A DNA stretch of 64,000 bases from Alphaproteobacteria bacterium LSUCC0396 (GTDB taxonomy: Bacteria; Pseudomonadota; Alphaproteobacteria; Puniceispirillales; Puniceispirillaceae). The notes beneath the pieces were generated by a model. The model saw only the letters and a list, made by a program, of their open reading frames with translations, searched no databases and was not told the origin of the DNA. Location: contig CP166131.1 of assembly GCA_041228345.1 (NCBI GenBank), positions 1,419,001 to 1,483,000 on the forward strand. The letters are read 5' to 3'. Within the stretch, counting starts at the first letter, position 1, and each line of letters starts with the position of its first letter. This document shows, piece by piece, positions 1 through 64,000 of the stretch. The position numbers were made by a program, and so were the translations under genes.

Positions 1-699
1 AGGCTCGGCCGGATCAATCGACGATAGCCTCAATCTTGGCAGATCCTTGACCTCGGCCAGAAGACGCCGCACCAGATGGCCAAGCCGTGGCCGACCGATC
101 AGATCACTGCCCCATGAGGTGATGTCAACGCCGGTTAAAACCAGTTCTTTGCAACCATTCGCCACCAGCCGGCGCGCCGCATCAATCAGATCATCCGCAG
201 GTGCCGACCGGTTATTACCCCGACCATAAGGGATAATGCAAAAGGTACAGCGGTGATCACAGCCTTGCTGAACTTGCAAGAAAGCGCGGGTATGTTCATG
301 AAAACTATCCACCATATGCGCGGCCGTTTCACGCACCTCCATCACATCACTAACCAACAGCGATGGCGCCTCATTGCTCGCCAACTTTGCCCAGCTTGCG
401 GCCTGTAGCTTGTCATAATTGCCGACCACCTGCGTGACCTCGGGCATCGCCGCCCATGTTTCGGGGGCAATCTGCGCCGCACATCCTGTCACAATTATCT
501 TGGCATCGGGGTGATCACGGCGGGCTTTTCGAATGGCTTGGCGCGCCTGTTTTTCGGCCTCGGCCGTTACCGCACAAGTATTGAAGATAATCGCATCAAA
601 AAGGCCGGCCGCACCGGCCTGATCACGGATGACTTCCGATTCCCATATATTCAATCGGCATCCAAATGTCTGTACATTGGGCGTGTTACGTTTGGTCAT
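1..699 (-). CDS. mtaB: MtaB-type tRNA methylthiotransferase, C-terminus cut off by window edge
   Basis: Radical-SAM enzyme that would add a methylthio group to t6A37 of tRNAs reading ANN codons. The visible 233 residues begin MTKRNTPNVQTFGCRLN, the N-terminal UPF0004 domain with its first cluster cysteine, followed by further Cys at FNTCAV and VTGCAAQ. The radical-SAM loop QQGCDHRCTFCIIPYGRG (CxxxCxxC) lies near residue 150, and the GVDITSWG stretch is typical of MtaB rather than MiaB or RimO. The start is fixed by a 4-base ATGA overlap with the dapF stop, implying coupled translation. The rest of the radical-SAM domain and the TRAM domain lie outside the window. MtaB over MiaB is a judgement from the GCRLN and GVDIT signatures. 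Confidence 0.9.
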   Translation of the reverse strand, partial: MTKRNTPNVQTFGCRLNIWESEVIRDQAGAAGLFDAIIFNTCAVTAEAEKQARQAIRKARRDHPDAKIIVTGCAAQIAPETWAAMPEVTQVVGNYDKLQAASWAKLASNEAPSLLVSDVMEVRETAAHMVDSFHEHTRAFLQVQQGCDHRCTFCIIPYGRGNNRSAPADDLIDAARRLVANGCKELVLTGVDITSWGSDLIGRPRLGHLVRRLLAEVKDLPRLRLSSIDPAEP

Positions 700-1604
700 G
701 CGCCCACCCTCATCAGCGTGGCCAGTTCACCCTGAAACACCCCGTCAAAGGTATAGCTGACCGGCCCGCGCATGATCACCCGTCCGCCCGGCGTGCCATT
801 ATCCTGCCAATCAATAAAGACGCTGCCACCATCCATGATAATTTCGTTACGCCGAGACCCCCGTCCAGAACGATGCACCGCAACCCCAACCGCACAAGCA
901 CCGCTGCCACAAGCAAATGTGATGCCGCCGCCACGTTCCCACACCCGCATCCGGAACCTGTTTGGCCCGATCTGATGTACAAAGGAAATATTCGCCCGAT
1001 CCGGAAATAGCGGATGATGTTCGAGCTGCGGCCCAATTGACCCAAGATCAACTGCCTCGGCATCATCAACAAACAATACCGCATGGGGATTGCCCATCGA
1101 ATGGCAAACCGCCGGTACCATCGCGCCAAGATCAACGCAAAGCGTATCTTGATCACTATTATTACTATGGTGGGGATTGGTGTTTTTGGGGTTGGCATCA
1201 TGTGCCAGCGGCACCTCATGCCACGCCAGCCGTGCAGGCCCCATATCAACCGAAATATGATCAGCATCTTCAGCTGCCCGCCAGCTTTGCAGAACACCCG
1301 AACGCGTTTCAATGGATAATTCTGTCAGTCCAAGATCGCGCATCACCAGATCGGCAACGCATCTCGTACCATTACCGCACGCGGCAGCATCGCTGCCGTC
1401 GCTATTGAGAATCTGCATGAAAATATCAGCTTTTGCCGATGGCCTGATCACCAGAATTTGGTCACACCCAATACCGAAATGACGGTCGGCGAGACGCGTT
1501 GCTGCACCGTGCCCGATTTTATCGGGAATGCCATTAGCCGGATCGCGCGCATCGAGGACAATGAAATCATTGCCAAGGCCGTGCATCTTTAAAAAAGCTG
1601 TCAT
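696..1604 (-). CDS. dapF: diaminopimelate epimerase
   Basis: Interconverts LL- and meso-diaminopimelate for lysine and peptidoglycan synthesis in the cytoplasm. With the start at MTAFLKMHGLGNDF the protein is 302 residues. The two catalytic cysteines are visible: C76 in ACGNGTRC and C232 in FACGSGACAVG. A polar insertion rich in N, H and S sits around residues 137-153, longer than usual. A 16-residue longer reading (to 1652) is open, but family members begin right at the KMHGLGNDF segment, so I prefer 1604; neither start has a strong ribosome site. Translation is coupled to mtaB, and a dapC-like aminotransferase lies about 5 kb away on the same strand. Confidence 0.95.
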   Translation of the reverse strand: MTAFLKMHGLGNDFIVLDARDPANGIPDKIGHGAATRLADRHFGIGCDQILVIRPSAKADIFMQILNSDGSDAAACGNGTRCVADLVMRDLGLTELSIETRSGVLQSWRAAEDADHISVDMGPARLAWHEVPLAHDANPKNTNPHHSNNSDQDTLCVDLGAMVPAVCHSMGNPHAVLFVDDAEAVDLGSIGPQLEHHPLFPDRANISFVHQIGPNRFRMRVWERGGGITFACGSGACAVGVAVHRSGRGSRRNEIIMDGGSVFIDWQDNGTPGGRVIMRGPVSYTFDGVFQGELATLMRVGA

Positions 1605-1667
1605 AGCAAAGCATATAGCCGGTTTTTCCCCATCGCGAAAGGGGGTCACCATGGCGTTTTAAATGGC

Positions 1668-2447
1668 CTAAAGTGTCAGGCTGATCGGCACATGGTCGGA
1701 TGGCTTGTCGGCGCTGCGCAAATCGCGATGGATTTCGGCATGAACAACCCGGTCGGCAAGATCATGGCTGACCCAGATATGATCCAGCCGGCGTCCCCGG
1801 TCACTTGCCGCCCAGTCACGCGCCCGATATGACCACCATGAATAGAGTTTCTGTTCGTCACCAAAATAGGCGCGCACCGCGTCATGCCAGCCACCCTCGG
1901 CAATCAGCCGCTTTAATCCATCGGTTTCCACCGGGGTATGGCTGATAATTTTCAGCAATTGTTTGCTTGACCAGACATCATTCGCCAATGGTGCAATATT
2001 GAGATCGCCAACCAGAATTTCGGCCTGTGGCTGATGCGTCTTAAAATGGCTGGTCATCTCGTCAATAAAGTGCAGCTTATGCGCAAATTTTGGATTTTCC
2101 AAGACATCAGGAATATCGCCGCCAGCCGGAACATAGAAATTATGGATACCAATTCCATCGTCGGTCATAGCCCAGATATGGCGGCAATCAGATTTACCTG
2201 TCCATTCCATGTGATCGGTTTTGACCAATGGCCGGCGCGCGATGATGGCAACCCCGTTATAGCTTTTCTCGCCGCGAATCACCTGATGCGGCCACCCTGC
2301 AGCGGCCAGCTCTTCCGCCGGAAAATACATATCCTGCGTTTTCGTTTCCTGCAGGCATAAGACATCAATATCCGCCTGTTTTAAGAACCCCAGCACAAGA
2401 TCTAGACGTAAACGAACGCTATTGATATTCCAAGTTGCGATCTTCAT
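1668..2447 (-). CDS. xth: exodeoxyribonuclease III
   Basis: Class II AP endonuclease and 3'-5' exonuclease for base-excision repair. It has 259 residues, the usual length of the ExoIII family. Visible family motifs are the opening MKIATWNINSVRLR, the metal-binding Glu in LCLQETKTQD, the GDLNIAP segment with catalytic Asp/Asn, the W-R-rich SWWSYRARDWAASDRG loop, and the C-terminal catalytic SDHVPI. It is followed by dapF with a 15-base gap from the longer dapF reading, so the two are probably co-transcribed with mtaB. Confidence 0.95.
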   Translation of the reverse strand: MKIATWNINSVRLRLDLVLGFLKQADIDVLCLQETKTQDMYFPAEELAAAGWPHQVIRGEKSYNGVAIIARRPLVKTDHMEWTGKSDCRHIWAMTDDGIGIHNFYVPAGGDIPDVLENPKFAHKLHFIDEMTSHFKTHQPQAEILVGDLNIAPLANDVWSSKQLLKIISHTPVETDGLKRLIAEGGWHDAVRAYFGDEQKLYSWWSYRARDWAASDRGRRLDHIWVSHDLADRVVHAEIHRDLRSADKPSDHVPISLTL

Positions 2448-2520
2448 GTCTTAATCACTCTCGAGGGGGGCTTTGGTTGCATCATTCAGCCATTTAATTG
2501 GCCAGCAATCTAGCGGCAAA

Positions 2521-3234
2521 TTATTGGTCATTATATTGCGGTAGCCGGAAAACATCATTTGCGACAGGCTGATCAAAAACCATATTTTGTAATGTTACAC
2601 TGGTTTCAATTCCCGCTGCATCAAGAATAATCCAGCGCCGGAACTGAAATGGCTTGTCAGAAAATTCCAGCGTCAAACGACCAGCCCCTTCACCATCATC
2701 CTTGGTAACCTCGATCCGGATAATGCCAGCAGATGATGGCAGGTTGCGGGTTTCATATCCATCCGGCCGAAGCGAAACTTTTTCGTCCAGAATCAGTGAC
2801 AACGGTGTCTCAGAAACTGGATAGCTGGTCAATAATCGTTCATCCGGCCGATCGACATGCAGCCAGATACTGCTGGTGATCAGCTGTAGCGTGTCGCCCT
2901 TGCCATAGGTCAGTTTCATTTGTGATGGGCGGCGAAATATCAGCTTGCCCTCAGCCGCAGTGCCGTCCGATGCCACCTGCACGAAATCGGCCGAAAGGGT
3001 TTTGATCTTGTTAAACCACGCCTCGGCACGCGCAATGTCATCAGCAAAAGCGGGAACAGCGGGAAGCCAACAGAATAAAAGCAAACCCATCCCAGCAGAT
3101 CGAAATAGGCACAGCCCGCAACGCACCGTCGCAGGCGCGCCTCTAAGCCTTGAAAGAGCGCCAGAAAACGCATCAGAAAACGCACCGGAGATCGCGCTAA
3201 AGAGCAGGGTCATTTGCTGGTTGACGATCTTCAT
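2521..3234 (-). CDS. lolA: LolA-like outer-membrane lipoprotein carrier
   Basis: Periplasmic chaperone that shuttles lipoproteins from LolCDE to the outer membrane. The mature part from about residue 64 (DDIARAEAWFNKIKTLSADF) has the LolA hallmarks: FVQV, GKLIFRRPSQMKLTY, the SLILDEKVSL stretch and LQNMVFDQPVANDVF. The ATG at 3234 overlaps the ftsK stop as TGATG. That start gives an unusually long leader before the apparent signal sequence MGLLLFCWLPAVPAFA, and the leader contains a short repeat (SGAFSDAFSGALS). An internal ATG at 3090 would give a normal signal peptide but has no clear ribosome site. The product is therefore firm and the start is not. Confidence 0.85.
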   Translation of the reverse strand: MKIVNQQMTLLFSAISGAFSDAFSGALSRLRGAPATVRCGLCLFRSAGMGLLLFCWLPAVPAFADDIARAEAWFNKIKTLSADFVQVASDGTAAEGKLIFRRPSQMKLTYGKGDTLQLITSSIWLHVDRPDERLLTSYPVSETPLSLILDEKVSLRPDGYETRNLPSSAGIIRIEVTKDDGEGAGRLTLEFSDKPFQFRRWIILDAAGIETSVTLQNMVFDQPVANDVFRLPQYNDQ

Positions 3235-5594
3235 CAAAAGCCACCATTTTCGTTGTCAGGCATCAGCACATCGCGTTTGCCAACATGATTTGCCGCCGAA
3301 ATAATGCCGTTACTCTCCATTTCTTCAATGATCGTCGCTGCCCGATTATAACCGATTTTCAAATGCCGTTGTACAAAACTGGTTGAGGCTTTCTGTTCCC
3401 GCACCACCAGTGCAACCGCCTGTTCATAAAGGCTGCCGCCCGTACCTGCGATAGCGGCATCGCCAGCCGCATCAACGCCATTCTCGGCATCTTCGACCAC
3501 GCGATCATCATATTCCGGCTCGCCCTGTTGACGCAGGAAATTGGCAACCGATTCAACCTCGCCATCCTCGACAAAGGGGCCATGCACACGCACAACGCGG
3601 CCGCCACCCTCCATAAACAGCATATCACCCCGACCCAGCAATTGTTCGGCGCCCTGTTCGCCAAGGATCGTCCGGCTGTCGATCCGTGATGTAACCTGAA
3701 AACTAATCCGTGTCGGAAAATTCGCCTTGATCGTGCCTGTGATGACATCAACAGAAGGGCGCTGTGTCGCCATGATAACATGGATACCCGCCGCCCGTGC
3801 CATTTGCGCAAGGCGCTGGACTGCACCTTCAATTTCCTTGCCGGCAACAAGCATCAGGTCGGCCACTTCGTCAATCAACACAACAATGAAAGGAAGAGGG
3901 GCAAGATCAAGAATTTCCTCTTCATGGATCGGTTTGCCGGTTTCAGGATCAAAGCCAGTTTGAACCCGCCTCGTTAGCACCTCACCCTTGGCTCTGGCCT
4001 CGGCCAGCCGGTCATTATAACCACCAATATTGCGCACACCCATTTTAGCCATATTGCGATAGCGGTTTTCCATTTCACGAACCGCCCATTTCAATGCCGT
4101 CACCGCCTTTGACGGGTCGGTCACAACCGGACTGAGCAGATGCGGAATACCGTCATAAACCGACAGTTCCAGCATTTTAGGATCAATCATAATCATGCGA
4201 CAGGTTTCAGGCGTATGGCGATATAGCAATGACAGGATCATTGCATTAATGCCGACAGATTTTCCCGATCCGGTGGTTCCCGCAACAAGCAAATGCGGGA
4301 ATTTTGCCAGATCGACCACCACCGGCGCACCGGCGATATCTTTGCCAAGCGCCATCGGCAGGCTTGATTGATCCTTGCCCCAGACATCATGGTCAAGGAT
4401 ATCGCGCAGCATCACCACTTGCCGATCCTCATTCGGCAATTCGATGCCGATCACATTTTGCCCGGGCACCACCGCCACACGGACTGAAATAGCGCTCATT
4501 GATCGCGCAATATCATCGGCAAGCGAGATCACTCGTTGTGATTTTGTGCCCGGCGCCGGATTCAGATCATAACGGGTTACAACTGGCCCATAACGCACAT
4601 CGGCAATAGTGCCATTCACGCTAAAATCGGATAATACATTTTCCAGCTGGCTTGCATGTTCCTGCAACGCTGCCTTGGACGGGCCAGATTGCGCTTTGGC
4701 GGGCGGATTTAACAGGCGGGCAGGCGGCAATTGGAACCCAGAACCACTGCCAAAATCCAGCATTTCTTGTTTGCTGTTCTTTTTGGCCGCGCGCGATGAG
4801 CGCGGCTTTAGGCTGGCAGCCTGATTTGCATTTTCGCCAGCAACAAGATCGGCCGCCTCGGCTACAAGCACTGGTTCCTGACGCTGTTTCGCGGCCTTTG
4901 GCTTTCGCACCGGTTTTGCCGCAACATTTCTTTGCAAATTTGCTAGGGTGCCTGCCAGCCGCTGGCAAATCCCAATAACCCCCTCGAACACACGACCGAT
5001 CCGGCTCGTCTGGCCGCCAAGCTGTAGCCATTGCTGGGGCGAAATTGCCGCCACCCATAACCATGCCAAGAAACCCAGAAACAGGGCAGCACCGCCAACA
5101 TAATGGATTGTCTGAAGCCCCAGAACTGATGGCATTGGCTGCATAACCCGCATAATCAGGCCAATGATTACCGCACCGGCCGCACCGCCATTATCACTGA
5201 CCCCGCCACCATCAAGGGCAAATATCCCGCCCGCAAGAAACACAAGGCTGATCGGCAATAGCGCGGTGCGAAACCGAAACAGCGGCACCGGCTGCTTGCG
5301 AAAATAAAACGAGCTCCAGCATAGGGGCACCAAAGCCAGAAAAAACGCCGCAAGTCCGATACCGGCATAAAGTCCCGCCGATACATTGGCACCAATCGGG
5401 CCAAGCCAGTTTTTTATTGGTGCGTTTGAAATTTGTGTAAATGATGGATCGTTCTTACCAGCAGTGACAAGCGCGATTAGCAGCAAGACGCCAATTAAAA
5501 ACAAGACAAGACCAAAGATTTCCATCAACCGATTTTGCAGAAACTGCATCATCGCATTGGAGAAAATAGGTTTCTTGTCGTCGCTACTAGCCAT
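3234..5594 (-). CDS. ftsK: FtsK/SpoIIIE DNA translocase
   Basis: Septum-anchored motor that pumps chromosome ends toward dif and activates XerCD. The 786 residues show hydrophobic segments over about 25-185 (membrane anchor), a short basic/Ala-rich linker, then the motor. Walker A GTTGSGKSVGIN is near 439 and Walker B FIVVLIDEVADLM near 570. The C-terminal winged-helix gamma domain (SFVQRHLKIGYNRAATIIEEME) reads polar DNA sequences. AAAGGAAAAC precedes the ATG as a good ribosome site. The stop overlaps lolA by one base, an arrangement common in alphaproteobacteria. Confidence 0.97.
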   Translation of the reverse strand: MASSDDKKPIFSNAMMQFLQNRLMEIFGLVLFLIGVLLLIALVTAGKNDPSFTQISNAPIKNWLGPIGANVSAGLYAGIGLAAFFLALVPLCWSSFYFRKQPVPLFRFRTALLPISLVFLAGGIFALDGGGVSDNGGAAGAVIIGLIMRVMQPMPSVLGLQTIHYVGGAALFLGFLAWLWVAAISPQQWLQLGGQTSRIGRVFEGVIGICQRLAGTLANLQRNVAAKPVRKPKAAKQRQEPVLVAEAADLVAGENANQAASLKPRSSRAAKKNSKQEMLDFGSGSGFQLPPARLLNPPAKAQSGPSKAALQEHASQLENVLSDFSVNGTIADVRYGPVVTRYDLNPAPGTKSQRVISLADDIARSMSAISVRVAVVPGQNVIGIELPNEDRQVVMLRDILDHDVWGKDQSSLPMALGKDIAGAPVVVDLAKFPHLLVAGTTGSGKSVGINAMILSLLYRHTPETCRMIMIDPKMLELSVYDGIPHLLSPVVTDPSKAVTALKWAVREMENRYRNMAKMGVRNIGGYNDRLAEARAKGEVLTRRVQTGFDPETGKPIHEEEILDLAPLPFIVVLIDEVADLMLVAGKEIEGAVQRLAQMARAAGIHVIMATQRPSVDVITGTIKANFPTRISFQVTSRIDSRTILGEQGAEQLLGRGDMLFMEGGGRVVRVHGPFVEDGEVESVANFLRQQGEPEYDDRVVEDAENGVDAAGDAAIAGTGGSLYEQAVALVVREQKASTSFVQRHLKIGYNRAATIIEEMESNGIISAANHVGKRDVLMPDNENGGF

Positions 5595-5669
5595 TGTTTT
5601 CCTTTATAGGGTAAATCTGTGCGGCAATCTAGGCGTTGGCACACCGATGCTATGTCGTCAAGATGACGA

Positions 5670-6875
5670 TTATGAGTGGCCTTTATAAATTTTTGCCACC
5701 CGTGCCAAGGCCTCGTCCGTGCTATGCGCATCATGCACCAGCGCCAGCCTGACATAACCCGCCCCCGGATTGCCATCATCTGATGCCAACCCCATGAATG
5801 ACCCGGGCACCGCGCGCACTGCCTGTTCCCCCATCAACCTTTTGACAAATTCAATATCATCATCGACTTTTAGCCAAAGGAAAAAGCCGCCCGCTGGCGG
5901 GGTAATGCCAAGATGCTTTTCGACCAGCGCAAAGTTTTCATCATAATAAGCGCGAATTGCGGCGACGTGTGCCTCGTCATCATAAAGGTCCGCCGCCACC
6001 GCCAAAAGCGGCGATGGCACCAATGAGCCACCATTGCCAACAAGTTTCAGATATTGTGCCACCACCTGCCTGTCACCGACCATAAAGCCAGCCCGCAGAC
6101 CAGCCGCACCAGAACGTTTCGAAAGTGAATTCAGCACCACCATGTTTGACAGCGGATCAGCGTCACCCGTGATTCCATCCGCCCTTGCCACAAATGCGGC
6201 AGCCTGCATCAGGCCACTAGGCGGATTGCCGCGCCAGATATCGGCATAACATTCATCCATCACCAGCAAAAAATCATGCTTGCGGGCAAGGCGCAACGCC
6301 GCGACAAGATAATCCATATCCATGACACTGCCTTGCGGATTTGTCGGGCTGCAAAGATATAGAATACTTGCCCGATCAAGGTCTGCAACGCTGATTGCGT
6401 CAAGATCGGGTAGAAAATTATGGTTCGCACCACTGTTCAACCAGATCGCCTCGCCGCCACTGGCCAACGCACCAGCACGCCACGCATGATAGAACGGATT
6501 GGTCACAAGCGCCGCTGCATTAGGTTTGCTGCCATGCACAAGATGACCAAGAAAATGCAAAGGTTCGCGCGTTCCTGGAACCGGAATAATCTGGCTGGCA
6601 TCAGCAAGGCCGGCAGCCTCGGGCCAACGCCGCGCAATATAGCCCTCAACCGCAGCGGTAAAGCGCGGGCTGCCAGTTGCCTTTGGATAGAATTGCCATT
6701 CGTCATTATGCCGCGCGATGCTATCGATCAGCAATGCGGCAGGCGGCTGCTGTGGCTCACCAATTGACATATCCAAGATACGCAGACCAGCCGGCGGCGT
6801 TATCGGATCGAGCAACCCACGAAGCTGGACAAACATATTTCCATCAAAAATGGCGTGCGCTGGATTAAGTTTCAT
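5670..6875 (-). CDS. dapC: PLP aminotransferase, probably succinyldiaminopimelate transaminase
   Basis: Fold-type I, class I/II aminotransferase of 401 residues. Visible elements are LDMSIGEPQQPP near the N-terminus, the cofactor-contacting SPTNPQGSVM and DECYADIW motifs, and the PLP lysine in NSLSKRSGAAGLRAGF. The C-terminal domain ends with the substrate Arg region GYVRLALVHD. The DECYADI and SLSKRS signatures match the DapC group, which makes N-succinyl-LL-diaminopimelate in lysine synthesis. Its position just upstream of ftsK and near dapF fits that role. Aspartate or another aminotransferase of the same class cannot be excluded. Confidence 0.8.
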   Translation of the reverse strand: MKLNPAHAIFDGNMFVQLRGLLDPITPPAGLRILDMSIGEPQQPPAALLIDSIARHNDEWQFYPKATGSPRFTAAVEGYIARRWPEAAGLADASQIIPVPGTREPLHFLGHLVHGSKPNAAALVTNPFYHAWRAGALASGGEAIWLNSGANHNFLPDLDAISVADLDRASILYLCSPTNPQGSVMDMDYLVAALRLARKHDFLLVMDECYADIWRGNPPSGLMQAAAFVARADGITGDADPLSNMVVLNSLSKRSGAAGLRAGFMVGDRQVVAQYLKLVGNGGSLVPSPLLAVAADLYDDEAHVAAIRAYYDENFALVEKHLGITPPAGGFFLWLKVDDDIEFVKRLMGEQAVRAVPGSFMGLASDDGNPGAGYVRLALVHDAHSTDEALARVAKIYKGHS

Positions 6876-7143
6876 GGATTTTCTTCACCATAGTAACATT
6901 CGAGATTAATAGGCGGGATTAATAGTCGGTACATCAGAATTAGGACATTTCCGGCAGTTCAATTATGTCGCTGTTATTGGTAGCGCATGCTATGCATTGG
7001 GGCAATGGCTGCGATGATGTTACTCACTAGCAAAATAAGTCAATTTTAGTAAACTGACAAAGTGCTGATTGAGTGCCCAGATTGATACCGAAAGCTGGGC
7101 TTTGAATGCCGCGCCAAATCACCATAAAGGGGACCATCTTTTG
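6876..7143. promoter_or_regulatory. divergent intergenic region (dapC / gmhB)
   Basis: This 268-base spacer separates two divergently transcribed units and must carry both promoters. I could not assign convincing -35/-10 boxes. AAAGGGGA, about 10 bases before the ATG at 7144, is the gmhB ribosome site and decides that start over an upstream TTG at 7069. Confidence 0.4.
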
Positions 7144-7680
7144 ATGTCGCTAAAGCCAGCTATTTTTCTTGATCGTGACGATACGCTTATCCGCGATGAT
7201 GGCTATATTTACGAGATTGAAAAATTTGCCTGGATCAGTGGTGCAGCAGCAGCGCTAAAACGGTTTCATCAGGCCAGATTACCCGTGTTTATTGTAACAA
7301 ATCAAGGCGGCATCGGCCGCGGTATTTTTACCGAGGCTGATATGCACGCATTCAATAATCACCTGATTGACGCTGCTAAAAAGGCGGGCGGTGCCATAAC
7401 CGATATCGCCTTTTGCCCGCATCACCCGCTAGCCCCAGATCCGGCAATGGCGGCGCGGTGCCGCTGCCGCAAACCTGAACCGGGTCTCTTATTTGATCTT
7501 GCAGAAAAATGGGCGATTGATCTTGGTGCGTCGGTGATGATCGGTGATCGTGACAGTGATGTCGAAGCGGGAAAACGCGCCGGCGTGACTGCGTATCATT
7601 TTACTGGCGGCGATCTTGATCAGCTTGCGCGGCACGTGCTGTCAGACCATTTTTCCGCACCAGCTAGGAGCCAGCAATGA
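7144..7680 (+). CDS. gmhB: D-glycero-beta-D-manno-heptose 1,7-bisphosphate 7-phosphatase
   Basis: HAD-family phosphatase in ADP-heptose synthesis for the LPS inner core. It has 178 residues from the ATG preceded by AAAGGGGA. The HAD motif I is FLDRDDTLIRDDGY, motif II VTNQGGIGRG, and motif IV MIGDRDSDVEAGKRAG. The zinc loop is FCPHHP followed by RCRCRKPEPG (CxH...CxC), which is diagnostic of GmhB against histidinol phosphatase. Motif I has DDT where GmhB usually has DGV/DGT, a mild change. The stop overlaps the next gene by ATGA. The other heptose genes are not in the window. Confidence 0.9.
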   Translation: MSLKPAIFLDRDDTLIRDDGYIYEIEKFAWISGAAAALKRFHQARLPVFIVTNQGGIGRGIFTEADMHAFNNHLIDAAKKAGGAITDIAFCPHHPLAPDPAMAARCRCRKPEPGLLFDLAEKWAIDLGASVMIGDRDSDVEAGKRAGVTAYHFTGGDLDQLARHVLSDHFSAPARSQQ

Positions 7681-8927
7681 CCACGCGGCAGCATTATGAG
7701 ATCGCTGTTGTTGGCGGCGGGCTAACCGGCGTCATGATGGCGATTGCACTGTCTTATGGCGGCTATGGCACGGCGGATAAGCCAGCCATTGCGCTGATTG
7801 ATCGCACCAAACAGGACAGTACCAAAACCGGCAATAGTGACCTTCGGACAACCACAATTCACGCGGCTGGCAAAGCAATGTTTGAGGTGCTGGGCATCTG
7901 GCAATATCTTGAAAAATGCGCAACGCCAATCACCCGTATTAAGATTGCCAATGGCCTGCCCACAAAGGGCGGACTAGCGCGTCGCCGTCGTACTGAATTC
8001 AGCCTTGATTGGCATGATGTAAACCAGCCAATGGCCTATGTTACGGGCAATGAACAGCTGCTTGAGGCGCTTTATCGGGTTATGAAAACACGCCCCATCA
8101 CACCAATGTATGATGCCGAGGTTAGTCATTTTGATGGGGCAGGCGACCTTGCCAGACTACAGTTTGCCGATCGGCCGGATCTTACCGCGCAGTTGGTTGT
8201 TGCTTGTGATGGTGCCGCCAGTAAATTGCGCGATCACGCTGGTATCCGCACCCTAGCCGAGGCGCATCGCCAAAGCGCAATTGTCGCCAATGTAACGCTA
8301 GAAATTGATCATAATGATACTGCCTATCAGCGGTTTTTACCGTCAGGGCCATTGGCGTTGATGCCGCATGGCCCACATCGGGCGTCGCTGGTCTGGACCT
8401 TGCCAAAAGAAGAGGCTGACCGAATTTTGGCAATTGATGAAACCGAGTTTTCAAATCTTTTACTGGCGGCGTTTGGTGACACGCTTGGCGGATTAAAGCT
8501 TGATAGCCGCCGCCTGATCTGGCCCTTAAAGCCAACCATCACACGCCAGATGACCAGCAATCATCTAGTGCTGGCAGGTGATGCCAGCCACGCGATACAC
8601 CCGCTTGCCGGTCAAGGATATAATCTGGCACTTGGTGATGCAGCGGTGCTTGCCGATTGTCTGGCACGGGCGCGTGCACGCGGCCTTAGTGCCGGTCACC
8701 GCTCGGTTGAAAGTGATTATCTTGCTGGGCGCAAACTCGAAGTTACGGCTATGACGGCGATGACCAGCGGGTTGAACCGCCTGATGTCGTTCCAGCCCGC
8801 AATTGCCAAAGCCGCCGGTGCTGGAATGGGTCTGGTAAATACCAGTCCGGTAAAAACATTATTTCAGAAAAGTGCGATGGGCGGTCATTTAGCGCGGGCA
8901 AACCTGCTTGCGGGGCGGTTGCCCTGA
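7677..8927 (+). CDS. UbiH/UbiF/Coq6-family FAD monooxygenase
   Basis: Flavin-dependent aromatic hydroxylase of 416 residues, probably acting on a ubiquinone precursor ring. The N-terminal dinucleotide fold IAVVGGGLTGVMMAIAL binds FAD. The second FAD motif LAGDASHAIHPLAGQGYNLALGD near residue 290 is the UbiH/COQ6 signature. The STMI-like DLRTTTIHAAGKAMFEVLGIW stretch also fits this family. It is translationally coupled to gmhB. Which ring carbon it hydroxylates (C1, C5 or C6) is not readable, since alphaproteobacteria use regio-promiscuous UbiL/UbiM-type members, so no symbol is given. Confidence 0.85.
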   Translation: MTTRQHYEIAVVGGGLTGVMMAIALSYGGYGTADKPAIALIDRTKQDSTKTGNSDLRTTTIHAAGKAMFEVLGIWQYLEKCATPITRIKIANGLPTKGGLARRRRTEFSLDWHDVNQPMAYVTGNEQLLEALYRVMKTRPITPMYDAEVSHFDGAGDLARLQFADRPDLTAQLVVACDGAASKLRDHAGIRTLAEAHRQSAIVANVTLEIDHNDTAYQRFLPSGPLALMPHGPHRASLVWTLPKEEADRILAIDETEFSNLLLAAFGDTLGGLKLDSRRLIWPLKPTITRQMTSNHLVLAGDASHAIHPLAGQGYNLALGDAAVLADCLARARARGLSAGHRSVESDYLAGRKLEVTAMTAMTSGLNRLMSFQPAIAKAAGAGMGLVNTSPVKTLFQKSAMGGHLARANLLAGRLP

Positions 8928-8945
8928 TTGGCATCCCTGCCCGTC

Positions 8946-9005
8946 GCCCGAATTTAAGTCATCTGAATTTTAGGTCGCCCGAATTTTGCGCTGTCCTGAA
9001 TTTTA
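8946..9005. repeat. degenerate short tandem repeat (GAATTT every 15-17 bp)
   Basis: Between the convergent UbiH-family and DUF971 genes the hexamer GAATTT recurs four times, at 8950, 8965, 8981 and 8998, each preceded by CC or CT and separated by 15, 16 and 17 bases. Units read roughly GCCCGAATTTTAGGT with drift. I see no hairpin or U-tract making it a terminator. Confidence 0.5.
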
Positions 9006-9025
9006 CGCTGTTTAGGGGCTCAGCG

Positions 9026-9415
9026 CTATTTGCGGCGCGCACCCGCCGCGTCGAGCCGCGCCAGATAATCACCCATTAACTGGTCTTGTCGAAGCGCATA
9101 ATCATACAGCAGAGGCCAGCTGAACAGGCCAGTATTATGGCCATCACTAAAGCCGATCCGGATGGCGTAATTACCAACCGGTTCGATGCTGCTGATCAAA
9201 ATATCCTGCTTGCCTACAGGTGTGGTTTTCTGACCGGCGCCATGTCCCTGCACCTCGGCCGAAGGCGATTCAACCCGCAATAATTCAGCAGATAGCGAAA
9301 ATTTAGCGCCATCATCAAAACGGATTTCAAGACGATCCTTGGCTTTGGACAGGCGAATTTCTTCGGGCCAAACATCTTGAGGCTGTGCTGCCGGTGATTG
9401 GGTCGAATCATTCAT
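9026..9415 (-). CDS. DUF971 (GBBH-like N-terminal domain) protein
   Basis: Small cytoplasmic protein of 129 residues. The segment DVWPEEIRLSKAKDRLEIRFDDGAKFSLSAELLRVESPSAEVQG followed by GNYAIRIGFSDGHNTGLFSWPLLYDY is the complete DUF971 fold, also found as the N-terminal domain of gamma-butyrobetaine hydroxylase. Free-standing members occur widely in proteobacteria, often near Mrp-type iron-sulphur genes, but their role is not established. The ATG at 9415 is favoured because AGGA lies 11 bases upstream; a TTG at 9424 would be too close. It is followed by the Trm112-like gene upstream on the same strand, so a minus-strand operon is likely. Confidence 0.85.
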   Translation of the reverse strand: MNDSTQSPAAQPQDVWPEEIRLSKAKDRLEIRFDDGAKFSLSAELLRVESPSAEVQGHGAGQKTTPVGKQDILISSIEPVGNYAIRIGFSDGHNTGLFSWPLLYDYALRQDQLMGDYLARLDAAGARRK

Positions 9416-9465
9416 AGCGATCAAAATCCTAGAGTTCGGTCACAATAACGCAGGAAAATAGTCTA

Positions 9466-9666
9466 TCAATCACCAAGATCACGGGCCTCATCGCCAAGCA
9501 TGATTGGCACACCGGCACGCACCGGATACGCCTTGCGCGCTTGATGGCTGATTAATTCGCTATTGGCACGATCATAAACCAGCGGGCCGCGCGTCAACGG
9601 ACAAACCAACACTTCCAACAGGCGCGGATCAACCTCATGGCTAGCCACCCGATCAGTGTCTTGCAT
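9466..9666 (-). CDS. Trm112-like (UPF0434) small protein
   Basis: A 66-residue protein of the Trm112/YcaR family, defined by [21 protein letters not shown] and [12 protein letters not shown]. Trm112 in eukaryotes activates methyltransferases; the bacterial role is unknown. Only one cysteine remains (VCPL), so the zinc ribbon of the eukaryotic protein is absent, as in many alphaproteobacterial members. The start at 9666 is set by GGAGG five bases upstream; three longer in-frame ATGs (9687, 9684, 9669) lie too near or beyond it. It overlaps the end of the LON-domain gene by 14 bases, so the two are coupled. Confidence 0.85.
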
Positions 9667-10321
9667 CATTTCCTCCAGTTTCATCATGGATTGCCATTTC
9701 CATCATGGCGATCAATAAATCGGCGCGAGATGCCATTGAATCTGCCTCTAAAAGTGCCTGTTTTTCGGCCACTTCAAACGGACAGACCATGGATAAGGTC
9801 GCCAATAGTTGATGGTTACCCGAGTTTTCAATCTGCGTCCAGTCTGTCTCAAACCCCTTCAGATCGAAATAGCGCCGTAGCACATCCATCAGCGGATCGC
9901 GATCAAGCGCACTTATATCTATCCGCAAATCATTGGCAAACGGCTGCCAATCAACATCGGCAACGAGAAACCCGTTTGGATCGAGTTGCTGATCAAGACG
10001 ATGAAAGCGGCAAACACCATTTAGCGCAATGACGAAACGGCCATCATCACTTTCCTGAAAAAACGACACGCGTCCGGCACAGCCAGTCTCAAACAGCGGC
10101 GGTTCTTCGGCCGTTGCATCGCCCGCAAGGTCGCGCGGTTGCACCATGCCGATTAATCTGGTTGGGGTCGCCAATGCGTGTTTAACCATTGCCAGATAGC
10201 GCGGCTCGAAAACATTCAACGGCAATTGCCCCCCTGGAAGCAGCAACGCGCTTGGCAATGGAAAAATAGGAATGCGCATCGGAAGCTGATCAAATTCCGG
10301 ATCAAAAATACCGCCTGCCAT
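9653..10321 (-). CDS. LON substrate-binding-domain protein
   Basis: Free-standing LON N-terminal domain, about 222 residues, without the ATPase or protease domains of Lon. Family features are [31 protein letters not shown] at the N-terminus, the central VRFHRL-like strand and the C-terminal helical part ending [13 protein letters not shown]. It probably binds peptides or partner proteins; no enzymatic role is known. The ATG at 10321 has GGAG five bases upstream, which decides it over the GTG at 10327. It lies between the thioredoxin-TPR gene and the Trm112-like gene on the minus strand, a grouping often seen in alphaproteobacteria. Confidence 0.9.
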
Positions 10322-10391
10322 AATCACTCCTTACTACCGTCTAATAACTGCGTCTGTTTTTGGCGTTTGCCAGCCAGCTTTAAAAGCCTTT

Positions 10392-11294
10392 CTAGGCAAA
10401 TAAGATCGTCGATAGCCGGCGCCGAGCCCTCATCACGTCAGGGTTAGCCGGACCAAGTGTTTTGAAAAACTCCAACAGCTGTGTCCGCGCCGCCTCTTCG
10501 TTCCAGCTTCGGTCAATACGAATAGACTCCAAAAGCTGATCCATTGATGCCACCTGCTCACCAACCGCAAAAAGCGCCATCGCCAGATCTTGCCGCGCAG
10601 CGAGATCATTTGGGTTGGCGTCAACTGCGGCCTGCGCTTCGGTCAGACCGCCAGCCGCGCCCGCGGCCTTTTCCGAAAGTTCCAGCGCCTCAATAGCAAT
10701 CACCATCGACGGCTTGCTGCGGAACTCATCATCCAGCTGGTCGACAATTTCGCGCGCGCCATCAATATCCTTCATCCCGACCATACAGCGGATCATGCCG
10801 GCAAGCCCATCCGGTGACTCGGGGTCAGCCGCCATGATTTCGTGATATTGCGCCATCGCCGCATCATAATCTTGGGTTTCTAATAGCGTGTTTGCCGCCT
10901 CGATCATTGCGGCGATATCCGGCCCGCTGCCGCCTGTGACGGCCAGCTTGTCAATGAATTGCTTAACCGTTGATTCCGGCTGCGCACCGGCAAATCCGTC
11001 AACTGGCTGACCATTAAAAAACCCGTAAACCGTTGGCACTGATTGTACCCGCATCTGCTGGGCGATCTGCTGGTTTTCATCAATATTGATCCGCACCATC
11101 TTGACCTTGCCCCTGGCGGCGGCAACTGTTTTTTCCAATACTGGACCCAGCTGTTTGCACGGCCCGCACCACGGCGCCCAGAATTGCACAACGACCGGAA
11201 CCGTTGCGGATCCGTCAATGACCTCGGCCATAAAGTTTTTCATATCAACATCGACTGGTGCGGTCTCGGCGCCCGACGCAATAAGCTGTTCCAT
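10392..11294 (-). CDS. cnoX: thioredoxin-TPR co-chaperone, CnoX/YbbN family
   Basis: A 300-residue cytoplasmic protein with a thioredoxin domain (1-110) and a TPR-like tail (about 125-300). The redox motif FWAPWCGPCKQLGP places cysteines at 43 and 46, so unlike E. coli CnoX (SxxC) it keeps a full CGPC and could act as an oxidoreductase. The tail contains repeated helical pairs (EAANTLLETQDYDAAMAQYHEIM; AAVDANPNDLAARQDLAMALF). In the family it protects substrates under oxidative bleach stress and hands them to GroEL and DnaK. Co-directional LON-domain and Trm112-like genes follow. Confidence 0.88.
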   Translation of the reverse strand: MEQLIASGAETAPVDVDMKNFMAEVIDGSATVPVVVQFWAPWCGPCKQLGPVLEKTVAAARGKVKMVRINIDENQQIAQQMRVQSVPTVYGFFNGQPVDGFAGAQPESTVKQFIDKLAVTGGSGPDIAAMIEAANTLLETQDYDAAMAQYHEIMAADPESPDGLAGMIRCMVGMKDIDGAREIVDQLDDEFRSKPSMVIAIEALELSEKAAGAAGGLTEAQAAVDANPNDLAARQDLAMALFAVGEQVASMDQLLESIRIDRSWNEEAARTQLLEFFKTLGPANPDVMRARRRLSTILFA

Positions 11295-11472
11295 CTTCGT
11301 TCTAAACCTTTTTTTTAAGTGCCAGTGTCTGGCGGTGACCGAATGACCGGCAATTGGCGGTCAATCACGCATTAGACCCGGCATATTATAGTAAATATGT
11401 AATCATCGATTATGCCGAAACAAGGGGCATTCCAGCCGTTGATAATTGATCATGATCAAAGATCAAGCCTGC

Positions 11473-11991
11473 CTAGAGGTCAAGCCAGTGCGGCTGATGA
11501 CCCGTATGCGCAAAAAACGCTAAAAGTGCGGGCCCGGTGATCCCGAGCGTCATGTCATTGACCAGCGGATGCGCATAGATCGGCGCATCGGATCGAAGCG
11601 CCGTGTCAAGAATCAGCGCAACCTTGTGGTCAGGGTCATTGATCAATGTTAACGGGCTGACCGCGCCCGGGCGCACGCCCAGCATTTCAAACAGCCGATC
11701 AGCACTGCCAAATGACAGCCGGTCACAACCAATTTTCACCTCAAGACTTTTCAGATTAACCACGCGATCCTCTTGGGCAACAAGAAGAAAATTGCGCTTT
11801 TTGCGATCACGAAGATACAGATTCTTGATGTGGATGCCGGGCATATCACCGCGATGCGCCTTGGAATCTTCAACCGTCCGCAATGGCGGATGGTGATGCG
11901 TAACATAGGTAATCGCCAAACCGTCAAGAACCGCAAGAAGCGTCTCTGGTGGTGTTGGTAGGCTATCTTTGAATTGCGATGATGCGTCCAT
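11473..11991 (-). CDS. proX: prolyl-tRNA-editing deacylase, ProX/YbaK family
   Basis: Trans-editing protein of 172 residues that hydrolyses mischarged Ala-tRNA-Pro. The YbaK fold is recognised by THHHPPLRTVEDSKAHRGDMPGIHIKNLYLRDRKKRNFLLV, the conserved Lys in VNLKSLEVKIGCDRLSFGS, and the GAVSPLTLIND loop. The pattern GxHxKNLFLRDKK is specific to the stand-alone ProX/PrdX group rather than YbaK/EbsC. It is monocistronic, flanked by gaps of about 180 and 265 bases. Confidence 0.9.
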   Translation of the reverse strand: MDASSQFKDSLPTPPETLLAVLDGLAITYVTHHHPPLRTVEDSKAHRGDMPGIHIKNLYLRDRKKRNFLLVAQEDRVVNLKSLEVKIGCDRLSFGSADRLFEMLGVRPGAVSPLTLINDPDHKVALILDTALRSDAPIYAHPLVNDMTLGITGPALLAFFAHTGHQPHWLDL

Positions 11992-12256
11992 TTTTAAGGC
12001 CCTGATGAACTGGATGAAACCGGTTAAAATAACTGGATTTGGCCACTGGCTGGCCGTGCCTCTTTTTATCTGGATGACCGCGATACCGCAAGGCCATCAC
12101 GTGACCACACCGATAGGGATTACAGATTAGCCCCCTAAAATCTGCACCCTTCTTGTGAAAAATGTAACGAAATGCAACGATTGACGCGAATCGTGGCTAA
12201 TATTAAGACACAAGCTAACGCAATTAACGCGCATCACAGCAAATGAAAATCAGGCG
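11992..12256. promoter_or_regulatory. divergent intergenic region with possible promoter for the sugar pair
   Basis: This is a 265-base spacer between proX and the Gfo/Idh gene. A candidate promoter for the plus-strand genes is TTGACG at 12181 followed 17 bases later by TAAGAC; the match to consensus is only fair. A GANTC site (GAATC, 12188-12192) lies inside it, so CcrM methylation could touch this promoter. Nothing else is recognisable. Confidence 0.3.
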
Positions 12257-13228
12257 ATGACAAAAATAGGGCTAATCGGATGTGGAATGTGGGGCCGGAA
12301 TTTAGCCCGCAACCTTGCCCAGCTAGAGGTTCTGGCAGCGGTCGCCGATCAGAACACCGCATCCGCCGAAGATTTTGCATCAACCTTTGCCACCAAGGCG
12401 CTGGCAGTTGACGCGCTGATCAATGACGAAACCATTGACGGGATTGTTATTGCCACCGCCGCGCCCAGCCATGATGCGTTAGCTATAGACGGCTTGGCAG
12501 CGGGAAAGCATATCTATGTTGAAAAGCCATTATCGCTGACTTTAGCCGGGGCAAAATCCATCCAAGATGCCGCCATCGCCGCCAAAAAACAGGTGATGGT
12601 CGGGCATTTAATCCGCTATCATGCGGCCTTTATCGAATTGCAGAAACAGGTCGCCGGCGGCGCGATTGGCAGCCTGCGTCATGTACAGGCAAATCGGCTG
12701 GCAATGGGGCGTATTCGGAACACCGAGTCAGTATTGTTTGACTTATGCCCACATGATTTATCATTGATTCTGGCGCTGGTCGGCAATGTTCCAACCAAAA
12801 TTCACTGCGCCGGTGCAAGCCATATGACGGCTGGTGTAGTCGATTTTCTCAGCAGTTTTCTGGGGTTCGAAAATGGCGTCTCAGCTGGTATGCAGACAAG
12901 TTGGCTAAGCCCGTTCAAGGAACATCGCCTAACGGTGACCGGCAGCGCCGGATCACTGGTGTTTGACGATACCAAGCCATGGCCTGAAAAGCTGACGCTT
13001 TATCAAGATCAGATGCGTCTCAATGGCGAGCATTTCCTGATCGACCGTGCCAGCCCAATTGCCCTGCCGATTGCCGAAGCTGAACCGCTGAAAGATGAAA
13101 TGCGCGCCTTTATCCGCTGTTGCGAAACCGGCGATAAAACGCCGACCGATATTGCCGAAGCGGTAATCGTTCAGCACGTTCTTGAAACCATGCAATCATC
13201 ATTAATCGACATGAATGCGAACCCTTGA
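12257..13228 (+). CDS. Gfo/Idh/MocA-family oxidoreductase (WbpB-like)
   Basis: NAD(P)-dependent sugar dehydrogenase of 323 residues. The Rossmann opening MTKIGLIGCGMWGRNLARNL and the catalytic-region motif KHIYVEKPLSLT (EKP) define the family; the C-terminal domain GFENGVSAGMQTSWLSPFKEHRLTVTGSAGSLVFDD completes it. The partner DegT aminotransferase starts 27 bases downstream, and this pairing is the WbpB-WbpE arrangement. There the dehydrogenase oxidises C3 of a UDP-sugar acid and the aminotransferase adds an amino group. The substrate is inferred from context only, and no glycosyltransferase or acetyltransferase is next to it. Confidence 0.8.
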   Translation: MTKIGLIGCGMWGRNLARNLAQLEVLAAVADQNTASAEDFASTFATKALAVDALINDETIDGIVIATAAPSHDALAIDGLAAGKHIYVEKPLSLTLAGAKSIQDAAIAAKKQVMVGHLIRYHAAFIELQKQVAGGAIGSLRHVQANRLAMGRIRNTESVLFDLCPHDLSLILALVGNVPTKIHCAGASHMTAGVVDFLSSFLGFENGVSAGMQTSWLSPFKEHRLTVTGSAGSLVFDDTKPWPEKLTLYQDQMRLNGEHFLIDRASPIALPIAEAEPLKDEMRAFIRCCETGDKTPTDIAEAVIVQHVLETMQSSLIDMNANP

Positions 13229-13255
13229 CCCCATTTTTTAAGAGACATAATCGTG

Positions 13256-14401
13256 ATGAGCCCAGAAATGAATATTGCCTTTATTGATCTTCAAGCCCAA
13301 CAGACGCGTATTCGCGGCAAGATAGAGGCAGGACTTCAAAAACTGCTTGATCACGGCGCCTATATTATGGGGCCGGAAATCACGGCATTGGAAACGCGGC
13401 TTGGCGAATGGACAGGGGTTGAACATAATATTTCCTGCTCGTCGGGAACTGATGCGTTATTGCTAGCGCTGCTTGGATTGGAGTTGCGGCCGGGTCAGGG
13501 CGTAATTGTGCCGTCTTTCACCTTTGCCGCCAGCGCCGAAGTCATGCCAATGATGGGCGCCGTGCCGATTTTCGCCGAAATAGAAGCAAACAGCTTTAAT
13601 CTTGATCCAGCGAAATTACCTGATGCGCTGGCCGCGGCCCGCAATAAAGGCATTGAGGTTGTTGGGATCATCGGCGTTGGATTATTTGGCCAGCCCGCCA
13701 ATTATGACGCGATCGGGCGGTTTGCCCGGGCGGAAGGCCTGTGGCTGATTGACGATGCCGCACAAAGCTTTGGTGCCAGCTGGCAGGGCAAACGTGTCGG
13801 CCAGCTTGCTGATATTACATGTACTAGTTTTTTTCCTGCAAAACCTCTTGGCGCCTATGGCGATGGCGGCGCAATTTTTACCAATGATGCGCACAGTGCC
13901 GAGATCATTCGATCCTGCCGGGTTCATGGCATGGGACGTGATAAATATGAGAATATCCGCATTGGCATGACTGCACGGCTTGATAGTATGCAGGCCGTGG
14001 TTCTGGACGCAAAGCTGGATATTTTTGCAGATGAGCTGGTACATCGCCAAGCTGTTGCCGACCGCTATGCTGAATTACTAGACGGGGTGGTTACACCGCC
14101 TTCACTTGCAGCTGGCGCAACCTCTAGCTGGGCACAATATGTGATCAGACTTCCACGTGGCAGTGATCGGGCAGCGGTTGGCAAATCGCTTGGCGACGCC
14201 GGCGTGCCAACGGCAATTTATTACCCGATTCCAATGCATTGCCAGCCGCCCTATGCGCATTATCCGGTTAGCTCTTGTGCGCTGCCGATAACGCTAGATC
14301 TGTGTGATCATGTACTGGCATTGCCAATGCACCCATATCTTACCGAGGCCCAGCAAGTCCATATTGCCAACAGCTTGAAAGACGCGCTGGCAAAGGGTTA
14401 G
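13256..14401 (+). CDS. DegT/DnrJ/EryC1/StrS sugar aminotransferase (WbpE-like)
   Basis: PLP-dependent nucleotide-sugar aminotransferase of 381 residues. The FIDLQAQQTRIRGKIEAGLQ opening, the FTFAASAEV and DDAAQSFGA motifs (PLP phosphate and ring contacts) and the PLP lysine in FFPAKPLGAYGDGG are all present. The C-terminal YYPIPMHCQPPY segment is typical of the WbpE/PglE/WlbC branch making 3-amino sugars. AAGAGA about 10 bases upstream supports ATG 13256 over GTG 13253. It probably forms a two-gene operon with the preceding oxidoreductase, feeding a surface glycan. Confidence 0.88.
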   Translation: MSPEMNIAFIDLQAQQTRIRGKIEAGLQKLLDHGAYIMGPEITALETRLGEWTGVEHNISCSSGTDALLLALLGLELRPGQGVIVPSFTFAASAEVMPMMGAVPIFAEIEANSFNLDPAKLPDALAAARNKGIEVVGIIGVGLFGQPANYDAIGRFARAEGLWLIDDAAQSFGASWQGKRVGQLADITCTSFFPAKPLGAYGDGGAIFTNDAHSAEIIRSCRVHGMGRDKYENIRIGMTARLDSMQAVVLDAKLDIFADELVHRQAVADRYAELLDGVVTPPSLAAGATSSWAQYVIRLPRGSDRAAVGKSLGDAGVPTAIYYPIPMHCQPPYAHYPVSSCALPITLDLCDHVLALPMHPYLTEAQQVHIANSLKDALAKG

Positions 14402-14579
14402 CACCATTGATGCTGTGGGCGGGCTGGAAACTTTTTGCCATCGCCTGATGAATGACTAAAAACCAGGAATATCGCTGTCTAATCAGGTAATTTGCCTCTT
14501 GCGCGCGAACGACGCTTGGATTATACCACATGCCAGCGGTTCGCATTAACCGCATCCCACCTGATCTGGTGGATGCGAC

Positions 14580-14654
14580 GCGGGTGTAGCTCAGTGGTAG
14601 AGCACAACCTTGCCAAGGTTGGGGTCGAGGGTTCGAATCCCTTCACCCGCTCCA
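14580..14654 (+). tRNA. glyT: tRNA-Gly (anticodon GCC)
   Basis: It folds as a full cloverleaf with acceptor GCGGGTG paired with CACCCGC, D arm GCTC...GAGC, anticodon stem CAACC/GGTTG with loop TTGCCAA (anticodon 14612-14614), and T arm GAGGG-TTCGAAT-CCCTT with one G.U pair. The CCA tail is encoded at 14652-14654. The 3' end (14639-14657) recurs inverted 800 bases downstream, and the region that follows is gene-poor and AT-richer, the usual look of a tRNA used as an integration site. Confidence 0.97.
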
Positions 14655-14657
14655 ATT
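14639..14657 (+). repeat. tRNA-Gly 3'-end copy A of a 19-bp inverted repeat
   Basis: CCCTTCACCCGCTCCAATT covers the T-stem 3' strand, the acceptor 3' strand, TCCA and three bases beyond the tRNA. Its exact reverse complement stands at 15456-15474. The length and position are like a tRNA attachment-site core, but the second copy is inverted rather than direct. Confidence 0.8.
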
Positions 14658-14851
14658 TTCTTAACAGAAGACATGTATCTCATTGATTTGTAGACATATT
14701 AATTGTTTGCAGGTGGTGAGTAATGTCCAAGGTGATGTACAAATTTGGTGCCAGTTACGTGTCATGTCGTGCCGGTGAATAATCCTCATTTGGATATTGG
14801 GAAGACTCCTACGCCATGAAACGCACTTCAAATTGACAGGTTACGTAAAAT

Positions 14852-15403
14852 ATGATCAGAAGAATCATGAAAAACATCGTATTCCTTATCGCATGTTTGT
14901 TATTTGTTTTGCCAGTTAGCGCTCAGGCTGACTGGAAAACACGCTACCCTGATCTTCAGGAAGTTGGGACTGGTGTCTTAAAAGTTTTCTTTATGGATAT
15001 CTACAGCCTAACCCTGCACTCTAAAGAGGGTGATTATCAAGTCAGTGACCATTTTGTGCTCGAATTTAACTACAAAAAATCGGTATCAAAAAAGACAATT
15101 ATCGACGCATCAATAGACGAGCTTTCCAAAGTGCCAAATGTTGATTCAGTTGAATTAAAGGCTTGGAAACAAATTTTAGAAAAAGGCATCAGCGACATGC
15201 AAGCTGGAGAAAAAGCCTCTGTGGTCTTTTCAAAGTCTGGGAATATCGAATTTTGGTCAAAAAATCGTGAACCCATTTCATTCCAAGACCTAAAATTTGC
15301 CAAGAATTTTGCAGCAATATGGCTTGGACCAAAAACATCTCATCCAAAGCTAAGACTAGCACTCTTGGGTATAAATTTACAGGACAACCAGCAAAAGAAC
15401 TGA
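14852..15403 (+). CDS. secreted chalcone-isomerase-like (Chalcone_3) protein
   Basis: Predicted exported protein of 183 residues. A signal peptide MKNIVFLIACLLFVLPVSAQA begins at the second ATG (14867), which may be the real start; neither start has a strong ribosome site. The mature part VGTGVLKVFFMDIYSLTLHSKEGDYQ, FVLEFNYKKSVSKKTIIDASIDEL and the tail KNFAAIWLGPKTSHPKLRLALLG match the bacterial chalcone-isomerase-like domain. In bacteria its role is unknown and probably not flavonoid chemistry. It is AT-richer and more lysine-rich than neighbouring genes and lies just downstream of tRNA-Gly, so transfer is plausible. Family assignment is from pattern memory. Confidence 0.7.
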   Translation: MIRRIMKNIVFLIACLLFVLPVSAQADWKTRYPDLQEVGTGVLKVFFMDIYSLTLHSKEGDYQVSDHFVLEFNYKKSVSKKTIIDASIDELSKVPNVDSVELKAWKQILEKGISDMQAGEKASVVFSKSGNIEFWSKNREPISFQDLKFAKNFAAIWLGPKTSHPKLRLALLGINLQDNQQKN

Positions 15404-15407
15404 GATC

Positions 15408-15759
15408 CAAGTAAACCGTCACTTGTATCTCGGTCCAAGGACCTTTGACGTTGAGAATTGGAGCGGGTGAAGGGTAGTTTGATGCCTATCCGATGCGCCA
15501 ATCTGTGACTGAATCTATTAATATCAATAGCTTAACAGATCTTCACGTATGGTCGACTATCAAAATCCTACCTGCAACCTTGTCTGAACCTAAGTTCCCA
15601 GTTTCACGAGCCAACTCTCTCCAACAAAGCGACTGCAACCTCCGCCCTCGGTCCTTGAACGGGTGTTACTGAGGGCATTTCTGGATCAGGTTTGGATTTG
15701 ATCATAGGGGTGGGGCCGCAGGAAGCAGGGGCTTGCGTCTCGGATCGACGGTTTACTTG
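15408..15759. repeat. 352-bp segment bounded by 13-bp inverted repeats
   Basis: CAAGTAAACCGTC at 15408-15420 and its exact reverse complement GACGGTTTACTTG at 15747-15759 frame a non-coding segment starting four bases after the chalcone-like gene stop. It carries the inverted tRNA-Gly fragment. It resembles a small non-autonomous element or a scar, but I see no target-site duplication (flanks GATC and ATTG), so mobility is unproven. Confidence 0.4.
15456..15474 (-). repeat. tRNA-Gly 3'-end copy B (inverted)
   Basis: AATTGGAGCGGGTGAAGGG is the exact reverse complement of 14639-14657. The match stops sharply on both sides, so it is a fragment, not a second tRNA gene. It may mark a past site-specific recombination at tRNA-Gly followed by an inversion. 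Confidence 0.7.
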
Positions 15760-15870
15760 ATTGGTTGGCGGAGGCGTTGGAGGGTGGGTTTGTCAAGGTT
15801 TCCAGCTTTTGCCACATTTCCCACAAATTGAGAACAAATAGCATGCATATAAATCCCTCAGTCAATTAAG
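15594..15870 (+). pseudogene. possible decayed coding remnant, unidentified
   Basis: One plus-strand frame reads VPSFTSQLSPTKRL... then SVLERVLLRAFLDQVWI, two stops within 9 bases, then RRKQGLASRIDGLLDWLAEALEGGFVKVSS before losing sense. The amphipathic LLRAFLDQVW and IDGLLDWLAEALEGGF stretches look protein-like, but I recognise no family. There is no start codon with a ribosome site. It may also be chance in a GC-rich patch. Confidence 0.2.
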
Positions 15871-15879
15871 GGTTATCAA

Positions 15880-16080
15880 ATGAAAAAGATATTTTTAGCA
15901 GCCACGCTCCTTTCTCTTGGAGGGTGTAATGCTGCTTACAATGAAGCGGTGAATCGGCAGTTGGCAGAAGGGTACAGGTGGGTTGAGATACCCTGTCGCC
16001 CTGCTAACCCTGATGTGCCAGCAATCACTATTGATGCCTCTAACGGACGTAAGTTAGTTTGCAACGTTCTGAGGAAGTAG
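15880..16080 (+). CDS. small predicted lipoprotein
   Basis: A 66-residue protein with a lipoprotein signal: MKKIFLAATLLSLGGC, lipobox LGGC with Cys16. The mature part is about 50 residues (NAAYNEAVNRQLAEGYRWVEIPCRPANPDVPAITIDASNGRKLVCNVLRK), contains two more cysteines that could form a disulphide, and has no family I recognise. AAGGG seven bases before the ATG is a good ribosome site, supporting a real gene despite its size. It stands alone in the patch downstream of tRNA-Gly. Confidence 0.65.
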   Translation: MKKIFLAATLLSLGGCNAAYNEAVNRQLAEGYRWVEIPCRPANPDVPAITIDASNGRKLVCNVLRK

Positions 16081-16141
16081 GAGCCATGCTGTCATCTATT
16101 TTGTTCTGCGGTTGGGATAAAGGTGGGCCCATATCTGGGGG

Positions 16142-16732
16142 CTAGCGCAGCAGCGACCAGACCGACAGGATAACAACGGCAAGGAGACAAGCTGCCATTC
16201 CAAAATTTATTGCGCGCTGGGTGCGCGGCGCCAGTTCCAGGCGGTTAATTTTGACCCCTGCATAGAGCCACAGACAATGCAGCAGTAACCAGATTACATT
16301 GGCAATCAACAGCTTTAATCCAGTTTCAATAAAAAGGCTTTCCGGATAAAACGCAAAACCACTAAACAGCGTGGTGTTAACTGCATAGGCTTTTGGGTTG
16401 ATAAACTGAAGTGTCAATCCCGCCATCAAACCGGGTGTCGACATTGAAATGAAGGCGATTTTGGCACCGGCAAAGGCAATTCTGAAAGCAAGATAAGCAA
16501 GATACGCCGCTGAGACAGCCAGCAGAATCGTTCGGACTATTGGATCTGCTAGCACAATTGCGGCAAGACCGGAAATAACCGCAAGGCAAACGATATTCGT
16601 GCCGATGAACAAACCGGCTAGATATTGTATGCCTTGGCGCCACCCAAACGCGGCACCAACACCAGCCAATGACAAGACGCCCGGCCCAGGTGTGATAATC
16701 AGCAGAAAAACAGCCAGCGCGAATGTGAGCAT
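16142..16732 (-). CDS. LysE/RhtB-family amino-acid exporter
   Basis: Inner-membrane efflux protein of 196 residues with about six hydrophobic segments. The N-terminal LLIITPGPGVLSLAGVGAAFGWRQGIQYLAGLFIGTN is the LysE/RhtB signature, including the PGPG motif, and INPKAYAVNTTLFSGF is the conserved middle loop. Members export lysine, threonine, homoserine or other small amines; the substrate here is unknown. The ATG at 16732 opens directly into the first membrane helix. It lies 42 bases downstream of the MFS gene, so both may be in one minus-strand unit with the hydrolase. Confidence 0.88.
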   Translation of the reverse strand: MLTFALAVFLLIITPGPGVLSLAGVGAAFGWRQGIQYLAGLFIGTNIVCLAVISGLAAIVLADPIVRTILLAVSAAYLAYLAFRIAFAGAKIAFISMSTPGLMAGLTLQFINPKAYAVNTTLFSGFAFYPESLFIETGLKLLIANVIWLLLHCLWLYAGVKINRLELAPRTQRAINFGMAACLLAVVILSVWSLLR

Positions 16733-16774
16733 TAGAACAGCACCCTGAAAGCTTGATGGCCGATTTGGCCAAGG

Positions 16775-17989
16775 TTACGTTATTTTTTCATCCTGACGCC
16801 GGGTCAATGGCAATTTCACTAACGTAAATATTGCCAACATCCCGCCCGGGATCATCACCATGAAAATGGCGTCACCAATCGGCATGAAATCGCCAAAAAA
16901 GCCAATCAATATGCCGCCCAGCGTCAAGCTGCCAAATGAAACGCTAGACCACCATGTCATCACCCGCGCCCGGTATGATTCGTCAACCTCTAGCTGGATT
17001 AGCGTCTGCGCACCAATGCCGGTCACTGTTGCCGTAAAGCCTGTCAGAACGAAGACAAAACTCATTGCGGCAATACCGCTGGTAAAATTAAGACCTGCCG
17101 TACCGATCAGGCCAACAGCAAGCATCGGCCATAGACACCGCTGAATGAAATCTGGCGCCAGCTTACCAAGCCCAATCCACCCCGAAGCCAATAGCGAGCC
17201 AACACCGGCAGCTGCGGTTGCAATCGCCAATGCCTGACTATCCCCACCCAGAATCTGACCGATGATCGCGGGTTGGATTTCCAGCACACCCCTTACGAAA
17301 AAGCTGTTTAGCGCAACGATACATAATGCGGTAAAAATAAGTGGTGTTTGCAACGCTACCTTGCCACCATCGCGCATCTTTTGAAAAAACCGGTCAGCAT
17401 TAGGCTTGGCTTTAACGCGCGGCTCCAGTGGCAATAACGCCAGCGCAATAATCAATGGCGCATAAAGGATCACCGCCAGACCAAATGTATTTGCAACCCC
17501 CAAGATCACAATCACAAAACCTGCCAAGCCCGGCCCCACAACGCGCGACATATTCCACGATACCGAATTCAGCCCAATGGCACTAGCCAGATATGGACGC
17601 GGCACCACGATCGAGATGAATACCAGCCGGATGGGGTGATGCACCGCGCTTAAAAGCCCAAGCGCTAGCGATGTTGCGATCAGCGTTTGAAGATTATGCA
17701 TCTCAAAGAATTGCAAGCCAAAGATCAGAAAACTGACCATCATCATCAGGATTTTTGTAATCAAAAACGCGCGCCGCATATCCCAGCTTTCGGCATAAAC
17801 AGCAATGAACGGCCCGATAATACCCACTGGTGCCATTAGTGCAATCGACACAAAGCTTGTCCAAAACGTGGATTCGGTAATTTGCCATGTCAACCAGCCA
17901 AGGCCTACTTTTTGAATCCATGTGCCAAGCAACGACAATGTATTCGTCAGAAAATAATAAAGAAAAGGCTTTACCGTTAACGCATTCAT
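16775..17989 (-). CDS. MFS transporter (MFS_3/EntS-like)
   Basis: Major facilitator of about 404 residues with roughly 12 hydrophobic segments. NTLSLLGTWIQKVGLGWLTWQITEST at the N-terminus and the SGPLGGxxxD-related loops mark the MFS_3 branch, which includes the enterobactin exporter EntS and related drug or siderophore exporters. No siderophore genes are nearby, so substrate is open. ATG 17989 is preferred over GTG 18001 because GGAAAAG lies just upstream of it. It follows the alpha/beta hydrolase gene within 25 bases on the same strand. Confidence 0.85.
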   Translation of the reverse strand: MNALTVKPFLYYFLTNTLSLLGTWIQKVGLGWLTWQITESTFWTSFVSIALMAPVGIIGPFIAVYAESWDMRRAFLITKILMMMVSFLIFGLQFFEMHNLQTLIATSLALGLLSAVHHPIRLVFISIVVPRPYLASAIGLNSVSWNMSRVVGPGLAGFVIVILGVANTFGLAVILYAPLIIALALLPLEPRVKAKPNADRFFQKMRDGGKVALQTPLIFTALCIVALNSFFVRGVLEIQPAIIGQILGGDSQALAIATAAAGVGSLLASGWIGLGKLAPDFIQRCLWPMLAVGLIGTAGLNFTSGIAAMSFVFVLTGFTATVTGIGAQTLIQLEVDESYRARVMTWWSSVSFGSLTLGGILIGFFGDFMPIGDAIFMVMIPGGMLAIFTLVKLPLTRRQDEKIT

Positions 17990-18012
17990 CTGCTTTTCCA
18001 CACCGGTAAGGG

Positions 18013-18870
18013 CTATGTCCTCAAAACGTCGGCGAGAAATTGCGTAATTGCCGCATTGAAACTGGGTGCATCTTCACAATAGGGCGCATGACCAACACCG
18101 GATAAAGGGAAATGGCGGGCTTGGGGCAGGCCGGCCTTCAATGCCGCGATGGCGTGCGGCGTCACCACAATATCATCTGATCCGGTAAAAATCGCCACTG
18201 GTGCCGCAATCTTTGCCAGCAGGTCAGTGGTGTCCAGATGATGCATCGCCAATCCACCAGCGCGAATTCCCTCAACCCTAATCTCACCCGCAATCACCGT
18301 CAGAAACTGCGCAATCTCGGGATCAATCTGACCAGCGAGCATATTGCCAACCCGCAGCGCCCCATACGCCGCATCATCCATGATTTCGCGCTGCTCAATC
18401 CGTTCAATCACCGCCGCCCCAAGCGGCGTTCCTGCCGGTTGCGCCCGCCCTTTATGCGTGCATGACAGGATCAGTGCTGCACATAATTGCGGATGCAAGG
18501 CGCCCAGCATCTGCGCCAGCATACCGCCCATTGAATGCCCAATAATGACCACCTTGTCGGTGACAAGGCTGCTGATTAATGCCGCAACTTCAGCCGCAAT
18601 CGTCGCCATATCACCTTCATAGGCGTGCGACTGGCCAAAACCGGGCGCATCTACAGCAATCACCTGATGGCCGGTAAAGTGGGCGAATTGACAGGCCCAG
18701 CTTTTACTACTGCCATTAAAGCCGTGCAGAAACACTAGCGTCGGACGCAAGCAATCCGAAAGTTCCGGCTGGTAACGGCGGTAAGAGGTTACGATGCCAG
18801 TTTTCTGATTGGAAAAAATTGAGATGGGCGGCAAAAAATCCATAAGCGTCTGATTTTGTTTAATAGACAT
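18013..18870 (-). CDS. alpha/beta-hydrolase
   Basis: Cytoplasmic hydrolase of 285 residues. The oxyanion-hole region PTLVFLHGFNGSSKSW, the nucleophile elbow IIGHSMGGMLAQ (Ser), an acid in FTGSDDIVV and the catalytic His in LSGVGHAPYCEDAP make a full triad. There is no signal peptide. It resembles esterase or carbon-carbon hydrolase members (for example MhpC or BioH types) but the substrate cannot be told. AGG four bases before the ATG supports 18870; an internal ATG at 18843 is an alternative. It is divergent from the dipeptide transporter operon. Confidence 0.85.
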   Translation of the reverse strand: MSIKQNQTLMDFLPPISIFSNQKTGIVTSYRRYQPELSDCLRPTLVFLHGFNGSSKSWACQFAHFTGHQVIAVDAPGFGQSHAYEGDMATIAAEVAALISSLVTDKVVIIGHSMGGMLAQMLGALHPQLCAALILSCTHKGRAQPAGTPLGAAVIERIEQREIMDDAAYGALRVGNMLAGQIDPEIAQFLTVIAGEIRVEGIRAGGLAMHHLDTTDLLAKIAAPVAIFTGSDDIVVTPHAIAALKAGLPQARHFPLSGVGHAPYCEDAPSFNAAITQFLADVLRT

Positions 18871-18990
18871 TAAACCTACACCTAAATTTAGTATTACATT
18901 TCATATGTAGACAAATATTTATCCATGTAACAGAATAATTTTAATCAGTACGAGACGACGCTGAAAAATATCACCGAAAGGGAGGGGTGT

Positions 18991-20565
18991 ATGAAACTTA
19001 GACATCTTGTGACAACTAGCATTGCAGCAATTGGTATATCCTTTGCGGCAAATGCCGCAGAATTACGTGTTGGCCTGCAATCAGAGCCAAGTTCAATCGA
19101 TCCGCATTATCATAATCTTGGCCCAAATAATGCTTTTGGAACCCATATTTTCAGCCATCTGGTTGGAAGTGATGAGAATCAACAGCATTACCCAGACCTT
19201 GCCGAGTCATGGAAGCCGATTAACGACACAACGTGGGAGTTCAAACTCAGAAAAAATGTTAAATGGCACGATGGCAGTCCATTTACCGCGGATGACGTGA
19301 TGTTCACAGTCGAGCGCGCACAAAATGTTCCAAACTCACCCTCAAGTTTTGTTACTTATTTAAAAGGCAAAACCTTTGAAAAGGTAGACAGTCATACAAT
19401 TCACATCAAAACGGCAAAGCCATATCCGCTGATGCCAAATGATATGACAACAGTTAAGATAGTATCAGCTAAAGCCGCAAAAGGCGCATCCACCGAAGAT
19501 TACAACAGTGGAAAAGCCGCCATTGGAACTGGCCCGTACAAATTTGTTGAGTGGGTGCCAGGCGATCGGATCGTATTAGAGAGGAATCCAGACTACTTTG
19601 GAACACAAGCAAAGTATGACAAGGTAACTTTTAAACCGATTAAGGCGGGCCCAGCTCGCATTTCAGCATTACTAGCCGGAGATGTTGATCTCATCGACAA
19701 TGTGCCGCCACTTGATGTTGCTCGGCTGAAAAAAGAGGACAGTGTTAAACTTAGCAGTGGCCCCTCAAACCGAGTGATCTATCTTCATATGGATCAATTT
19801 CGCGAGAACTCACCTCATATCACTGCTAAGGATGGCAGTCCGATCAAGAACCCGTTGATGGATGTTCGTGTTCGGAAGGCAATTTCAATGGCAATCAACC
19901 GTGATGCTATTGTTGACCGCGTCATGGAAGGTGTTGCCGTTCCTGCTGGCCAGTTGTTGCCGGCTGGTTTCCACGGTGTTTCAAACAAGATGAAGCCCAT
20001 GAAATACGATCCTGACGGTGCAAAGAAACTACTGGCCGATGCAGGTTATGGAGATGGTTTTAAAATGACAATCCATGGACCAAATGACCGGTATATCAAT
20101 GATGCGAAGATCGCTGAAGCAATCGCACAGATGATGAACCGGATTGGCATTGACGCAAGCGTCGAAACAATGACTAAAGCTGTCTACTTTGGGCGTGCAT
20201 CGAGGGGTGGCCCTGACAAATCACCAGAGTTTAGCTTTATGCTTCTTGGTTGGGGTGCTGGTTCTGGTGAGGCCTCATCGCCACTGAAAGCGCTATTACA
20301 TACATATGATAAGTCAAAAGGTATGGGTGCTGCAAACCGCGGACGTCACTCAGACACGAGGGTAGACGCTCTGGTGCAAAAGGCGTTGGCAACGGTTGAC
20401 TCGGACGCGAGAGGAAAGCTTCTTGCTGAGGCGACTGAAATCGCAGTTGGTGAAAACTTTGGGGTAATCCCACTTCATTATCAGGTGAATACTTGGGCTT
20501 CAAAAAAGGGCTCAAGTTACCAACCTCGGACCGATGAGCGGACAATCGTGATGGGCCTCAACTAG
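18991..20565 (+). CDS. peptide ABC transporter substrate-binding protein (SBP_bac_5)
   Basis: Periplasmic binding protein of 524 residues, family 5 (DppA/OppA/GsiB). Signal peptide MKLRHLVTTSIAAIGISFAANA cuts before AELRVGLQSEPSSIDPHY. The family motif AESWKPINDTTWEFKLRKNVKWHDGSPFTADDV and the lobe-II VRKAISMAINRDAIV are intact. GGGAGGGG before the ATG is a very strong ribosome site, fitting the high level needed of a binding protein. First gene of a five-gene operon; a stable hairpin separates it from the permeases. The downstream M20 and GGT-family genes suggest N-modified amino acids or gamma-glutamyl peptides as substrates, by context only. Confidence 0.93.
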   Translation: MKLRHLVTTSIAAIGISFAANAAELRVGLQSEPSSIDPHYHNLGPNNAFGTHIFSHLVGSDENQQHYPDLAESWKPINDTTWEFKLRKNVKWHDGSPFTADDVMFTVERAQNVPNSPSSFVTYLKGKTFEKVDSHTIHIKTAKPYPLMPNDMTTVKIVSAKAAKGASTEDYNSGKAAIGTGPYKFVEWVPGDRIVLERNPDYFGTQAKYDKVTFKPIKAGPARISALLAGDVDLIDNVPPLDVARLKKEDSVKLSSGPSNRVIYLHMDQFRENSPHITAKDGSPIKNPLMDVRVRKAISMAINRDAIVDRVMEGVAVPAGQLLPAGFHGVSNKMKPMKYDPDGAKKLLADAGYGDGFKMTIHGPNDRYINDAKIAEAIAQMMNRIGIDASVETMTKAVYFGRASRGGPDKSPEFSFMLLGWGAGSGEASSPLKALLHTYDKSKGMGAANRGRHSDTRVDALVQKALATVDSDARGKLLAEATEIAVGENFGVIPLHYQVNTWASKKGSSYQPRTDERTIVMGLN

Positions 20566-20587
20566 GACTTGCACAGAGACCTCTATA

Positions 20588-20628
20588 AATTGACCCATGC
20601 CGGTTTGATTGACCGGCATGGGTCAATT
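20588..20628 (+). promoter_or_regulatory. 17-bp perfect stem-loop between binding-protein and permease genes
   Basis: AATTGACCCATGCCGGT (20588-20604), a 7-base loop, and its exact reverse complement (20612-20628) form a strong hairpin. No U-run follows, so it is more likely an mRNA-stabilising processed end or partial attenuator that leaves more binding-protein message than permease message, as in many periplasmic transporter operons. The next start codon lies 21 bases beyond. Confidence 0.7.
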
Positions 20629-20649
20629 CCCCTACTCCGGAGAACTTAA

Positions 20650-21624
20650 ATGACAGCGTTCATCCTAAGGCGTTCCCTGCAAAGTGTTTTTGTCCTCTTT
20701 GTAATGTCTTTACTTGTTTTCATTGGGGTAAATCTAGTCGGAAACCCAGTCGACATGCTCATCAATCCAGAAGCAGACCAGGCTGAGATTGAGAGAGTAA
20801 TCCGAGATCTTGGGTTGGATCGACCTATTACAGAACAATACTGGTATTTTTTAGTTAACGCATTTCAGGGTGACCTCGGTAAATCTTTTGTTTTTGGTGA
20901 GCCTGCACTTAAGCTAATTATTCAGCGAATGCCTGCAACATTTGAGTTGGCTCTTTTTTCACTGTTGATCGCTATTGTTTTTGGAATTCCGCTTGGGGTC
21001 TATGCCGGCCTTAAGCCTAATAGCAAGATTAGCAAGACAATAATGGCAGGCTCTATTTTGGGCTTCTCAATGCCAACCTTTTGGGTTGGAATAATCTTAA
21101 TTATGTTTTTTGCTGTTCATTTGGGCTGGCTTCCATCCACTGGGCGTGGAGAGCTAGGCACATTTCTGGGAGTTACGAGTTCAATCTTCACAATAGATGG
21201 TCTCTCGCATATATTTTTACCCGCTTTTAATTTAGCGCTCTTCAAACTTTCGTCCGTGATCAGGCTGGCGCGTGCCGGGACTCGAGAAATCATACTTCAG
21301 GACTATATTAAATTCGCCAGAGCAAAGGGCTTATCCGAAAGCCGGGTTATTAATGTTCACCTTTTAAAAAACATCTTGATACCAATTGTAACTGTCATAG
21401 GTCTTGAATTCGGTTCCCTGATTGCCTTTTCGACAGTCACTGAAACAGTGTTTGCCTGGCCTGGAATGGGCAAGTTGATTATCGAAGCAATCTATAATCT
21501 CGATCGGCCAATCGTTGTCGCATACTTGATGATAATAGTATTCATTTTTGTCACCCTAAACCTTGTCGTCGATATCACATACTCATTCTTGGACCCGCGC
21601 GTCCGTATTAAGGGAGAGGCCTAA
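20650..21624 (+). CDS. peptide ABC transporter permease (DppB/OppB family)
   Basis: Inner-membrane permease of 324 residues with about six transmembrane helices. The N-terminal FILRRSLQSVFVLFVMSLLVFIGVNLVG and the LGLDRPITEQYWYFLVNAFQGDLGKSF segment are standard for the DppB group. The EAA coupling loop reads YIKFARAKGLSESRVINVHLLKNILIPIV near residue 220, which docks onto the ATPase subunits. GGAG lies 8-9 bases before the ATG. The stop overlaps the next start as TAATG. Confidence 0.95.
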   Translation: MTAFILRRSLQSVFVLFVMSLLVFIGVNLVGNPVDMLINPEADQAEIERVIRDLGLDRPITEQYWYFLVNAFQGDLGKSFVFGEPALKLIIQRMPATFELALFSLLIAIVFGIPLGVYAGLKPNSKISKTIMAGSILGFSMPTFWVGIILIMFFAVHLGWLPSTGRGELGTFLGVTSSIFTIDGLSHIFLPAFNLALFKLSSVIRLARAGTREIILQDYIKFARAKGLSESRVINVHLLKNILIPIVTVIGLEFGSLIAFSTVTETVFAWPGMGKLIIEAIYNLDRPIVVAYLMIIVFIFVTLNLVVDITYSFLDPRVRIKGEA

Positions 21625-22535
21625 TGGCGACAACTAATTCCAGCAACCTGAGTGAGCAAATGCCTGCTTCTGGATTCAAGAAATTCTGGGCAGACTATTC
21701 AGAAAGCCCGCTTGCAGTTGCTGCATTGATTGTCTTTCTGACCATTCTATTCATTGCTATTTTTGCACCTTTCATCTCACCAACAAATCCATATGACCTC
21801 GCTACCGTTGATATCATGAACAGTCGTTTGCCGCCGGGGTCGGAGGACTTTTCTGGTAACTTATTTATCCTCGGCACTGACGGCGCTGGGAGAGATATGC
21901 TGTCATCTATATTTTATGGACTAAGGGTTAGCCTTGGCGTTGGCGCATTCTCTGGTGTAGTCGCGCTGGTTTTTGGTGCGATAATGGGCCTTTCAGCAGC
22001 CTATTTTGGAGGTCGATACGAAACACTGGTAATGCGAGTGGTTGACATTCAACTAAGCTTTCCATCGATCCTTATGGCGCTGGTAATCTTGGCAATTTTT
22101 GGTAAAGGCGTTGAGAAGACTATAATAGCTCTAATTCTGGTGCAGTGGGCATATTACGCAAGGGCAGCGAGAGCAAGTGCACTTGTTGAAAAGAACAAAG
22201 AATATGTGGAAGCTGCAAAATGTTTAGCCCTAAGTGACAGGCGCATCATTCTCAGTCATATAACACCTAACTGTATGGCGCCATTGATTGTCGTCGGTAC
22301 TTTGCAAACCGCCCATGCAATTTCGCTCGAAGCCACCCTCAGTTTTCTGGGCCTTGGCCTACCAATTACTGAACCATCACTTGGGCTTTTGATTGGCAAT
22401 GGCTTTGAATACATGTACTCCGGAGACTATTGGATCAGTATTTTCCCAGGCGTTGCATTGTTGATTACGATTGTGTCGATCAATCTTGTTGGCGACCAGT
22501 TACGAGATATTTTCAACCCTCGCCTTCAGAGATAA
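21624..22535 (+). CDS. peptide ABC transporter permease (DppC/OppC family)
   Basis: Second permease, 303 residues, pairing with the DppB-type subunit. It has a cytoplasmic N-terminal tail of about 30 residues, a helix, then a periplasmic segment containing LPPGSEDFSGNLFILGTDGAGRDMLSSIFYGLRVSLGVG, the DppC-specific GTDxxGRD motif. The EAA loop is YVEAAKCLALSDRRIILSHITPNCMAPLIV. C-terminal FLGLGLPITEPSLGLLIGNG and INLVGDQLRDIFNPR are family hallmarks. Start overlaps the preceding stop by one base. Confidence 0.95.
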   Translation: MATTNSSNLSEQMPASGFKKFWADYSESPLAVAALIVFLTILFIAIFAPFISPTNPYDLATVDIMNSRLPPGSEDFSGNLFILGTDGAGRDMLSSIFYGLRVSLGVGAFSGVVALVFGAIMGLSAAYFGGRYETLVMRVVDIQLSFPSILMALVILAIFGKGVEKTIIALILVQWAYYARAARASALVEKNKEYVEAAKCLALSDRRIILSHITPNCMAPLIVVGTLQTAHAISLEATLSFLGLGLPITEPSLGLLIGNGFEYMYSGDYWISIFPGVALLITIVSINLVGDQLRDIFNPRLQR

Positions 22536-22541
22536 AGTTCG

Positions 22542-23522
22542 ATGACACCAATCCTTCAAATCAACGATTTAAAAACGCATTTCTTCACCAAGGCAGGTGT
22601 TCTGAAAGCAGTTGATGGTGTTAGCCTTGAAATCGGCGCTGGTGAAATCGTTGGCCTTGTTGGTGAATCTGGTTCAGGTAAATCAATAACTGGCTTTTCT
22701 ATAATTGGACTTGTCGATGCGCCTGGCCGTATTGTCGATGGGGAAATACTTTTTAAGGGTCAAAATCTGACTAATTTATCACCTCAAGAGATGCAGCAAT
22801 TTCGTGGCAATCGTGTTGCGATGATTTTTCAAGACCCAATGATGACACTAAATCCAGTTCTGCGTATTGAAACCCAGATGATCGAGGCTATTCAGGCACA
22901 TGACCCTTCGATTAGCCGGACCGATGCCCATGCGCGATCACGAGACGCACTTGGGCTTGTTGGGATTTCGTCACCTGAAGAGAGGATGCGTGCCTATCCA
23001 CACCAGTTTTCTGGTGGTATGCGACAGCGAGTATCGATTGCCATTGCCATGCTAAATAAGCCTGACCTGATTATTGCCGACGAGCCAACTACTGCTCTTG
23101 ATGTAACAATCCAAGGGCAGGTTATTCACGAAATGCAACGCCTTTGCCGTGAAACAAAGACGGCGCTGCTTTGGATTACTCATGACCTTGCTGTGGTCGC
23201 AGGTATTGCCGAGCGAATATGCGTAATGTACGCAGGACGTATCGTTGAACAGGGGTTAAATACCAAAGTAATTTCTAACCCAATACACCCGTATACGCGC
23301 GGCCTTCTTGGCAGTGTACCTGCACAAAATCGGCGCGGTGAACCGCTGCAGCAGATTGAAGGTATGGTTCCGTCCTTACTAAATCTCCCGGTAGGTTGTG
23401 CATTCCAAAATCGCTGTTCTTTATTGACTGAGCGCTGCAGCTTAACGCCGCCAGACGTCACCAAAACCGATGATGGGCGACTTGTACGTTGTTTTAACGT
23501 CACACAAGGAGATACCGCATGA
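22542..23522 (+). CDS. peptide ABC transporter ATPase (DppD/OppD family)
   Basis: Cytoplasmic ATP-binding subunit of 326 residues. Walker [19 protein letters not shown]-loop in [11 protein letters not shown], signature [14 protein letters not shown], Walker [13 protein letters not shown] and switch His in WITHDLAVV are all intact. The C-terminal oligopeptide-transporter domain with a cysteine cluster ([17 protein letters not shown]) can bind an iron-sulphur centre in relatives. It follows the DppC permease by 6 bases and overlaps the DppF gene by ATGA. Confidence 0.95.
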
Positions 23523-24502
23523 AGCCGCTATTGACGGTATCGAACCTATCACGCGATTTTGTTAAATCACTCGATATGGTTGCAAAGATTTTGAACAAAT
23601 TAGGGCAGAACTATCGGGAGGAAATTGTCCACGCAGTTGATGACGTGTCTTTTGAGGTGTTTAGGGGCGAAATTGTCGGTGTTGTTGGCGAGTCGGGCTG
23701 TGGTAAGTCAACCCTTGGCAGAATGGTCGCCGGCATCCTACCGCCAACGAAGGGTAACGTTCAATTTGATAGCAGCCAGTCGCAAAACCAGTCGATCCCT
23801 GATGCTTTGCGTACGCAGATGATTTTTCAAGATCCTTTTTCATCTTTGAATCCTCGCAAACGTGTGATTGATATTGTTACCGAAGCGCCACTATACCACC
23901 AATTGATTACCCCAGCGCAAAAGCATGAATTTGCCGCCGAAGTTATGCACCGAGTTGGTTTGGATACCGAGGCGATGCGGCGCTATCCTCATCAGTTTTC
24001 TGGTGGCCAGCGCCAGCGCATCGGCATTGCCAGAGCACTTGCTGTCTCACCTGAGTTTTTAGTTTGCGACGAATCCATCGCCGCGCTGGATGTCTCAATT
24101 CAAGCGCAAATCCTAAATCTATTTGTGGCGCTAAAAGACCAGTTGGATCTGACCTACCTATTTATTAGCCATGATATAAGCGTCATTGAACATATATCAG
24201 ATCGAGTCATTGTGATGTATCTCGGGCGGATTGTCGAAACCGCGCCGATCCAGGCATTTGTCAAGAAACCAAACCATCCCTATACCCAAGCGCTGCTTGA
24301 GGGGGTGCCCCGCCTTGAAGTTGGTAAACGTCAGTATGAGCCGATTAGCGGCGAAATTCCGTCGCCCCTGTCACCACCAACGGGGTGTCATTTTCATCCA
24401 AGGTGCAAATTTGCAACGCCGCGTTGCAAGACAGAAAAACCGACCTTACGCGAGATTGCGCCACAGCATTTTTCTGCCTGTCATCTGAATGACGCGGGCT
24501 AA
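23519..24502 (+). CDS. peptide ABC transporter ATPase (DppF/OppF family)
   Basis: Second ATPase, 327 residues. Walker [21 protein letters not shown]-loop [14 protein letters not shown], signature [15 protein letters not shown], Walker [19 protein letters not shown] and [12 protein letters not shown] are present. The usual P of CDEP is S here (CDES), next to an intact catalytic Glu, so activity should be kept. The C-terminal cysteine cluster [15 protein letters not shown] completes the OppF domain. Last gene of the operon, converging on the M20 hydrolase gene at 24525 with only 22 bases between; no clear terminator is visible there. Confidence 0.95.
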
Positions 24503-24524
24503 TAAAAATCGCTTAGCCTTATGT

Positions 24525-25805
24525 TTAGATCAAGCCCTTCGGGACAGATTGTTCGGCCAGTGCCAAAACTGACCGTACCAAAACCGCCGCGCCTCGAGCG
24601 ATTGAGTCTGCACTAGTAAATTCTTCCGGACAGTGGCTTAAACCGTCTTGGCAGGGGATAAAAATCATCGCTGCCGGCGCAAAGCGCGAGAGATGCGCCG
24701 TATCATGACCAGCACCGCTGGAGATCGGCATTGTGCCAAGGCCAAGCCGGGCTGATTGCTCCGCCAAGATCGAGATCAGTTTCCTATCCATTGGCGCGAC
24801 CGCGGCACCAGCAAGTTTGTCACGGCTGATTTTGCAATTTCTTTTCATGCTTGTCTGTTTGATCAGCTTATCGAGAGCCGCTTCAAACCGTAGCCGTGAA
24901 CGATCACTAGCAGAGCGCAAATCCAGCGTCATCTCGGCACGTCCAGGAACGATCGCCGCACCATTCGGAAAGATATCAATCTTACCAATGGTCGCGACAA
25001 AATGGTGATTATCCTCGGCTGCAATTCTACCAGCAAGGTCACTCACCGCCGTGATAATATCGGCAGCGGCAACAGCGGCATCGCGCCGCCCGTCCATTAA
25101 CGTCGTGCCGCTATGGCCAGCCTGTCCGGTTACGTTAATACCATAACGGTAAATGCTGGGGATTTCGGTAACGAGACCAATATCGACAGACCGTTCTTGC
25201 AAGGTTTTTGCCTGCTCGATATGAAGTTCAAAACAACCTAATATCTGATCCGCATCACCGCGCACACCGTCACTAGGTTTGCCGCTGCCGCCAATGCGCG
25301 CAATTTCAACGCCCAAACAGCGGCCATCTTGATCCGTTCGCCCCAGCATTTCAGCCGTGACCAAACCGGCCATATGACGGCTACCGAGGCAAGACGTGCC
25401 CCAGACATTCAGCTCTTCACCAAGAAAATCGACTATTTCCAGATCAAACGGTAGTGTAATGTCATGCTCGTTCAGATAATACACGATTTCCAGCGCAGCC
25501 AAAACACCAGCAATACCGTCGAACCGGCCACCGGCTGGCACCGTATCAATATGCGAACCAATGATCAGCTTTCTCCGCGGTTCTGCCCCATTGCCAGCGC
25601 GTATACCGATCAAACTGCCGCCAGCATCAATGTTGCAGACCAGCCCAGCCGCCTTGAATTGACCCTCAAGCCAGCGCCGCCCAGCATCAAATTCCGGGCT
25701 GAACACCAGCCGTGTATAAGGCCGGTCAGGTTCAGTCATTGCCGCCAGTTGATCGACCCCCGCCGCAATACGATCAGGCTTTGCATAGGTTACATAATCA
25801 TCCAT
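24525..25805 (-). CDS. M20 Zn-hydrolase, N-carbamoyl-amino-acid hydrolase / allantoate amidohydrolase type
   Basis: Metallo-amidase of 426 residues of the AllC / HyuC / beta-ureidopropionase branch. Metal-ligand motifs are GSHIDTVPAGGRFDGIAGVLAALE, FLGEELNVWGTSCLGSRHMAG and ELHIEQAKTLQ; the dimerisation domain contains the substrate contacts GHSGTTLMDGRRDA and SGAGHDTAHLSRFAPAAMIFIP near the C-terminus. These enzymes remove carbamoyl groups from amino acids or open allantoate. ATG 25805 is chosen over GTG 25808, with AGGA about 10 bases upstream. It converges on the peptide transporter operon and diverges from the next M20 gene. Substrate not determinable. Confidence 0.88.
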   Translation of the reverse strand: MDDYVTYAKPDRIAAGVDQLAAMTEPDRPYTRLVFSPEFDAGRRWLEGQFKAAGLVCNIDAGGSLIGIRAGNGAEPRRKLIIGSHIDTVPAGGRFDGIAGVLAALEIVYYLNEHDITLPFDLEIVDFLGEELNVWGTSCLGSRHMAGLVTAEMLGRTDQDGRCLGVEIARIGGSGKPSDGVRGDADQILGCFELHIEQAKTLQERSVDIGLVTEIPSIYRYGINVTGQAGHSGTTLMDGRRDAAVAAADIITAVSDLAGRIAAEDNHHFVATIGKIDIFPNGAAIVPGRAEMTLDLRSASDRSRLRFEAALDKLIKQTSMKRNCKISRDKLAGAAVAPMDRKLISILAEQSARLGLGTMPISSGAGHDTAHLSRFAPAAMIFIPCQDGLSHCPEEFTSADSIARGAAVLVRSVLALAEQSVPKGLI

Positions 25806-25998
25806 CACGGCTCTATCCTGTTCATGCCTTGCCTAAATTGCGACAACCCCAATTGCAAATATCACGGCTAATCCAAAGACCGTTCATGCCCGCCTTTCAA
25901 ATAGCTTGAAACCGGTGCTTGAGTTTGGCTTGCCTCGCCGTCTATAGTCGAACATGGCATAGGTTTTGGGTCATCAACAAGAGCTTTGGGAGATTGTT

Positions 25999-27159
25999 AT
26001 GAAACTGATAAAGGAGCTGGGCGAAGCGCATGATGAGATGATTTCATGGCGGCGCCATTTGCATCAGAATCCCGAGATTGCCTATCAGGAAAAAGACACA
26101 TCCGACTTTGTCGCGGCCAAGCTGGAAAGCTTTGGTGTCGACGTGCATCGCGGGTTTGGTGGCACTGGCCTTGTTGGCGTTATCAAGGGCAAGAATGATG
26201 GCAAATCAATCGGCCTTCGCGCTGATATGGATGCCTTGCCAATGTCTGAGGAAACCAATCTTGCCCATGCCTCACAGCGCCCGGGTGCGATGCACGCTTG
26301 TGGTCATGACGGCCATACAACCATGCTGTTGGGGGCGGCACAGCATCTTGCGAAAACACGCAATTTCAACGGCACGGTTCATTGTATTTTCCAACCCGCC
26401 GAAGAAGGCGGCAATGCTGGTGCCCGATCAATGATCAATGATGGTCTATTCGAGAAATTTGTAATGGATTCGGTCTGGGGGATGCATAACTGGCCGGGGC
26501 TGGAGGTTGGCCGCGCGGTTGCGCATTGCGGTCCGGCAATGGCTGGTGCCGACATTTTTGTGCTGACCATCACCGGCGATGGTGGCCATGCCGCGATGCC
26601 ACATCTGACGCATGACCCGATTGTCGCCGCTGGTATCTGCATAACGGCATTACAAACTCTGATATCGCGCCGGCTCGACCCTTTTGATCAGGCAGTGATT
26701 TCACTGACCAGGCTGGATGCCGGAAGCGCCTATAATGTAATTCCCGGCAGCGCCAAAATTGGCGGCACCCTTCGGACGATGAACGCGGCAACCCGTGAGC
26801 GGATGATTGCCGATATTGAAAATGTTGCGCGTAATGCCGTGGCAACGCTTGGCTGTGACGTTTCGATGGAGTTAAGACCGGGCTATCCACCAACGGTGAA
26901 TCATGAGGCTGATGCGCTTTATGTGCGTGATATTATCACCGATATGCTGGGCCCTGACGGTCTTGAAACCGGCATGACCCCGGTAATGGGCGCCGAGGAT
27001 TTTTCATTTATGCTGGCACAAAAGCCCGGCGCCTACGTCTGGCTTGGCGCCGGTCTTGATAGTTTCAATCTGCATAGTCCGCATTTCGATTTTAACGATG
27101 ATCTGCTGCCAATTGGTGCCAGTCTCTGGGTACATCTTGCCGAACAGAAGCTCGCCTAA
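25999..27159 (+). CDS. M20 amidohydrolase, hippurate hydrolase type
   Basis: Metallo-aminoacylase/carboxypeptidase of 386 residues. MISWRRHLHQNPEIAYQEKDTSDFV, the LRADMDALPMSE metal motif, MHACGHDGHTTMLLGAA and FQPAEEGGNAGARSMINDG define the HipO/IAA-amino-acid hydrolase branch; VMGAEDFSFM near the end carries another metal ligand region. These release free amino acids from N-acyl forms. ATG 25999 has GGGAG six bases upstream, so it is preferred to the TTG at 25966. It is convergent with the AbgB-type gene, ending 29 bases from it. Confidence 0.92.
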   Translation: MKLIKELGEAHDEMISWRRHLHQNPEIAYQEKDTSDFVAAKLESFGVDVHRGFGGTGLVGVIKGKNDGKSIGLRADMDALPMSEETNLAHASQRPGAMHACGHDGHTTMLLGAAQHLAKTRNFNGTVHCIFQPAEEGGNAGARSMINDGLFEKFVMDSVWGMHNWPGLEVGRAVAHCGPAMAGADIFVLTITGDGGHAAMPHLTHDPIVAAGICITALQTLISRRLDPFDQAVISLTRLDAGSAYNVIPGSAKIGGTLRTMNAATRERMIADIENVARNAVATLGCDVSMELRPGYPPTVNHEADALYVRDIITDMLGPDGLETGMTPVMGAEDFSFMLAQKPGAYVWLGAGLDSFNLHSPHFDFNDDLLPIGASLWVHLAEQKLA

Positions 27160-27188
27160 CAAAAATCAGCCACACAAATTCGCGATGC

Positions 27189-28610
27189 CTATTCAGGTCG
27201 CGGTAAAATCGGTGGTTTGACATCCTGCGGAATCGGGCATTGATACGGCGTTCTCGCCTGACGTTCATCATGCACAGTGCGGGCTGCGGCTAGAACATCG
27301 GGGGCTTGCATCAGGGCTGTTGCCGTTGACGCCATCACCTTTGCCGCATGAACCATGCCTTTATGCGCGGCTGGCATTTTTCCTTGGGCGACGGTTTGCC
27401 ATGTATGGAACGGGGTTCCAACTGCACAGGTTGCCACCCGCGCCTGAACCGTTGGAACCACCCAGCTGACATCACCAACATCAGTTGATCCTTCACCGCC
27501 GCTGTTTGACCGATCAAGGGGTGCCACAAAATCGCACATCGCCAGATCGGGGGGCGTCTCGCGGCCGATGCGTTGAAAGCTGGCCGCAATATCGGCACTT
27601 GTTAGGCTTTTACGAATTTCATTGGCAAATTTATCATCTTCGCTATCAAATGGCACTGGCCCAAGCTTGTCAAATTCGCGCTGCATCATCTCTTCTAGCG
27701 GGCGATTGCCAACCAGATTAGACACCCCTGAATAGACCTTGGCCTCGACCGTTGTACCGGTCATCAGCGCCGCACCATCAGCAATTTTACGAACCCGCGC
27801 AACCAGATCACGCAATGTTTCAAGATCACCTGCGCGAACCAGCTGGCGAACCGTTGCCTTTGCCTGAACAACATTGGGCGCGGCGCCGCCAACATCAAGA
27901 TAGGCGTAATGCACCCGGGCCGAATCCGGCATATGCTCACGCATATAATTAACCCCGATATTCATCAACTCGCAGGCATCAAGCGCACTGCGACCAAGAT
28001 GCGGTGCCGCGGCGGCATGTGCCGCCTTGCCGTGGAAGGTGAAGTCTATCCGTGAATTTGCCAGCGAATGACCATGCTGTACCGCATTAAAGGTTGAGGG
28101 GTGCCAAGAAATCGCAGCCGCAACATCATCAAATAATCCATCACGCGCCATATAGGCTTTGGCCGCACCACCTTCTTCGGCAGGACAACCATAATAGCGA
28201 ACCCGCGCTTTGATATTATTTTCGGCAAGCCAGTCCTTAACCGCGGTTGCCGCCAATAGAGCCGCTGCCCCCAAAAGATTGTGACCACAGCCATGACCAT
28301 TGCCGCCAGTCTCTACTGGACTATGTTCGGCGACACCGGGCTGCTGACTTAATCCGGGCAATGCATCAAATTCACCAAGAATTGCAATGATGGGGCCTTC
28401 GGTTCCGGCCTCGCCCATCACCGCGGTTGGCATGCCGCAAATGCCCTCTGTAACAGTAAACCCCTCTGCCTGCAGCGCCGCCACATGTTCGGCCACTGAT
28501 GCATATTCATTGTAAAGCGTTTCAGGTGTCTCAAAAACACGGTCAGAAAGAGCGATAAAATCTGCTTTCTTCGCATCGACAAAATTCCAAATTTGCTCTT
28601 CGTTTAGCAT
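27189..28610 (-). CDS. M20 amidohydrolase, AbgB-like (p-aminobenzoyl-glutamate hydrolase subunit B type)
   Basis: A 473-residue member of the large AbgB branch. Motifs are ILGEFDALPGLSQQPGVAEHSP, HGCGHNLLGAAALLAA, YYGCPAEEGGAAKAYMARDG, the AAISWHPSTFN segment and KAAHAAAAPHLGRSALDA. AbgB cleaves p-aminobenzoyl-glutamate together with AbgA; no abgA partner with the right branch motifs is adjacent, but the HipO-type enzyme next door could take that role. Relatives act on many N-acyl amino acids or on other aromatic amides. AAGGGG about 9 bases before the ATG supports the start. Confidence 0.88.
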   Translation of the reverse strand: MLNEEQIWNFVDAKKADFIALSDRVFETPETLYNEYASVAEHVAALQAEGFTVTEGICGMPTAVMGEAGTEGPIIAILGEFDALPGLSQQPGVAEHSPVETGGNGHGCGHNLLGAAALLAATAVKDWLAENNIKARVRYYGCPAEEGGAAKAYMARDGLFDDVAAAISWHPSTFNAVQHGHSLANSRIDFTFHGKAAHAAAAPHLGRSALDACELMNIGVNYMREHMPDSARVHYAYLDVGGAAPNVVQAKATVRQLVRAGDLETLRDLVARVRKIADGAALMTGTTVEAKVYSGVSNLVGNRPLEEMMQREFDKLGPVPFDSEDDKFANEIRKSLTSADIAASFQRIGRETPPDLAMCDFVAPLDRSNSGGEGSTDVGDVSWVVPTVQARVATCAVGTPFHTWQTVAQGKMPAAHKGMVHAAKVMASTATALMQAPDVLAAARTVHDERQARTPYQCPIPQDVKPPILPRPE

Positions 28611-28963
28611 GATGAATTTCCCCTTATTTTGGCGTCATCCAGCCAATGTGGCATCGGCAGTCAACAGCATAAATTAAATGGTAAAATTATCCCGCTGACA
28701 AACCCTAAAACAACTGGGAGGTACGATTTTTTAGCAATAGATACGGTAATAAATGACCGCTCGTTTGACTGGCCATTTGACTGGCCATTTAACTGGCCGT
28801 TTGACTGGCCCTTTGATCGGCCATTTGACCGCAAAACCGCGGTCAGAGGTTGCATATTGCAGACACGCCAAACCGGTACCTGTTTGCAAGATAATCCAAC
28901 AAGCCTTTCGGTGACGCAGATGAATGGGTTGTCACGCCGTGCCTAGGCGTGCCACCACCGCTG
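28611..28963. other. 353-base stretch without a gene, containing a minisatellite
   Basis: It lies upstream of the AbgB-like gene and downstream of the GGT-family gene, both on the minus strand. It holds the 12-bp tandem repeat (28763-28834) and a small hairpin TGACCGC-AAAACC-GCGGTCA at 28827-28846. An open frame through the repeat (WPFD repeated) lacks a start and ribosome site and is not called. The minus-strand promoter for the AbgB-like gene must be here, but I cannot place it. Confidence 0.5.
28763..28834. repeat. 12-bp tandem repeat, six units
   Basis: Units are GTTTGACTGGCC, ATTTGACTGGCC, ATTTAACTGGCC, GTTTGACTGGCC, CTTTGATCGGCC and ATTTGACCGCAA. The first four are nearly identical, the last two degenerate. 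Each contains a GGCC core. The repeat stands in a gene-free gap and its length of 12 keeps any frame open, which explains the spurious ORFs on both strands. Confidence 0.9.
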
Positions 28964-30559
28964 TTAATAGCCGATTGCACACCCATCTTTGCGCGGATCA
29001 GACCCGGCATGAAGCAGGTTGGTTTCCCAATCAATAAAGATCGCCTGTGATCCGCCAATCGGCTTTACCGCTGGCTGGATATTATGACCAAGCGCCCGTA
29101 AACCGTCACGCAACTCATCACTGATCGGCTCTTCAACTTCGACGACATCACTGAACGGGTCCGGCATAAAGCGCGGCATATCCTGCGCCTCTTGAATATC
29201 CATGCCATAATCAAACAGGCGGGTCAGAAACTGCATATGTCCAAAGGCCTGATATTCGCCGCCCATCACACCAAATGACATAACAGTCTTGCCATCTTTG
29301 GTCGCCATGCCCGGGATAATCGTATGAAGTGGCCGCTTGCCGGGCTCGATACAGTTCGGATGGCCAGGCTTTACAACAAATCCCTGACCGCGGTTTTGCA
29401 GAATAATGCCAGATTTTGGCGCAACATACCCAGCCCCGAAATTATGAAACACCGTGTTGATCAGGCTGCACGCGTTACGATCCTTATCAATGACCGAAAT
29501 ATAGACTGTGCTTTTGTGCCTCGGCAGCGTGGTTTCCGGCAAATCTTTAAGCGCCTTTTCCGGGTTAATCTGCGCCCGGATCGCCGCCGCATGTTCGGCG
29601 CTTAACAAATCATCAACTGGCACCTCGGCAAATGCGGGATCAGCCAGATAAAGCGAGCGATCGCGGTAAGCAAGACGCCCCGCTTCGATCTCATGGTGGA
29701 TTCGCTCAAGCGAAATAGGATGATCACCAAACTTGTCAACTTCGGACATGATGTTCAGCAGCAATAGCGCAATGACCCCCTGACCATTTGGCGGACATTC
29801 CCAAATATCATAGCCTCTGAAATTGGTTTTGATCGGGGTCACATATTCAGCAATGGCCGCATCAAAATCAGCCGCGCAATGCACGCCGCCAAGAGATTGC
29901 AATTTGCCAAGAATATCCTCGGCAACCCAGCCCTTGTAAAATCCGTCACGTCCATTTTTGGCAATTTCTTCTAATGCCTTTGCCAGATTCGGATTTGCAA
30001 ACCGGTCACCCATTTTATAATTTTCACCATCGCGAAGATAAAGCGCGCTGCAATCAGGATCTCCTTTGATCAGCTTAGCACTGGCCTTGAAATCAGCCGC
30101 AACGCGCGAACCAATGGCAAATCCATCGCGCGCATATTTAATCGCCGGCTGCAACAGATCGCCAAGCGGAGTTGACCCGTAATCACGATTTAGCTGAACC
30201 CAAGCATCGACCGCAGTTGGCACGGTAACCGCATGAGGTGATTGCTGTGGAATTTCATGGATGCCCTGACTGATCAGCCATTCGGCGCTTAGCCCTGATG
30301 GGGCACGGCCAGATCCGTTCATCGCAATTACCTTGTCACTACCACCTTGCGAATAAAGACAAAAGCAATCACCGCCAATGCCGGTTGACTCAGGCTCGAC
30401 AACGGCCTGAACTGCGCAGGCAGCAAGCGCTGCATCCATTGCATTGCCGCCATTTTGCAAAACATTAACTGCGGCTTGTGTTGACAGCGGATGTGATGTG
30501 CTTGCCATACCTTCAGGGGCAAGAACCGGTGACCGGCCCGGACGTTGTAAGCTGCGCAT
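28964..30559 (-). CDS. gamma-glutamyltransferase-family Ntn-hydrolase
   Basis: A 531-residue proenzyme expected to self-cleave into large and small subunits. Evidence: ASTSHPLSTQAAVNVLQNGGNAMDAALAACAVQAVVEPESTGIGGDCF at the N-terminus and the cleavage site KSTVYISVIDKDRNACSLINTVF, where the Thr before VY is the predicted nucleophile. Classic GGT has TTHYSVVD there; the TVY form is found in the YwrD/HpxW-like group, whose members include an oxamate amidohydrolase. No signal peptide is seen, so it is probably cytoplasmic. AGAGGG before the ATG fits. Neighbouring amidohydrolases support an amide or gamma-glutamyl substrate, unidentified. Confidence 0.88.
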   Translation of the reverse strand: MRSLQRPGRSPVLAPEGMASTSHPLSTQAAVNVLQNGGNAMDAALAACAVQAVVEPESTGIGGDCFCLYSQGGSDKVIAMNGSGRAPSGLSAEWLISQGIHEIPQQSPHAVTVPTAVDAWVQLNRDYGSTPLGDLLQPAIKYARDGFAIGSRVAADFKASAKLIKGDPDCSALYLRDGENYKMGDRFANPNLAKALEEIAKNGRDGFYKGWVAEDILGKLQSLGGVHCAADFDAAIAEYVTPIKTNFRGYDIWECPPNGQGVIALLLLNIMSEVDKFGDHPISLERIHHEIEAGRLAYRDRSLYLADPAFAEVPVDDLLSAEHAAAIRAQINPEKALKDLPETTLPRHKSTVYISVIDKDRNACSLINTVFHNFGAGYVAPKSGIILQNRGQGFVVKPGHPNCIEPGKRPLHTIIPGMATKDGKTVMSFGVMGGEYQAFGHMQFLTRLFDYGMDIQEAQDMPRFMPDPFSDVVEVEEPISDELRDGLRALGHNIQPAVKPIGGSQAIFIDWETNLLHAGSDPRKDGCAIGY

Positions 30560-30690
30560 AAGAGATCCCTCTGACTGGATTGAAGATAATGACGTGAGCG
30601 TAAAATTAGCTATGGGTTAAGACATAACGCAAGTTGGACAATCCTCGCAACCTAATCTTCTAGGCACATAGATACTGTCAACCGCTTATG

Positions 30691-32319
30691 TCAGATGCTG
30701 GCAAGCGGCGGTTTTCCAAGCACAAGGTCGGCGCCCTTTTCGGCAATCATCAAAACGCCTGCATTCAGATTTGCCGACAGCATTGTTGGCATGATCGAGG
30801 CATCAATAACGCGCAGGTTTTGTATCCCATGAACCCGTAATTGGTCATCAACAACAGCCGTTGGATCTGTTGCAGGTGCCATTCGGCAAGTGCCCATCAG
30901 ATGATAAACCGTCGTGCTACGCTGGCGGGCAACATCCAGCAATTCATCGTCGCTTTGGACATGCGCGCCAGGATAACCCTCATAATCAAAATAAGGCGCA
31001 AGCGGTGTTGTGTTCATCAGCCGGCGGCTCAGCTTTATTCCGGCAAGAAGCACCCGCCGGTCTTCTTCATGCGCCAGATAATTCGGCTGAATTAGCGGCT
31101 TGTCGAACGGGTCACTGGTTTTTGCCCGCACATAACCGAGACTTTCGGGGCGTTGCTGCCAGGTTGCAAGGGTAAATCCAGGCTCATCTTCAAGCCATGC
31201 CTGCAACCCTTCTCTATAACTAGCAGGGGTAAAGCTAACCTGAAGATCGGCGTTGCGCACTGTCTCATCAGAGTGCCAGAAACAATATACAAGCGTTGGC
31301 CCCAGCTCGAGAATCGAGCGCCGCCCCAAGAAATATTTGGCAATTTCACCAACCAGTTTTGGCCCACGGGCAAGCTCGTTAATTGTCCTAACATTCTTTG
31401 CCCGTGCGGTCAGGCGTGTCCCGTAATGATCACGCAGATTTTCGCCAACACCGGGCAGATCATGCTTTACCTCAATACCAAGACCCTGCAGCAGCCCCGC
31501 CGGGCCAATTCCCGATAATTGCAGCAATTGAGGTGAATTGATGGTGCCGCCTGCGACAATAACTTCACGCGCCGCATACACGTCTTGCAGGTGGCCGTTC
31601 ACACCGCCACGACGAAAGGAAACGCCGGTGGCGCGTTTGCCATCAAGGTGGATTCTCGTCGCATGGGCGTTGGTGATGATGCGAAGATTTGCGCGTTTGC
31701 GCGCCGGTTTCAGAAATGCGCGCGCGGCGCTCATCCTCAATTTACCCGTTGAGGTGCGCTGAACATAGGACGTGCCTTCTTGATAGGCACCATTATAATC
31801 GGGGTTGCGCGGAATGCCGATGCTTTCAGCACCCTCGATAAAGGCCTCACAAAGCGGATCACGCCACGCCAGATTGGTGATGGTCATTTCACCATTTTGG
31901 CCACGATAGCTGGCATCAACACTATCTTCATGCCGCTCATAACGACGAAAATAAGGAAGCACATCATCATATGACCAGCCGCGATTGCCCTTTTGCGCCC
32001 AGACGTCAAAATCCATTTTCTGACCACGATTAAAAATCAGCCCATTGATCGAGCTTGATCCACCAAGCACCTTGCCCCGTGGCATCGGAATGGTACGGCC
32101 ATTTGTGCCGGCGCTCGCTTCGCTCTGATACATCCAATTAACCGAAGGATTGACCAGCGTTTTGATAAAGCCTGCTGGAATATGGATCATTGGATTCCAG
32201 TCCGGCGGGCCAGCCTCAAGCAGACAAACCGAATAGGTGCCACACGCAGTAAGTCGATTGGCCAGAACACATCCAGCGGTGCCCGCACCAACAATCACAT
32301 AATCAAACTGGTCTGCCAT
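30691..32319 (-). CDS. GMC-family FAD oxidoreductase (choline dehydrogenase-like)
   Basis: Flavoprotein alcohol dehydrogenase of 542 residues. FDYVIVGAGTAGCVLANRLTA binds ADP; signature 1 is GKVLGGSSSINGLIFNRGQ and signature 2 is GGTINSPQLLQLSGIGP. The active-site His lies in STTVYHLMGTCRMA, and VIDASIMPTMLSANLNAGVLMIAEKGAD closes the FAD domain. BetA-type enzymes oxidise choline, but many close relatives act on other alcohols, and no betB or betaine transporter is adjacent. A general GMC call is safer. Same strand as the GGT-family gene, 131 bases upstream of it. Confidence 0.9.
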   Translation of the reverse strand: MADQFDYVIVGAGTAGCVLANRLTACGTYSVCLLEAGPPDWNPMIHIPAGFIKTLVNPSVNWMYQSEASAGTNGRTIPMPRGKVLGGSSSINGLIFNRGQKMDFDVWAQKGNRGWSYDDVLPYFRRYERHEDSVDASYRGQNGEMTITNLAWRDPLCEAFIEGAESIGIPRNPDYNGAYQEGTSYVQRTSTGKLRMSAARAFLKPARKRANLRIITNAHATRIHLDGKRATGVSFRRGGVNGHLQDVYAAREVIVAGGTINSPQLLQLSGIGPAGLLQGLGIEVKHDLPGVGENLRDHYGTRLTARAKNVRTINELARGPKLVGEIAKYFLGRRSILELGPTLVYCFWHSDETVRNADLQVSFTPASYREGLQAWLEDEPGFTLATWQQRPESLGYVRAKTSDPFDKPLIQPNYLAHEEDRRVLLAGIKLSRRLMNTTPLAPYFDYEGYPGAHVQSDDELLDVARQRSTTVYHLMGTCRMAPATDPTAVVDDQLRVHGIQNLRVIDASIMPTMLSANLNAGVLMIAEKGADLVLGKPPLASI

Positions 32320-32386
32320 CTTTTGTCTCTTAGCCTCTAAAATTCTTTAGCCATCGCCAACCATATTGGCCAATCTAGAGTGACTT

Positions 32387-32460
32387 GCCAAATAAATCCT
32401 TAGGCCAAATAAATCCTTAGGCCAAATAAATCCTTAGGCCAAGTAAATCTAAAGACCAAG
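32387..32460. repeat. 17-bp tandem repeat, three perfect units plus degenerate copies
   Basis: GCCAAATAAATCCTTAG repeats exactly at 32387-32403, 32404-32420 and 32421-32437, followed by GCCAAGTAAATCTAAAG and a fading partial unit. It occupies the divergent gap between the GMC oxidoreductase and indolepyruvate oxidoreductase genes, so it could affect either promoter. Exact copies imply recent amplification. Confidence 0.92.
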
Positions 32461-32617
32461 CAAGTTTGAAAATCACCATAAGCACTTGTTGGATAGACGG
32501 GTCTGGCGCGATAACAAAAATCACGCTGTTACAAGAACATCTTTTTCCCGGCACAATTTCTGTGGTTAACTAAACCTGATAGATATATCGGTCGCCATGG
32601 TGGCCAAAGGGTGTTTT

Positions 32618-35600
32618 ATGGACGAGATACAGCTGCGCGATTGCTATCAAAAGCGTCACGGCCCGGCCTATATGACCGGGACGCAGGCACTGGTTCGGCT
32701 GCTTCTCGAACAGGCGCGTCTTGACCGCGAACAGGGCATCAACAGCCGTGGTCTGGTTAGCGGTTATCCGGGATCACCCCTTGGCGGGCTTGATCTTGAA
32801 TTAAACCGCAATCTTGATCTTCTCGCCGCTGAAGGAGTGGTTTTCCAACCTGCAATCAATGAAGAGCTGGCAGCAACTGCAATCTGGGGCGCACAGCATA
32901 TTCATCTTTATGACCAGCCAGACATTGATGGCGTGTTTGGCCTTTGGTATGGCAAGGGCCCGGGGCTGGATCGTGCGCTAGACGCCATCCGCCATGCCAA
33001 TATGGGAGGGGTTTCCAAATTTGGCGGAATGGTGCTGGCGGTTGGCGATGATGCCACCGGCAAATCATCGACACTTGCCTATCAGTCGGAACAGACCCTG
33101 ATTGCCGCAGGTGTTCCCTTTTTCTATCCGCGCTCACTGCATGATATTATTCCAATGGGGCTTATGGCTTTTGCCTTATCACGGCAGGCGGGGTGTTGTG
33201 TTGGCATGAAGATCGTTGTCGATACCGCCGATACCAGCGGCATTGTTGACCTTGATAATATTCACCCCGACATCATCGCGGGCAATGAAAACGGCCCGGT
33301 TCATATCGGCCGGCATGACCCGGCATTATTGCGCGAAGACCGGCTGTTTAATTTGCGGCTTCCCGCAGTGCGCGCCTTTCAACATACCCAGCAGATTAAC
33401 GCGCCAATCCTGCCACAACCGGCCAATGGCAAGCTTGGAATTATCGCTGTTGGCAAAGCCCTTTATGAAGTGAATGACGCGCTGATTAGTCTTGGTATCA
33501 AAGATCGGGTAGCGGCAGGCATTGGGCTTTTTTCTGTCGTGATGCCATGGCCGGTTAATGCCGATGGCCTTGCCGATTTTGCCAAGAATTTTGACGAAGT
33601 GATGGTGGTCGAAGAAAAGCGGCCAATCGTCGAAGAACAACTAGCCCGTGCCGTTGTCAATTTACCAGCGCGCGCTGTCATCACCGGTAAAATGGCGCCT
33701 GACGGATCGCCGCTTTTGCCAGAAACTGGCGAGATAACCCACGCGATTTTAATGACGGCAATAACCAAGCGTGCCAACGCACATGATATTGCGATACGCG
33801 CTGTTCCAGCCGTAATCACCGCACAGACGCTGCCGCATATTGCCAACCGCACCCCATGGTATTGCGCGGGGTGCCCGCATAATTCCAGCACAAAACTTCC
33901 CGATGGGGAAATTGTCGGGATGGGTATCGGCTGTCACTCGATCAGCGGGTTTCTGACGCCTGACGAGATTACTAATTTCACCCAGATGGGCGGTGAAGGT
34001 GCTTTCTGGATTGGCCGTGCGCCATTTTCCAGCCAAACACATAGTTTCCAGAATATTGGCGATGGTACCTATGCGCATTCGGGCTATCTTGGTATTCGCG
34101 CGGCGGTTGCTGCCGGGGTCAATATGACCTTCAAGATACTCTATAATGGTGCAGTTGCCATGACCGGCGGCCAGTCTATTGAGGGCGGCCAAACACCATG
34201 GGTTATGTCGCGCCAGCTCGCGGCTGAAGGCATCGTCAAGATTGCGATTGTCAGCGATGCACCAGAAACCCTGATGGCCGGAGCCAAATGGGCAAGCAAT
34301 TGCCACTTTTATCACCGCGACGATATTGTCAAGCTGCAGCAGGAACTGAAATCTATCACCGGCGTCACGGCAATCATCTATGTGCAGGATTGCGCCACCG
34401 AATTACGCCGCAAACGAAAACGCGGGCTGATTGCCGATAAGCCTGAAACCATCGTGATTAATGAAGCGGTTTGCGAAGGGTGTGGCGATTGCGCCGTTAA
34501 ATCAAATTGTGTAGCGGTCAAACCGGTTATGCGCCCCGAAGGCGAAAAACGCATGATTGATCAAAGCCTGTGCAATAAGGATATGTCCTGCCTCACCGGA
34601 TTTTGCCCCAGCTTTGTGACGCTGAAAGGCGGAAACACGGCATCCAAAGCCCCGCCTGCCACACGGCCAGCATTTCCTGCTGACATTAAATTGCCAGCCC
34701 CGACACCGGTGCGCGATGGTATCTTTAATATTTTTGTTGCTGGTATTGGCGGTACCGGCGTTTCAACATTGGCGGGTATTCTGATTATGGCGGCGCGCGT
34801 CGACGGCATTGCCGGAACCGCAGTTAATCAAACTGGCCTATCGCAGAAAAATGGCGGCGTGACCAGCCAGATCAGGCTTGCCAAGGGCGCATCTCTTGCC
34901 GGACATATGGTGCGGCTACCAACGCATGAGGCCGATTTACTGATTGGCTGTGATGCGGTGGTAGCTGCAAATGATATGGTTCTTGGCCTGCTGAACAAAA
35001 CCACAAGCAGCGCCATCATCAATGACAATATCGATCCGGTTGGCGTTGCCGGTGTCGGCATCGGCAGTGTCGTGGATATGCCGGTTGTTATGACCCGCCT
35101 TGGGGCGGCGATGGATAAGGCGCGTATCACAAGATTTGCCATTTCATCACTGGCTAACCAGATTTTAGGAAGCACCACTTCAAGCACCATCATCATGCTT
35201 GGCTGGGCAGTTCAAAAAGGTTTGATTCCCATTGGCGTTGAGGCAGTTGAGGCAGCATTACGGCTTAATGGCACATCAGTTGATGATAATCTTGCCGCTT
35301 TAAAATGGGGCCGATTACTGGCTCATGCACCCGATCAGCTATTGGCCTTGCTAGCTGCCAAGGCCGCGCCGAAAAATCAGGATCTATTGCACGACCCAGC
35401 CGCGGCGATTGCGTATTTTGCCGCGCAATTAACAGCCTATCAAAACACCGCCTATGCAGCCCGTTTCACAACTGAGATAAATCGCTTTATCGACCGGTTA
35501 ACCGCCGCCAAGGTTCCAACAGATGCAATTGGCATCAGCGCCGCTAGGGTGCTATTCCGTGCCATGGCAATCAAGGATGAATACGAGGTTGCACGCCAAT

Positions 35601-36055
35601 TAACCAATGCCGATTTCACCGCGAAGATAAACGCGATTGGCGGCAAAGATATAGCGGTTCATTACCATCTTGCCCCGCCTTTGCTTAGCTGGCGAAAAGG
35701 CCGCGATGGAACCCCCCGCAAAATTCGCTTTGGGCCTTGGCTGACGCCGGTTTTAACGATGATTGCGCGCCTGTCTTGGCTCCGTGATAGCTGGATTGAT
35801 CCGTTCGGCTTCAGTGCTGAGCGACAAAGCGAGCGGGCCCACCGTGAAACGGTAATCAACTGGCTAGACCAGCTTGGCACCAATGCATCATCGCGCCAAT
35901 ATGAGCAGATTGAGACGGCGCTTGAGCTCATGCTGAAGATACGCGGCTATGGTCATGTAAAAGCCGCAAACATGACCCGGTACGAGCAAGAGATTAGCGC
36001 CATTATATCAGGGCTATCAACACAGCCACCCACATTGGATATGGCCGCAGAATAG
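32618..36055 (+). CDS. fused indolepyruvate ferredoxin oxidoreductase
   Basis: One chain of about 1145 residues combining the IorA-like and IorB-like parts, the usual form in proteobacteria. It oxidatively decarboxylates aryl-pyruvates (from Trp, Phe, Tyr) to aryl-acetyl-CoA with ferredoxin. Order: pyrimidine-type N-terminal domain (GYPGSPLGGLD), TPP domain with WYCAGCPHNSST, GIGCHSISGF and GGEGAFWIG, iron-sulphur ligands CEGCGDC...NKDMSCLTGFCPSF near residue 630, then the gamma-type domain GIGGTGVSTLAGI. ATG 32618 is chosen because AAGGG precedes it by 6 bases; ATG 32597 is alternative. Monocistronic, likely tied to catabolism of amino acids released by the neighbouring hydrolases. Confidence 0.93.
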   Translation: MDEIQLRDCYQKRHGPAYMTGTQALVRLLLEQARLDREQGINSRGLVSGYPGSPLGGLDLELNRNLDLLAAEGVVFQPAINEELAATAIWGAQHIHLYDQPDIDGVFGLWYGKGPGLDRALDAIRHANMGGVSKFGGMVLAVGDDATGKSSTLAYQSEQTLIAAGVPFFYPRSLHDIIPMGLMAFALSRQAGCCVGMKIVVDTADTSGIVDLDNIHPDIIAGNENGPVHIGRHDPALLREDRLFNLRLPAVRAFQHTQQINAPILPQPANGKLGIIAVGKALYEVNDALISLGIKDRVAAGIGLFSVVMPWPVNADGLADFAKNFDEVMVVEEKRPIVEEQLARAVVNLPARAVITGKMAPDGSPLLPETGEITHAILMTAITKRANAHDIAIRAVPAVITAQTLPHIANRTPWYCAGCPHNSSTKLPDGEIVGMGIGCHSISGFLTPDEITNFTQMGGEGAFWIGRAPFSSQTHSFQNIGDGTYAHSGYLGIRAAVAAGVNMTFKILYNGAVAMTGGQSIEGGQTPWVMSRQLAAEGIVKIAIVSDAPETLMAGAKWASNCHFYHRDDIVKLQQELKSITGVTAIIYVQDCATELRRKRKRGLIADKPETIVINEAVCEGCGDCAVKSNCVAVKPVMRPEGEKRMIDQSLCNKDMSCLTGFCPSFVTLKGGNTASKAPPATRPAFPADIKLPAPTPVRDGIFNIFVAGIGGTGVSTLAGILIMAARVDGIAGTAVNQTGLSQKNGGVTSQIRLAKGASLAGHMVRLPTHEADLLIGCDAVVAANDMVLGLLNKTTSSAIINDNIDPVGVAGVGIGSVVDMPVVMTRLGAAMDKARITRFAISSLANQILGSTTSSTIIMLGWAVQKGLIPIGVEAVEAALRLNGTSVDDNLAALKWGRLLAHAPDQLLALLAAKAAPKNQDLLHDPAAAIAYFAAQLTAYQNTAYAARFTTEINRFIDRLTAAKVPTDAIGISAARVLFRAMAIKDEYEVARQLTNADFTAKINAIGGKDIAVHYHLAPPLLSWRKGRDGTPRKIRFGPWLTPVLTMIARLSWLRDSWIDPFGFSAERQSERAHRETVINWLDQLGTNASSRQYEQIETALELMLKIRGYGHVKAANMTRYEQEISAIISGLSTQPPTLDMAAE

Positions 36056-36068
36056 ACGGTTTTGGCCG

Positions 36069-36473
36069 TTAGATATAGTTTGAAATCTCGATGAGGTTAT
36101 CGTCAGGATCGCGGATATAAACCGATAAAAGTGGCCCATTGGCGCCGGTTTTACGAACCGGACCATCCTCAATTTCGACGCCATGATTGGCAAGATGCTG
36201 CTGCCAGTCGCCAAGCGGCTGATCGGTGATGAAACAAAGATCGACACTGCCGGCGACCGGGTTTTTGGCATGAGGAATATAAGGGGATGATGCATTGTGA
36301 AGGTTTATTTTCTGGTTCCCAAAATGCAATGACTGGCGCACAGGCCCTCCAGTTGGTGGCTGAAATTCACTATGCTCCATACCCATGATTTCAGTATAGA
36401 ATGCCACCGTCGCAGCAACATCGGCCGCCTGCATAACAATATGGTCAATCGACTGAATTTTCAGCGTTTCCAT
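36069..36473 (-). CDS. VOC (glyoxalase/bleomycin-resistance fold) family protein
   Basis: A 134-residue metalloenzyme-fold protein. IQSIDHIVMQAADVAATVAFYTEIMGMEHSEF opens the first beta-alpha-beta-beta-beta module, and SVDLCFITDQPLGDWQQHLANHGVEIEDGPV with YIRDPDDNLIEISNY forms the second. The likely metal ligands are His in IDHIVM, His in SLHFGNQKINLH and Glu in LIEIS. Relatives include glyoxalase I-like enzymes and biphenyl-diol dioxygenases; the substrate is unknown. AGGGA seven bases before ATG 36473 fixes the start. It converges on the indolepyruvate oxidoreductase gene. Confidence 0.85.
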   Translation of the reverse strand: METLKIQSIDHIVMQAADVAATVAFYTEIMGMEHSEFQPPTGGPVRQSLHFGNQKINLHNASSPYIPHAKNPVAGSVDLCFITDQPLGDWQQHLANHGVEIEDGPVRKTGANGPLLSVYIRDPDDNLIEISNYI

Positions 36474-36568
36474 TTTATATTCCCTTAGATTTAAACAGTG
36501 GGAGACTCTGCCCTCACAGAACATTGAACAAGAGACATGAGTGATGCGTTAATGCCGGGCGTGATCAC

Positions 36569-37873
<1,305 letters not shown>

Positions 37874-38098
37874 GGCGCTGTTTCCCTAACCATTCCAAGG
37901 TTTGATAACAGGCGGATAAAATTTGTTCAATGCCAGAGTGTAGTTACCAGAAAAAATTGATAACCGATTAGAGTTTTGGGCTGTTTTGTGGCAAATTTGT
38001 TAACCGAGCGACTTGACCTATTTCGCGACCAAAGAGTAAGCCTTTCAAAAATGGCGGCAACGCGGCTGCTAATGACGGCAATTTAAGGAATGTACCGC
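37874..38098. promoter_or_regulatory. divergent intergenic region (ugd / galU)
   Basis: The 225-base gap must hold both promoters. AAGGA at 38085-38089 sits nine bases before ATG 38099 and directly abuts ATG 38090, so the later ATG is the probable galU start. No operator or clear promoter was identified. Confidence 0.35.
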
Positions 38099-38968
38099 AT
38101 GATCAAAAAAGCGATTTTTCCAGTTGGCGGGCTTGGTACAAGGTTTCTGCCAGCCACCAAAGCACTGCCAAAGGAAATGCTTCCTGTTGTTGATAAACCG
38201 CTGATACAATATGCGGTTGAAGAGGCGGCTGCCGCTGGTATCGAGGAATTTATCTTTGTGACCGGCCGAAACAAGACGGCGATCGAGGATCATTTTGATC
38301 ACTCATTTGAGCTGGAGGAAACGCTTCTTGCCAAGGGCAAGGCGGCGGCGTTGGATACCGTACGCGGAATGATACACGCGCCGGGGTCAGTTGCTTATGT
38401 TCGCCAGCAAGAGCCGGCCGGCCTTGGCCATGCGGTATGGTGCGCCCGTAATCTGGTACATGATGAGCCAGTTGCCATTTTGCTGGCTGATGACCTTATT
38501 CTTGGCAAGAGCTGCATGGCCGAAATGGTTGCATCTTATCAGGGCGGCAACATGATTGCGGTGATGGATGTGCCAAAATCGGAAACAAGCTCTTATGGTA
38601 TCATCACGCCGGGCAAAGATCACGGCCAGCTGATTGACGTTGCCGGTCTTGTTGAAAAGCCGGATCCAGAAGACGCGCCATCCACCTTGGCTGTCGTTGG
38701 TCGATACATAATCGAAGCTGGCGTTTTCTCGCAGCTTGATCGCCAAGAACGCGGCGCTGGTAACGAGGTGCAGCTGACCGACGCGCTTGCCCGTCAAATT
38801 GGCAAGGTACCTTTTCACGGCTTACGGTTTTCAGGTGAACGATTTGACTGCGGATCAAAAATCGGTTTCTTGCAAGCGAATATCGCATTTGCAATGTCAC
38901 GCGATGATCTTGCAGCACCACTTGCGAAATGGCTAAAGGGCCGGATGCCGTCAGGCAAAGGTGAATAA
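38099..38968 (+). CDS. galU: UTP-glucose-1-phosphate uridylyltransferase
   Basis: Makes UDP-glucose from glucose-1-phosphate and UTP. The 289-residue protein opens MIKKAIFPVGGLGTRFLPATKALPKEMLPVVDKPLIQYAVEEA, the nucleotide-binding signature of bacterial GalU. EPAGLGHAVWCARN, LADDLILG (metal-binding Asp) and GVVEKP-like GLVEKPDPEDAPS complete the catalytic core. It feeds the divergent ugd, and the downstream phosphohexomutase gene (61 bases on) supplies glucose-1-phosphate, so the three form one pathway. Confidence 0.95.
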   Translation: MIKKAIFPVGGLGTRFLPATKALPKEMLPVVDKPLIQYAVEEAAAAGIEEFIFVTGRNKTAIEDHFDHSFELEETLLAKGKAAALDTVRGMIHAPGSVAYVRQQEPAGLGHAVWCARNLVHDEPVAILLADDLILGKSCMAEMVASYQGGNMIAVMDVPKSETSSYGIITPGKDHGQLIDVAGLVEKPDPEDAPSTLAVVGRYIIEAGVFSQLDRQERGAGNEVQLTDALARQIGKVPFHGLRFSGERFDCGSKIGFLQANIAFAMSRDDLAAPLAKWLKGRMPSGKGE

Positions 38969-39029
38969 CCCGAAAAACGCGGACCATTCTCCCAATTTTT
39001 AATCCAGACGTTTTAATAGAGGCCAGTTC

Positions 39030-40415
39030 ATGACTCAGCATGTTTTTCATCCATCTATTTTACGTGCCTATGACATTCGCGGGATTGTCGGGGAAACACT
39101 GACACTGGCTGACGCGCACGCCATCGGGCTTGGTTATGCCGCCTGTCTTCGCCATCGTGGCCATGGCAATCATGTTGCGGTCGGGCGCGATGGGCGTTTG
39201 TCATCACCGGCGCTGGCAGCCGCCCTTTGTGACGGGCTGGTGGCCGGCGGAGCGCAGGTCAGCGACATCGGCTGCGGCTCAACGCCAATGCTATATTATG
39301 CCGGTGTAACGCTAGACGCTGATGCCGCGATCCAAGTCACCGGATCACATAATCCGCCAAGCCATAATGGGTTTAAAATGGTTATGAACGGCGTCGTATT
39401 TTTTGGCGATGACATTCAACAACTTGGTGAGATTAGCGCTGCTGGGCCTGCCAAAATGGCTGGCGGCAGTTACGCCGAGGTTGCTGTTTTTGACGATTAC
39501 ATCGACCGGCTTACCGCCGATGCGAACACTGGTGATTTTACGGTTATCTGGGATTGCGGCAATGGCGCGGCCGGGCCATCAACGATCGCTGCTACAAAAC
39601 GGCTAAACGGTCGTCATAAAGTGCTTTTTGGTGACATTGACGGAACCTTTCCAAACCATCACCCCAATCCTGTTGATCCGGAAACCCTTGCCATCCTCTG
39701 CGATGCTGTTGCCGGGGCAGGGGCTGATCTTGGGATCGGCTTTGATGGCGATGGTGACCGAATTGGAATTGTTGACGCAAAAGGCCGGCAAATGCCAGGC
39801 GATTTTCTGACGGCCTTTCTGGCACAGGACATTCTAGAACGCAGTCCAGGAGCGCCGGTTATCCTTGATGTGAAATCATCCGATATGGCGATGGATCTGA
39901 TTACGCAGGCAGGCGGTGATGCGCAAATTTGGAAAACCGGCCACAGCCATATGAAAACCCGCATGGCGGCACTCACCGCGCCGTTGGCTGGCGAGATGTC
40001 GGGGCATATTTTCATCAAAGACGGTTTCTATGGATTTGATGATGCGCTTTATGTCGGGATCCGCGTTTTGTGCCAGATGGCCAAAACCGGACAGAGCATC
40101 ACTGATTTTATTGATGGGCTGGCGCCCCAGCATGCAACACCTGAATTGCGGATTGACTGCCCGGATGACCAGAAATTTGGTGTTATTGACCGGCTTGCCG
40201 CACATATAAAGAGCCAGATTGATGCCAAGAACCTTAGTCTGATAGATGGGGTTAGGGTGCGAACTAATGACGGCTGGTGGCTTGTCCGCGCCTCTAATAC
40301 CGAGGCCGCGCTGGTCGCGCGTGCCGAAGGAAAAACACCGGTGATTCTCGATAATCTTGTTGGTGATATCGAAGCTGCGTTGGCTGGTGCAGGTCTTCAC
40401 TGGCGGCGTCCATAA
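39030..40415 (+). CDS. phosphomannomutase / phosphoglucomutase
   Basis: Alpha-D-phosphohexomutase of 461 residues, AlgC/ManB type, interconverting hexose-6-P and hexose-1-P. Active-site phosphoserine is in VTGSHNPPSHNGFKM near residue 110, the metal loop is GFDGDGDRIGIVD near 240, the sugar-selectivity loop GEMSGHIFIKD (GEMSGH permits both mannose and glucose) near 325, and the phosphate-binding RASNTEAALVARAEG near the end. AGAGG upstream of the ATG. Likely co-transcribed with galU. Symbol left blank because the manB, pgm and algC names overlap. Confidence 0.92.
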   Translation: MTQHVFHPSILRAYDIRGIVGETLTLADAHAIGLGYAACLRHRGHGNHVAVGRDGRLSSPALAAALCDGLVAGGAQVSDIGCGSTPMLYYAGVTLDADAAIQVTGSHNPPSHNGFKMVMNGVVFFGDDIQQLGEISAAGPAKMAGGSYAEVAVFDDYIDRLTADANTGDFTVIWDCGNGAAGPSTIAATKRLNGRHKVLFGDIDGTFPNHHPNPVDPETLAILCDAVAGAGADLGIGFDGDGDRIGIVDAKGRQMPGDFLTAFLAQDILERSPGAPVILDVKSSDMAMDLITQAGGDAQIWKTGHSHMKTRMAALTAPLAGEMSGHIFIKDGFYGFDDALYVGIRVLCQMAKTGQSITDFIDGLAPQHATPELRIDCPDDQKFGVIDRLAAHIKSQIDAKNLSLIDGVRVRTNDGWWLVRASNTEAALVARAEGKTPVILDNLVGDIEAALAGAGLHWRRP

Positions 40416-40439
40416 CCGCGCCCCGATAGCAGCTTTATT

Positions 40440-40458
40440 CTCAATAATTGAGTTTTTT
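40440..40458 (+). terminator. weak intrinsic terminator after the phosphohexomutase gene
   Basis: CTCAA-TAA-TTGAG followed by six T residues. The stem is short (5 bp, AT-rich), so efficiency would be modest, but its place just after the stop and before the malate synthase promoter region fits. Confidence 0.45.
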
Positions 40459-40610
40459 GCGCTAGCGATGGCGTAAAAATGTGTGATTCGATGGAATCCC
40501 ACCTGTTGCAACTTGAAAGACAATGCGAGTTCAGTTAGACAAAGAAAATTTTTTCAACCATTCCCCCCTGCCTGATTTACATCGGGTTGCCTGCTTAAGC
40601 GGAGCAAACA

Positions 40611-42779
40611 ATGTCAGACGTTATTACCCATGGTGGTCTATCCATAGCCAAGGTTCTATATGATTTGGTGAATGATGAAATTCTAGCTGGCACCAAAATC
40701 GCCCCAGATGTTTTCTGGAACGGGTTTGACCAGGCGGCGCATCAGCTGGCACCAAAAAATCAGGCGCTTATCGAGACACGAGCGCGGCTACAACGCCAGA
40801 TTGACGACTGGCTAAAAGCCAATAGCGATGGAGGCATTGACGCCGCTGCCTATGAGAAATTTCTCGCCGAAATTGGTTATCTTCATGATGATGCTGGTGA
40901 TTTTGAGATTGAAACCAGCAATGTTGATCCGGAGATCGCAACCATCGCCGGCCCACAGCTGGTCGTGCCGATCACCAACGCGCGTTATGCCCTAAACGCC
41001 GCCAATGCCCGCTGGGGCAGCCTTTATGATGCGCTTTACGGCACTGATGCGATTGACGACGCAGACGGCGCCGGCCGCAATGATGGCTATAATCCGGTAC
41101 GGGGTAAAAAAGTGATTTCATTTGCCCGTGATCTTCTTGACCAGTCCGCGCCATTGGCAAATGGCAGCTGGCACGATGTAACCGGCCTTAATATTGCCGG
41201 TGGGACGCTCACGATCAGCCAGTCTAGCGCCAGTACGTCGCTGTCAAATGCAGATCAGTTTGTCGGCTATACCGGTAACCCCGAAGCCCCGACAAGCGTC
41301 ATTGTTGTCAAAAACGGCCTTCATCTTGAAATTATCATCAATGCCAACGGCAGAATTGGCGCTGATGACGCGGCGCATATTAATGATGTGATTGTCGAGG
41401 CAGCGCTGACAAGCATCATTGATCTTGAAGATTCAATTGCTGCGGTAGATGCCGAAGATAAGGTGCTGGCCTATCGCAACTGGAACCAGATCATGCGGGG
41501 TAGTTTAACCGCAGAATTTGCCAAGAATGGCAAAAGCATGACACGGTCGTTGAACCCCGACAAAAGCTACACCGCACCTGATGGCAGCACCAAAACATTG
41601 CGCGGCCGGGCATTAATGCTGGTTCGTAATGTTGGTCACCTGATGACCAATCCGGCGGTGCATCTATTCGGCGGTCAGGAGATTCCCGAAGGCATCCTTG
41701 ATGCGTTTATTTCGGTTGCCGCCGCATTACCAGATTTTGCCAGCGGCCAGAATTCACCGGCCGGTTCAATCTATGTCGTCAAACCAAAAATGCATGGTCC
41801 GGATGAAGTCGCCTTTGCGGTTGAAACCTTTGAAATGGTTGAACAGCTTTTGCAGCTGCCAGCCAATAGCATCAAAATCGGTATCATGGACGAAGAACGC
41901 CGCACCACGGTAAACCTTAAAGAATGTATCCGTGCTGCAAAATCACGCGTTGCGTTCATTAATACCGGATTTCTTGACCGTACCGGCGATGAAATTCACA
42001 CCTCAATGTATGCTGGTGCGATGATCCGCAAAGGCGATATGAAAGCCGCAACATGGATTTCAGCTTATGAAGATTGGAATGTTGATGTTGGGCTTGCTTG
42101 TGGGTTTTCAGGTAAGGCGCAAATCGGCAAGGGCATGTGGGCCATGCCGGACATGATGGCCGATATGATTGCGCAGAAGAGCGCTCATCCGAACGCTGGT
42201 GCAAATTGCGCGTGGGTACCATCGCCAACTGCGGCGACCCTGCACGCATTGCATTATCACGCGGTGGATGTGGCCAAGCGGCAGGCTGAACTGGCGGGTA
42301 AGTCACGCGCTAGCCGTTCGGATATTCTGTCCATTCCAGTGGCCAGCCGGCCGAATTGGTCAGCCGAGGATATCCGTGCGGAATTGCGCAATAACGCCCA
42401 AGGTATTCTAGGCTATGTTGTGCGCTGGATTGATCAGGGCGTTGGCTGCTCGAAGGTTCCCGACATTCATAATGTTGGCCTGATGGAAGACCGGGCAACC
42501 TTGCGGATTTCATCGCAGCATATTGCCAATTGGCTGCATCATGGGATCTGTGACGCCGATCTGGTCATGGATGTGATGAAGGAAATGGCCGCCGTTGTTG
42601 ACAGCCAAAATGCAGATGATCCGGCTTATGAGCCTATGGATGGCCGATTTGATCAATCTATCGCCTTTCAGGCGGCGCTTGACCTTGTCTTTAAGGGTAT
42701 CGAACAGCCATCAGGCTATACCGAGCCTGTTTTGCATGCGCGCCGACTGGAAAAAAAGGCCGCAGCGCACGCCGCATAA
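40611..42779 (+). CDS. glcB: malate synthase G
   Basis: Condenses glyoxylate with acetyl-CoA to malate. The 722 residues match the single-chain G form. Recognisable are the N-terminal clasp, [19 protein letters not shown] (with metal-ligand acids nearby), [16 protein letters not shown], the [15 protein letters not shown] catalytic region, [18 protein letters not shown] and [21 protein letters not shown]. There is no isocitrate lyase next to it, so glyoxylate may come from glycolate, purine or amino-acid breakdown. AGCGGAG six bases before the ATG. A 195-base gap upstream holds its promoter. Confidence 0.96.
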
Positions 42780-42797
42780 AACAGAGACACCAGAAGG

Positions 42798-42836
42798 AAA
42801 CAGGGCTGTGATCTAAACCGGATCATGGCCCTGTTT
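42798..42836. terminator. bidirectional hairpin between glcB and ccrM
   Basis: AAACAGGGC (42798-42806) pairs with GCCCTGTTT (42828-42836), and the stem continues inward through two wobble pairs and TGATC/GATCA to about 16 bp with a 7-base loop. It lies between convergent genes and has A residues 5' and T residues 3', so it can stop transcripts from both sides. Confidence 0.75.
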
Positions 42837-42857
42837 ATGCTGTAAAACCCGTTTTTA

Positions 42858-43952
<1,095 letters not shown>

Positions 43953-43997
43953 TCATTCATTCTATGCCAGCAATTTGCCAGCTCTATTCTTATAAAA

Positions 43998-44010
43998 GAA
44001 TCATAGAATC
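43998..44010. promoter_or_regulatory. paired GANTC methylation sites upstream of ccrM
   Basis: GAATC occurs at 43998-44002 and 44006-44010, about 60-70 bases before the ccrM start. In Caulobacter, GANTC sites in the ccrM leader make its expression sensitive to methylation state. The same arrangement is visible here; function is inferred. Confidence 0.5.
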
Positions 44011-44185
44011 AATATAAGTCAACAGCTTATAGGGCTTTCTTAAAGTCATATCAATATATTGTGTCAGCGATGATCACAACCAAGCCTATCTTGTGATGCC
44101 GCCGCGTGACACTCTGCAGGCAAAACCCGATTTTTTTGAAAAAACCAAAATTCTTGTGCCTGTGTCGCGGATAAATTGTCGCGGG

Positions 44186-44827
44186 TTAATCGTCGCCCGC
44201 ATCGAGATAGCGCCGGATCGGCTTAAAACTGCGGCGGTGATACGGGGTAACACCAAATTGCCTAATTCCGGCCTGATGCGCCTTTGTGCCATAGCCCATA
44301 TTGTTCGCCCAGCCGTAGCCCGGATGCAGCGCATCCAGTGTCTGCATAATCTCGTCGCGCGCTGTCTTGGCAATAATCGACGCGGCTGCAATCGACAGTG
44401 ACCGGCTGTCACCTTTGATTAGCGCGGTTGCTGGCAGCGGCATATCAGGCGGCAACAGATTGCCATCAACCAGCGCATGAACCGGGGCAGATAGACCGGC
44501 CTTTACCAGCTTTTCCGTTAATCTTGATGCCGCTATCACCATGCCGGCAAAGGTCGCTTGCAAAATCCCGTTCTGGTCAATTTGCGCAACATCAATCGAT
44601 ATAGTGTGATGGAGATGTGGCGGCGCCATCATCACTGCCGCAAGGCTGGTTCGGCGCGGCGGCTTTATTTTTTTTGAATCATCAATATCAGCTGGTAACT
44701 CATCATATGCCGTTGGACAAAGCCAGATCGCCGTTACAGTAACTGGGCCCGCCCAAGGCCCCCGACCAGCCTCGTCAATGCCAATAACCGGCCCGTTAAA
44801 TTGCTGCTCATGGTCAAGATCAGGCAT
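44186..44827 (-). CDS. rnhB: ribonuclease HII
   Basis: Removes ribonucleotides from DNA and RNA primers. It has 213 residues. The catalytic carboxylates appear in VIGIDEAGRGPWAGPV (Asp-Glu near residue 18), the DSKK motif as IDDSKKI, and the third Asp in VDGNLL; YGWANNMGYGTKAHQAGIRQFGVTPYHRRSF is the RNase HII C-terminal signature. The ATG overlaps the moaB stop as TAATG, so the pair is translationally coupled. Confidence 0.95.
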   Translation of the reverse strand: MPDLDHEQQFNGPVIGIDEAGRGPWAGPVTVTAIWLCPTAYDELPADIDDSKKIKPPRRTSLAAVMMAPPHLHHTISIDVAQIDQNGILQATFAGMVIAASRLTEKLVKAGLSAPVHALVDGNLLPPDMPLPATALIKGDSRSLSIAAASIIAKTARDEIMQTLDALHPGYGWANNMGYGTKAHQAGIRQFGVTPYHRRSFKPIRRYLDAGDD

Positions 44828-45387
44828 TACCCACCACGGCGCTGGGTCGGCGATTCGGCAAGCCGCGGCATAATTTCAACAAAGTTGCATGGCCGATGAC
44901 GAATATCGAGCTGATAGCGAAGGATTTCATCCCATCCATCGCGGCACGCCGATGGCGATCCGGGCAACGCGAACAAATACGTGCCGCCTGCAACGCCAGC
45001 CACCGCACGTGATTGCACCGTTGAGGTGCCAATTTTGGCGAAGGATATATAACGGAATAATTCGCCAAAACCCTCAATTTCCTTTTCGAAAATTGCCCGA
45101 AATGCCTCGGGCGTACCATCGCGGCCGGTAAGGCCGGTTCCGCCCGTCGACACAATCACATCAATCCCGTCATCATCAATCCATTTGCGGAGCTGATCGA
45201 TAATCGCATCAAAATCATCAGTTACAATGGCGCGGGCAGCCAGATTATGCCCATCATCATTAACCCGCCCGGCCAATAGATCACCAGACCGGTCATCATC
45301 AGATTTGCGCGAGTCAGACACGGTTAAAATGGCGATATTTACCGGTACAAACGGGATGGTTTTATCAATCCGCTTATCATGATCCAT
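44827..45387 (-). CDS. moaB: molybdenum cofactor protein MoaB
   Basis: MoaB/MogA-fold protein of 186 residues, involved in adenylylation of molybdopterin. NIAILTVSDSRKSDDDRSGDLLAGRV, ATVTDDFDAIID-like ARAIVTDDFDAII, VIVSTGGTGLTGRDGTPEAF and the FALPGSPSACRDGWDEI loop are diagnostic. No other molybdenum-cofactor gene is in the window. It is followed without a gap by rnhB. Confidence 0.93.
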   Translation of the reverse strand: MDHDKRIDKTIPFVPVNIAILTVSDSRKSDDDRSGDLLAGRVNDDGHNLAARAIVTDDFDAIIDQLRKWIDDDGIDVIVSTGGTGLTGRDGTPEAFRAIFEKEIEGFGELFRYISFAKIGTSTVQSRAVAGVAGGTYLFALPGSPSACRDGWDEILRYQLDIRHRPCNFVEIMPRLAESPTQRRGG

Positions 45388-45453
45388 TGCTCTTGCCTTT
45401 CTATCCTTGAAATTGCTCTATCAGAGCAATCCCAAGCGGGTTATTTTAAACGG

Positions 45454-47193
45454 TCATTTTGCCTTATCAACAGCTTGGCTTGGAACGAACCGGCCGCCAT
45501 TGCCAGCGGCAAGCCCAGACAAGGCCGGCGAGGTTTCACCAAAAAGCTCACGGTAAATGCCAAGATTAGAAATGACATTTTTTACGTAATGGCGGGTTTC
45601 GCGCGCTGGCATCGATTCAACAAGCAAAAACGGGTCGTCCTGATGATCGACCTTGCGAAGCCATTTTCGCAAATTGCCCGGCCCGCCATTATACGCCGCA
45701 AGTAACCGGACCAATGAGCTTTCAACAAGCGGTTCATCAAGCAGATGCTGGATATAATCCTGCCCTAGTTCAAGATTTAATTTCGGCTCAAATAGCTGAT
45801 GCTTTTTGCCGCCACGATAGCCACGGTCACGCGCAATAAAGGACGCAGTGGCGGGCATGAGCTGCATCAGACCTGCGGCTTTGGCACTGCTTTTAGCACG
45901 CGGATTAAAACCGGATTCCTGCCGTGAAATTGCCCAGACCAAGGCTTCGTCAATATCATAATCGGCGTTGAATTGCGGATGCGGATATAGCGCACCATAC
46001 CAGCTGACACCGCTGTCCTTGCGGATGATTTCAGCAACCCGAAAGGCGAGACCAGCCATGCCCTGATCATTTGCAAACTGCATCACCCCAAGCCGGTATT
46101 GATCAGGCATTTCCATCCAAAGATAACGCAGTTCACGCTCGGCCGCATGAGTCTCGCCAATCTGTAATAAGGCGAATAAACGCTTGCCGCCCGGGCGGCT
46201 TGCCAGCCAGTCATAAAATCCGGGCTCGATTGCCGGAAGCTCAAACGAGATATTGATCTGCTGGCCTAATGCATGGCGCGCAACAACCCCATAAAAACTG
46301 TCGATTTCCCGCGCCGCTACTTCGAGATAGCGCACCGATTCTCTCGGCCGCCCCTGCCGCAACTCGATGCGGTGCGCCCAATAGGCGGCGGCACTACGCT
46401 GCCCCGGGTCCACTTCAGGCAGATTGGCAAGGGAGCGAAAAAACTGACCGGAAAGATCAATCTGACCGCTTCGCCATGCCGCCAAGCCACCGGCCCAATA
46501 GGCCAGCTGCGCATGTTCACGCCCGATGGCGATGGCATAGCGGGCTTGGCGAATGGCTTTTGAGTCAACCCCAAAGATAAAATAAGCATGGGCGATTTCA
46601 CCACGAAGCTGGCCCTCTTCCGCCGCCGTCAGATACCGCTTGTTTCCAGCATCACTGACAATCTCTAATGCGCCTGACGGCCAGCCACGCCGGATCGCCC
46701 GACGGATCGACCGCGCAATCGAGGCTGTGCGGGTTGCTGAGGCACGGCCAGCCGTGCTTGCCGGAATACGTGGCCGGTATCCATGCGCACCTGCCTGACC
46801 ATAGCCGTTCAGATAGCCCGGTTTTGGTGGTTTTGGACTACGCGCATCCTTTGGCTTGCGGCGCTTGGCAAGCCAATAGATACGGCTGGCATCGGGGTGG
46901 TCATTATAAGCTACAAGCCAACTGGATAATTCCTTATAGCTTGACCGCCATGCCGTTGGATGAAGATAGCGTTGTGCCAGCAAATGACCCGTTAGAATAG
47001 GGTCCTTGATCCGCCCCATTTCGCGGATAGCCTGCTTCATATTGCCAGCCTTCTGCAATTCGAAAAGGCGCTTATATTGTGCGGTATCAGACGCGCTTAA
47101 TGGTTCGGGGAGCGGTGATGCCATCGCCGGTGAAACAGCAAGGCTAAACACTAAAAGCACAGCAAGACATGGCCCCAAAAAAGGCGACATCAT
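45454..47193 (-). CDS. soluble lytic murein transglycosylase (Slt-type)
   Basis: Periplasmic enzyme that cleaves peptidoglycan between MurNAc and GlcNAc. The start at 47193 gives a signal peptide MMSPFLGPCLAVLLVFSLAVSPAMA; the longer open frame to 47292 would bury it, so I prefer the inner ATG. About 579 residues: a long alpha-helical superhelix (U and L domains) then the catalytic domain, with Glu in WAISRQESGFNPRAKSSAKAAGLMQLMPATA and AAYNGGPGNLRKW. C-terminal RETRHYVKNVISNLGIYR is typical of Slt70. It stands alone on the minus strand between udg and moaB. Confidence 0.92.
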   Translation of the reverse strand: MMSPFLGPCLAVLLVFSLAVSPAMASPLPEPLSASDTAQYKRLFELQKAGNMKQAIREMGRIKDPILTGHLLAQRYLHPTAWRSSYKELSSWLVAYNDHPDASRIYWLAKRRKPKDARSPKPPKPGYLNGYGQAGAHGYRPRIPASTAGRASATRTASIARSIRRAIRRGWPSGALEIVSDAGNKRYLTAAEEGQLRGEIAHAYFIFGVDSKAIRQARYAIAIGREHAQLAYWAGGLAAWRSGQIDLSGQFFRSLANLPEVDPGQRSAAAYWAHRIELRQGRPRESVRYLEVAAREIDSFYGVVARHALGQQINISFELPAIEPGFYDWLASRPGGKRLFALLQIGETHAAERELRYLWMEMPDQYRLGVMQFANDQGMAGLAFRVAEIIRKDSGVSWYGALYPHPQFNADYDIDEALVWAISRQESGFNPRAKSSAKAAGLMQLMPATASFIARDRGYRGGKKHQLFEPKLNLELGQDYIQHLLDEPLVESSLVRLLAAYNGGPGNLRKWLRKVDHQDDPFLLVESMPARETRHYVKNVISNLGIYRELFGETSPALSGLAAGNGGRFVPSQAVDKAK

Positions 47194-47405
47194 CACCGTC
47201 TTAAAAAACCGTCGCAACAGCTGAACTTGATCGCAGTTCGCAACCCGAGTTTGGCTATTATTACGGCATTCAGGGAATAAATTGACATTCATCCTACGGC
47301 CTTTGCGTTTTGATGCGATTGCTGCTCGCCAAAATCAATTAAACCCTCGGGCTAATTGGTACCTTGTGGTCGCGGGCGGATCAACCTGTTTCGTTATCAG
47401 ACTGC

Positions 47406-48305
47406 TCAGTCAGCACGCCCTTTCGTGTCGTTCGCACCAAGACGTTTGGCCAATAGCAGCAAATCTTCAAACGCCAGACGTTTTTGCGCTGGCGAGCGTA
47501 ACAGATAGGCCGGATGCAAACTTGCCAAAGCGGGCCGCAATACGCCATCACCAAAATCAATTTCGTGCCAATGTCCACGCAGCTTCATAATGCCGTCATT
47601 ACTGCCCAAAACCAGCTTGGCTGCGGCACCGCCAAGCAAAAGCACGATATCCGGCTTGGCAAGTTGAACATGACGAAACAGCCATGGCAACAACATCGCC
47701 GTTTCTTCTTCGGTGGGGCTACGATTGCCCGGTGGTCTCCACGGCAAAAGATTAGTGAGATAAGCCGATGCACGATCAAGCCCAATCGTCATTAGCATCT
47801 TGTCGAGAAGCTGACCATCAGCCCCAACAAAAGGCACACCCATGCGGTCTTCGTCACGGCCGGGGGCTTCGCCAATAATCATCAACCGCGCCCCCGGATT
47901 ACCATCGGCAAAACATAGATTGCTGGCAGTGTGCTTTAGCGGACACGCATCAAGACCAGCAAGCCCAGCTTGCAAATCAGCCAAGCTGGTGATGCCGGAA
48001 AGTGTCGCCACTGCCGCACCCGCACTTGCCTCTAAACCCGCACTGGCCTTTAAAGGGTCGTCACCAGCAGATTTGTGCCCCGCAAGTTTATCCAAAAGAT
48101 TATGAGTGTGCGATGTGGCATCGCGCATGGCCGATTTTACCGCCGTCGATGCGGGCAGGCTAACATTTGCTGCCAAAAGCTGGTCAAGGCGTAATGGCGG
48201 CGCATCGGGCACAGGATGATCCAACAAGGCTTCATCAACGCCCATATCCAGTTGCCATGCCAACATCGCAATCAGTTCATTTCGATCATGGATTTGTGCT
48301 GGCAT
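47406..48305 (-). CDS. uracil-DNA glycosylase, family 4-like, lacking most Fe-S ligands
   Basis: Base-excision enzyme of 299 residues with a low-complexity N-terminal half (about 1-120, Ala/Ser-rich) and a C-terminal UDG domain. Motif 1 GEAPGRDEDRMGVPFVGADGQLL and motif 2 SLHPAYLLRSP are intact, as in family 4. Of the four cysteines that hold the [4Fe-4S] cluster in Thermus/Archaeoglobus enzymes only one remains (ACPLKHT). The CxxC partner is Leu, the CRPP cysteine is Trp (LPWRPPGNRSP), and the CxPxL one is Leu. The only other Cys is in LCFADG. So it probably folds without a cluster. The alphaproteobacterial branch is known to me to have W-RPP, but the further loss is notable. Confidence 0.88.
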   Translation of the reverse strand: MPAQIHDRNELIAMLAWQLDMGVDEALLDHPVPDAPPLRLDQLLAANVSLPASTAVKSAMRDATSHTHNLLDKLAGHKSAGDDPLKASAGLEASAGAAVATLSGITSLADLQAGLAGLDACPLKHTASNLCFADGNPGARLMIIGEAPGRDEDRMGVPFVGADGQLLDKMLMTIGLDRASAYLTNLLPWRPPGNRSPTEEETAMLLPWLFRHVQLAKPDIVLLLGGAAAKLVLGSNDGIMKLRGHWHEIDFGDGVLRPALASLHPAYLLRSPAQKRLAFEDLLLLAKRLGANDTKGRAD

Positions 48306-48505
48306 ATCAGAATCTGTCGAATTTTGGTTGTTTCACCGCGGCAAAAATGCGCAATATTAGTCTTGCATGGGCACTGAATTTTATCAATTGGCTTGAAGCT
48401 GAATTGAAGGCTTCTTATGGTAACAGCCGACAGGTAATATCATACTGGACGGTAACATATATCTCGCTGAATTTTGAAACTATGTCGACATAGATGGGAA
48501 TAAAG

Positions 48506-50140
48506 ATGGAACGCGAAGTGATGGAATTTGATGTTGTGATCGTCGGGGGCGGCCCATCTGGCCTGTCCGCAGCGATCCGACTGAAACAGCTGGCAAACGA
48601 GGCTGGCAAAAACATCGAGGTGTGCCTGATTGAAAAAGGCAGCGAGGTTGGCGCCCATATCCTGTCAGGCGCCGTTCTTGAACCGCGCAGCCTGAATGAG
48701 CTGATTCCCGATTGGCAACAACGCGGCGCCCCTCTCGACACACCGGTAACCGCAGATAAATTCATGTTTCTGACCGAGACCGGCAGCTTTCGGATGCCAA
48801 CACCGCCAAGCATGAATAATCACGGCAATTATATCATCTCGCTTGGGAATTTTTGTCGCTGGCTAGGCGAGCAGGCCGAAGCCTTGGGCGTTGAGATTTA
48901 TCCAGGCTTTCCGGCAGCCGAGGTTCTGTATGATGATCAGGGCTGGGTCAAAGGGGTTGCAACTGGCGATATGGGGATTGGCAAGGATGGGGTGCCAACC
49001 GATCACTATATGCGCGGCATGGAGTTGCACGCCAAACAGACAATTTTTGCTGAAGGCTGCCGTGGACATCTGACCAAAACTCTGTTTGAAAAATTTGATC
49101 TACGTGAGGGCAAAGATCCGCAAACCTTTGCGATTGGCATTAAGGAATTATGGGATATTGACCCTGAAAAGGCCAAGCCCGGTCTGGCCTGGCATTCGGT
49201 TGGCTGGCCGCTGGCCAGTGACACTTATGGTGGATCATTCCTTTATCATCTAAACGGTAATCAGGTTGCCGTTGGTTATGTTGTCGGGCTTGATTACAGC
49301 AACCCGCATCTATCCCCATTTGAGGAGTTTCAGCGATTTAAAAATCATCCAGCAGTGCGGGATACCTTTGTTGGCGGACGCCGCGTTTCCTATGGCGCGC
49401 GCGCATTGAATGAAGGTGGGTTCCAGTCAGTGCCAAAATTGACGTTCCCGGGCGGTTGCCTTGTTGGCTGTACCGCTGGGTTTTTGAATGTGCCAAAAAT
49501 CAAAGGCACGCATACGGCAATGAAGTCGGGGATGTTGGCCGCAGAAGCCATTTTTGAGGCGCTGGACACCATGCAGGCCGGTGATGAGCCGACAAGCTAT
49601 GCAAACCGGTTGCAAGATAGCTGGCTATGGGCCGAGCTTTACAAAGTCCGCAACATTCGGCCCGGTTTTGCCAAAGGCCTGTGGCTGGGCCTCGCATATG
49701 CTGCGATTGATACTTATCTATTTTTTGGCAGAGCCCCGTGGACATTGCGCCATCATGCTGACCATGAAGGTCTAAAGCTTGCCAGCGAAATGCCAAAGAT
49801 CGACTACCCAAAACCTGATGGCATTGTCAGTTTTGACCGAAATTCATCGGTGTTTTTGTCCGGGACAAATCATGAGGAGAATCAGCCAGCGCATCTGACC
49901 TTAAAAGATGCCTCGATCCCGATCAGCCACAATCTTGCGCTTTATGATGCGCCCGAACAACGCTATTGCCCGGCTGGTGTTTACGAGATTGTTCACAATG
50001 ACGATGGCCGGAACCCAAGGTTACAGATCAACGCACAGAATTGTGTGCATTGCAAAACTTGTGATATCAAAGACCCATCACAGAATATCGTGTGGGTCAG
50101 CCCCGAAGGTGGAGGCGGGCCTAATTACCCCAATATGTGA
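48506..50140 (+). CDS. electron transfer flavoprotein-ubiquinone oxidoreductase
   Basis: Membrane-associated ETF dehydrogenase that passes electrons from acyl-CoA and amine dehydrogenases to ubiquinone. About 544 residues: FAD fold [27 protein letters not shown] core with [20 protein letters not shown] and [16 protein letters not shown], a monotopic membrane patch, and the [4Fe-4S] domain at the end with YCPAGVYEI plus [16 protein letters not shown] 48506 is favoured by GGGA six bases upstream; ATG 48494 is also open. It overlaps the TPR gene start, suggesting an operon. Confidence 0.96.
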
Positions 50141-51852
50141 GGGTGGATTTGGGTAATCTAGACAAAATGACAGGCCAGAAAAGGCCGCGGCGATATACAG
50201 ACCATAACCGGCCATGGCTAATGCTTGCCAGTGCCGTTCTGCTGGTCGCCTTTCTGTATACGCCAGCCCAAAAATCATTCGCATCGACAAATTTAAATCA
50301 GCGTTTGGAAACTACGGCGGCAAATTATCTTGCGGCACGCCAAGCGTTATATTTTCGTGATGTTAGTGCCTCGGCGGCGTTTTACCTCAAAGCCTTAAAT
50401 TCTGATCGGGACAATCCCAACCTGTTGCAACAGGCTTTTTACACGCAGTTTCAGCTTGGGCATATTGATGCCGCCGCAACGCTTGCCAGCGAAATTGAGC
50501 TGCAGAATCTGACCACCAGTTTTTCCCGCGAACCGGCAACTGCGCAGGCGATCCTGCAAGAAGATTGGGACGCGGTTCTGGTGCTTGCCGACTCGATTGC
50601 GGAAAATCTTGATGCCCAGCCAGTGGCCGCCGTGATCAAAGCATGGGCGCTGACTGCCAAGGGGCAGGGCGCCGCCGGATTGTCACATTTGCTGAAAATC
50701 GGCAAGGCCGCGGCCGCATCTGGTCAGACCATGCCAGCGATGTACATCATTCAGGCTGCTCGTCTAGCCGAGCATCTTGGTGATAAGGCCGAGATGCAGT
50801 TTCATACCGAGACATTGTTTGCGCGGCGCGATCTATCATCACAAACCATGCTGCAGCTTGCCAGCCTTTACGCCCGCAACGCCGAATTTGGCAAAATGGA
50901 TGAGGTGATTGACCGCCTGCCATTGGGCTTTAGCCATAAGCTTGTGCGCGCCCAGCTAATCAGCCAAAAGGAAGCGCCAAAAATAAGCAGCCATATTGCA
51001 GCTGGAATCATAGATGCCAGCTTAATTGACAGGCAATCGCAAGGTGGCAGCATGTTGAATGCACGCCTTGGGCTGGCATTATATCTTGATGATGCGAACG
51101 ATAGTGCCCGTTTCCTGTTGGCCCAAGCCCTGCAAGAAATGGAACAGCCACAAGCCGCCATCGCCAAGCTTGATGCCATTGATGAGACCAGTATTTGGGG
51201 TCAGCCTAGGTTATTGCTTAGAAGTGATCTGGAACGGCGCAACGATATGTCAGGCGCAATCAGCCAAATGCAGGCAGCCGTTGATGGAGACCGGGTGAAC
51301 GCGCTTTTGCATAAAGAGCTAGGCGACCTTTATCGAATGGCAAGCCAGTTTGATAAGGCACGTGATGCCTATCTTGTTGCAATTGATCTTGGCTTCGTGT
51401 CTGGCGATCTCTTTCGAAACCTTGCCATTTCCTATGAGCAGCTTGAACAGGATGAACTTGCCGAAGCTAGTTTCAAAGCAGCTTTAGAGGAAAATCCAAA
51501 CGATCCCTTCACCCTAAATTATCTAGGTTATTGGTGGGCCGATGACGGGCGCAATCTTGATGAGGCGATCAAATTAATTGAAAAGGCGGTTCGATTGCGG
51601 CCGAGAAGCGGCTTTTTTGTGGATTCGCTGGGATGGGTACATTTCAAGCTTCGCAATTATGATCTGGCAGTTGCCTTTCTCGAGCAGGCAACCATTCTGG
51701 AACCAATGGATGCGGTCATTGCCGGCCATCTTGGCGACGCTTATTGGGAAGTCGGCCGCCATAGCGAAGCGCGTTTCAAATGGCAATATGCGCTGTCAAT
51801 TGCCACCGAAGATGACCTAAAAGCCGAATTTACCGCCAAACTTAATCCATGA
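50137..51852 (+). CDS. exported tetratricopeptide-repeat protein
   Basis: A protein of about 570 residues with an N-terminal hydrophobic segment ([24 protein letters not shown]) that is a signal peptide or anchor, then repeated TPR units. The clearest TPRs are late: [62 protein letters not shown] and [32 protein letters not shown]. This matches alphaproteobacterial proteins found next to ispE, thought to act as periplasmic or envelope scaffolds; the function is not known. The start is uncertain: GTG 50137 overlaps the ETF-QO stop, ATG 50167 is the alternative. The stop overlaps ispE by ATGA. Confidence 0.85.
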
Positions 51853-52736
51853 TTTCCGTTCTTGCGCCGGCAAAAATTAACCTTTTCCTGCGCGTTTGTG
51901 GCAAGGATGATCGCGGCTATCATCATTTGGACTCGTTGATTGTCTTCACCGAATTTGGCGATCGACTAACATTTGAGCCGGCGGCGAATGATGCGCTGAT
52001 CGTGACTGGCGAGTTCAGTACAGCCTTAGATAACGACGAAATTGCCACCCCTCGATTTAATTACCAAACACAGGATAATCGTGGCGCTAATAATCTGGTG
52101 ATGCACGCCTTGGACGGGTACCGGCAAGCTGGCGGTGTCATTGACGGGCTTGCAATCACGCTGGAAAAAAACATTCCTGTTGGGGCGGGGCTTGGCGGCG
52201 GATCGGCCGATGCAGCGGCATTATTGCGGGCAGTAAACGCGCTGTCACGGACGCCGCTGGACAGTTCCGTCCTTTATGACCTTGCCGCCAGCCTTGGCGC
52301 TGATGTGCCAGTTTGTCTTGCTGGTGGGTGCCAACGCATTGCCGGAATTGGTGACAGCATGACGCCGTTTACCATGCCGCAAACCGGCGCAATATTGCTT
52401 GCAAATCCCCAGATCCCGCTATCAACCAAAGACGTCTTTACCCATTTTGGCGGTCATTACAGCGGTTTTGCCGGATCTCTTGATGGGCTTGATGCTGCCG
52501 GTCTTGTTGCGCTTGGTAATGATTTGACACCAGCGGCACTGGTGCTAGTGCCGCAGATTAGATCCTGCCTTGAAATAATGGAGGCCGCACCTGGCGTTAA
52601 ATGCGCTGCGATGTCGGGAAGCGGAGCAAGCTGTTTTGCACTATTTGAACAAGCCAGCGATGCCAAAGCGGCAGCAGCCCAACTTGAAACCGCTGGATAT
52701 TGGGCCATTGCAAGCCAGATTTACCAAGTCGATTAA
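51849..52736 (+). CDS. ispE: 4-diphosphocytidyl-2-C-methyl-D-erythritol kinase
   Basis: GHMP kinase of the non-mevalonate isoprenoid pathway, 295 residues. The opening SVLAPAKINLFLRVCGKDDRGYHHLDSLIVF and the ATP motif PVGAGLGGGSADAAALLRAVN are the IspE signatures; MSGSGASCFALF is GHMP motif 3. Start codon overlaps the TPR stop by ATGA. Followed by a tRNA-Gln after 119 bases. Confidence 0.96.
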   Translation: MISVLAPAKINLFLRVCGKDDRGYHHLDSLIVFTEFGDRLTFEPAANDALIVTGEFSTALDNDEIATPRFNYQTQDNRGANNLVMHALDGYRQAGGVIDGLAITLEKNIPVGAGLGGGSADAAALLRAVNALSRTPLDSSVLYDLAASLGADVPVCLAGGCQRIAGIGDSMTPFTMPQTGAILLANPQIPLSTKDVFTHFGGHYSGFAGSLDGLDAAGLVALGNDLTPAALVLVPQIRSCLEIMEAAPGVKCAAMSGSGASCFALFEQASDAKAAAAQLETAGYWAIASQIYQVD

Positions 52737-52855
52737 ATCATTTAATCAGACGGTTAGGGTACAACCACAAGGTTTGGGGGATTTTAAAGCATATTCGGCA
52801 AAGAACGGGCTTGATTGCTTGGAACTTGGTCGCTAAATTGCAGCGTCCAACGGAT

Positions 52856-52930
52856 TGGGGCGTGGCCAAGTGGTAAGGCATCGGTTTTTGGTATCGTGTA
52901 TCGTAGGTTCGAATCCTACCGCCCCAGCCA
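52856..52930 (+). tRNA. glnX: tRNA-Gln (anticodon TTG)
   Basis: Acceptor TGGGGCG pairs with CGCCCCA, with encoded GCCA end. The anticodon loop TTTTGGT gives TTG at 52888-52890. T arm GTAGG-TTCGAAT-CCTAC is perfect. The anticodon stem TCGGT/ATCGT has one G.U pair and a U-U mismatch at the top, which is unusual but tolerated in some glutamine tRNAs. Reads CAA and by wobble CAG. Confidence 0.95.
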
Positions 52931-53048
52931 TCCGTTTTTGCACATTTCTAGATTTACCCCACCATCGTTGAGATAAAGCCTGCGGCAATGATCCGCAGCT
53001 AGATGTTGCGCGGTAATATTGTTTGCAGAAATAATTGGGAGGCATGAT

Positions 53049-54149
53049 ATGCGCGCTAGGATCAGCTTGATTAAAGGTGATGGCATCGGCGTTGATGTCA
53101 GTGATGCCGCCATGTTCCTTGCCCAAAAAGCCATGAGCAAAGCAGGGCTACCAGCACCAGAAATTATTGAGATTGCCGCCGGTGCGAAATATTATGCCGA
53201 AACAGGTGTTGATATAGAGCCAGATGGCGAAAAGCGCGCCGGTGACGCCGATGCGATTTTCCTTGGAGCTATCGGGCTTCCTTCGATCCGGCACGCTGAT
53301 GGCACTGAAATATCACCGCATCTTCGGCTTCGTGACCGGTACCAGCTTTATGCCGGTATCAGGCCAGTCAAAGCTTATCCAAATGCGCCAATGCCACTTG
53401 CCGACAAACGTGCTAGCAAGATTGATCTTGTCATTATTCGCGAATCTACCGAAGGTCTGTTTTATTCTGCTGCCGTTCATGGCCGGAGCAAAGTCATTGA
53501 TAACGCGGTCTGTGACGAGACTTTGCGCATTACCCGTGCGACGACTGAAAAGCTGCATGATTTTGCCTTTCGCTTTGCCAGTAAGCGCAAAGAAAAAGGG
53601 CATAAGGGGCAGGTAACTTGTGTTGATAAGGCGAATGTCTTTACCTCGATGGCATTTTTCCGGCAGATTTTTGACGAAGTTAGCGCCCAGTATCCGGATA
53701 TCAGCAAGGGTTATAATTATGTCGATGCGGCAGCGCTCGATCTTATTCGCCAGCCCTGGGCAGCCGATGTTTTGGTAATGGAAAATATGTTTGGCGATAT
53801 TTTGTCAGATCTTGCCGGTGGCCTTGTTGGCGGGATGGGCATGGCGGCCTGCGGCGAAATTGGTGACGAGATCGGACTGTTTCAACCCGCACATGGCAGC
53901 GCCCCTGATATTATGGGTATGGATAAAGCCAACCCGCTAGCGGCAATTTTAAGCGCCGGATTAATGCTTGATTATCTTGCCGAAAAACTAGATCAACCGG
54001 CCTATGACGATGCCGCTATGATACTTGATGCGGCGATTGAAACCGGCTTTTCGCTAAACCGGTTGCGCCCGATGGAATTTGGCGGCGATATGGGCACCAA
54101 AGCGGTGACGTCAGCGATTTCATCACTGATGGATGGCAAGGCGAAATAG
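53049..54149 (+). CDS. isocitrate/isopropylmalate-family dehydrogenase of unknown substrate
   Basis: Beta-decarboxylating dehydrogenase of 366 residues. ISLIKGDGIGVDVSDAA, LRLRDRYQLYAGIRPVKAYPN (substrate Arg residues), LVIIRESTEGLFYSAAVHG, and NMFGDILSDLAGGLVGGMGMAACGEIGD with the metal-binding Asp define the family. The RESTEGL form is closer to isocitrate- and tartrate-type members than to LeuB, which usually reads RELTGGIYFG, and no leuC/leuD is nearby. So the enzyme might act on tartrate, D-malate or a related 2-hydroxy acid; substrate is open. GGGAGG six bases before ATG 53049 fixes the start. Convergent with the response regulator. Confidence 0.88.
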   Translation: MRARISLIKGDGIGVDVSDAAMFLAQKAMSKAGLPAPEIIEIAAGAKYYAETGVDIEPDGEKRAGDADAIFLGAIGLPSIRHADGTEISPHLRLRDRYQLYAGIRPVKAYPNAPMPLADKRASKIDLVIIRESTEGLFYSAAVHGRSKVIDNAVCDETLRITRATTEKLHDFAFRFASKRKEKGHKGQVTCVDKANVFTSMAFFRQIFDEVSAQYPDISKGYNYVDAAALDLIRQPWAADVLVMENMFGDILSDLAGGLVGGMGMAACGEIGDEIGLFQPAHGSAPDIMGMDKANPLAAILSAGLMLDYLAEKLDQPAYDDAAMILDAAIETGFSLNRLRPMEFGGDMGTKAVTSAISSLMDGKAK

Positions 54150-54155
54150 CCTCAT

Positions 54156-54875
54156 TCAATCTGACAGCCGATAGCCTTTTTCCGTGGTAAGGACCAAGGG
54201 CTCTTTTGTTAGCCGACTGATTTTCTGGCGCAAACGGTAAATATGCGTTTCAAGCGTGTGCGTGCTGACACCATTTTGAAACCCCCAAACCTCGGCTAGA
54301 ATTTCACTTTTCGTTACATCATTGGGAAATGCCCAATACAGAAATTTCAGGATCGTTGATTCTTTTTCGGTTAGGGCCTGCATCCGGTCAGTGCCAATTT
54401 CATGCAGCATTTTATTAGCCGGTACAAAGCTAAGATTGCCAATCTCAAAACGCGCATCGTCCAAGGCTTTGAACTGGCGCAATTGGGTTCGGATACGAGC
54501 AATCAACTCGCCAAGACGAAGCGGCTTGGTGATATAATCATTCGCACCAGCCTCTAGCCCGCGGACAATATCATCTTCTGCCCCCTTGGCCGTCAACATC
54601 ACAATCGGCTTGGCAAACCCGTTCCGCCGCAAACGCTGACAGATATCAATTCCGTTTCCGTCAGGCATCTGAACATCGAGCAGAATTAAATCGGGGTTGG
54701 TGTTGGCAAGCACATTATCAAGGTCAGCAACAACCCCAACTTCGAATATTTCGCTAAACCCCTCGACGGCAAGTTGCTGGCGCAAGGTTGCACGCAAATA
54801 GGCATCATCATCAACGATTAATAAACGCGACGTAGAAGCGGCTTCTTTCCTGTCGCATGGGGACAACACTTGCAT
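54156..54875 (-). CDS. OmpR/PhoB-family response regulator, orphan
   Basis: A 239-residue two-domain regulator. Receiver: acidic pocket LLIVDDDAYLR, phosphoacceptor Asp in LILLDVQMPDGNGIDI, Thr in VMLTAKGAEDD and Lys in DYITKPLRLGEL. The C-terminal winged helix is recognisable by LTEKESTILKFLYWAFPNDVTKSEILAEVWGF and VSTHTLETHIYRLRQKI. No histidine kinase is adjacent, so its signal is unknown. It is divergent from ribA across 120 bases and could control it or act elsewhere. It is not CtrA: that protein has a different C-terminal domain sequence. Confidence 0.92.
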   Translation of the reverse strand: MQVLSPCDRKEAASTSRLLIVDDDAYLRATLRQQLAVEGFSEIFEVGVVADLDNVLANTNPDLILLDVQMPDGNGIDICQRLRRNGFAKPIVMLTAKGAEDDIVRGLEAGANDYITKPLRLGELIARIRTQLRQFKALDDARFEIGNLSFVPANKMLHEIGTDRMQALTEKESTILKFLYWAFPNDVTKSEILAEVWGFQNGVSTHTLETHIYRLRQKISRLTKEPLVLTTEKGYRLSD

Positions 54876-54995
54876 TTTTTATCACAACTCAATAAATCAA
54901 TGGCTTAATTTACACACGTGCATTAACCAGTTACACCAAGTAATCGTAGCTTATTCTATTCTAGATTGTATATGCCTTAACGAACCGGAGCCGGG

Positions 54996-56132
54996 ATGAT
55001 GCACGATACCCGTGCAAAAAACGCCTATATGAAGGCCGAACGTGCGAGCGCAGAATTGCGCCGCGGCGGCCATGTGATGCTGCGACTCAATAATGGCGAG
55101 GCGGCACTTTTCCGCGGTGCAGAATTTGCCGATGACAGTGACATTACCGCGCTTAGCCGGCTTGCCGGATCCGGCGCCTTGCTCGTGTTGACAGCAAACC
55201 GGATACGAAGCCTTGGTAAAGCTCTTCGTCAGGGCTGGCCCGCGGCGACGATTGCGCTTGCGATGCGCGATTACGAACGCGTATTTGACCTTGCATTTGG
55301 CCAGACAAGCCTTGATGAGCATAATGGCCTTAGCCTTGTTGCCGAGCAGACAGGATCGCTCGCTGATCACGCCACCAGATTATTGCGCAATGCCAAATTG
55401 CTGCCTGCTGCGTTATTGGCGCGGCTGCCATTTCGCGATATCTCGGCGCAAGACCGGTTTGCCCAAGAACATAATCTGCTTGTTCTGGAAGCGCGCGATC
55501 TGGATGCCTATCATCATCAGGCCGGAGCCATGATGCGGATTGCGGCGCGTGCCAGGGTGCCGCTGGCGGTCGCTGAAAATGCCGAGGTTGTGATGTTTCG
55601 TGCCGAAATCGGCGGCGAGGATCATTTTGCCGTTTTGATCGGAAAAGGCGCTGATCTTGAGGCGCCATTGGTGCGCCTTCATTCGCAATGTATTACTGGT
55701 GATGTTCTGGGCAGCCTGAAATGTGATTGCGGCGATCAATTGCAGGCGGCGATGCGGCTGATGGCGGAAAATGGCGGCGGCGTGCTGGTTTATCTGGCAC
55801 AAGAAGGGCGTGATATTGGCCTTTTAAACAAAATGCGCGCCTATGCATTACAGGATAATGGGCTGGATACGGTGGATGCTAATCATGCACTCGGGTTTGA
55901 CACGGATGAACGGGTGTTTTTGCCTGCAGCGCGTATTCTTGATGCACTTGGCATTACACGTTTGCGGCTGATCACTAATAATCCTGACAAGATCAGCCAG
56001 CTTGAACAATGCGGAATCAAAGTTGAAGAACGCGTGCCGCTAGTGCTTGCCAGCAATCCGCATAATGAAGATTATCTTGCAACAAAGAAACATCGGACTG
56101 GCCATATGATTATGGATAAGGATAAAGGGTAA
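54996..56132 (+). CDS. ribA: GTP cyclohydrolase II with degenerate N-terminal RibB-like domain
   Basis: First step of riboflavin synthesis from GTP. The 378 residues fall into an N-terminal part (1-185) that occupies the place of the DHBP synthase domain in RibBA but lacks its RENEGD-type acidic motif, and a C-terminal GTP cyclohydrolase II domain. The latter has zinc cysteines in LHSQCITGDVLGSLKCDCGDQ, catalytic GRDIGLLNKMRAYALQD and the DANHALGFDTDER segment. So the N-terminal domain is probably non-catalytic, as known in other alphaproteobacteria. GGAG stands upstream of the first of two adjacent ATGs. Confidence 0.92.
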   Translation: MMHDTRAKNAYMKAERASAELRRGGHVMLRLNNGEAALFRGAEFADDSDITALSRLAGSGALLVLTANRIRSLGKALRQGWPAATIALAMRDYERVFDLAFGQTSLDEHNGLSLVAEQTGSLADHATRLLRNAKLLPAALLARLPFRDISAQDRFAQEHNLLVLEARDLDAYHHQAGAMMRIAARARVPLAVAENAEVVMFRAEIGGEDHFAVLIGKGADLEAPLVRLHSQCITGDVLGSLKCDCGDQLQAAMRLMAENGGGVLVYLAQEGRDIGLLNKMRAYALQDNGLDTVDANHALGFDTDERVFLPAARILDALGITRLRLITNNPDKISQLEQCGIKVEERVPLVLASNPHNEDYLATKKHRTGHMIMDKDKG

Positions 56133-56139
56133 AAACACC

Positions 56140-56841
56140 CTAACTGTCACGCTCCCCAAAAATGGCTGATCCTATACGAACCACATTTGCCCCAAAGGCA
56201 ATTGCCTCTTCGAAATCATCACTCATTCCCATTGATAAGATAGAAAGATGATTGCGTTTGGCAATGGTTTGCAACAGCGCAAAATGCATCGCCGCCTCTT
56301 CATAAATTGGCGGAATACACATCAGGCCAGTAATATTAAGCCCCGCCTCATCACGGCAAAAGGCAATGAAGTCATCCGCATCCTCAGGCGCAATGCCTGA
56401 TTTTTGCGCTTCTTTACCACTATTAACCTGAATATAGCAATCAAGCAGGCGGTTTTGACGGATCATCTCATCGCCCAATGCCTTTGCCAGCTTGGGCCGA
56501 TCAACCACCTCGATAACATCAAATAGCGCCACCGCATCCGCCGCCTTGTTGGTTTGCAGCGGGCCAATTAAATGCAATGTCAAATCGGCATGTCGATCGC
56601 GGCGTGGCACCCATCGGCCTTGGGCTTCTTGAACGCGGTTTTCGCCAAACACACGCTGGCCAGCCACAAGTGCTGCATCAATCCGGTTATCAGGCTGACG
56701 TTTGCTTACCGCCACCAAGGTAACTGGCCGATGAAGCCCCGTTTGCGTTTTATAGTTCCCCTCGGCGGAATTAATTTTTTTATGGATAGCAGAAAGATTA
56801 TCGGCAATGATAGAATGCGTGTTTAAAATTTCGTCTGACAT
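56140..56841 (-). CDS. yggS: YggS-family PLP homeostasis protein
   Basis: Binds pyridoxal phosphate and buffers B6 vitamers. It has 233 residues. The PLP lysine is in TLVAVSKRQPDNRI, and LHLIGPLQTNKAADAV, LDCYIQVNSGKEAQKSGI, SILSMGMSDDFEEAIAFGANVVRIGSAIFGER are the family signatures. Converges on ribA with 7 bases between stops. No catalytic activity is established in the family. Confidence 0.94.
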   Translation of the reverse strand: MSDEILNTHSIIADNLSAIHKKINSAEGNYKTQTGLHRPVTLVAVSKRQPDNRIDAALVAGQRVFGENRVQEAQGRWVPRRDRHADLTLHLIGPLQTNKAADAVALFDVIEVVDRPKLAKALGDEMIRQNRLLDCYIQVNSGKEAQKSGIAPEDADDFIAFCRDEAGLNITGLMCIPPIYEEAAMHFALLQTIAKRNHLSILSMGMSDDFEEAIAFGANVVRIGSAIFGERDS

Positions 56842-57009
56842 GATTTGTGCTGCCCCTAGCCAAGGCTGTCTGTTGCAATAGTTCCAACTTTTGTAACGCT
56901 TTAGCCCCTCATCAACAAGACTGTTGCAAAAATATCACACACATGAAAAAACTTATTCCATCGCATTCATCGGTTCTTGTTAATTTAGTGATAATCAATA
57001 TGTTTTGTC

Positions 57010-57029
57010 CATTGCCAATGGTGGCAATG
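57010..57029 (+). promoter_or_regulatory. 8-bp hairpin in the porin leader
   Basis: CATTGCCA-ATGG-TGGCAATG is a perfect inverted repeat with a 4-base loop, ending 11 bases before the GGAG ribosome site. A hairpin in this place can stabilise the message or modulate ribosome access. The upstream 170 bases are AT-rich; TTGTTA at 56979 followed 16 bases later by TATGTT (57001) is a possible promoter. Confidence 0.5.
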
Positions 57030-57049
57030 ACTTCTCTAAGGGAGATTTA

Positions 57050-58063
57050 ATGATGCGTAAGGTTCTTCTTACAACAACTGCGCTTATTGCTTTGGGCAGT
57101 GTTTCTGCGGTAGCTGCAGACATTTCAATTAGTGGTAATGCTCGTTTTCGTTACAACAGCTGGTCTGACGACGACGCAGCAGTTGCTGGTGCAAACAATA
57201 ACTCAATGACAGATGTTTTACAGCTTTGGGTAAAATCATCCGCTACACTCGACAATGGCCTATCAATTGGTACAAATCATCGTATTTTGACCAGCGGTGC
57301 TGTCGATCGCAACTGGATCGATATCGATGGCGATTTCGGTAAAATTGACCTCGGCAAACAGTGGTCTGTAAACTACTCTTCGTCACTCGATGAGAACTGG
57401 GAGGCTACTATAGCCGGCGGCGCTTATATTGGCGGCTCAACCAATGCCGGCCTTGCCGCCATGGGTGATCAAACGACTGGCTTTCTTGGTGGCGGTAAAG
57501 GCAATAAGGTTGTCTATCACATGCCATCAATTGGTGGGCTAAGCGCAGCCATTTCTTACGGAGACGCTGGTGCCACTTCAGAAGCTGATGAGACAGCTAC
57601 AGCTGTTGGCTACAAAATGGACATTCTGGGCGGTAGCCTTCGCCTTCAATATGCCAATATTGTAACAGACGGGGCGGACTCAACCGCTGATGAATCAGCA
57701 GGCACAGAGTATGGTGCTGAGTATTCATCTTCATTTGGCCGCGTATACGTGATTTCTCAAAACACAGAAACTACTACTTCAGCTGGTGCTAAGACATCTG
57801 ATGTAGAAGGAACAACTTTCGGTGGTCAGTATAATTTGAACAGCGCTACCAAGTTAGTTTACTATCGCCGAGAAATGTCGCAAGACGGCACAACAAATCT
57901 CGGTGATGACTTTTCTTCTGACACAATTGGTGTTCGTTATGACATGACCGGTGGATTGCGCATTGGTCTTCTGCACACAAACTACGACTTCACAGATGCT
58001 TCAGCAGCTGCAACAAGTGATAACGGCTCAGCAACTCGTTTGCAAGTTCGTGTAAACTTCTAA
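57050..58063 (+). CDS. outer-membrane porin
   Basis: Predicted general porin of 337 residues. Signal peptide MMRKVLLTTTALIALGSVSAVAA, then DISISGNARFRYNSWSDDD, an early beta strand. The alternating Gly/Ser/Thr/aromatic pattern, short strands and the terminal LQVRVNF with C-terminal Phe (recognised by the BAM machinery) mark a 16-stranded porin. The acidic, Asp/Ser/Ala-rich composition and lack of Cys fit. GGAG with good spacing, a leader hairpin and a strong terminator all point to high expression. Confidence 0.9.
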   Translation: MMRKVLLTTTALIALGSVSAVAADISISGNARFRYNSWSDDDAAVAGANNNSMTDVLQLWVKSSATLDNGLSIGTNHRILTSGAVDRNWIDIDGDFGKIDLGKQWSVNYSSSLDENWEATIAGGAYIGGSTNAGLAAMGDQTTGFLGGGKGNKVVYHMPSIGGLSAAISYGDAGATSEADETATAVGYKMDILGGSLRLQYANIVTDGADSTADESAGTEYGAEYSSSFGRVYVISQNTETTTSAGAKTSDVEGTTFGGQYNLNSATKLVYYRREMSQDGTTNLGDDFSSDTIGVRYDMTGGLRIGLLHTNYDFTDASAAATSDNGSATRLQVRVNF

Positions 58064-58080
58064 AAAAACCAATCACGGAA

Positions 58081-58102
58081 AAGGGGGCTTTGGCCCCCTT
58101 TT
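58081..58102 (+). terminator. strong intrinsic terminator after the porin gene
   Basis: AAGGGGGC-TTTG-GCCCCCTT with further T residues (TTTTTTATT) forms an 8-bp, GC-rich stem and U-tract 18 bases after the porin stop. Confidence 0.95.
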
Positions 58103-58161
58103 TTATTGCTATAAATCAAACTTTATTGCACTACTAGGGCTCGGCATGGTTCGATTGGGAG

Positions 58162-58686
58162 ATGAAATTGGCGATACGAATCAAATTCATAGGATTAATG
58201 ATCCTCATCTGTTCACTATTGGTGGCATGTGGAAACGGTAAAAACATTATTCCTAATGACCCATCCAATGAAAAAGACGAAATTTCCATTTTAACCGGCA
58301 AGCCAGGTGGCATTAAATTATCAGATTTAGGCAAAAAAAACGATTCTGGCAACAGCTTGCCAGTGAACGCGCTGTTATGGCGGGCGGCACTTGATATCGC
58401 GTCATTTGTGCCATTGGATGATGTCGATACATTTGGTGGCAGCATTGTTACCGAATGGCACCAGTCTAAAGCCGCCCCTAATCAGCGTCTGAAATTAACC
58501 ATGTTTGTGGTTGGCCGCGAGTTGCGTTCCGATGCAATCACCGTTCGCGCCTATATCCAAAACCGCCTTGGCACTGAGTGGATTGATGCTGGCCGTGATG
58601 AAGCACTTGGCCGCAAGCTAGAGGATCTGGTACTGACCCGCGCACGCGAATTACGCGCTGCCGCGATCACCGAAACGGTTGATTAA
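58162..58686 (+). CDS. DUF3576 lipoprotein
   Basis: A 174-residue predicted outer-membrane or periplasmic lipoprotein. Signal MKLAIRIKFIGLMILICSLLVAC with lipobox LVAC (Cys23). The mature core SLPVNALLWRAALDIASFVPLDDVDTFGGSIVTEWHQ and LKLTMFVVGRELRSDAITVRAYIQ is the DUF3576 domain, a family found upstream of leuS in many alphaproteobacteria. Function unknown; the link to leuS and lptE suggests envelope assembly. GGGAG directly abuts the ATG, so spacing is poor, but no better start keeps the signal. Confidence 0.9.
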   Translation: MKLAIRIKFIGLMILICSLLVACGNGKNIIPNDPSNEKDEISILTGKPGGIKLSDLGKKNDSGNSLPVNALLWRAALDIASFVPLDDVDTFGGSIVTEWHQSKAAPNQRLKLTMFVVGRELRSDAITVRAYIQNRLGTEWIDAGRDEALGRKLEDLVLTRARELRAAAITETVD

Positions 58687-58844
58687 TTTCTGGCCATGTA
58701 TTGATTGCCCGCAAACCAACCTATTCACCGTTATATTGACAATCTGACATGGTAATATTGATCATAAATCCGGCATCCGATCTGGTTTGCATCATACGTG
58801 ACGCAATGGCTGACGAGCCGGAAAATGATCGAAGGAAGATTTGA

Positions 58845-61412
58845 ATGACCCAATATGATGCCCCCGCGATTGAACAGAAATGGCAAGATAAATGGGAGCA
58901 GGCTGATTGTTTTACCGCCAGCGTCGACCATGACAAACCAAAATATTATGTCCTTGAGATGTTTCCCTATCCTTCGGGGCGGATTCATATGGGGCATGTT
59001 CGCAATTACACGCTTGGTGATGTCGTGGCGCGTTACCAGCGCGCCAAGGGGTTTAATGTTTTACATCCGATGGGGTGGGATGCGTTTGGTCTGCCAGCCG
59101 AAAACGCGGCCATGGAGCGCGGTGTTCATCCAGGCAAATGGACGATTGAAAATATCGCCGCCATGCGTACCCAGCTGAAAAGCATGGGGCTGTCCTATGA
59201 TTGGTCTCGGGAATTTGCCACCTGTTCACCTGATTATTACCAGCATGAACAAAAGATGTTTTTGAAATTTCTCGAAGCTGGCCTGGCCTATCGCAAGGAA
59301 AGCTGGGTCAATTGGGATCCGGTTGAAAACACCGTTCTGGCGAATGAACAGGTTGTCGATGGCTGTGGCTGGCGTTCAGGCGCGCCCGTTGAACGCCGCC
59401 TTTTGTCACAATGGTTTTTGAAAATCACTGATTTTGCCGATGAACTTTTGGCCGCGATTGGCGATCTTAACCGCTGGCCCGACCGCGTGAGGCTGATGCA
59501 GCAGAACTGGATTGGAAAGTCCGAAGGTGCGCGTATCCAGTTTTCAATTAACGGTAAGAGCCCGATTGACGCTGATCATATTGAGGTCTTTACCACGCGC
59601 CCTGACACATTATTTGGCGCGTCATTTCTGGCCATCGCCGCCAATCACCCATTGGCGCTGGCGATTGGCAAAAATATCCCCGCTGCGGCTGATTTCATCA
59701 CTGAATGCGCCAAGCTTGGTACATCTGAAGCCGCTGTCGAAACAGCCGAGAAAAAAGGCTTTGATACTGGATTGCAGGTTAGCCATCCGCTTGATCCGGC
59801 CATTAAAATGCCGGTTTATATTGCTAATTTCGTGCTGATGGATTACGGCACTGGGGCGATTTTTGGCTGTCCTGCACATGACCAGCGTGATCTTGATTTT
59901 GCCAATGCTTATGGACTTCAAATTTTACCGGTGGTTCTGCCTGATGGCGAAGATGCGGCTAGCTTCACCGTAACCGACACGGCCTATACTGGCCCCGGAA
60001 AGCTTTTTAATTCGGGGGCTTGGGATGGGCTTGATATCGAGGCTGGCAAAGCCGCCGCGGTTGCCGCAATTACCGCCGCCAACGCTGGAACTGGCGAGAC
60101 AACTTACCGGCTTCGTGACTGGGGCGTATCGCGCCAGCGCTATTGGGGCTGCCCGATCCCAATCATCCATTGCGATGATTGCGGTGCTGTTCCGGTGCCG
60201 GAAAAAGACCTGCCGGTTACCCTACCCGAGGATGTTGATTTTTCCGGAAGTGGCAACCCGCTAAGCCGTCACCCAAACTGGAAACATACCAGCTGTCCGA
60301 AATGCGGCAAGGCGGCCACGCGCGAACAGGATACTTTTGATACGTTTTTTGAGAGCTCATGGTATTTCTTGCGCTATGCAGATCCAGCATCAGATGACGG
60401 GATAAATGGCGAAGCGGCGGCATATTGGCTGCCGGTTGATCAATATATTGGTGGGGTTGAACACGCCGTTTTACATTTGCTTTATTCACGTTTTTTCACC
60501 CGGGCACTATCCAAGGTCGGTTATCTTGATCTTGGTGAACCGTTTGCCGGCCTGATGACGCAAGGCATGGTCTGCCACCAGACATTTCAGGACAAATCAG
60601 GTAAATGGCTGTTTCCGACAGATGTGGTCAAAAAGGGTGATGAGTGGGTGCAAATCGCGGATGATAGCGAAGTGACTGCTGGCCGCATTGAAAAGATGAG
60701 TAAATCAAAGCGCAATGTTGTTGACCCTGAGCTGATTATCCAGAATTACGGCGCTGATACGGCGCGGTTATTCATGCTTTCGGACTCGCCACCCGAGCGT
60801 GATATGGAATGGACTGAATCCGGCGTTGAAGGCGCGTCACGGTTTTTAAAGCGGGTCTGGCGTATGGCACAGGAGCCAGATCTTGCCCCCCGTGGCGCGG
60901 CGCCATTGCCCGATAGTGAGGGCAGCGCGCTCGCACTTATCCGTATAGCACATAAATCTATTATTGGCCTGTCTGCCGATATTGAAAATTTCCGCTTTAA
61001 CCGAGCCGTTGCCCAGCTGCATATGCTTGCCAACGCAATCGCCGATTTAAAAGCCGGTGACAAGGGTGCCAACGAGGCAAAGCGGTTCGCAATTGAGACA
61101 CTGACCCAACTATTGGCGCCGTTATCACCTCATATTGCCGAGGAGATATGGCAATGCCTCGGCCATGACGGTTTGCTTGCTAACGCCGCATGGCCACAAG
61201 CTGATGCCAGCCTTGCTGCCGATGATGAGATTGAAATTGGGATTCAGGTAAATGGTAAACTCCGTGATACCATTATGCTGCCACGCGATTGCGAAGCCAG
61301 TGATGCCGAAGCGCGCGCGCTGGCGTCACCGGCGATTATCCGCTATCTTGATGGAAAGCCTCCGAGGAAATTGATTGTTGTTAAAAACCGAATTATCAAT
61401 GTGGTTATCTAA
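58845..61412 (+). CDS. leuS: leucyl-tRNA synthetase
   Basis: Class I synthetase, 855 residues, charging tRNA-Leu. HIGH motif is [21 protein letters not shown] near residue 40, KMSKS appears as [13 protein letters not shown] near 618, and the editing domain includes [18 protein letters not shown] with [15 protein letters not shown]. The zinc-type module ([10 protein letters not shown]...SCPKCGK) is intact. GAAGGAAG before the ATG. The gene overlaps the lptE start, so the two are coupled. Confidence 0.98.
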
Positions 61413-61929
61413 CCGCACCGGCCATAAGGCCAATCTGCGGGCTTTTCAGCTTGTTTTTCGCGTGCTGTGCGGGTTGGTTCTTGCCGGGTGTAGCGATTTA
61501 TCGGTGCGCCAGCTCGGCGACAATAATCAAGAAGTCCTGCGACAAATCGCGGTTACGCCAACAGCCGGGCGCGAGGGCCAGCTTTATCACCACGAATTGC
61601 AAAAATTACTGTATATTGGTGGACAACTGCCTGAAAACTATGAATTAACCTCGTCGATTTTGATTAGCGCTTCAAGCGCATTATCAGTTCAAGGCGTAAG
61701 CTCAACATTGAAAAAAATGAGCATGACAACGAGCTTTGCATTGCGCCGCTTAGCCGATGGTAAAACGCTCCTTGCTGATAGTGTTACCGCGGATGCGACG
61801 CTTGGCACGGTAACATCGCTTTATGGAAAGGATAAATCTGAAATTCATGCCCGGGAACGCCTCGCCATTCTATTGGCACAGCGTGTTGTTCGCCGGTTAC
61901 AGCTTTATTTTCTAGAACAGAGCCGATAG
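61399..61929 (+). CDS. lptE: LptE-like LPS-assembly lipoprotein
   Basis: Plug subunit that helps LptD place LPS in the outer membrane. About 176 residues with a lipoprotein signal ([17 protein letters not shown], lipobox LAGC). The remainder shows repeated strands ([46 protein letters not shown]) in the pattern of LptE, and ends [18 protein letters not shown]. Position between leuS and holA is the standard place for lptE, which supports the call because LptE sequences diverge fast. Start inside the leuS end (ATG 61399) or the TTG at 61375. Confidence 0.8.
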
Positions 61930-61946
61930 CGGGCAACGTCTAAGAG

Positions 61947-62966
61947 ATGAAAGTTGCGCCCCGCCAAATTTCCAGCTTTTTAACAAAACCACCTGCCGAC
62001 ATTAACGCCGTTCTGTTTCACGGTAATGATTTAGGCATGATTAGCGAACGCGCAAAGCAATTTGCCGCCTTATTTAGCGATAATTTGGACGATGTATTTT
62101 CGGTAACGCGGCTAAGCGGCGATATGTTATCTGGCGAGGTAGGCTTAATTGCTGATTCGGCCGCCGCCATTCCGGCCTTTGGTGATCGCCGGCTTGTTCT
62201 CGTTAAGGGTCGCGGTACCGAATTGCTAGAAGCCGCTAAACTGGCACTGGCAAAACCGTTACCCAATACCATGATCATAATCGAAGCAAGCGACACAACA
62301 ACGAAACACGCGATTGTTAAATTATTCGAAACCAGCAAAACCGCTGCATCAATTGGCTGTTATGCTGATGGTGTCGGTGATATTTGTGAGTTAGCCAACA
62401 AAATTTTTGCCGCCGACAACGTCACTGCAAGCCGTGATGCGTTTGATATCATCGCCGGGCGGTTGGGCAGTGACCGGGCTTCATCACGCAGTGAAATTGA
62501 AAAACTGGCTTTAATGGCAGGGCCGGGCGGGCGGCTTGAGGCTGAGGATGTACAGATCGCGCTTGGCGATAGTGCGCTTCTTGCTATTGATGATATTGCC
62601 GATGCGCTGGCTAGTGGCGCCGTTGCCCGGCTGCAACAGGCGCTGCAAAAAGCCTGGTATGAAGATACCAATGCCGTGATGATCATTCGCGGTTGCCAAA
62701 CCTATTTTCGGCAATTGGGTCTTGCCGGCTATGCGATGACAAATGGTCAATCAGCGCAAAATGCCTTGCGCAGTCTGCGCCCACCGCCGCATTTCAAATT
62801 ACAGCACCGGTTACAGGCGCATCTTCGGCGCTGGCGACCGCATCTGGCAATGGAAATGGTCAACCGGTTACAAGATATTGAATTACAACTGAAATCTGGC
62901 AGAATTGACGATCAACTTTGCACCGCGCAAAGCCTTTTAGGGATTTGCCTTCGCGCGCCGCGCTAG
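61947..62966 (+). CDS. holA: DNA polymerase III subunit delta
   Basis: Clamp-loader subunit that opens the beta clamp, 339 residues. Recognised by AVLFHGNDLGMISERAKQF at the N-terminus, RLVLVKGRGTELLEAAKL, DIIAGRLGSDRASSRSEIEKLAL and LLAIDDIADALASGAVARLQQALQKAW, the order of the delta family, and by its place after lptE. AAGAG lies near the ATG. It overlaps the convergent parB stop by four bases. Confidence 0.9.
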   Translation: MKVAPRQISSFLTKPPADINAVLFHGNDLGMISERAKQFAALFSDNLDDVFSVTRLSGDMLSGEVGLIADSAAAIPAFGDRRLVLVKGRGTELLEAAKLALAKPLPNTMIIIEASDTTTKHAIVKLFETSKTAASIGCYADGVGDICELANKIFAADNVTASRDAFDIIAGRLGSDRASSRSEIEKLALMAGPGGRLEAEDVQIALGDSALLAIDDIADALASGAVARLQQALQKAWYEDTNAVMIIRGCQTYFRQLGLAGYAMTNGQSAQNALRSLRPPPHFKLQHRLQAHLRRWRPHLAMEMVNRLQDIELQLKSGRIDDQLCTAQSLLGICLRAPR

Positions 62967-63916
62967 CGTATACCCAACTTTGCCAGCAAATTGGTCATCT
63001 GCTCTAGTGACTGACAATCAATCACCAACTTGCCGCGCTCCTTGGCTTCATCCCAGTCAATCTGAAATGCCAGACCCAGCTTATCAGCTGCTTGGCGTTC
63101 CAGTGCTTTGATATCTGCCGATTTCTCTGGCTTAGCCGCTTTTTTGCCTGTCTTAACCCGATCTTGTTTGGCGAGCATTTCGGCCTGACGTGCCGACAGG
63201 CCTTTCGCAACAATCACCCTAGCAAGCGCGTCAGCATCGCCATGACCGATTAGCGGCCGCGCCTGTCCCATCGTGATTTTCCGGTCAAGAAGCAACGTCT
63301 GAACCGACGGCGGTAGTAATAAAAGCCGTAAGAGATTCGCAATGTGGCTTCTTGATTTACCAATAATTTCAGATACTTGTTCTTGTGTATAGCGGTTGGT
63401 TTCTAACAGTTTCTGATAGCCTTGCGCTTCTTCAATAACGCTAAGATCGCTTCGCTGAATATTTTCAATCAGCGCAATTTCATAACATTCAGCCTCGGTC
63501 AGGTCGCGAATAATCGCCGGAACCTGATGTATTTTCGCCAATTGCGCCGCACGCCAACGGCGTTCACCAGCAACAAGTTGATAGCGGCTTGGTTTTTCCG
63601 GGTTTGGGCGCAATAGAATTGGCTGAACAATACCTTTTTGCCGGATCGACGCCGCCAAATCATTCAGACCGTCCTTGTCAAACTGTCGACGCGGCTGCCA
63701 GGGGCCAACATTAATCCATTCGATCGGAATTTCCTGAAAGCCTGCTGATGGCGCGAGGGGCGCTGCAGCGGTTGATGCGTTACCATCACGTATAGCCGCC
63801 GCGCCTGTTGCCGCGGCAATGCCGCGATCACCTAACAGTGATGACAGCCCGCGCCCAAGCCCACGATTGGCGGTTTTCTTTGGCGATGCGGTGCCCGACG
63901 AGGTTTTTGGTGGCAT
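62963..63916 (-). CDS. parB: chromosome-partitioning protein ParB
   Basis: CTP-dependent DNA clamp that binds parS and spreads, 317 residues. GLGRGLSSLLGDRG near the N-terminus is the ParA-activating peptide; the CTP-binding boxes include QPILLRPNPEKPSRYQLVAGERRWRAAQLA; the helix-turn-helix is YTQEQVSEIIGKSRSHIANLLRLLLLP. C-terminal dimerisation segment present. parA lies immediately upstream, overlapping as TAATG. No parS-like palindrome is seen nearby in this window. Confidence 0.95.
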   Translation of the reverse strand: MPPKTSSGTASPKKTANRGLGRGLSSLLGDRGIAAATGAAAIRDGNASTAAAPLAPSAGFQEIPIEWINVGPWQPRRQFDKDGLNDLAASIRQKGIVQPILLRPNPEKPSRYQLVAGERRWRAAQLAKIHQVPAIIRDLTEAECYEIALIENIQRSDLSVIEEAQGYQKLLETNRYTQEQVSEIIGKSRSHIANLLRLLLLPPSVQTLLLDRKITMGQARPLIGHGDADALARVIVAKGLSARQAEMLAKQDRVKTGKKAAKPEKSADIKALERQAADKLGLAFQIDWDEAKERGKLVIDCQSLEQMTNLLAKLGIR

Positions 63917-64000
63917 TAGGCGACTTCCTTTTCCTGATTTAACAACTCGGCGGCAAGCGCGATATAGGCCTGTGAGCCAGTACAGTTTAGATCATACATC
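63916..64000 (-). CDS. parA: ParA, last 28 codons only
   Basis: Window edge cuts the gene. The visible C-terminus MYDLNCTGSQAYIALAAELLNQEKEVA followed by TAA matches ParA/Soj ATPases, and the TAATG overlap with parB confirms the operon. ParA segregates replication origins together with ParB. Confidence 0.9.
   Translation of the reverse strand, partial: MYDLNCTGSQAYIALAAELLNQEKEVA

Follow-up and report, generated by a model that had tools for sequence, protein, structure and literature searches.

The tRNA-Gly locus

The stretch of DNA analysed here, 64 kb in length and referred to below as the window, contains a tRNA-Gly(GCC) gene whose 3′ end is found again, in inverted orientation, further downstream (Table 1). 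The repeated 19-mer, CCCTTCACCCGCTCCAATT, spans the last 16 bases of the tRNA, and its second occurrence is an exact reverse complement of the first. These are the only two matches across the window when up to two mismatches are allowed, and a chance origin of the pair is ruled out by 100 dinucleotide shuffles of the window, in which 0 matches to it were found. The inverted copy described in an earlier note on this DNA is therefore real and exact. With 95% complementarity the pair stretches to 22 nt (14639-14660 and 15453-15474). An RNA gene at the inverted site was considered and rejected, as a search of Rfam at E values up to 1 returned nothing besides the tRNA itself and one weak match lying over it.

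Measured in steps of 500 bases, the GC content falls to 0.450 and then 0.406 over 14500-15499, compared with 0.498-0.538 in the three preceding steps. The lower-GC gene for a secreted protein that had been noted between the two copies is recognizable as the Chalcone_3 open reading frame, the N terminus of which resembles, by eye only, a signal peptide.

Table 1. Features of the tRNA-Gly(GCC) locus and the DNA inserted next to it (positions within the window).
Position	Strand	Feature	Basis or remark
14580-14654	+	tRNA-Gly(GCC), target gene	ARAGORN; Rfam RF00005, 73.9 bits
14639-14657	+	tRNA 3′ end, recombination core of attL	core equivalents in complete elements
14658-14722	+	right arm (A) of second element subtype, runs to integrase start	
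14723-14782	+	integrase stub, 18 codons MSKVMYKFGASYVSCRAG, within a 20-codon ORF	
14776-14851	+	sequence matching G004:C78 and G008:C44 from the stop codon of type-1 integrase relics	
14852-15403	+	Chalcone_3 (PF16036) gene	E 4.5e-9
15409-15420		AAGTAAACCGTC, candidate arm-type site	by eye; inverted partner 15747-15758
15413-15455	-	inverted A arm of internal site (attX)	alignment
15456-15474	-	core of inverted attP (attX), the inverted tRNA-Gly 3′ end	
15475-15764	+	B arm of attX	conserved over ~300 model positions
15747-15758		GACGGTTTACTT, candidate arm-type site	by eye; inverted partner 15409-15420
15880-16080	+	66-aa lipoprotein-like ORF, second cargo piece	
16139-16146		right edge of insert	chromosome resumes

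Remains of an integrative element

The surroundings of the tRNA were compared with those in related bacteria by a search of 41 genomes and local alignment. Sequence resembling the A arm that follows the core is also found 3′ of tRNA-Gly(GCC) in four of them (G001, G004, G005, and G013). Integrase relics lie directly 3′ of the same tRNA in G004, which belongs to the same genus as the window genome, and in G013, and intact integrases do so elsewhere, for example in G002 (L054). The relic in the window is a stub; after 18 codons its frame passes into sequence like that at the 3′ end of a different integrase gene, where it meets a stop. Alone, these 18 residues match weakly (E 0.49) and are too short to be identified. 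Their identification comes via the longer relic of G013 (36 aa), which they match and which in turn resembles integrase N termini, the best hit being integrase L179 with 61% identity over 23 residues (E 1.3e-7); relic frames starting at the same place run for 36 residues in G013 and 27 in G004. At 14776 the window switches to sequence that in G004 and G008 starts at the stop codon of an integrase, ahead of the Chalcone_3 DNA; on the simplest reading, the gene was probably lost when a deletion joined one integrase gene to a related one. The earlier statement that the window has no integrase thus stands for an intact gene and fails for relics, since the 20-codon ORF starts as integrase relics do; the search for a relic that the same note had proposed ends at this stub.

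The remainder of the insert is made up of sequences that have relatives at other tRNA genes. DNA homologous to the Chalcone_3 gene sits between the integrase and the inverted site in G004:C78 and G008:C44, and the segments 14776-15763 (in G008) and 14776-15590 (in G004) are found at another tRNA locus, near tRNA-Gly(TCC) in both. An arm similar to the inverted A arm occurs at attL of relatives, 3′ of tRNA-Arg, tRNA-Gly(TCC), and tRNA-Gly(GCC). The B arm is multi-copy in the window genome and its relatives, pieces of 15413-15793 are repeated, and DNA related to 15799-16088 occurs elsewhere in the genus. Assigning AAGTAAACCGTC and GACGGTTTACTT as arm-type sites is a guess from their position.

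Past the insert, the first chromosomal gene is of the LysE type (16142-16732, minus strand). The empty version of the locus that the earlier note suggested looking for exists in G008, where 53 bp separate the left flank, which can be followed as far as 14661, from the right flank, which is recognizable from 16139 onward. This empty site, together with the integrases that follow the same tRNA elsewhere, supports the earlier suggestion of a tRNA integration site occupied by foreign DNA. No second, directly oriented copy of the tRNA 3′ end that could serve as attR is present in the 64 kb (up to two mismatches), and for this reason the locus was classed as a decayed remnant and not as an intact member. 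Judged by its sequence, then, the insert is what remains of an integrative element whose family targets tRNA genes.

Layout of complete members

In complete elements the order is tRNA, core-A, integrase gene (int), rc(A)-rc(core)-B, cargo, rc(B)-core, and chromosome, where rc denotes the reverse complement. Read backwards, the internal site attX is rc(B)-core-A, that is, the left arm of attR, the tRNA 3′ end, and the right arm of attL. As it joins these three, attX is the junction expected from excision, and an excised circle would therefore carry two near-identical, opposed attP sites. The inverted tRNA-Gly fragment of the window is almost certainly the core of such an inverted, complete attP and hence a regular part of the element.

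The distal end, rc(B)-core-chromosome, was located at tRNA-Gly(TCC) in G000, tRNA-Arg in G019, and tRNA-Asn in G015 and G025. In three of these four elements at least the last 14 tRNA bases are identical at all three sites. The exception is the element of G000, the window genome (L212, G000:C1:420500-440499, attX near 4302), in which the host gene is tRNA-Gly(TCC), the attX core is of the tRNA-Arg(ACG) type, and the A repeat is just 82% identical; the differing core is possibly the fossil of a target switch. In an alignment of the repeated piece, the letters of the inverted core follow the target, be it tRNA-Gly(GCC), tRNA-Gly(TCC), tRNA-Arg(ACG), or others.

Both arms were then scored in 21 stretches (10 of 15 newly fetched and 11 earlier ones; four had no scored integrase). 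They yielded 23 plus-strand integrase matches, one being a cut-off repeat of another, with three integrase fragments of fewer than 600 bases left unscored. An inverted A arm accompanies 19 of the matches, and 12 of these 19 elements also have the B inverted repeat inside the stretch. In these 12, the B repeats measure 197-1,148 bp at 98.1-100% identity and the A repeats 41-97 bp at 82-100%, and in all but one element (11/12) the two share an overlap of 14-25 nt, located at the tRNA core. The span from A repeat to B repeat is 4.3-15.8 kb, with a median of 11.6 kb.

The window genome yielded 10 DUF6538 integrases, eight of them with an inverted arm. The exceptions are an integrase at ~550 kb, with no inverted arm in its stretch, and one at ~562 kb, with just a weak 29-nt match 8 kb on. 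At 543.9-562.1 kb of G000:C1 (L215, L303), four DUF6538 integrases lie on one strand and point away from tRNA-Leu(GAG); elements are thus stacked in tandem at a single tRNA gene.

The layout can be followed in a closed replicon, the megaplasmid of Ruegeria sp. TM1040 (NC_008043.1), where a DUF6538 integrase is found at tRNA-Phe, with inverted repeats of 85 and 1,148 bp, both 100% identical, and a type I restriction system between the inverted repeats. Within the 1,148-bp repeat a BRO-family gene is duplicated (L331 21487-22062 and 31831-32406; two annotations, one accession). Three draft genomes fit the same scheme. An exact repeat in Tranquillimonas rosea, 3,082 bp long, runs from the core to the ends of two contigs, one with attX and one with an attR-like site, and Ruegeria faecimaris and Maritalea mobilis each have two contigs ending at the same base within B; as the contigs are unlinked, we infer the inverted layout in these three.

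In G019 another tyrosine integrase (L213 14448-15428; Phage_integrase plus a weak Int_N match) comes directly after the first element's attR, and pieces 91-94% identical to it lie beyond an attX in G004 (L216 13864-14802). In L144 and L159 a direct copy of 66-77 nt of tRNA-Arg precedes the DUF6538 integrase and the full tRNA-Arg is 2-6 kb upstream, as if another element had earlier inserted into the same tRNA.

Distribution of the inverted site

A wider survey was based on an alignment of six integrases, three of which were scanned, all three having DUF6538 and Phage_integrase domains; as a recombinase the integrase is of this DUF6538/Phage_integrase type and scores under the XerC and XerD cut-offs. 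The survey comprised 81 loci, 79 in named genomes (from the best 80 of 253) and two on viral contigs, and they are not independent, several being near-identical or from one genome. Many loci with a tRNA before int carry downstream an exact inverted copy of the tRNA end, up to 31 nt long; reversed-sequence controls gave no copy of at least 12 nt. An inverted copy of the region preceding int was found after int (E up to 1e-4) in 46 of the 66 loci whose sequence was long enough to be testable and was absent from 20; among testable loci with a tRNA, 37 of 49 were positive. The median identity of the 46 copies is 96.9% (17 are at 100%) and their median length is 86 bp. The limits of the survey left 15 of the 81 loci untestable, four of which (L142, L172, L200, and L209) display an inverted core.

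In most loci the match extends from a point shortly before int back into the tRNA, taking in its last 13-16 bases, and arm B follows the inverted core. The inverted copy starts within ~60 bp of the nominal int end in 17 of the 46 positives, and in the other 29 there is 0.3-6.3 kb of extra DNA in between. Three loci (L135, L149, and L205) have an additional copy of the inverted site in the same orientation. The 20 negatives are mostly scattered tips of the tree, among the positives; L180 has no inverted copy but a direct one of the ordinary kind, 30 nt long and 10 kb further along, and in L206 the core is directly oriented, just 3′ of int. In 17 of the 46 positives (L163, L166, L171, L175, L192, L195, L203, and others) the contig breaks off no more than 350 bp from the inverted copy, as is to be expected of a perfect repeat, and such breaks may conceal the far ends of islands.

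Two control sets behaved differently. Integrases of the P4 type (PF13356) beside a tRNA gave an inverted copy in 0 of 15 loci and a direct copy in one (L259). These were 15 of the 17 tRNA-bearing loci among 30 fetched, those left out having a doubtful tRNA-SeC call or a tRNA ~0.6 kb away; a hairpin beside the tRNA in L262 is not a copy. DUF6538 integrases of other clades gave an inverted copy in 0 of 9 loci and a direct copy kilobases downstream in 6 of 9. They were drawn from 10 of 29 loci outside the window genome that were fetched at length, the tenth (L305) being of the positive type. In a protein tree these nine are separated from 79 members of the element clade by a supported branch (99/100), in a tree whose long branches leave the deeper order unsure.

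Sequence comparison thus places the elements next to many tRNA genes in SAR116, Rhodobacterales (roseobacters), and Hyphomicrobiales (Rhizobiales), within one clade of DUF6538 tyrosine integrases. A phage origin was rejected, as just two phage records were found at E up to 1e-20, with 32% identity. One plasmid record, that of TM1040, was found at E up to 1e-30, and a prefix-suffix test for circular contigs at 16 loci found none.

Orientation of the integrase

Of the 81 loci, 57 have a tRNA whose end lies no more than 400 bp before int, one (L155) has a tRNA after int, and 23 show neither, although short contigs 3′ of int limit the detection of a tRNA on that side. The binomial probability of 57 versus 1 is 4e-16 on the assumption of independent loci, which these are not. 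L155 was considered as a clean flipped element and set aside, as its core is beside the 3′-side tRNA and the A arm does not adjoin there. This ratio disfavors an invertible int module.

The bias bears on how the two sites might be used. A double-stranded circle with two identical attP sites would be expected to give both int orientations equally, whereas a folded single-stranded substrate would be strand-specific and give one orientation, which fits the bias observed.

A possible role for the second site

In the model that we tentatively favor, integration would proceed from a single-stranded circle via the paired inverted attP sites. The single-stranded form of the element would be the integration substrate, and its two inverted attP copies, with arms of ~0.25 to >1 kb, would pair along both arms to form one double-stranded attP. 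Int would swap one strand with the tRNA gene, and replication would complete the second strand. One attP would thereby give rise to attL and attR, and the other would be left inverted, with the int start next to the tRNA. Such folding is favored by the nearly fixed orientation of int and by the precedent of the CTX phage of Vibrio cholerae, whose inverted attP1 and attP2 fold together in single-stranded DNA for integration (PMC4246890). Against it, both attP copies look intact, so that they could be used in double-stranded form; arms of at least 1 kb with a gene (BRO in TM1040) exceed the needs of an attP; and about one-third of testable loci (20/66) have no inverted site, with L180 looking like an ordinary direct-repeat element. 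The orientation bias could also result from selection for read-through from the tRNA. On balance, the folding step is plausible at slightly under even chances, and the anatomy and the single-strand mechanism taken together could as easily be wrong as right.

Gene content offers a further point in favor. Primase or primase-helicase genes lie near attX in three members (L181, L213, and L218), and some members may therefore replicate. Against this, among 118 loci searched with three primases, matches occurred in just eight distinct places, and no relaxase was found in the 16 proteins scanned. The primase matches, being few and pointing both ways, were not used as evidence from cargo orientation.

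Other readings of the second site have to be set against folding. The simplest, that an ordinary direct repeat was reversed by a chance inversion at the window locus, would account for inverted copies flanking lower-GC DNA with a foreign gene, but the same arrangement with complete arms recurs at many tRNAs in many genera, and this reading is barely credible. The earlier note's proposal of recombination followed by inversion at this locus is not supported in view of the same recurrence, the inverted copy being a built-in part of the element. That note had also set conservation of the fragment in distant relatives, with unvarying gene content between the copies, against its own reading; the arrangement is indeed conserved in distant relatives, but the tRNA, the location, and the cargo vary. 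An integron-like cassette array was likewise dropped, since the cores are tRNA 3′ ends with attP arms. An unlikely but more substantial alternative is that the inverted sites serve inversion, leading to double rolling-circle replication and amplification of the element, as FLP/FRT do in yeast. The circle would indeed have the layout of the 2-micron plasmid, with near-perfect inverted repeats, each bearing a recombination site, that split the int segment from the rest, and the identity of the arms within an element, as against their divergence between elements, suggests continual homogenization. Int-pTN3, a tRNA-type integrase, can invert DNA between opposed att sites in vitro (PMC5495485). Amplification of this kind accounts better than folding for long homogenized repeats but worse for orientation: frequent inversion would scramble int relative to the tRNA, and the two orientations of the inter-site segment that an FLP-like system would show were not found among the surveyed loci (57 versus 1). 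Moreover, attP × attP is not known as a normal reaction of lambda-type integrases, which counts against amplification by inversion.

Two further explanations leave the second site a humbler part. Two attP sites might simply offer a double-stranded circle two chances to integrate, or might be a passive duplication homogenized by host recombination. Both copies look intact, and the tRNA-Arg-type attX core of G000 looks as if a second site had kept an alternative target; yet identical sites in equal use would produce both orientations, which are not seen, and passive duplication fails to explain why the site occurs throughout one integrase clade yet is missing from the control sets. We regard this pair of possibilities as rather improbable. 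Somewhat less probable again is that the inverted attP has a regulatory or decoy function and is not a recombination substrate, acting in Int binding, in control of int expression, or as antisense of the tRNA end within the 3′ region of the int mRNA. The short distance (up to ~60 bp) from the int end to attX in 17 of the 46 positives would suit such a role, as read-through int mRNA would hold the complement of the tRNA 3′ end, but both arms are retained beyond the core, up to 1,148 bp at 100%, and in the remaining 29 positives the copy lies far from int. Folding of single-stranded attP is retained as the working model.

Relation to known systems

The element type itself, an integrative element that targets tRNA genes, is known. 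The tyrosine integrase beside a tRNA by which genomic islands are recognized is intact in relatives and reduced to the 18-codon stub in the window. Islander-type tRNA islands (PMC4383910) resemble this family in having int beside the tRNA, a core that restores the tRNA 3′ end, and a distal direct copy; our elements differ in carrying, inside the integrated form, a second complete, inverted attP, which none of the 15 P4-type controls has. Tycheposons are similar in occurring in aquatic bacteria, with a tyrosine recombinase at a tRNA and metabolic cargo, and a tyrosine recombinase at a tRNA with cargo, by which they are defined, is found here too; no inverted second attP is mentioned for them in the passages of PMC10872708 considered here, and overlap is possible.

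With CTX phage the family shares two inverted attP sites in one molecule that are able to pair when single-stranded. The phage relies on host XerCD and dif, and its attP copies are 90 bp apart and each unusable alone (PMC4246890), whereas members of this family have their own integrase, target tRNA genes, and keep the copies at least one integrase gene apart. Use of XerCD and dif was not found, and the likeness is one of working principle only.

A recombinase gene next to inverted repeats is part of the layout of the yeast 2-micron plasmid. Our elements share with its FLP/FRT system a recombinase gene beside site-bearing inverted repeats (PMC5495485; see also PMC3147054 and PMC7710549), but they differ in being located in a replicon at a tRNA, with int in nearly fixed orientation. 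Strand-biased circularizing integrative elements likewise use a tyrosine recombinase, and a single-stranded intermediate has been considered for them, the authors concluding in favor of a double-stranded one; they differ in having two integrases and imperfect terminal repeats of 13-19 bp, and tRNA goes unmentioned in that text (PMC10214605).

Concluding remarks

In the usual description, an integrated island has direct repeats at its borders and no attP left over. Among the open-access literature matches listed, none describes a tRNA island with a second attP in inverted orientation, overlap with tycheposons being possible; the listed matches for attP and DUF6538 concern fly and mosquito or other attP-tool genetics, none with DUF6538. 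That the second attP is near-identical and inverted across one clade argues that these elements do something extra with it. In practical terms, an inverted tRNA 3′ end after int provides a signature by which such islands can be found.

The fullest version of our proposal is of widespread islands that encode their own integrase and insert into tRNA genes from a single-stranded circle via a folded attP, which would fix their orientation; it has, in our estimation, rather less than an even chance of being correct. If folding is true, a route like that of the CTX phage would exist outside Xer/dif phages and integrons. Integration of single strands would link the islands of abundant ocean bacteria (SAR116 and roseobacters) to the pathways by which phages and integrons integrate as single strands, and would suggest that their cargo can arrive as single-stranded DNA.
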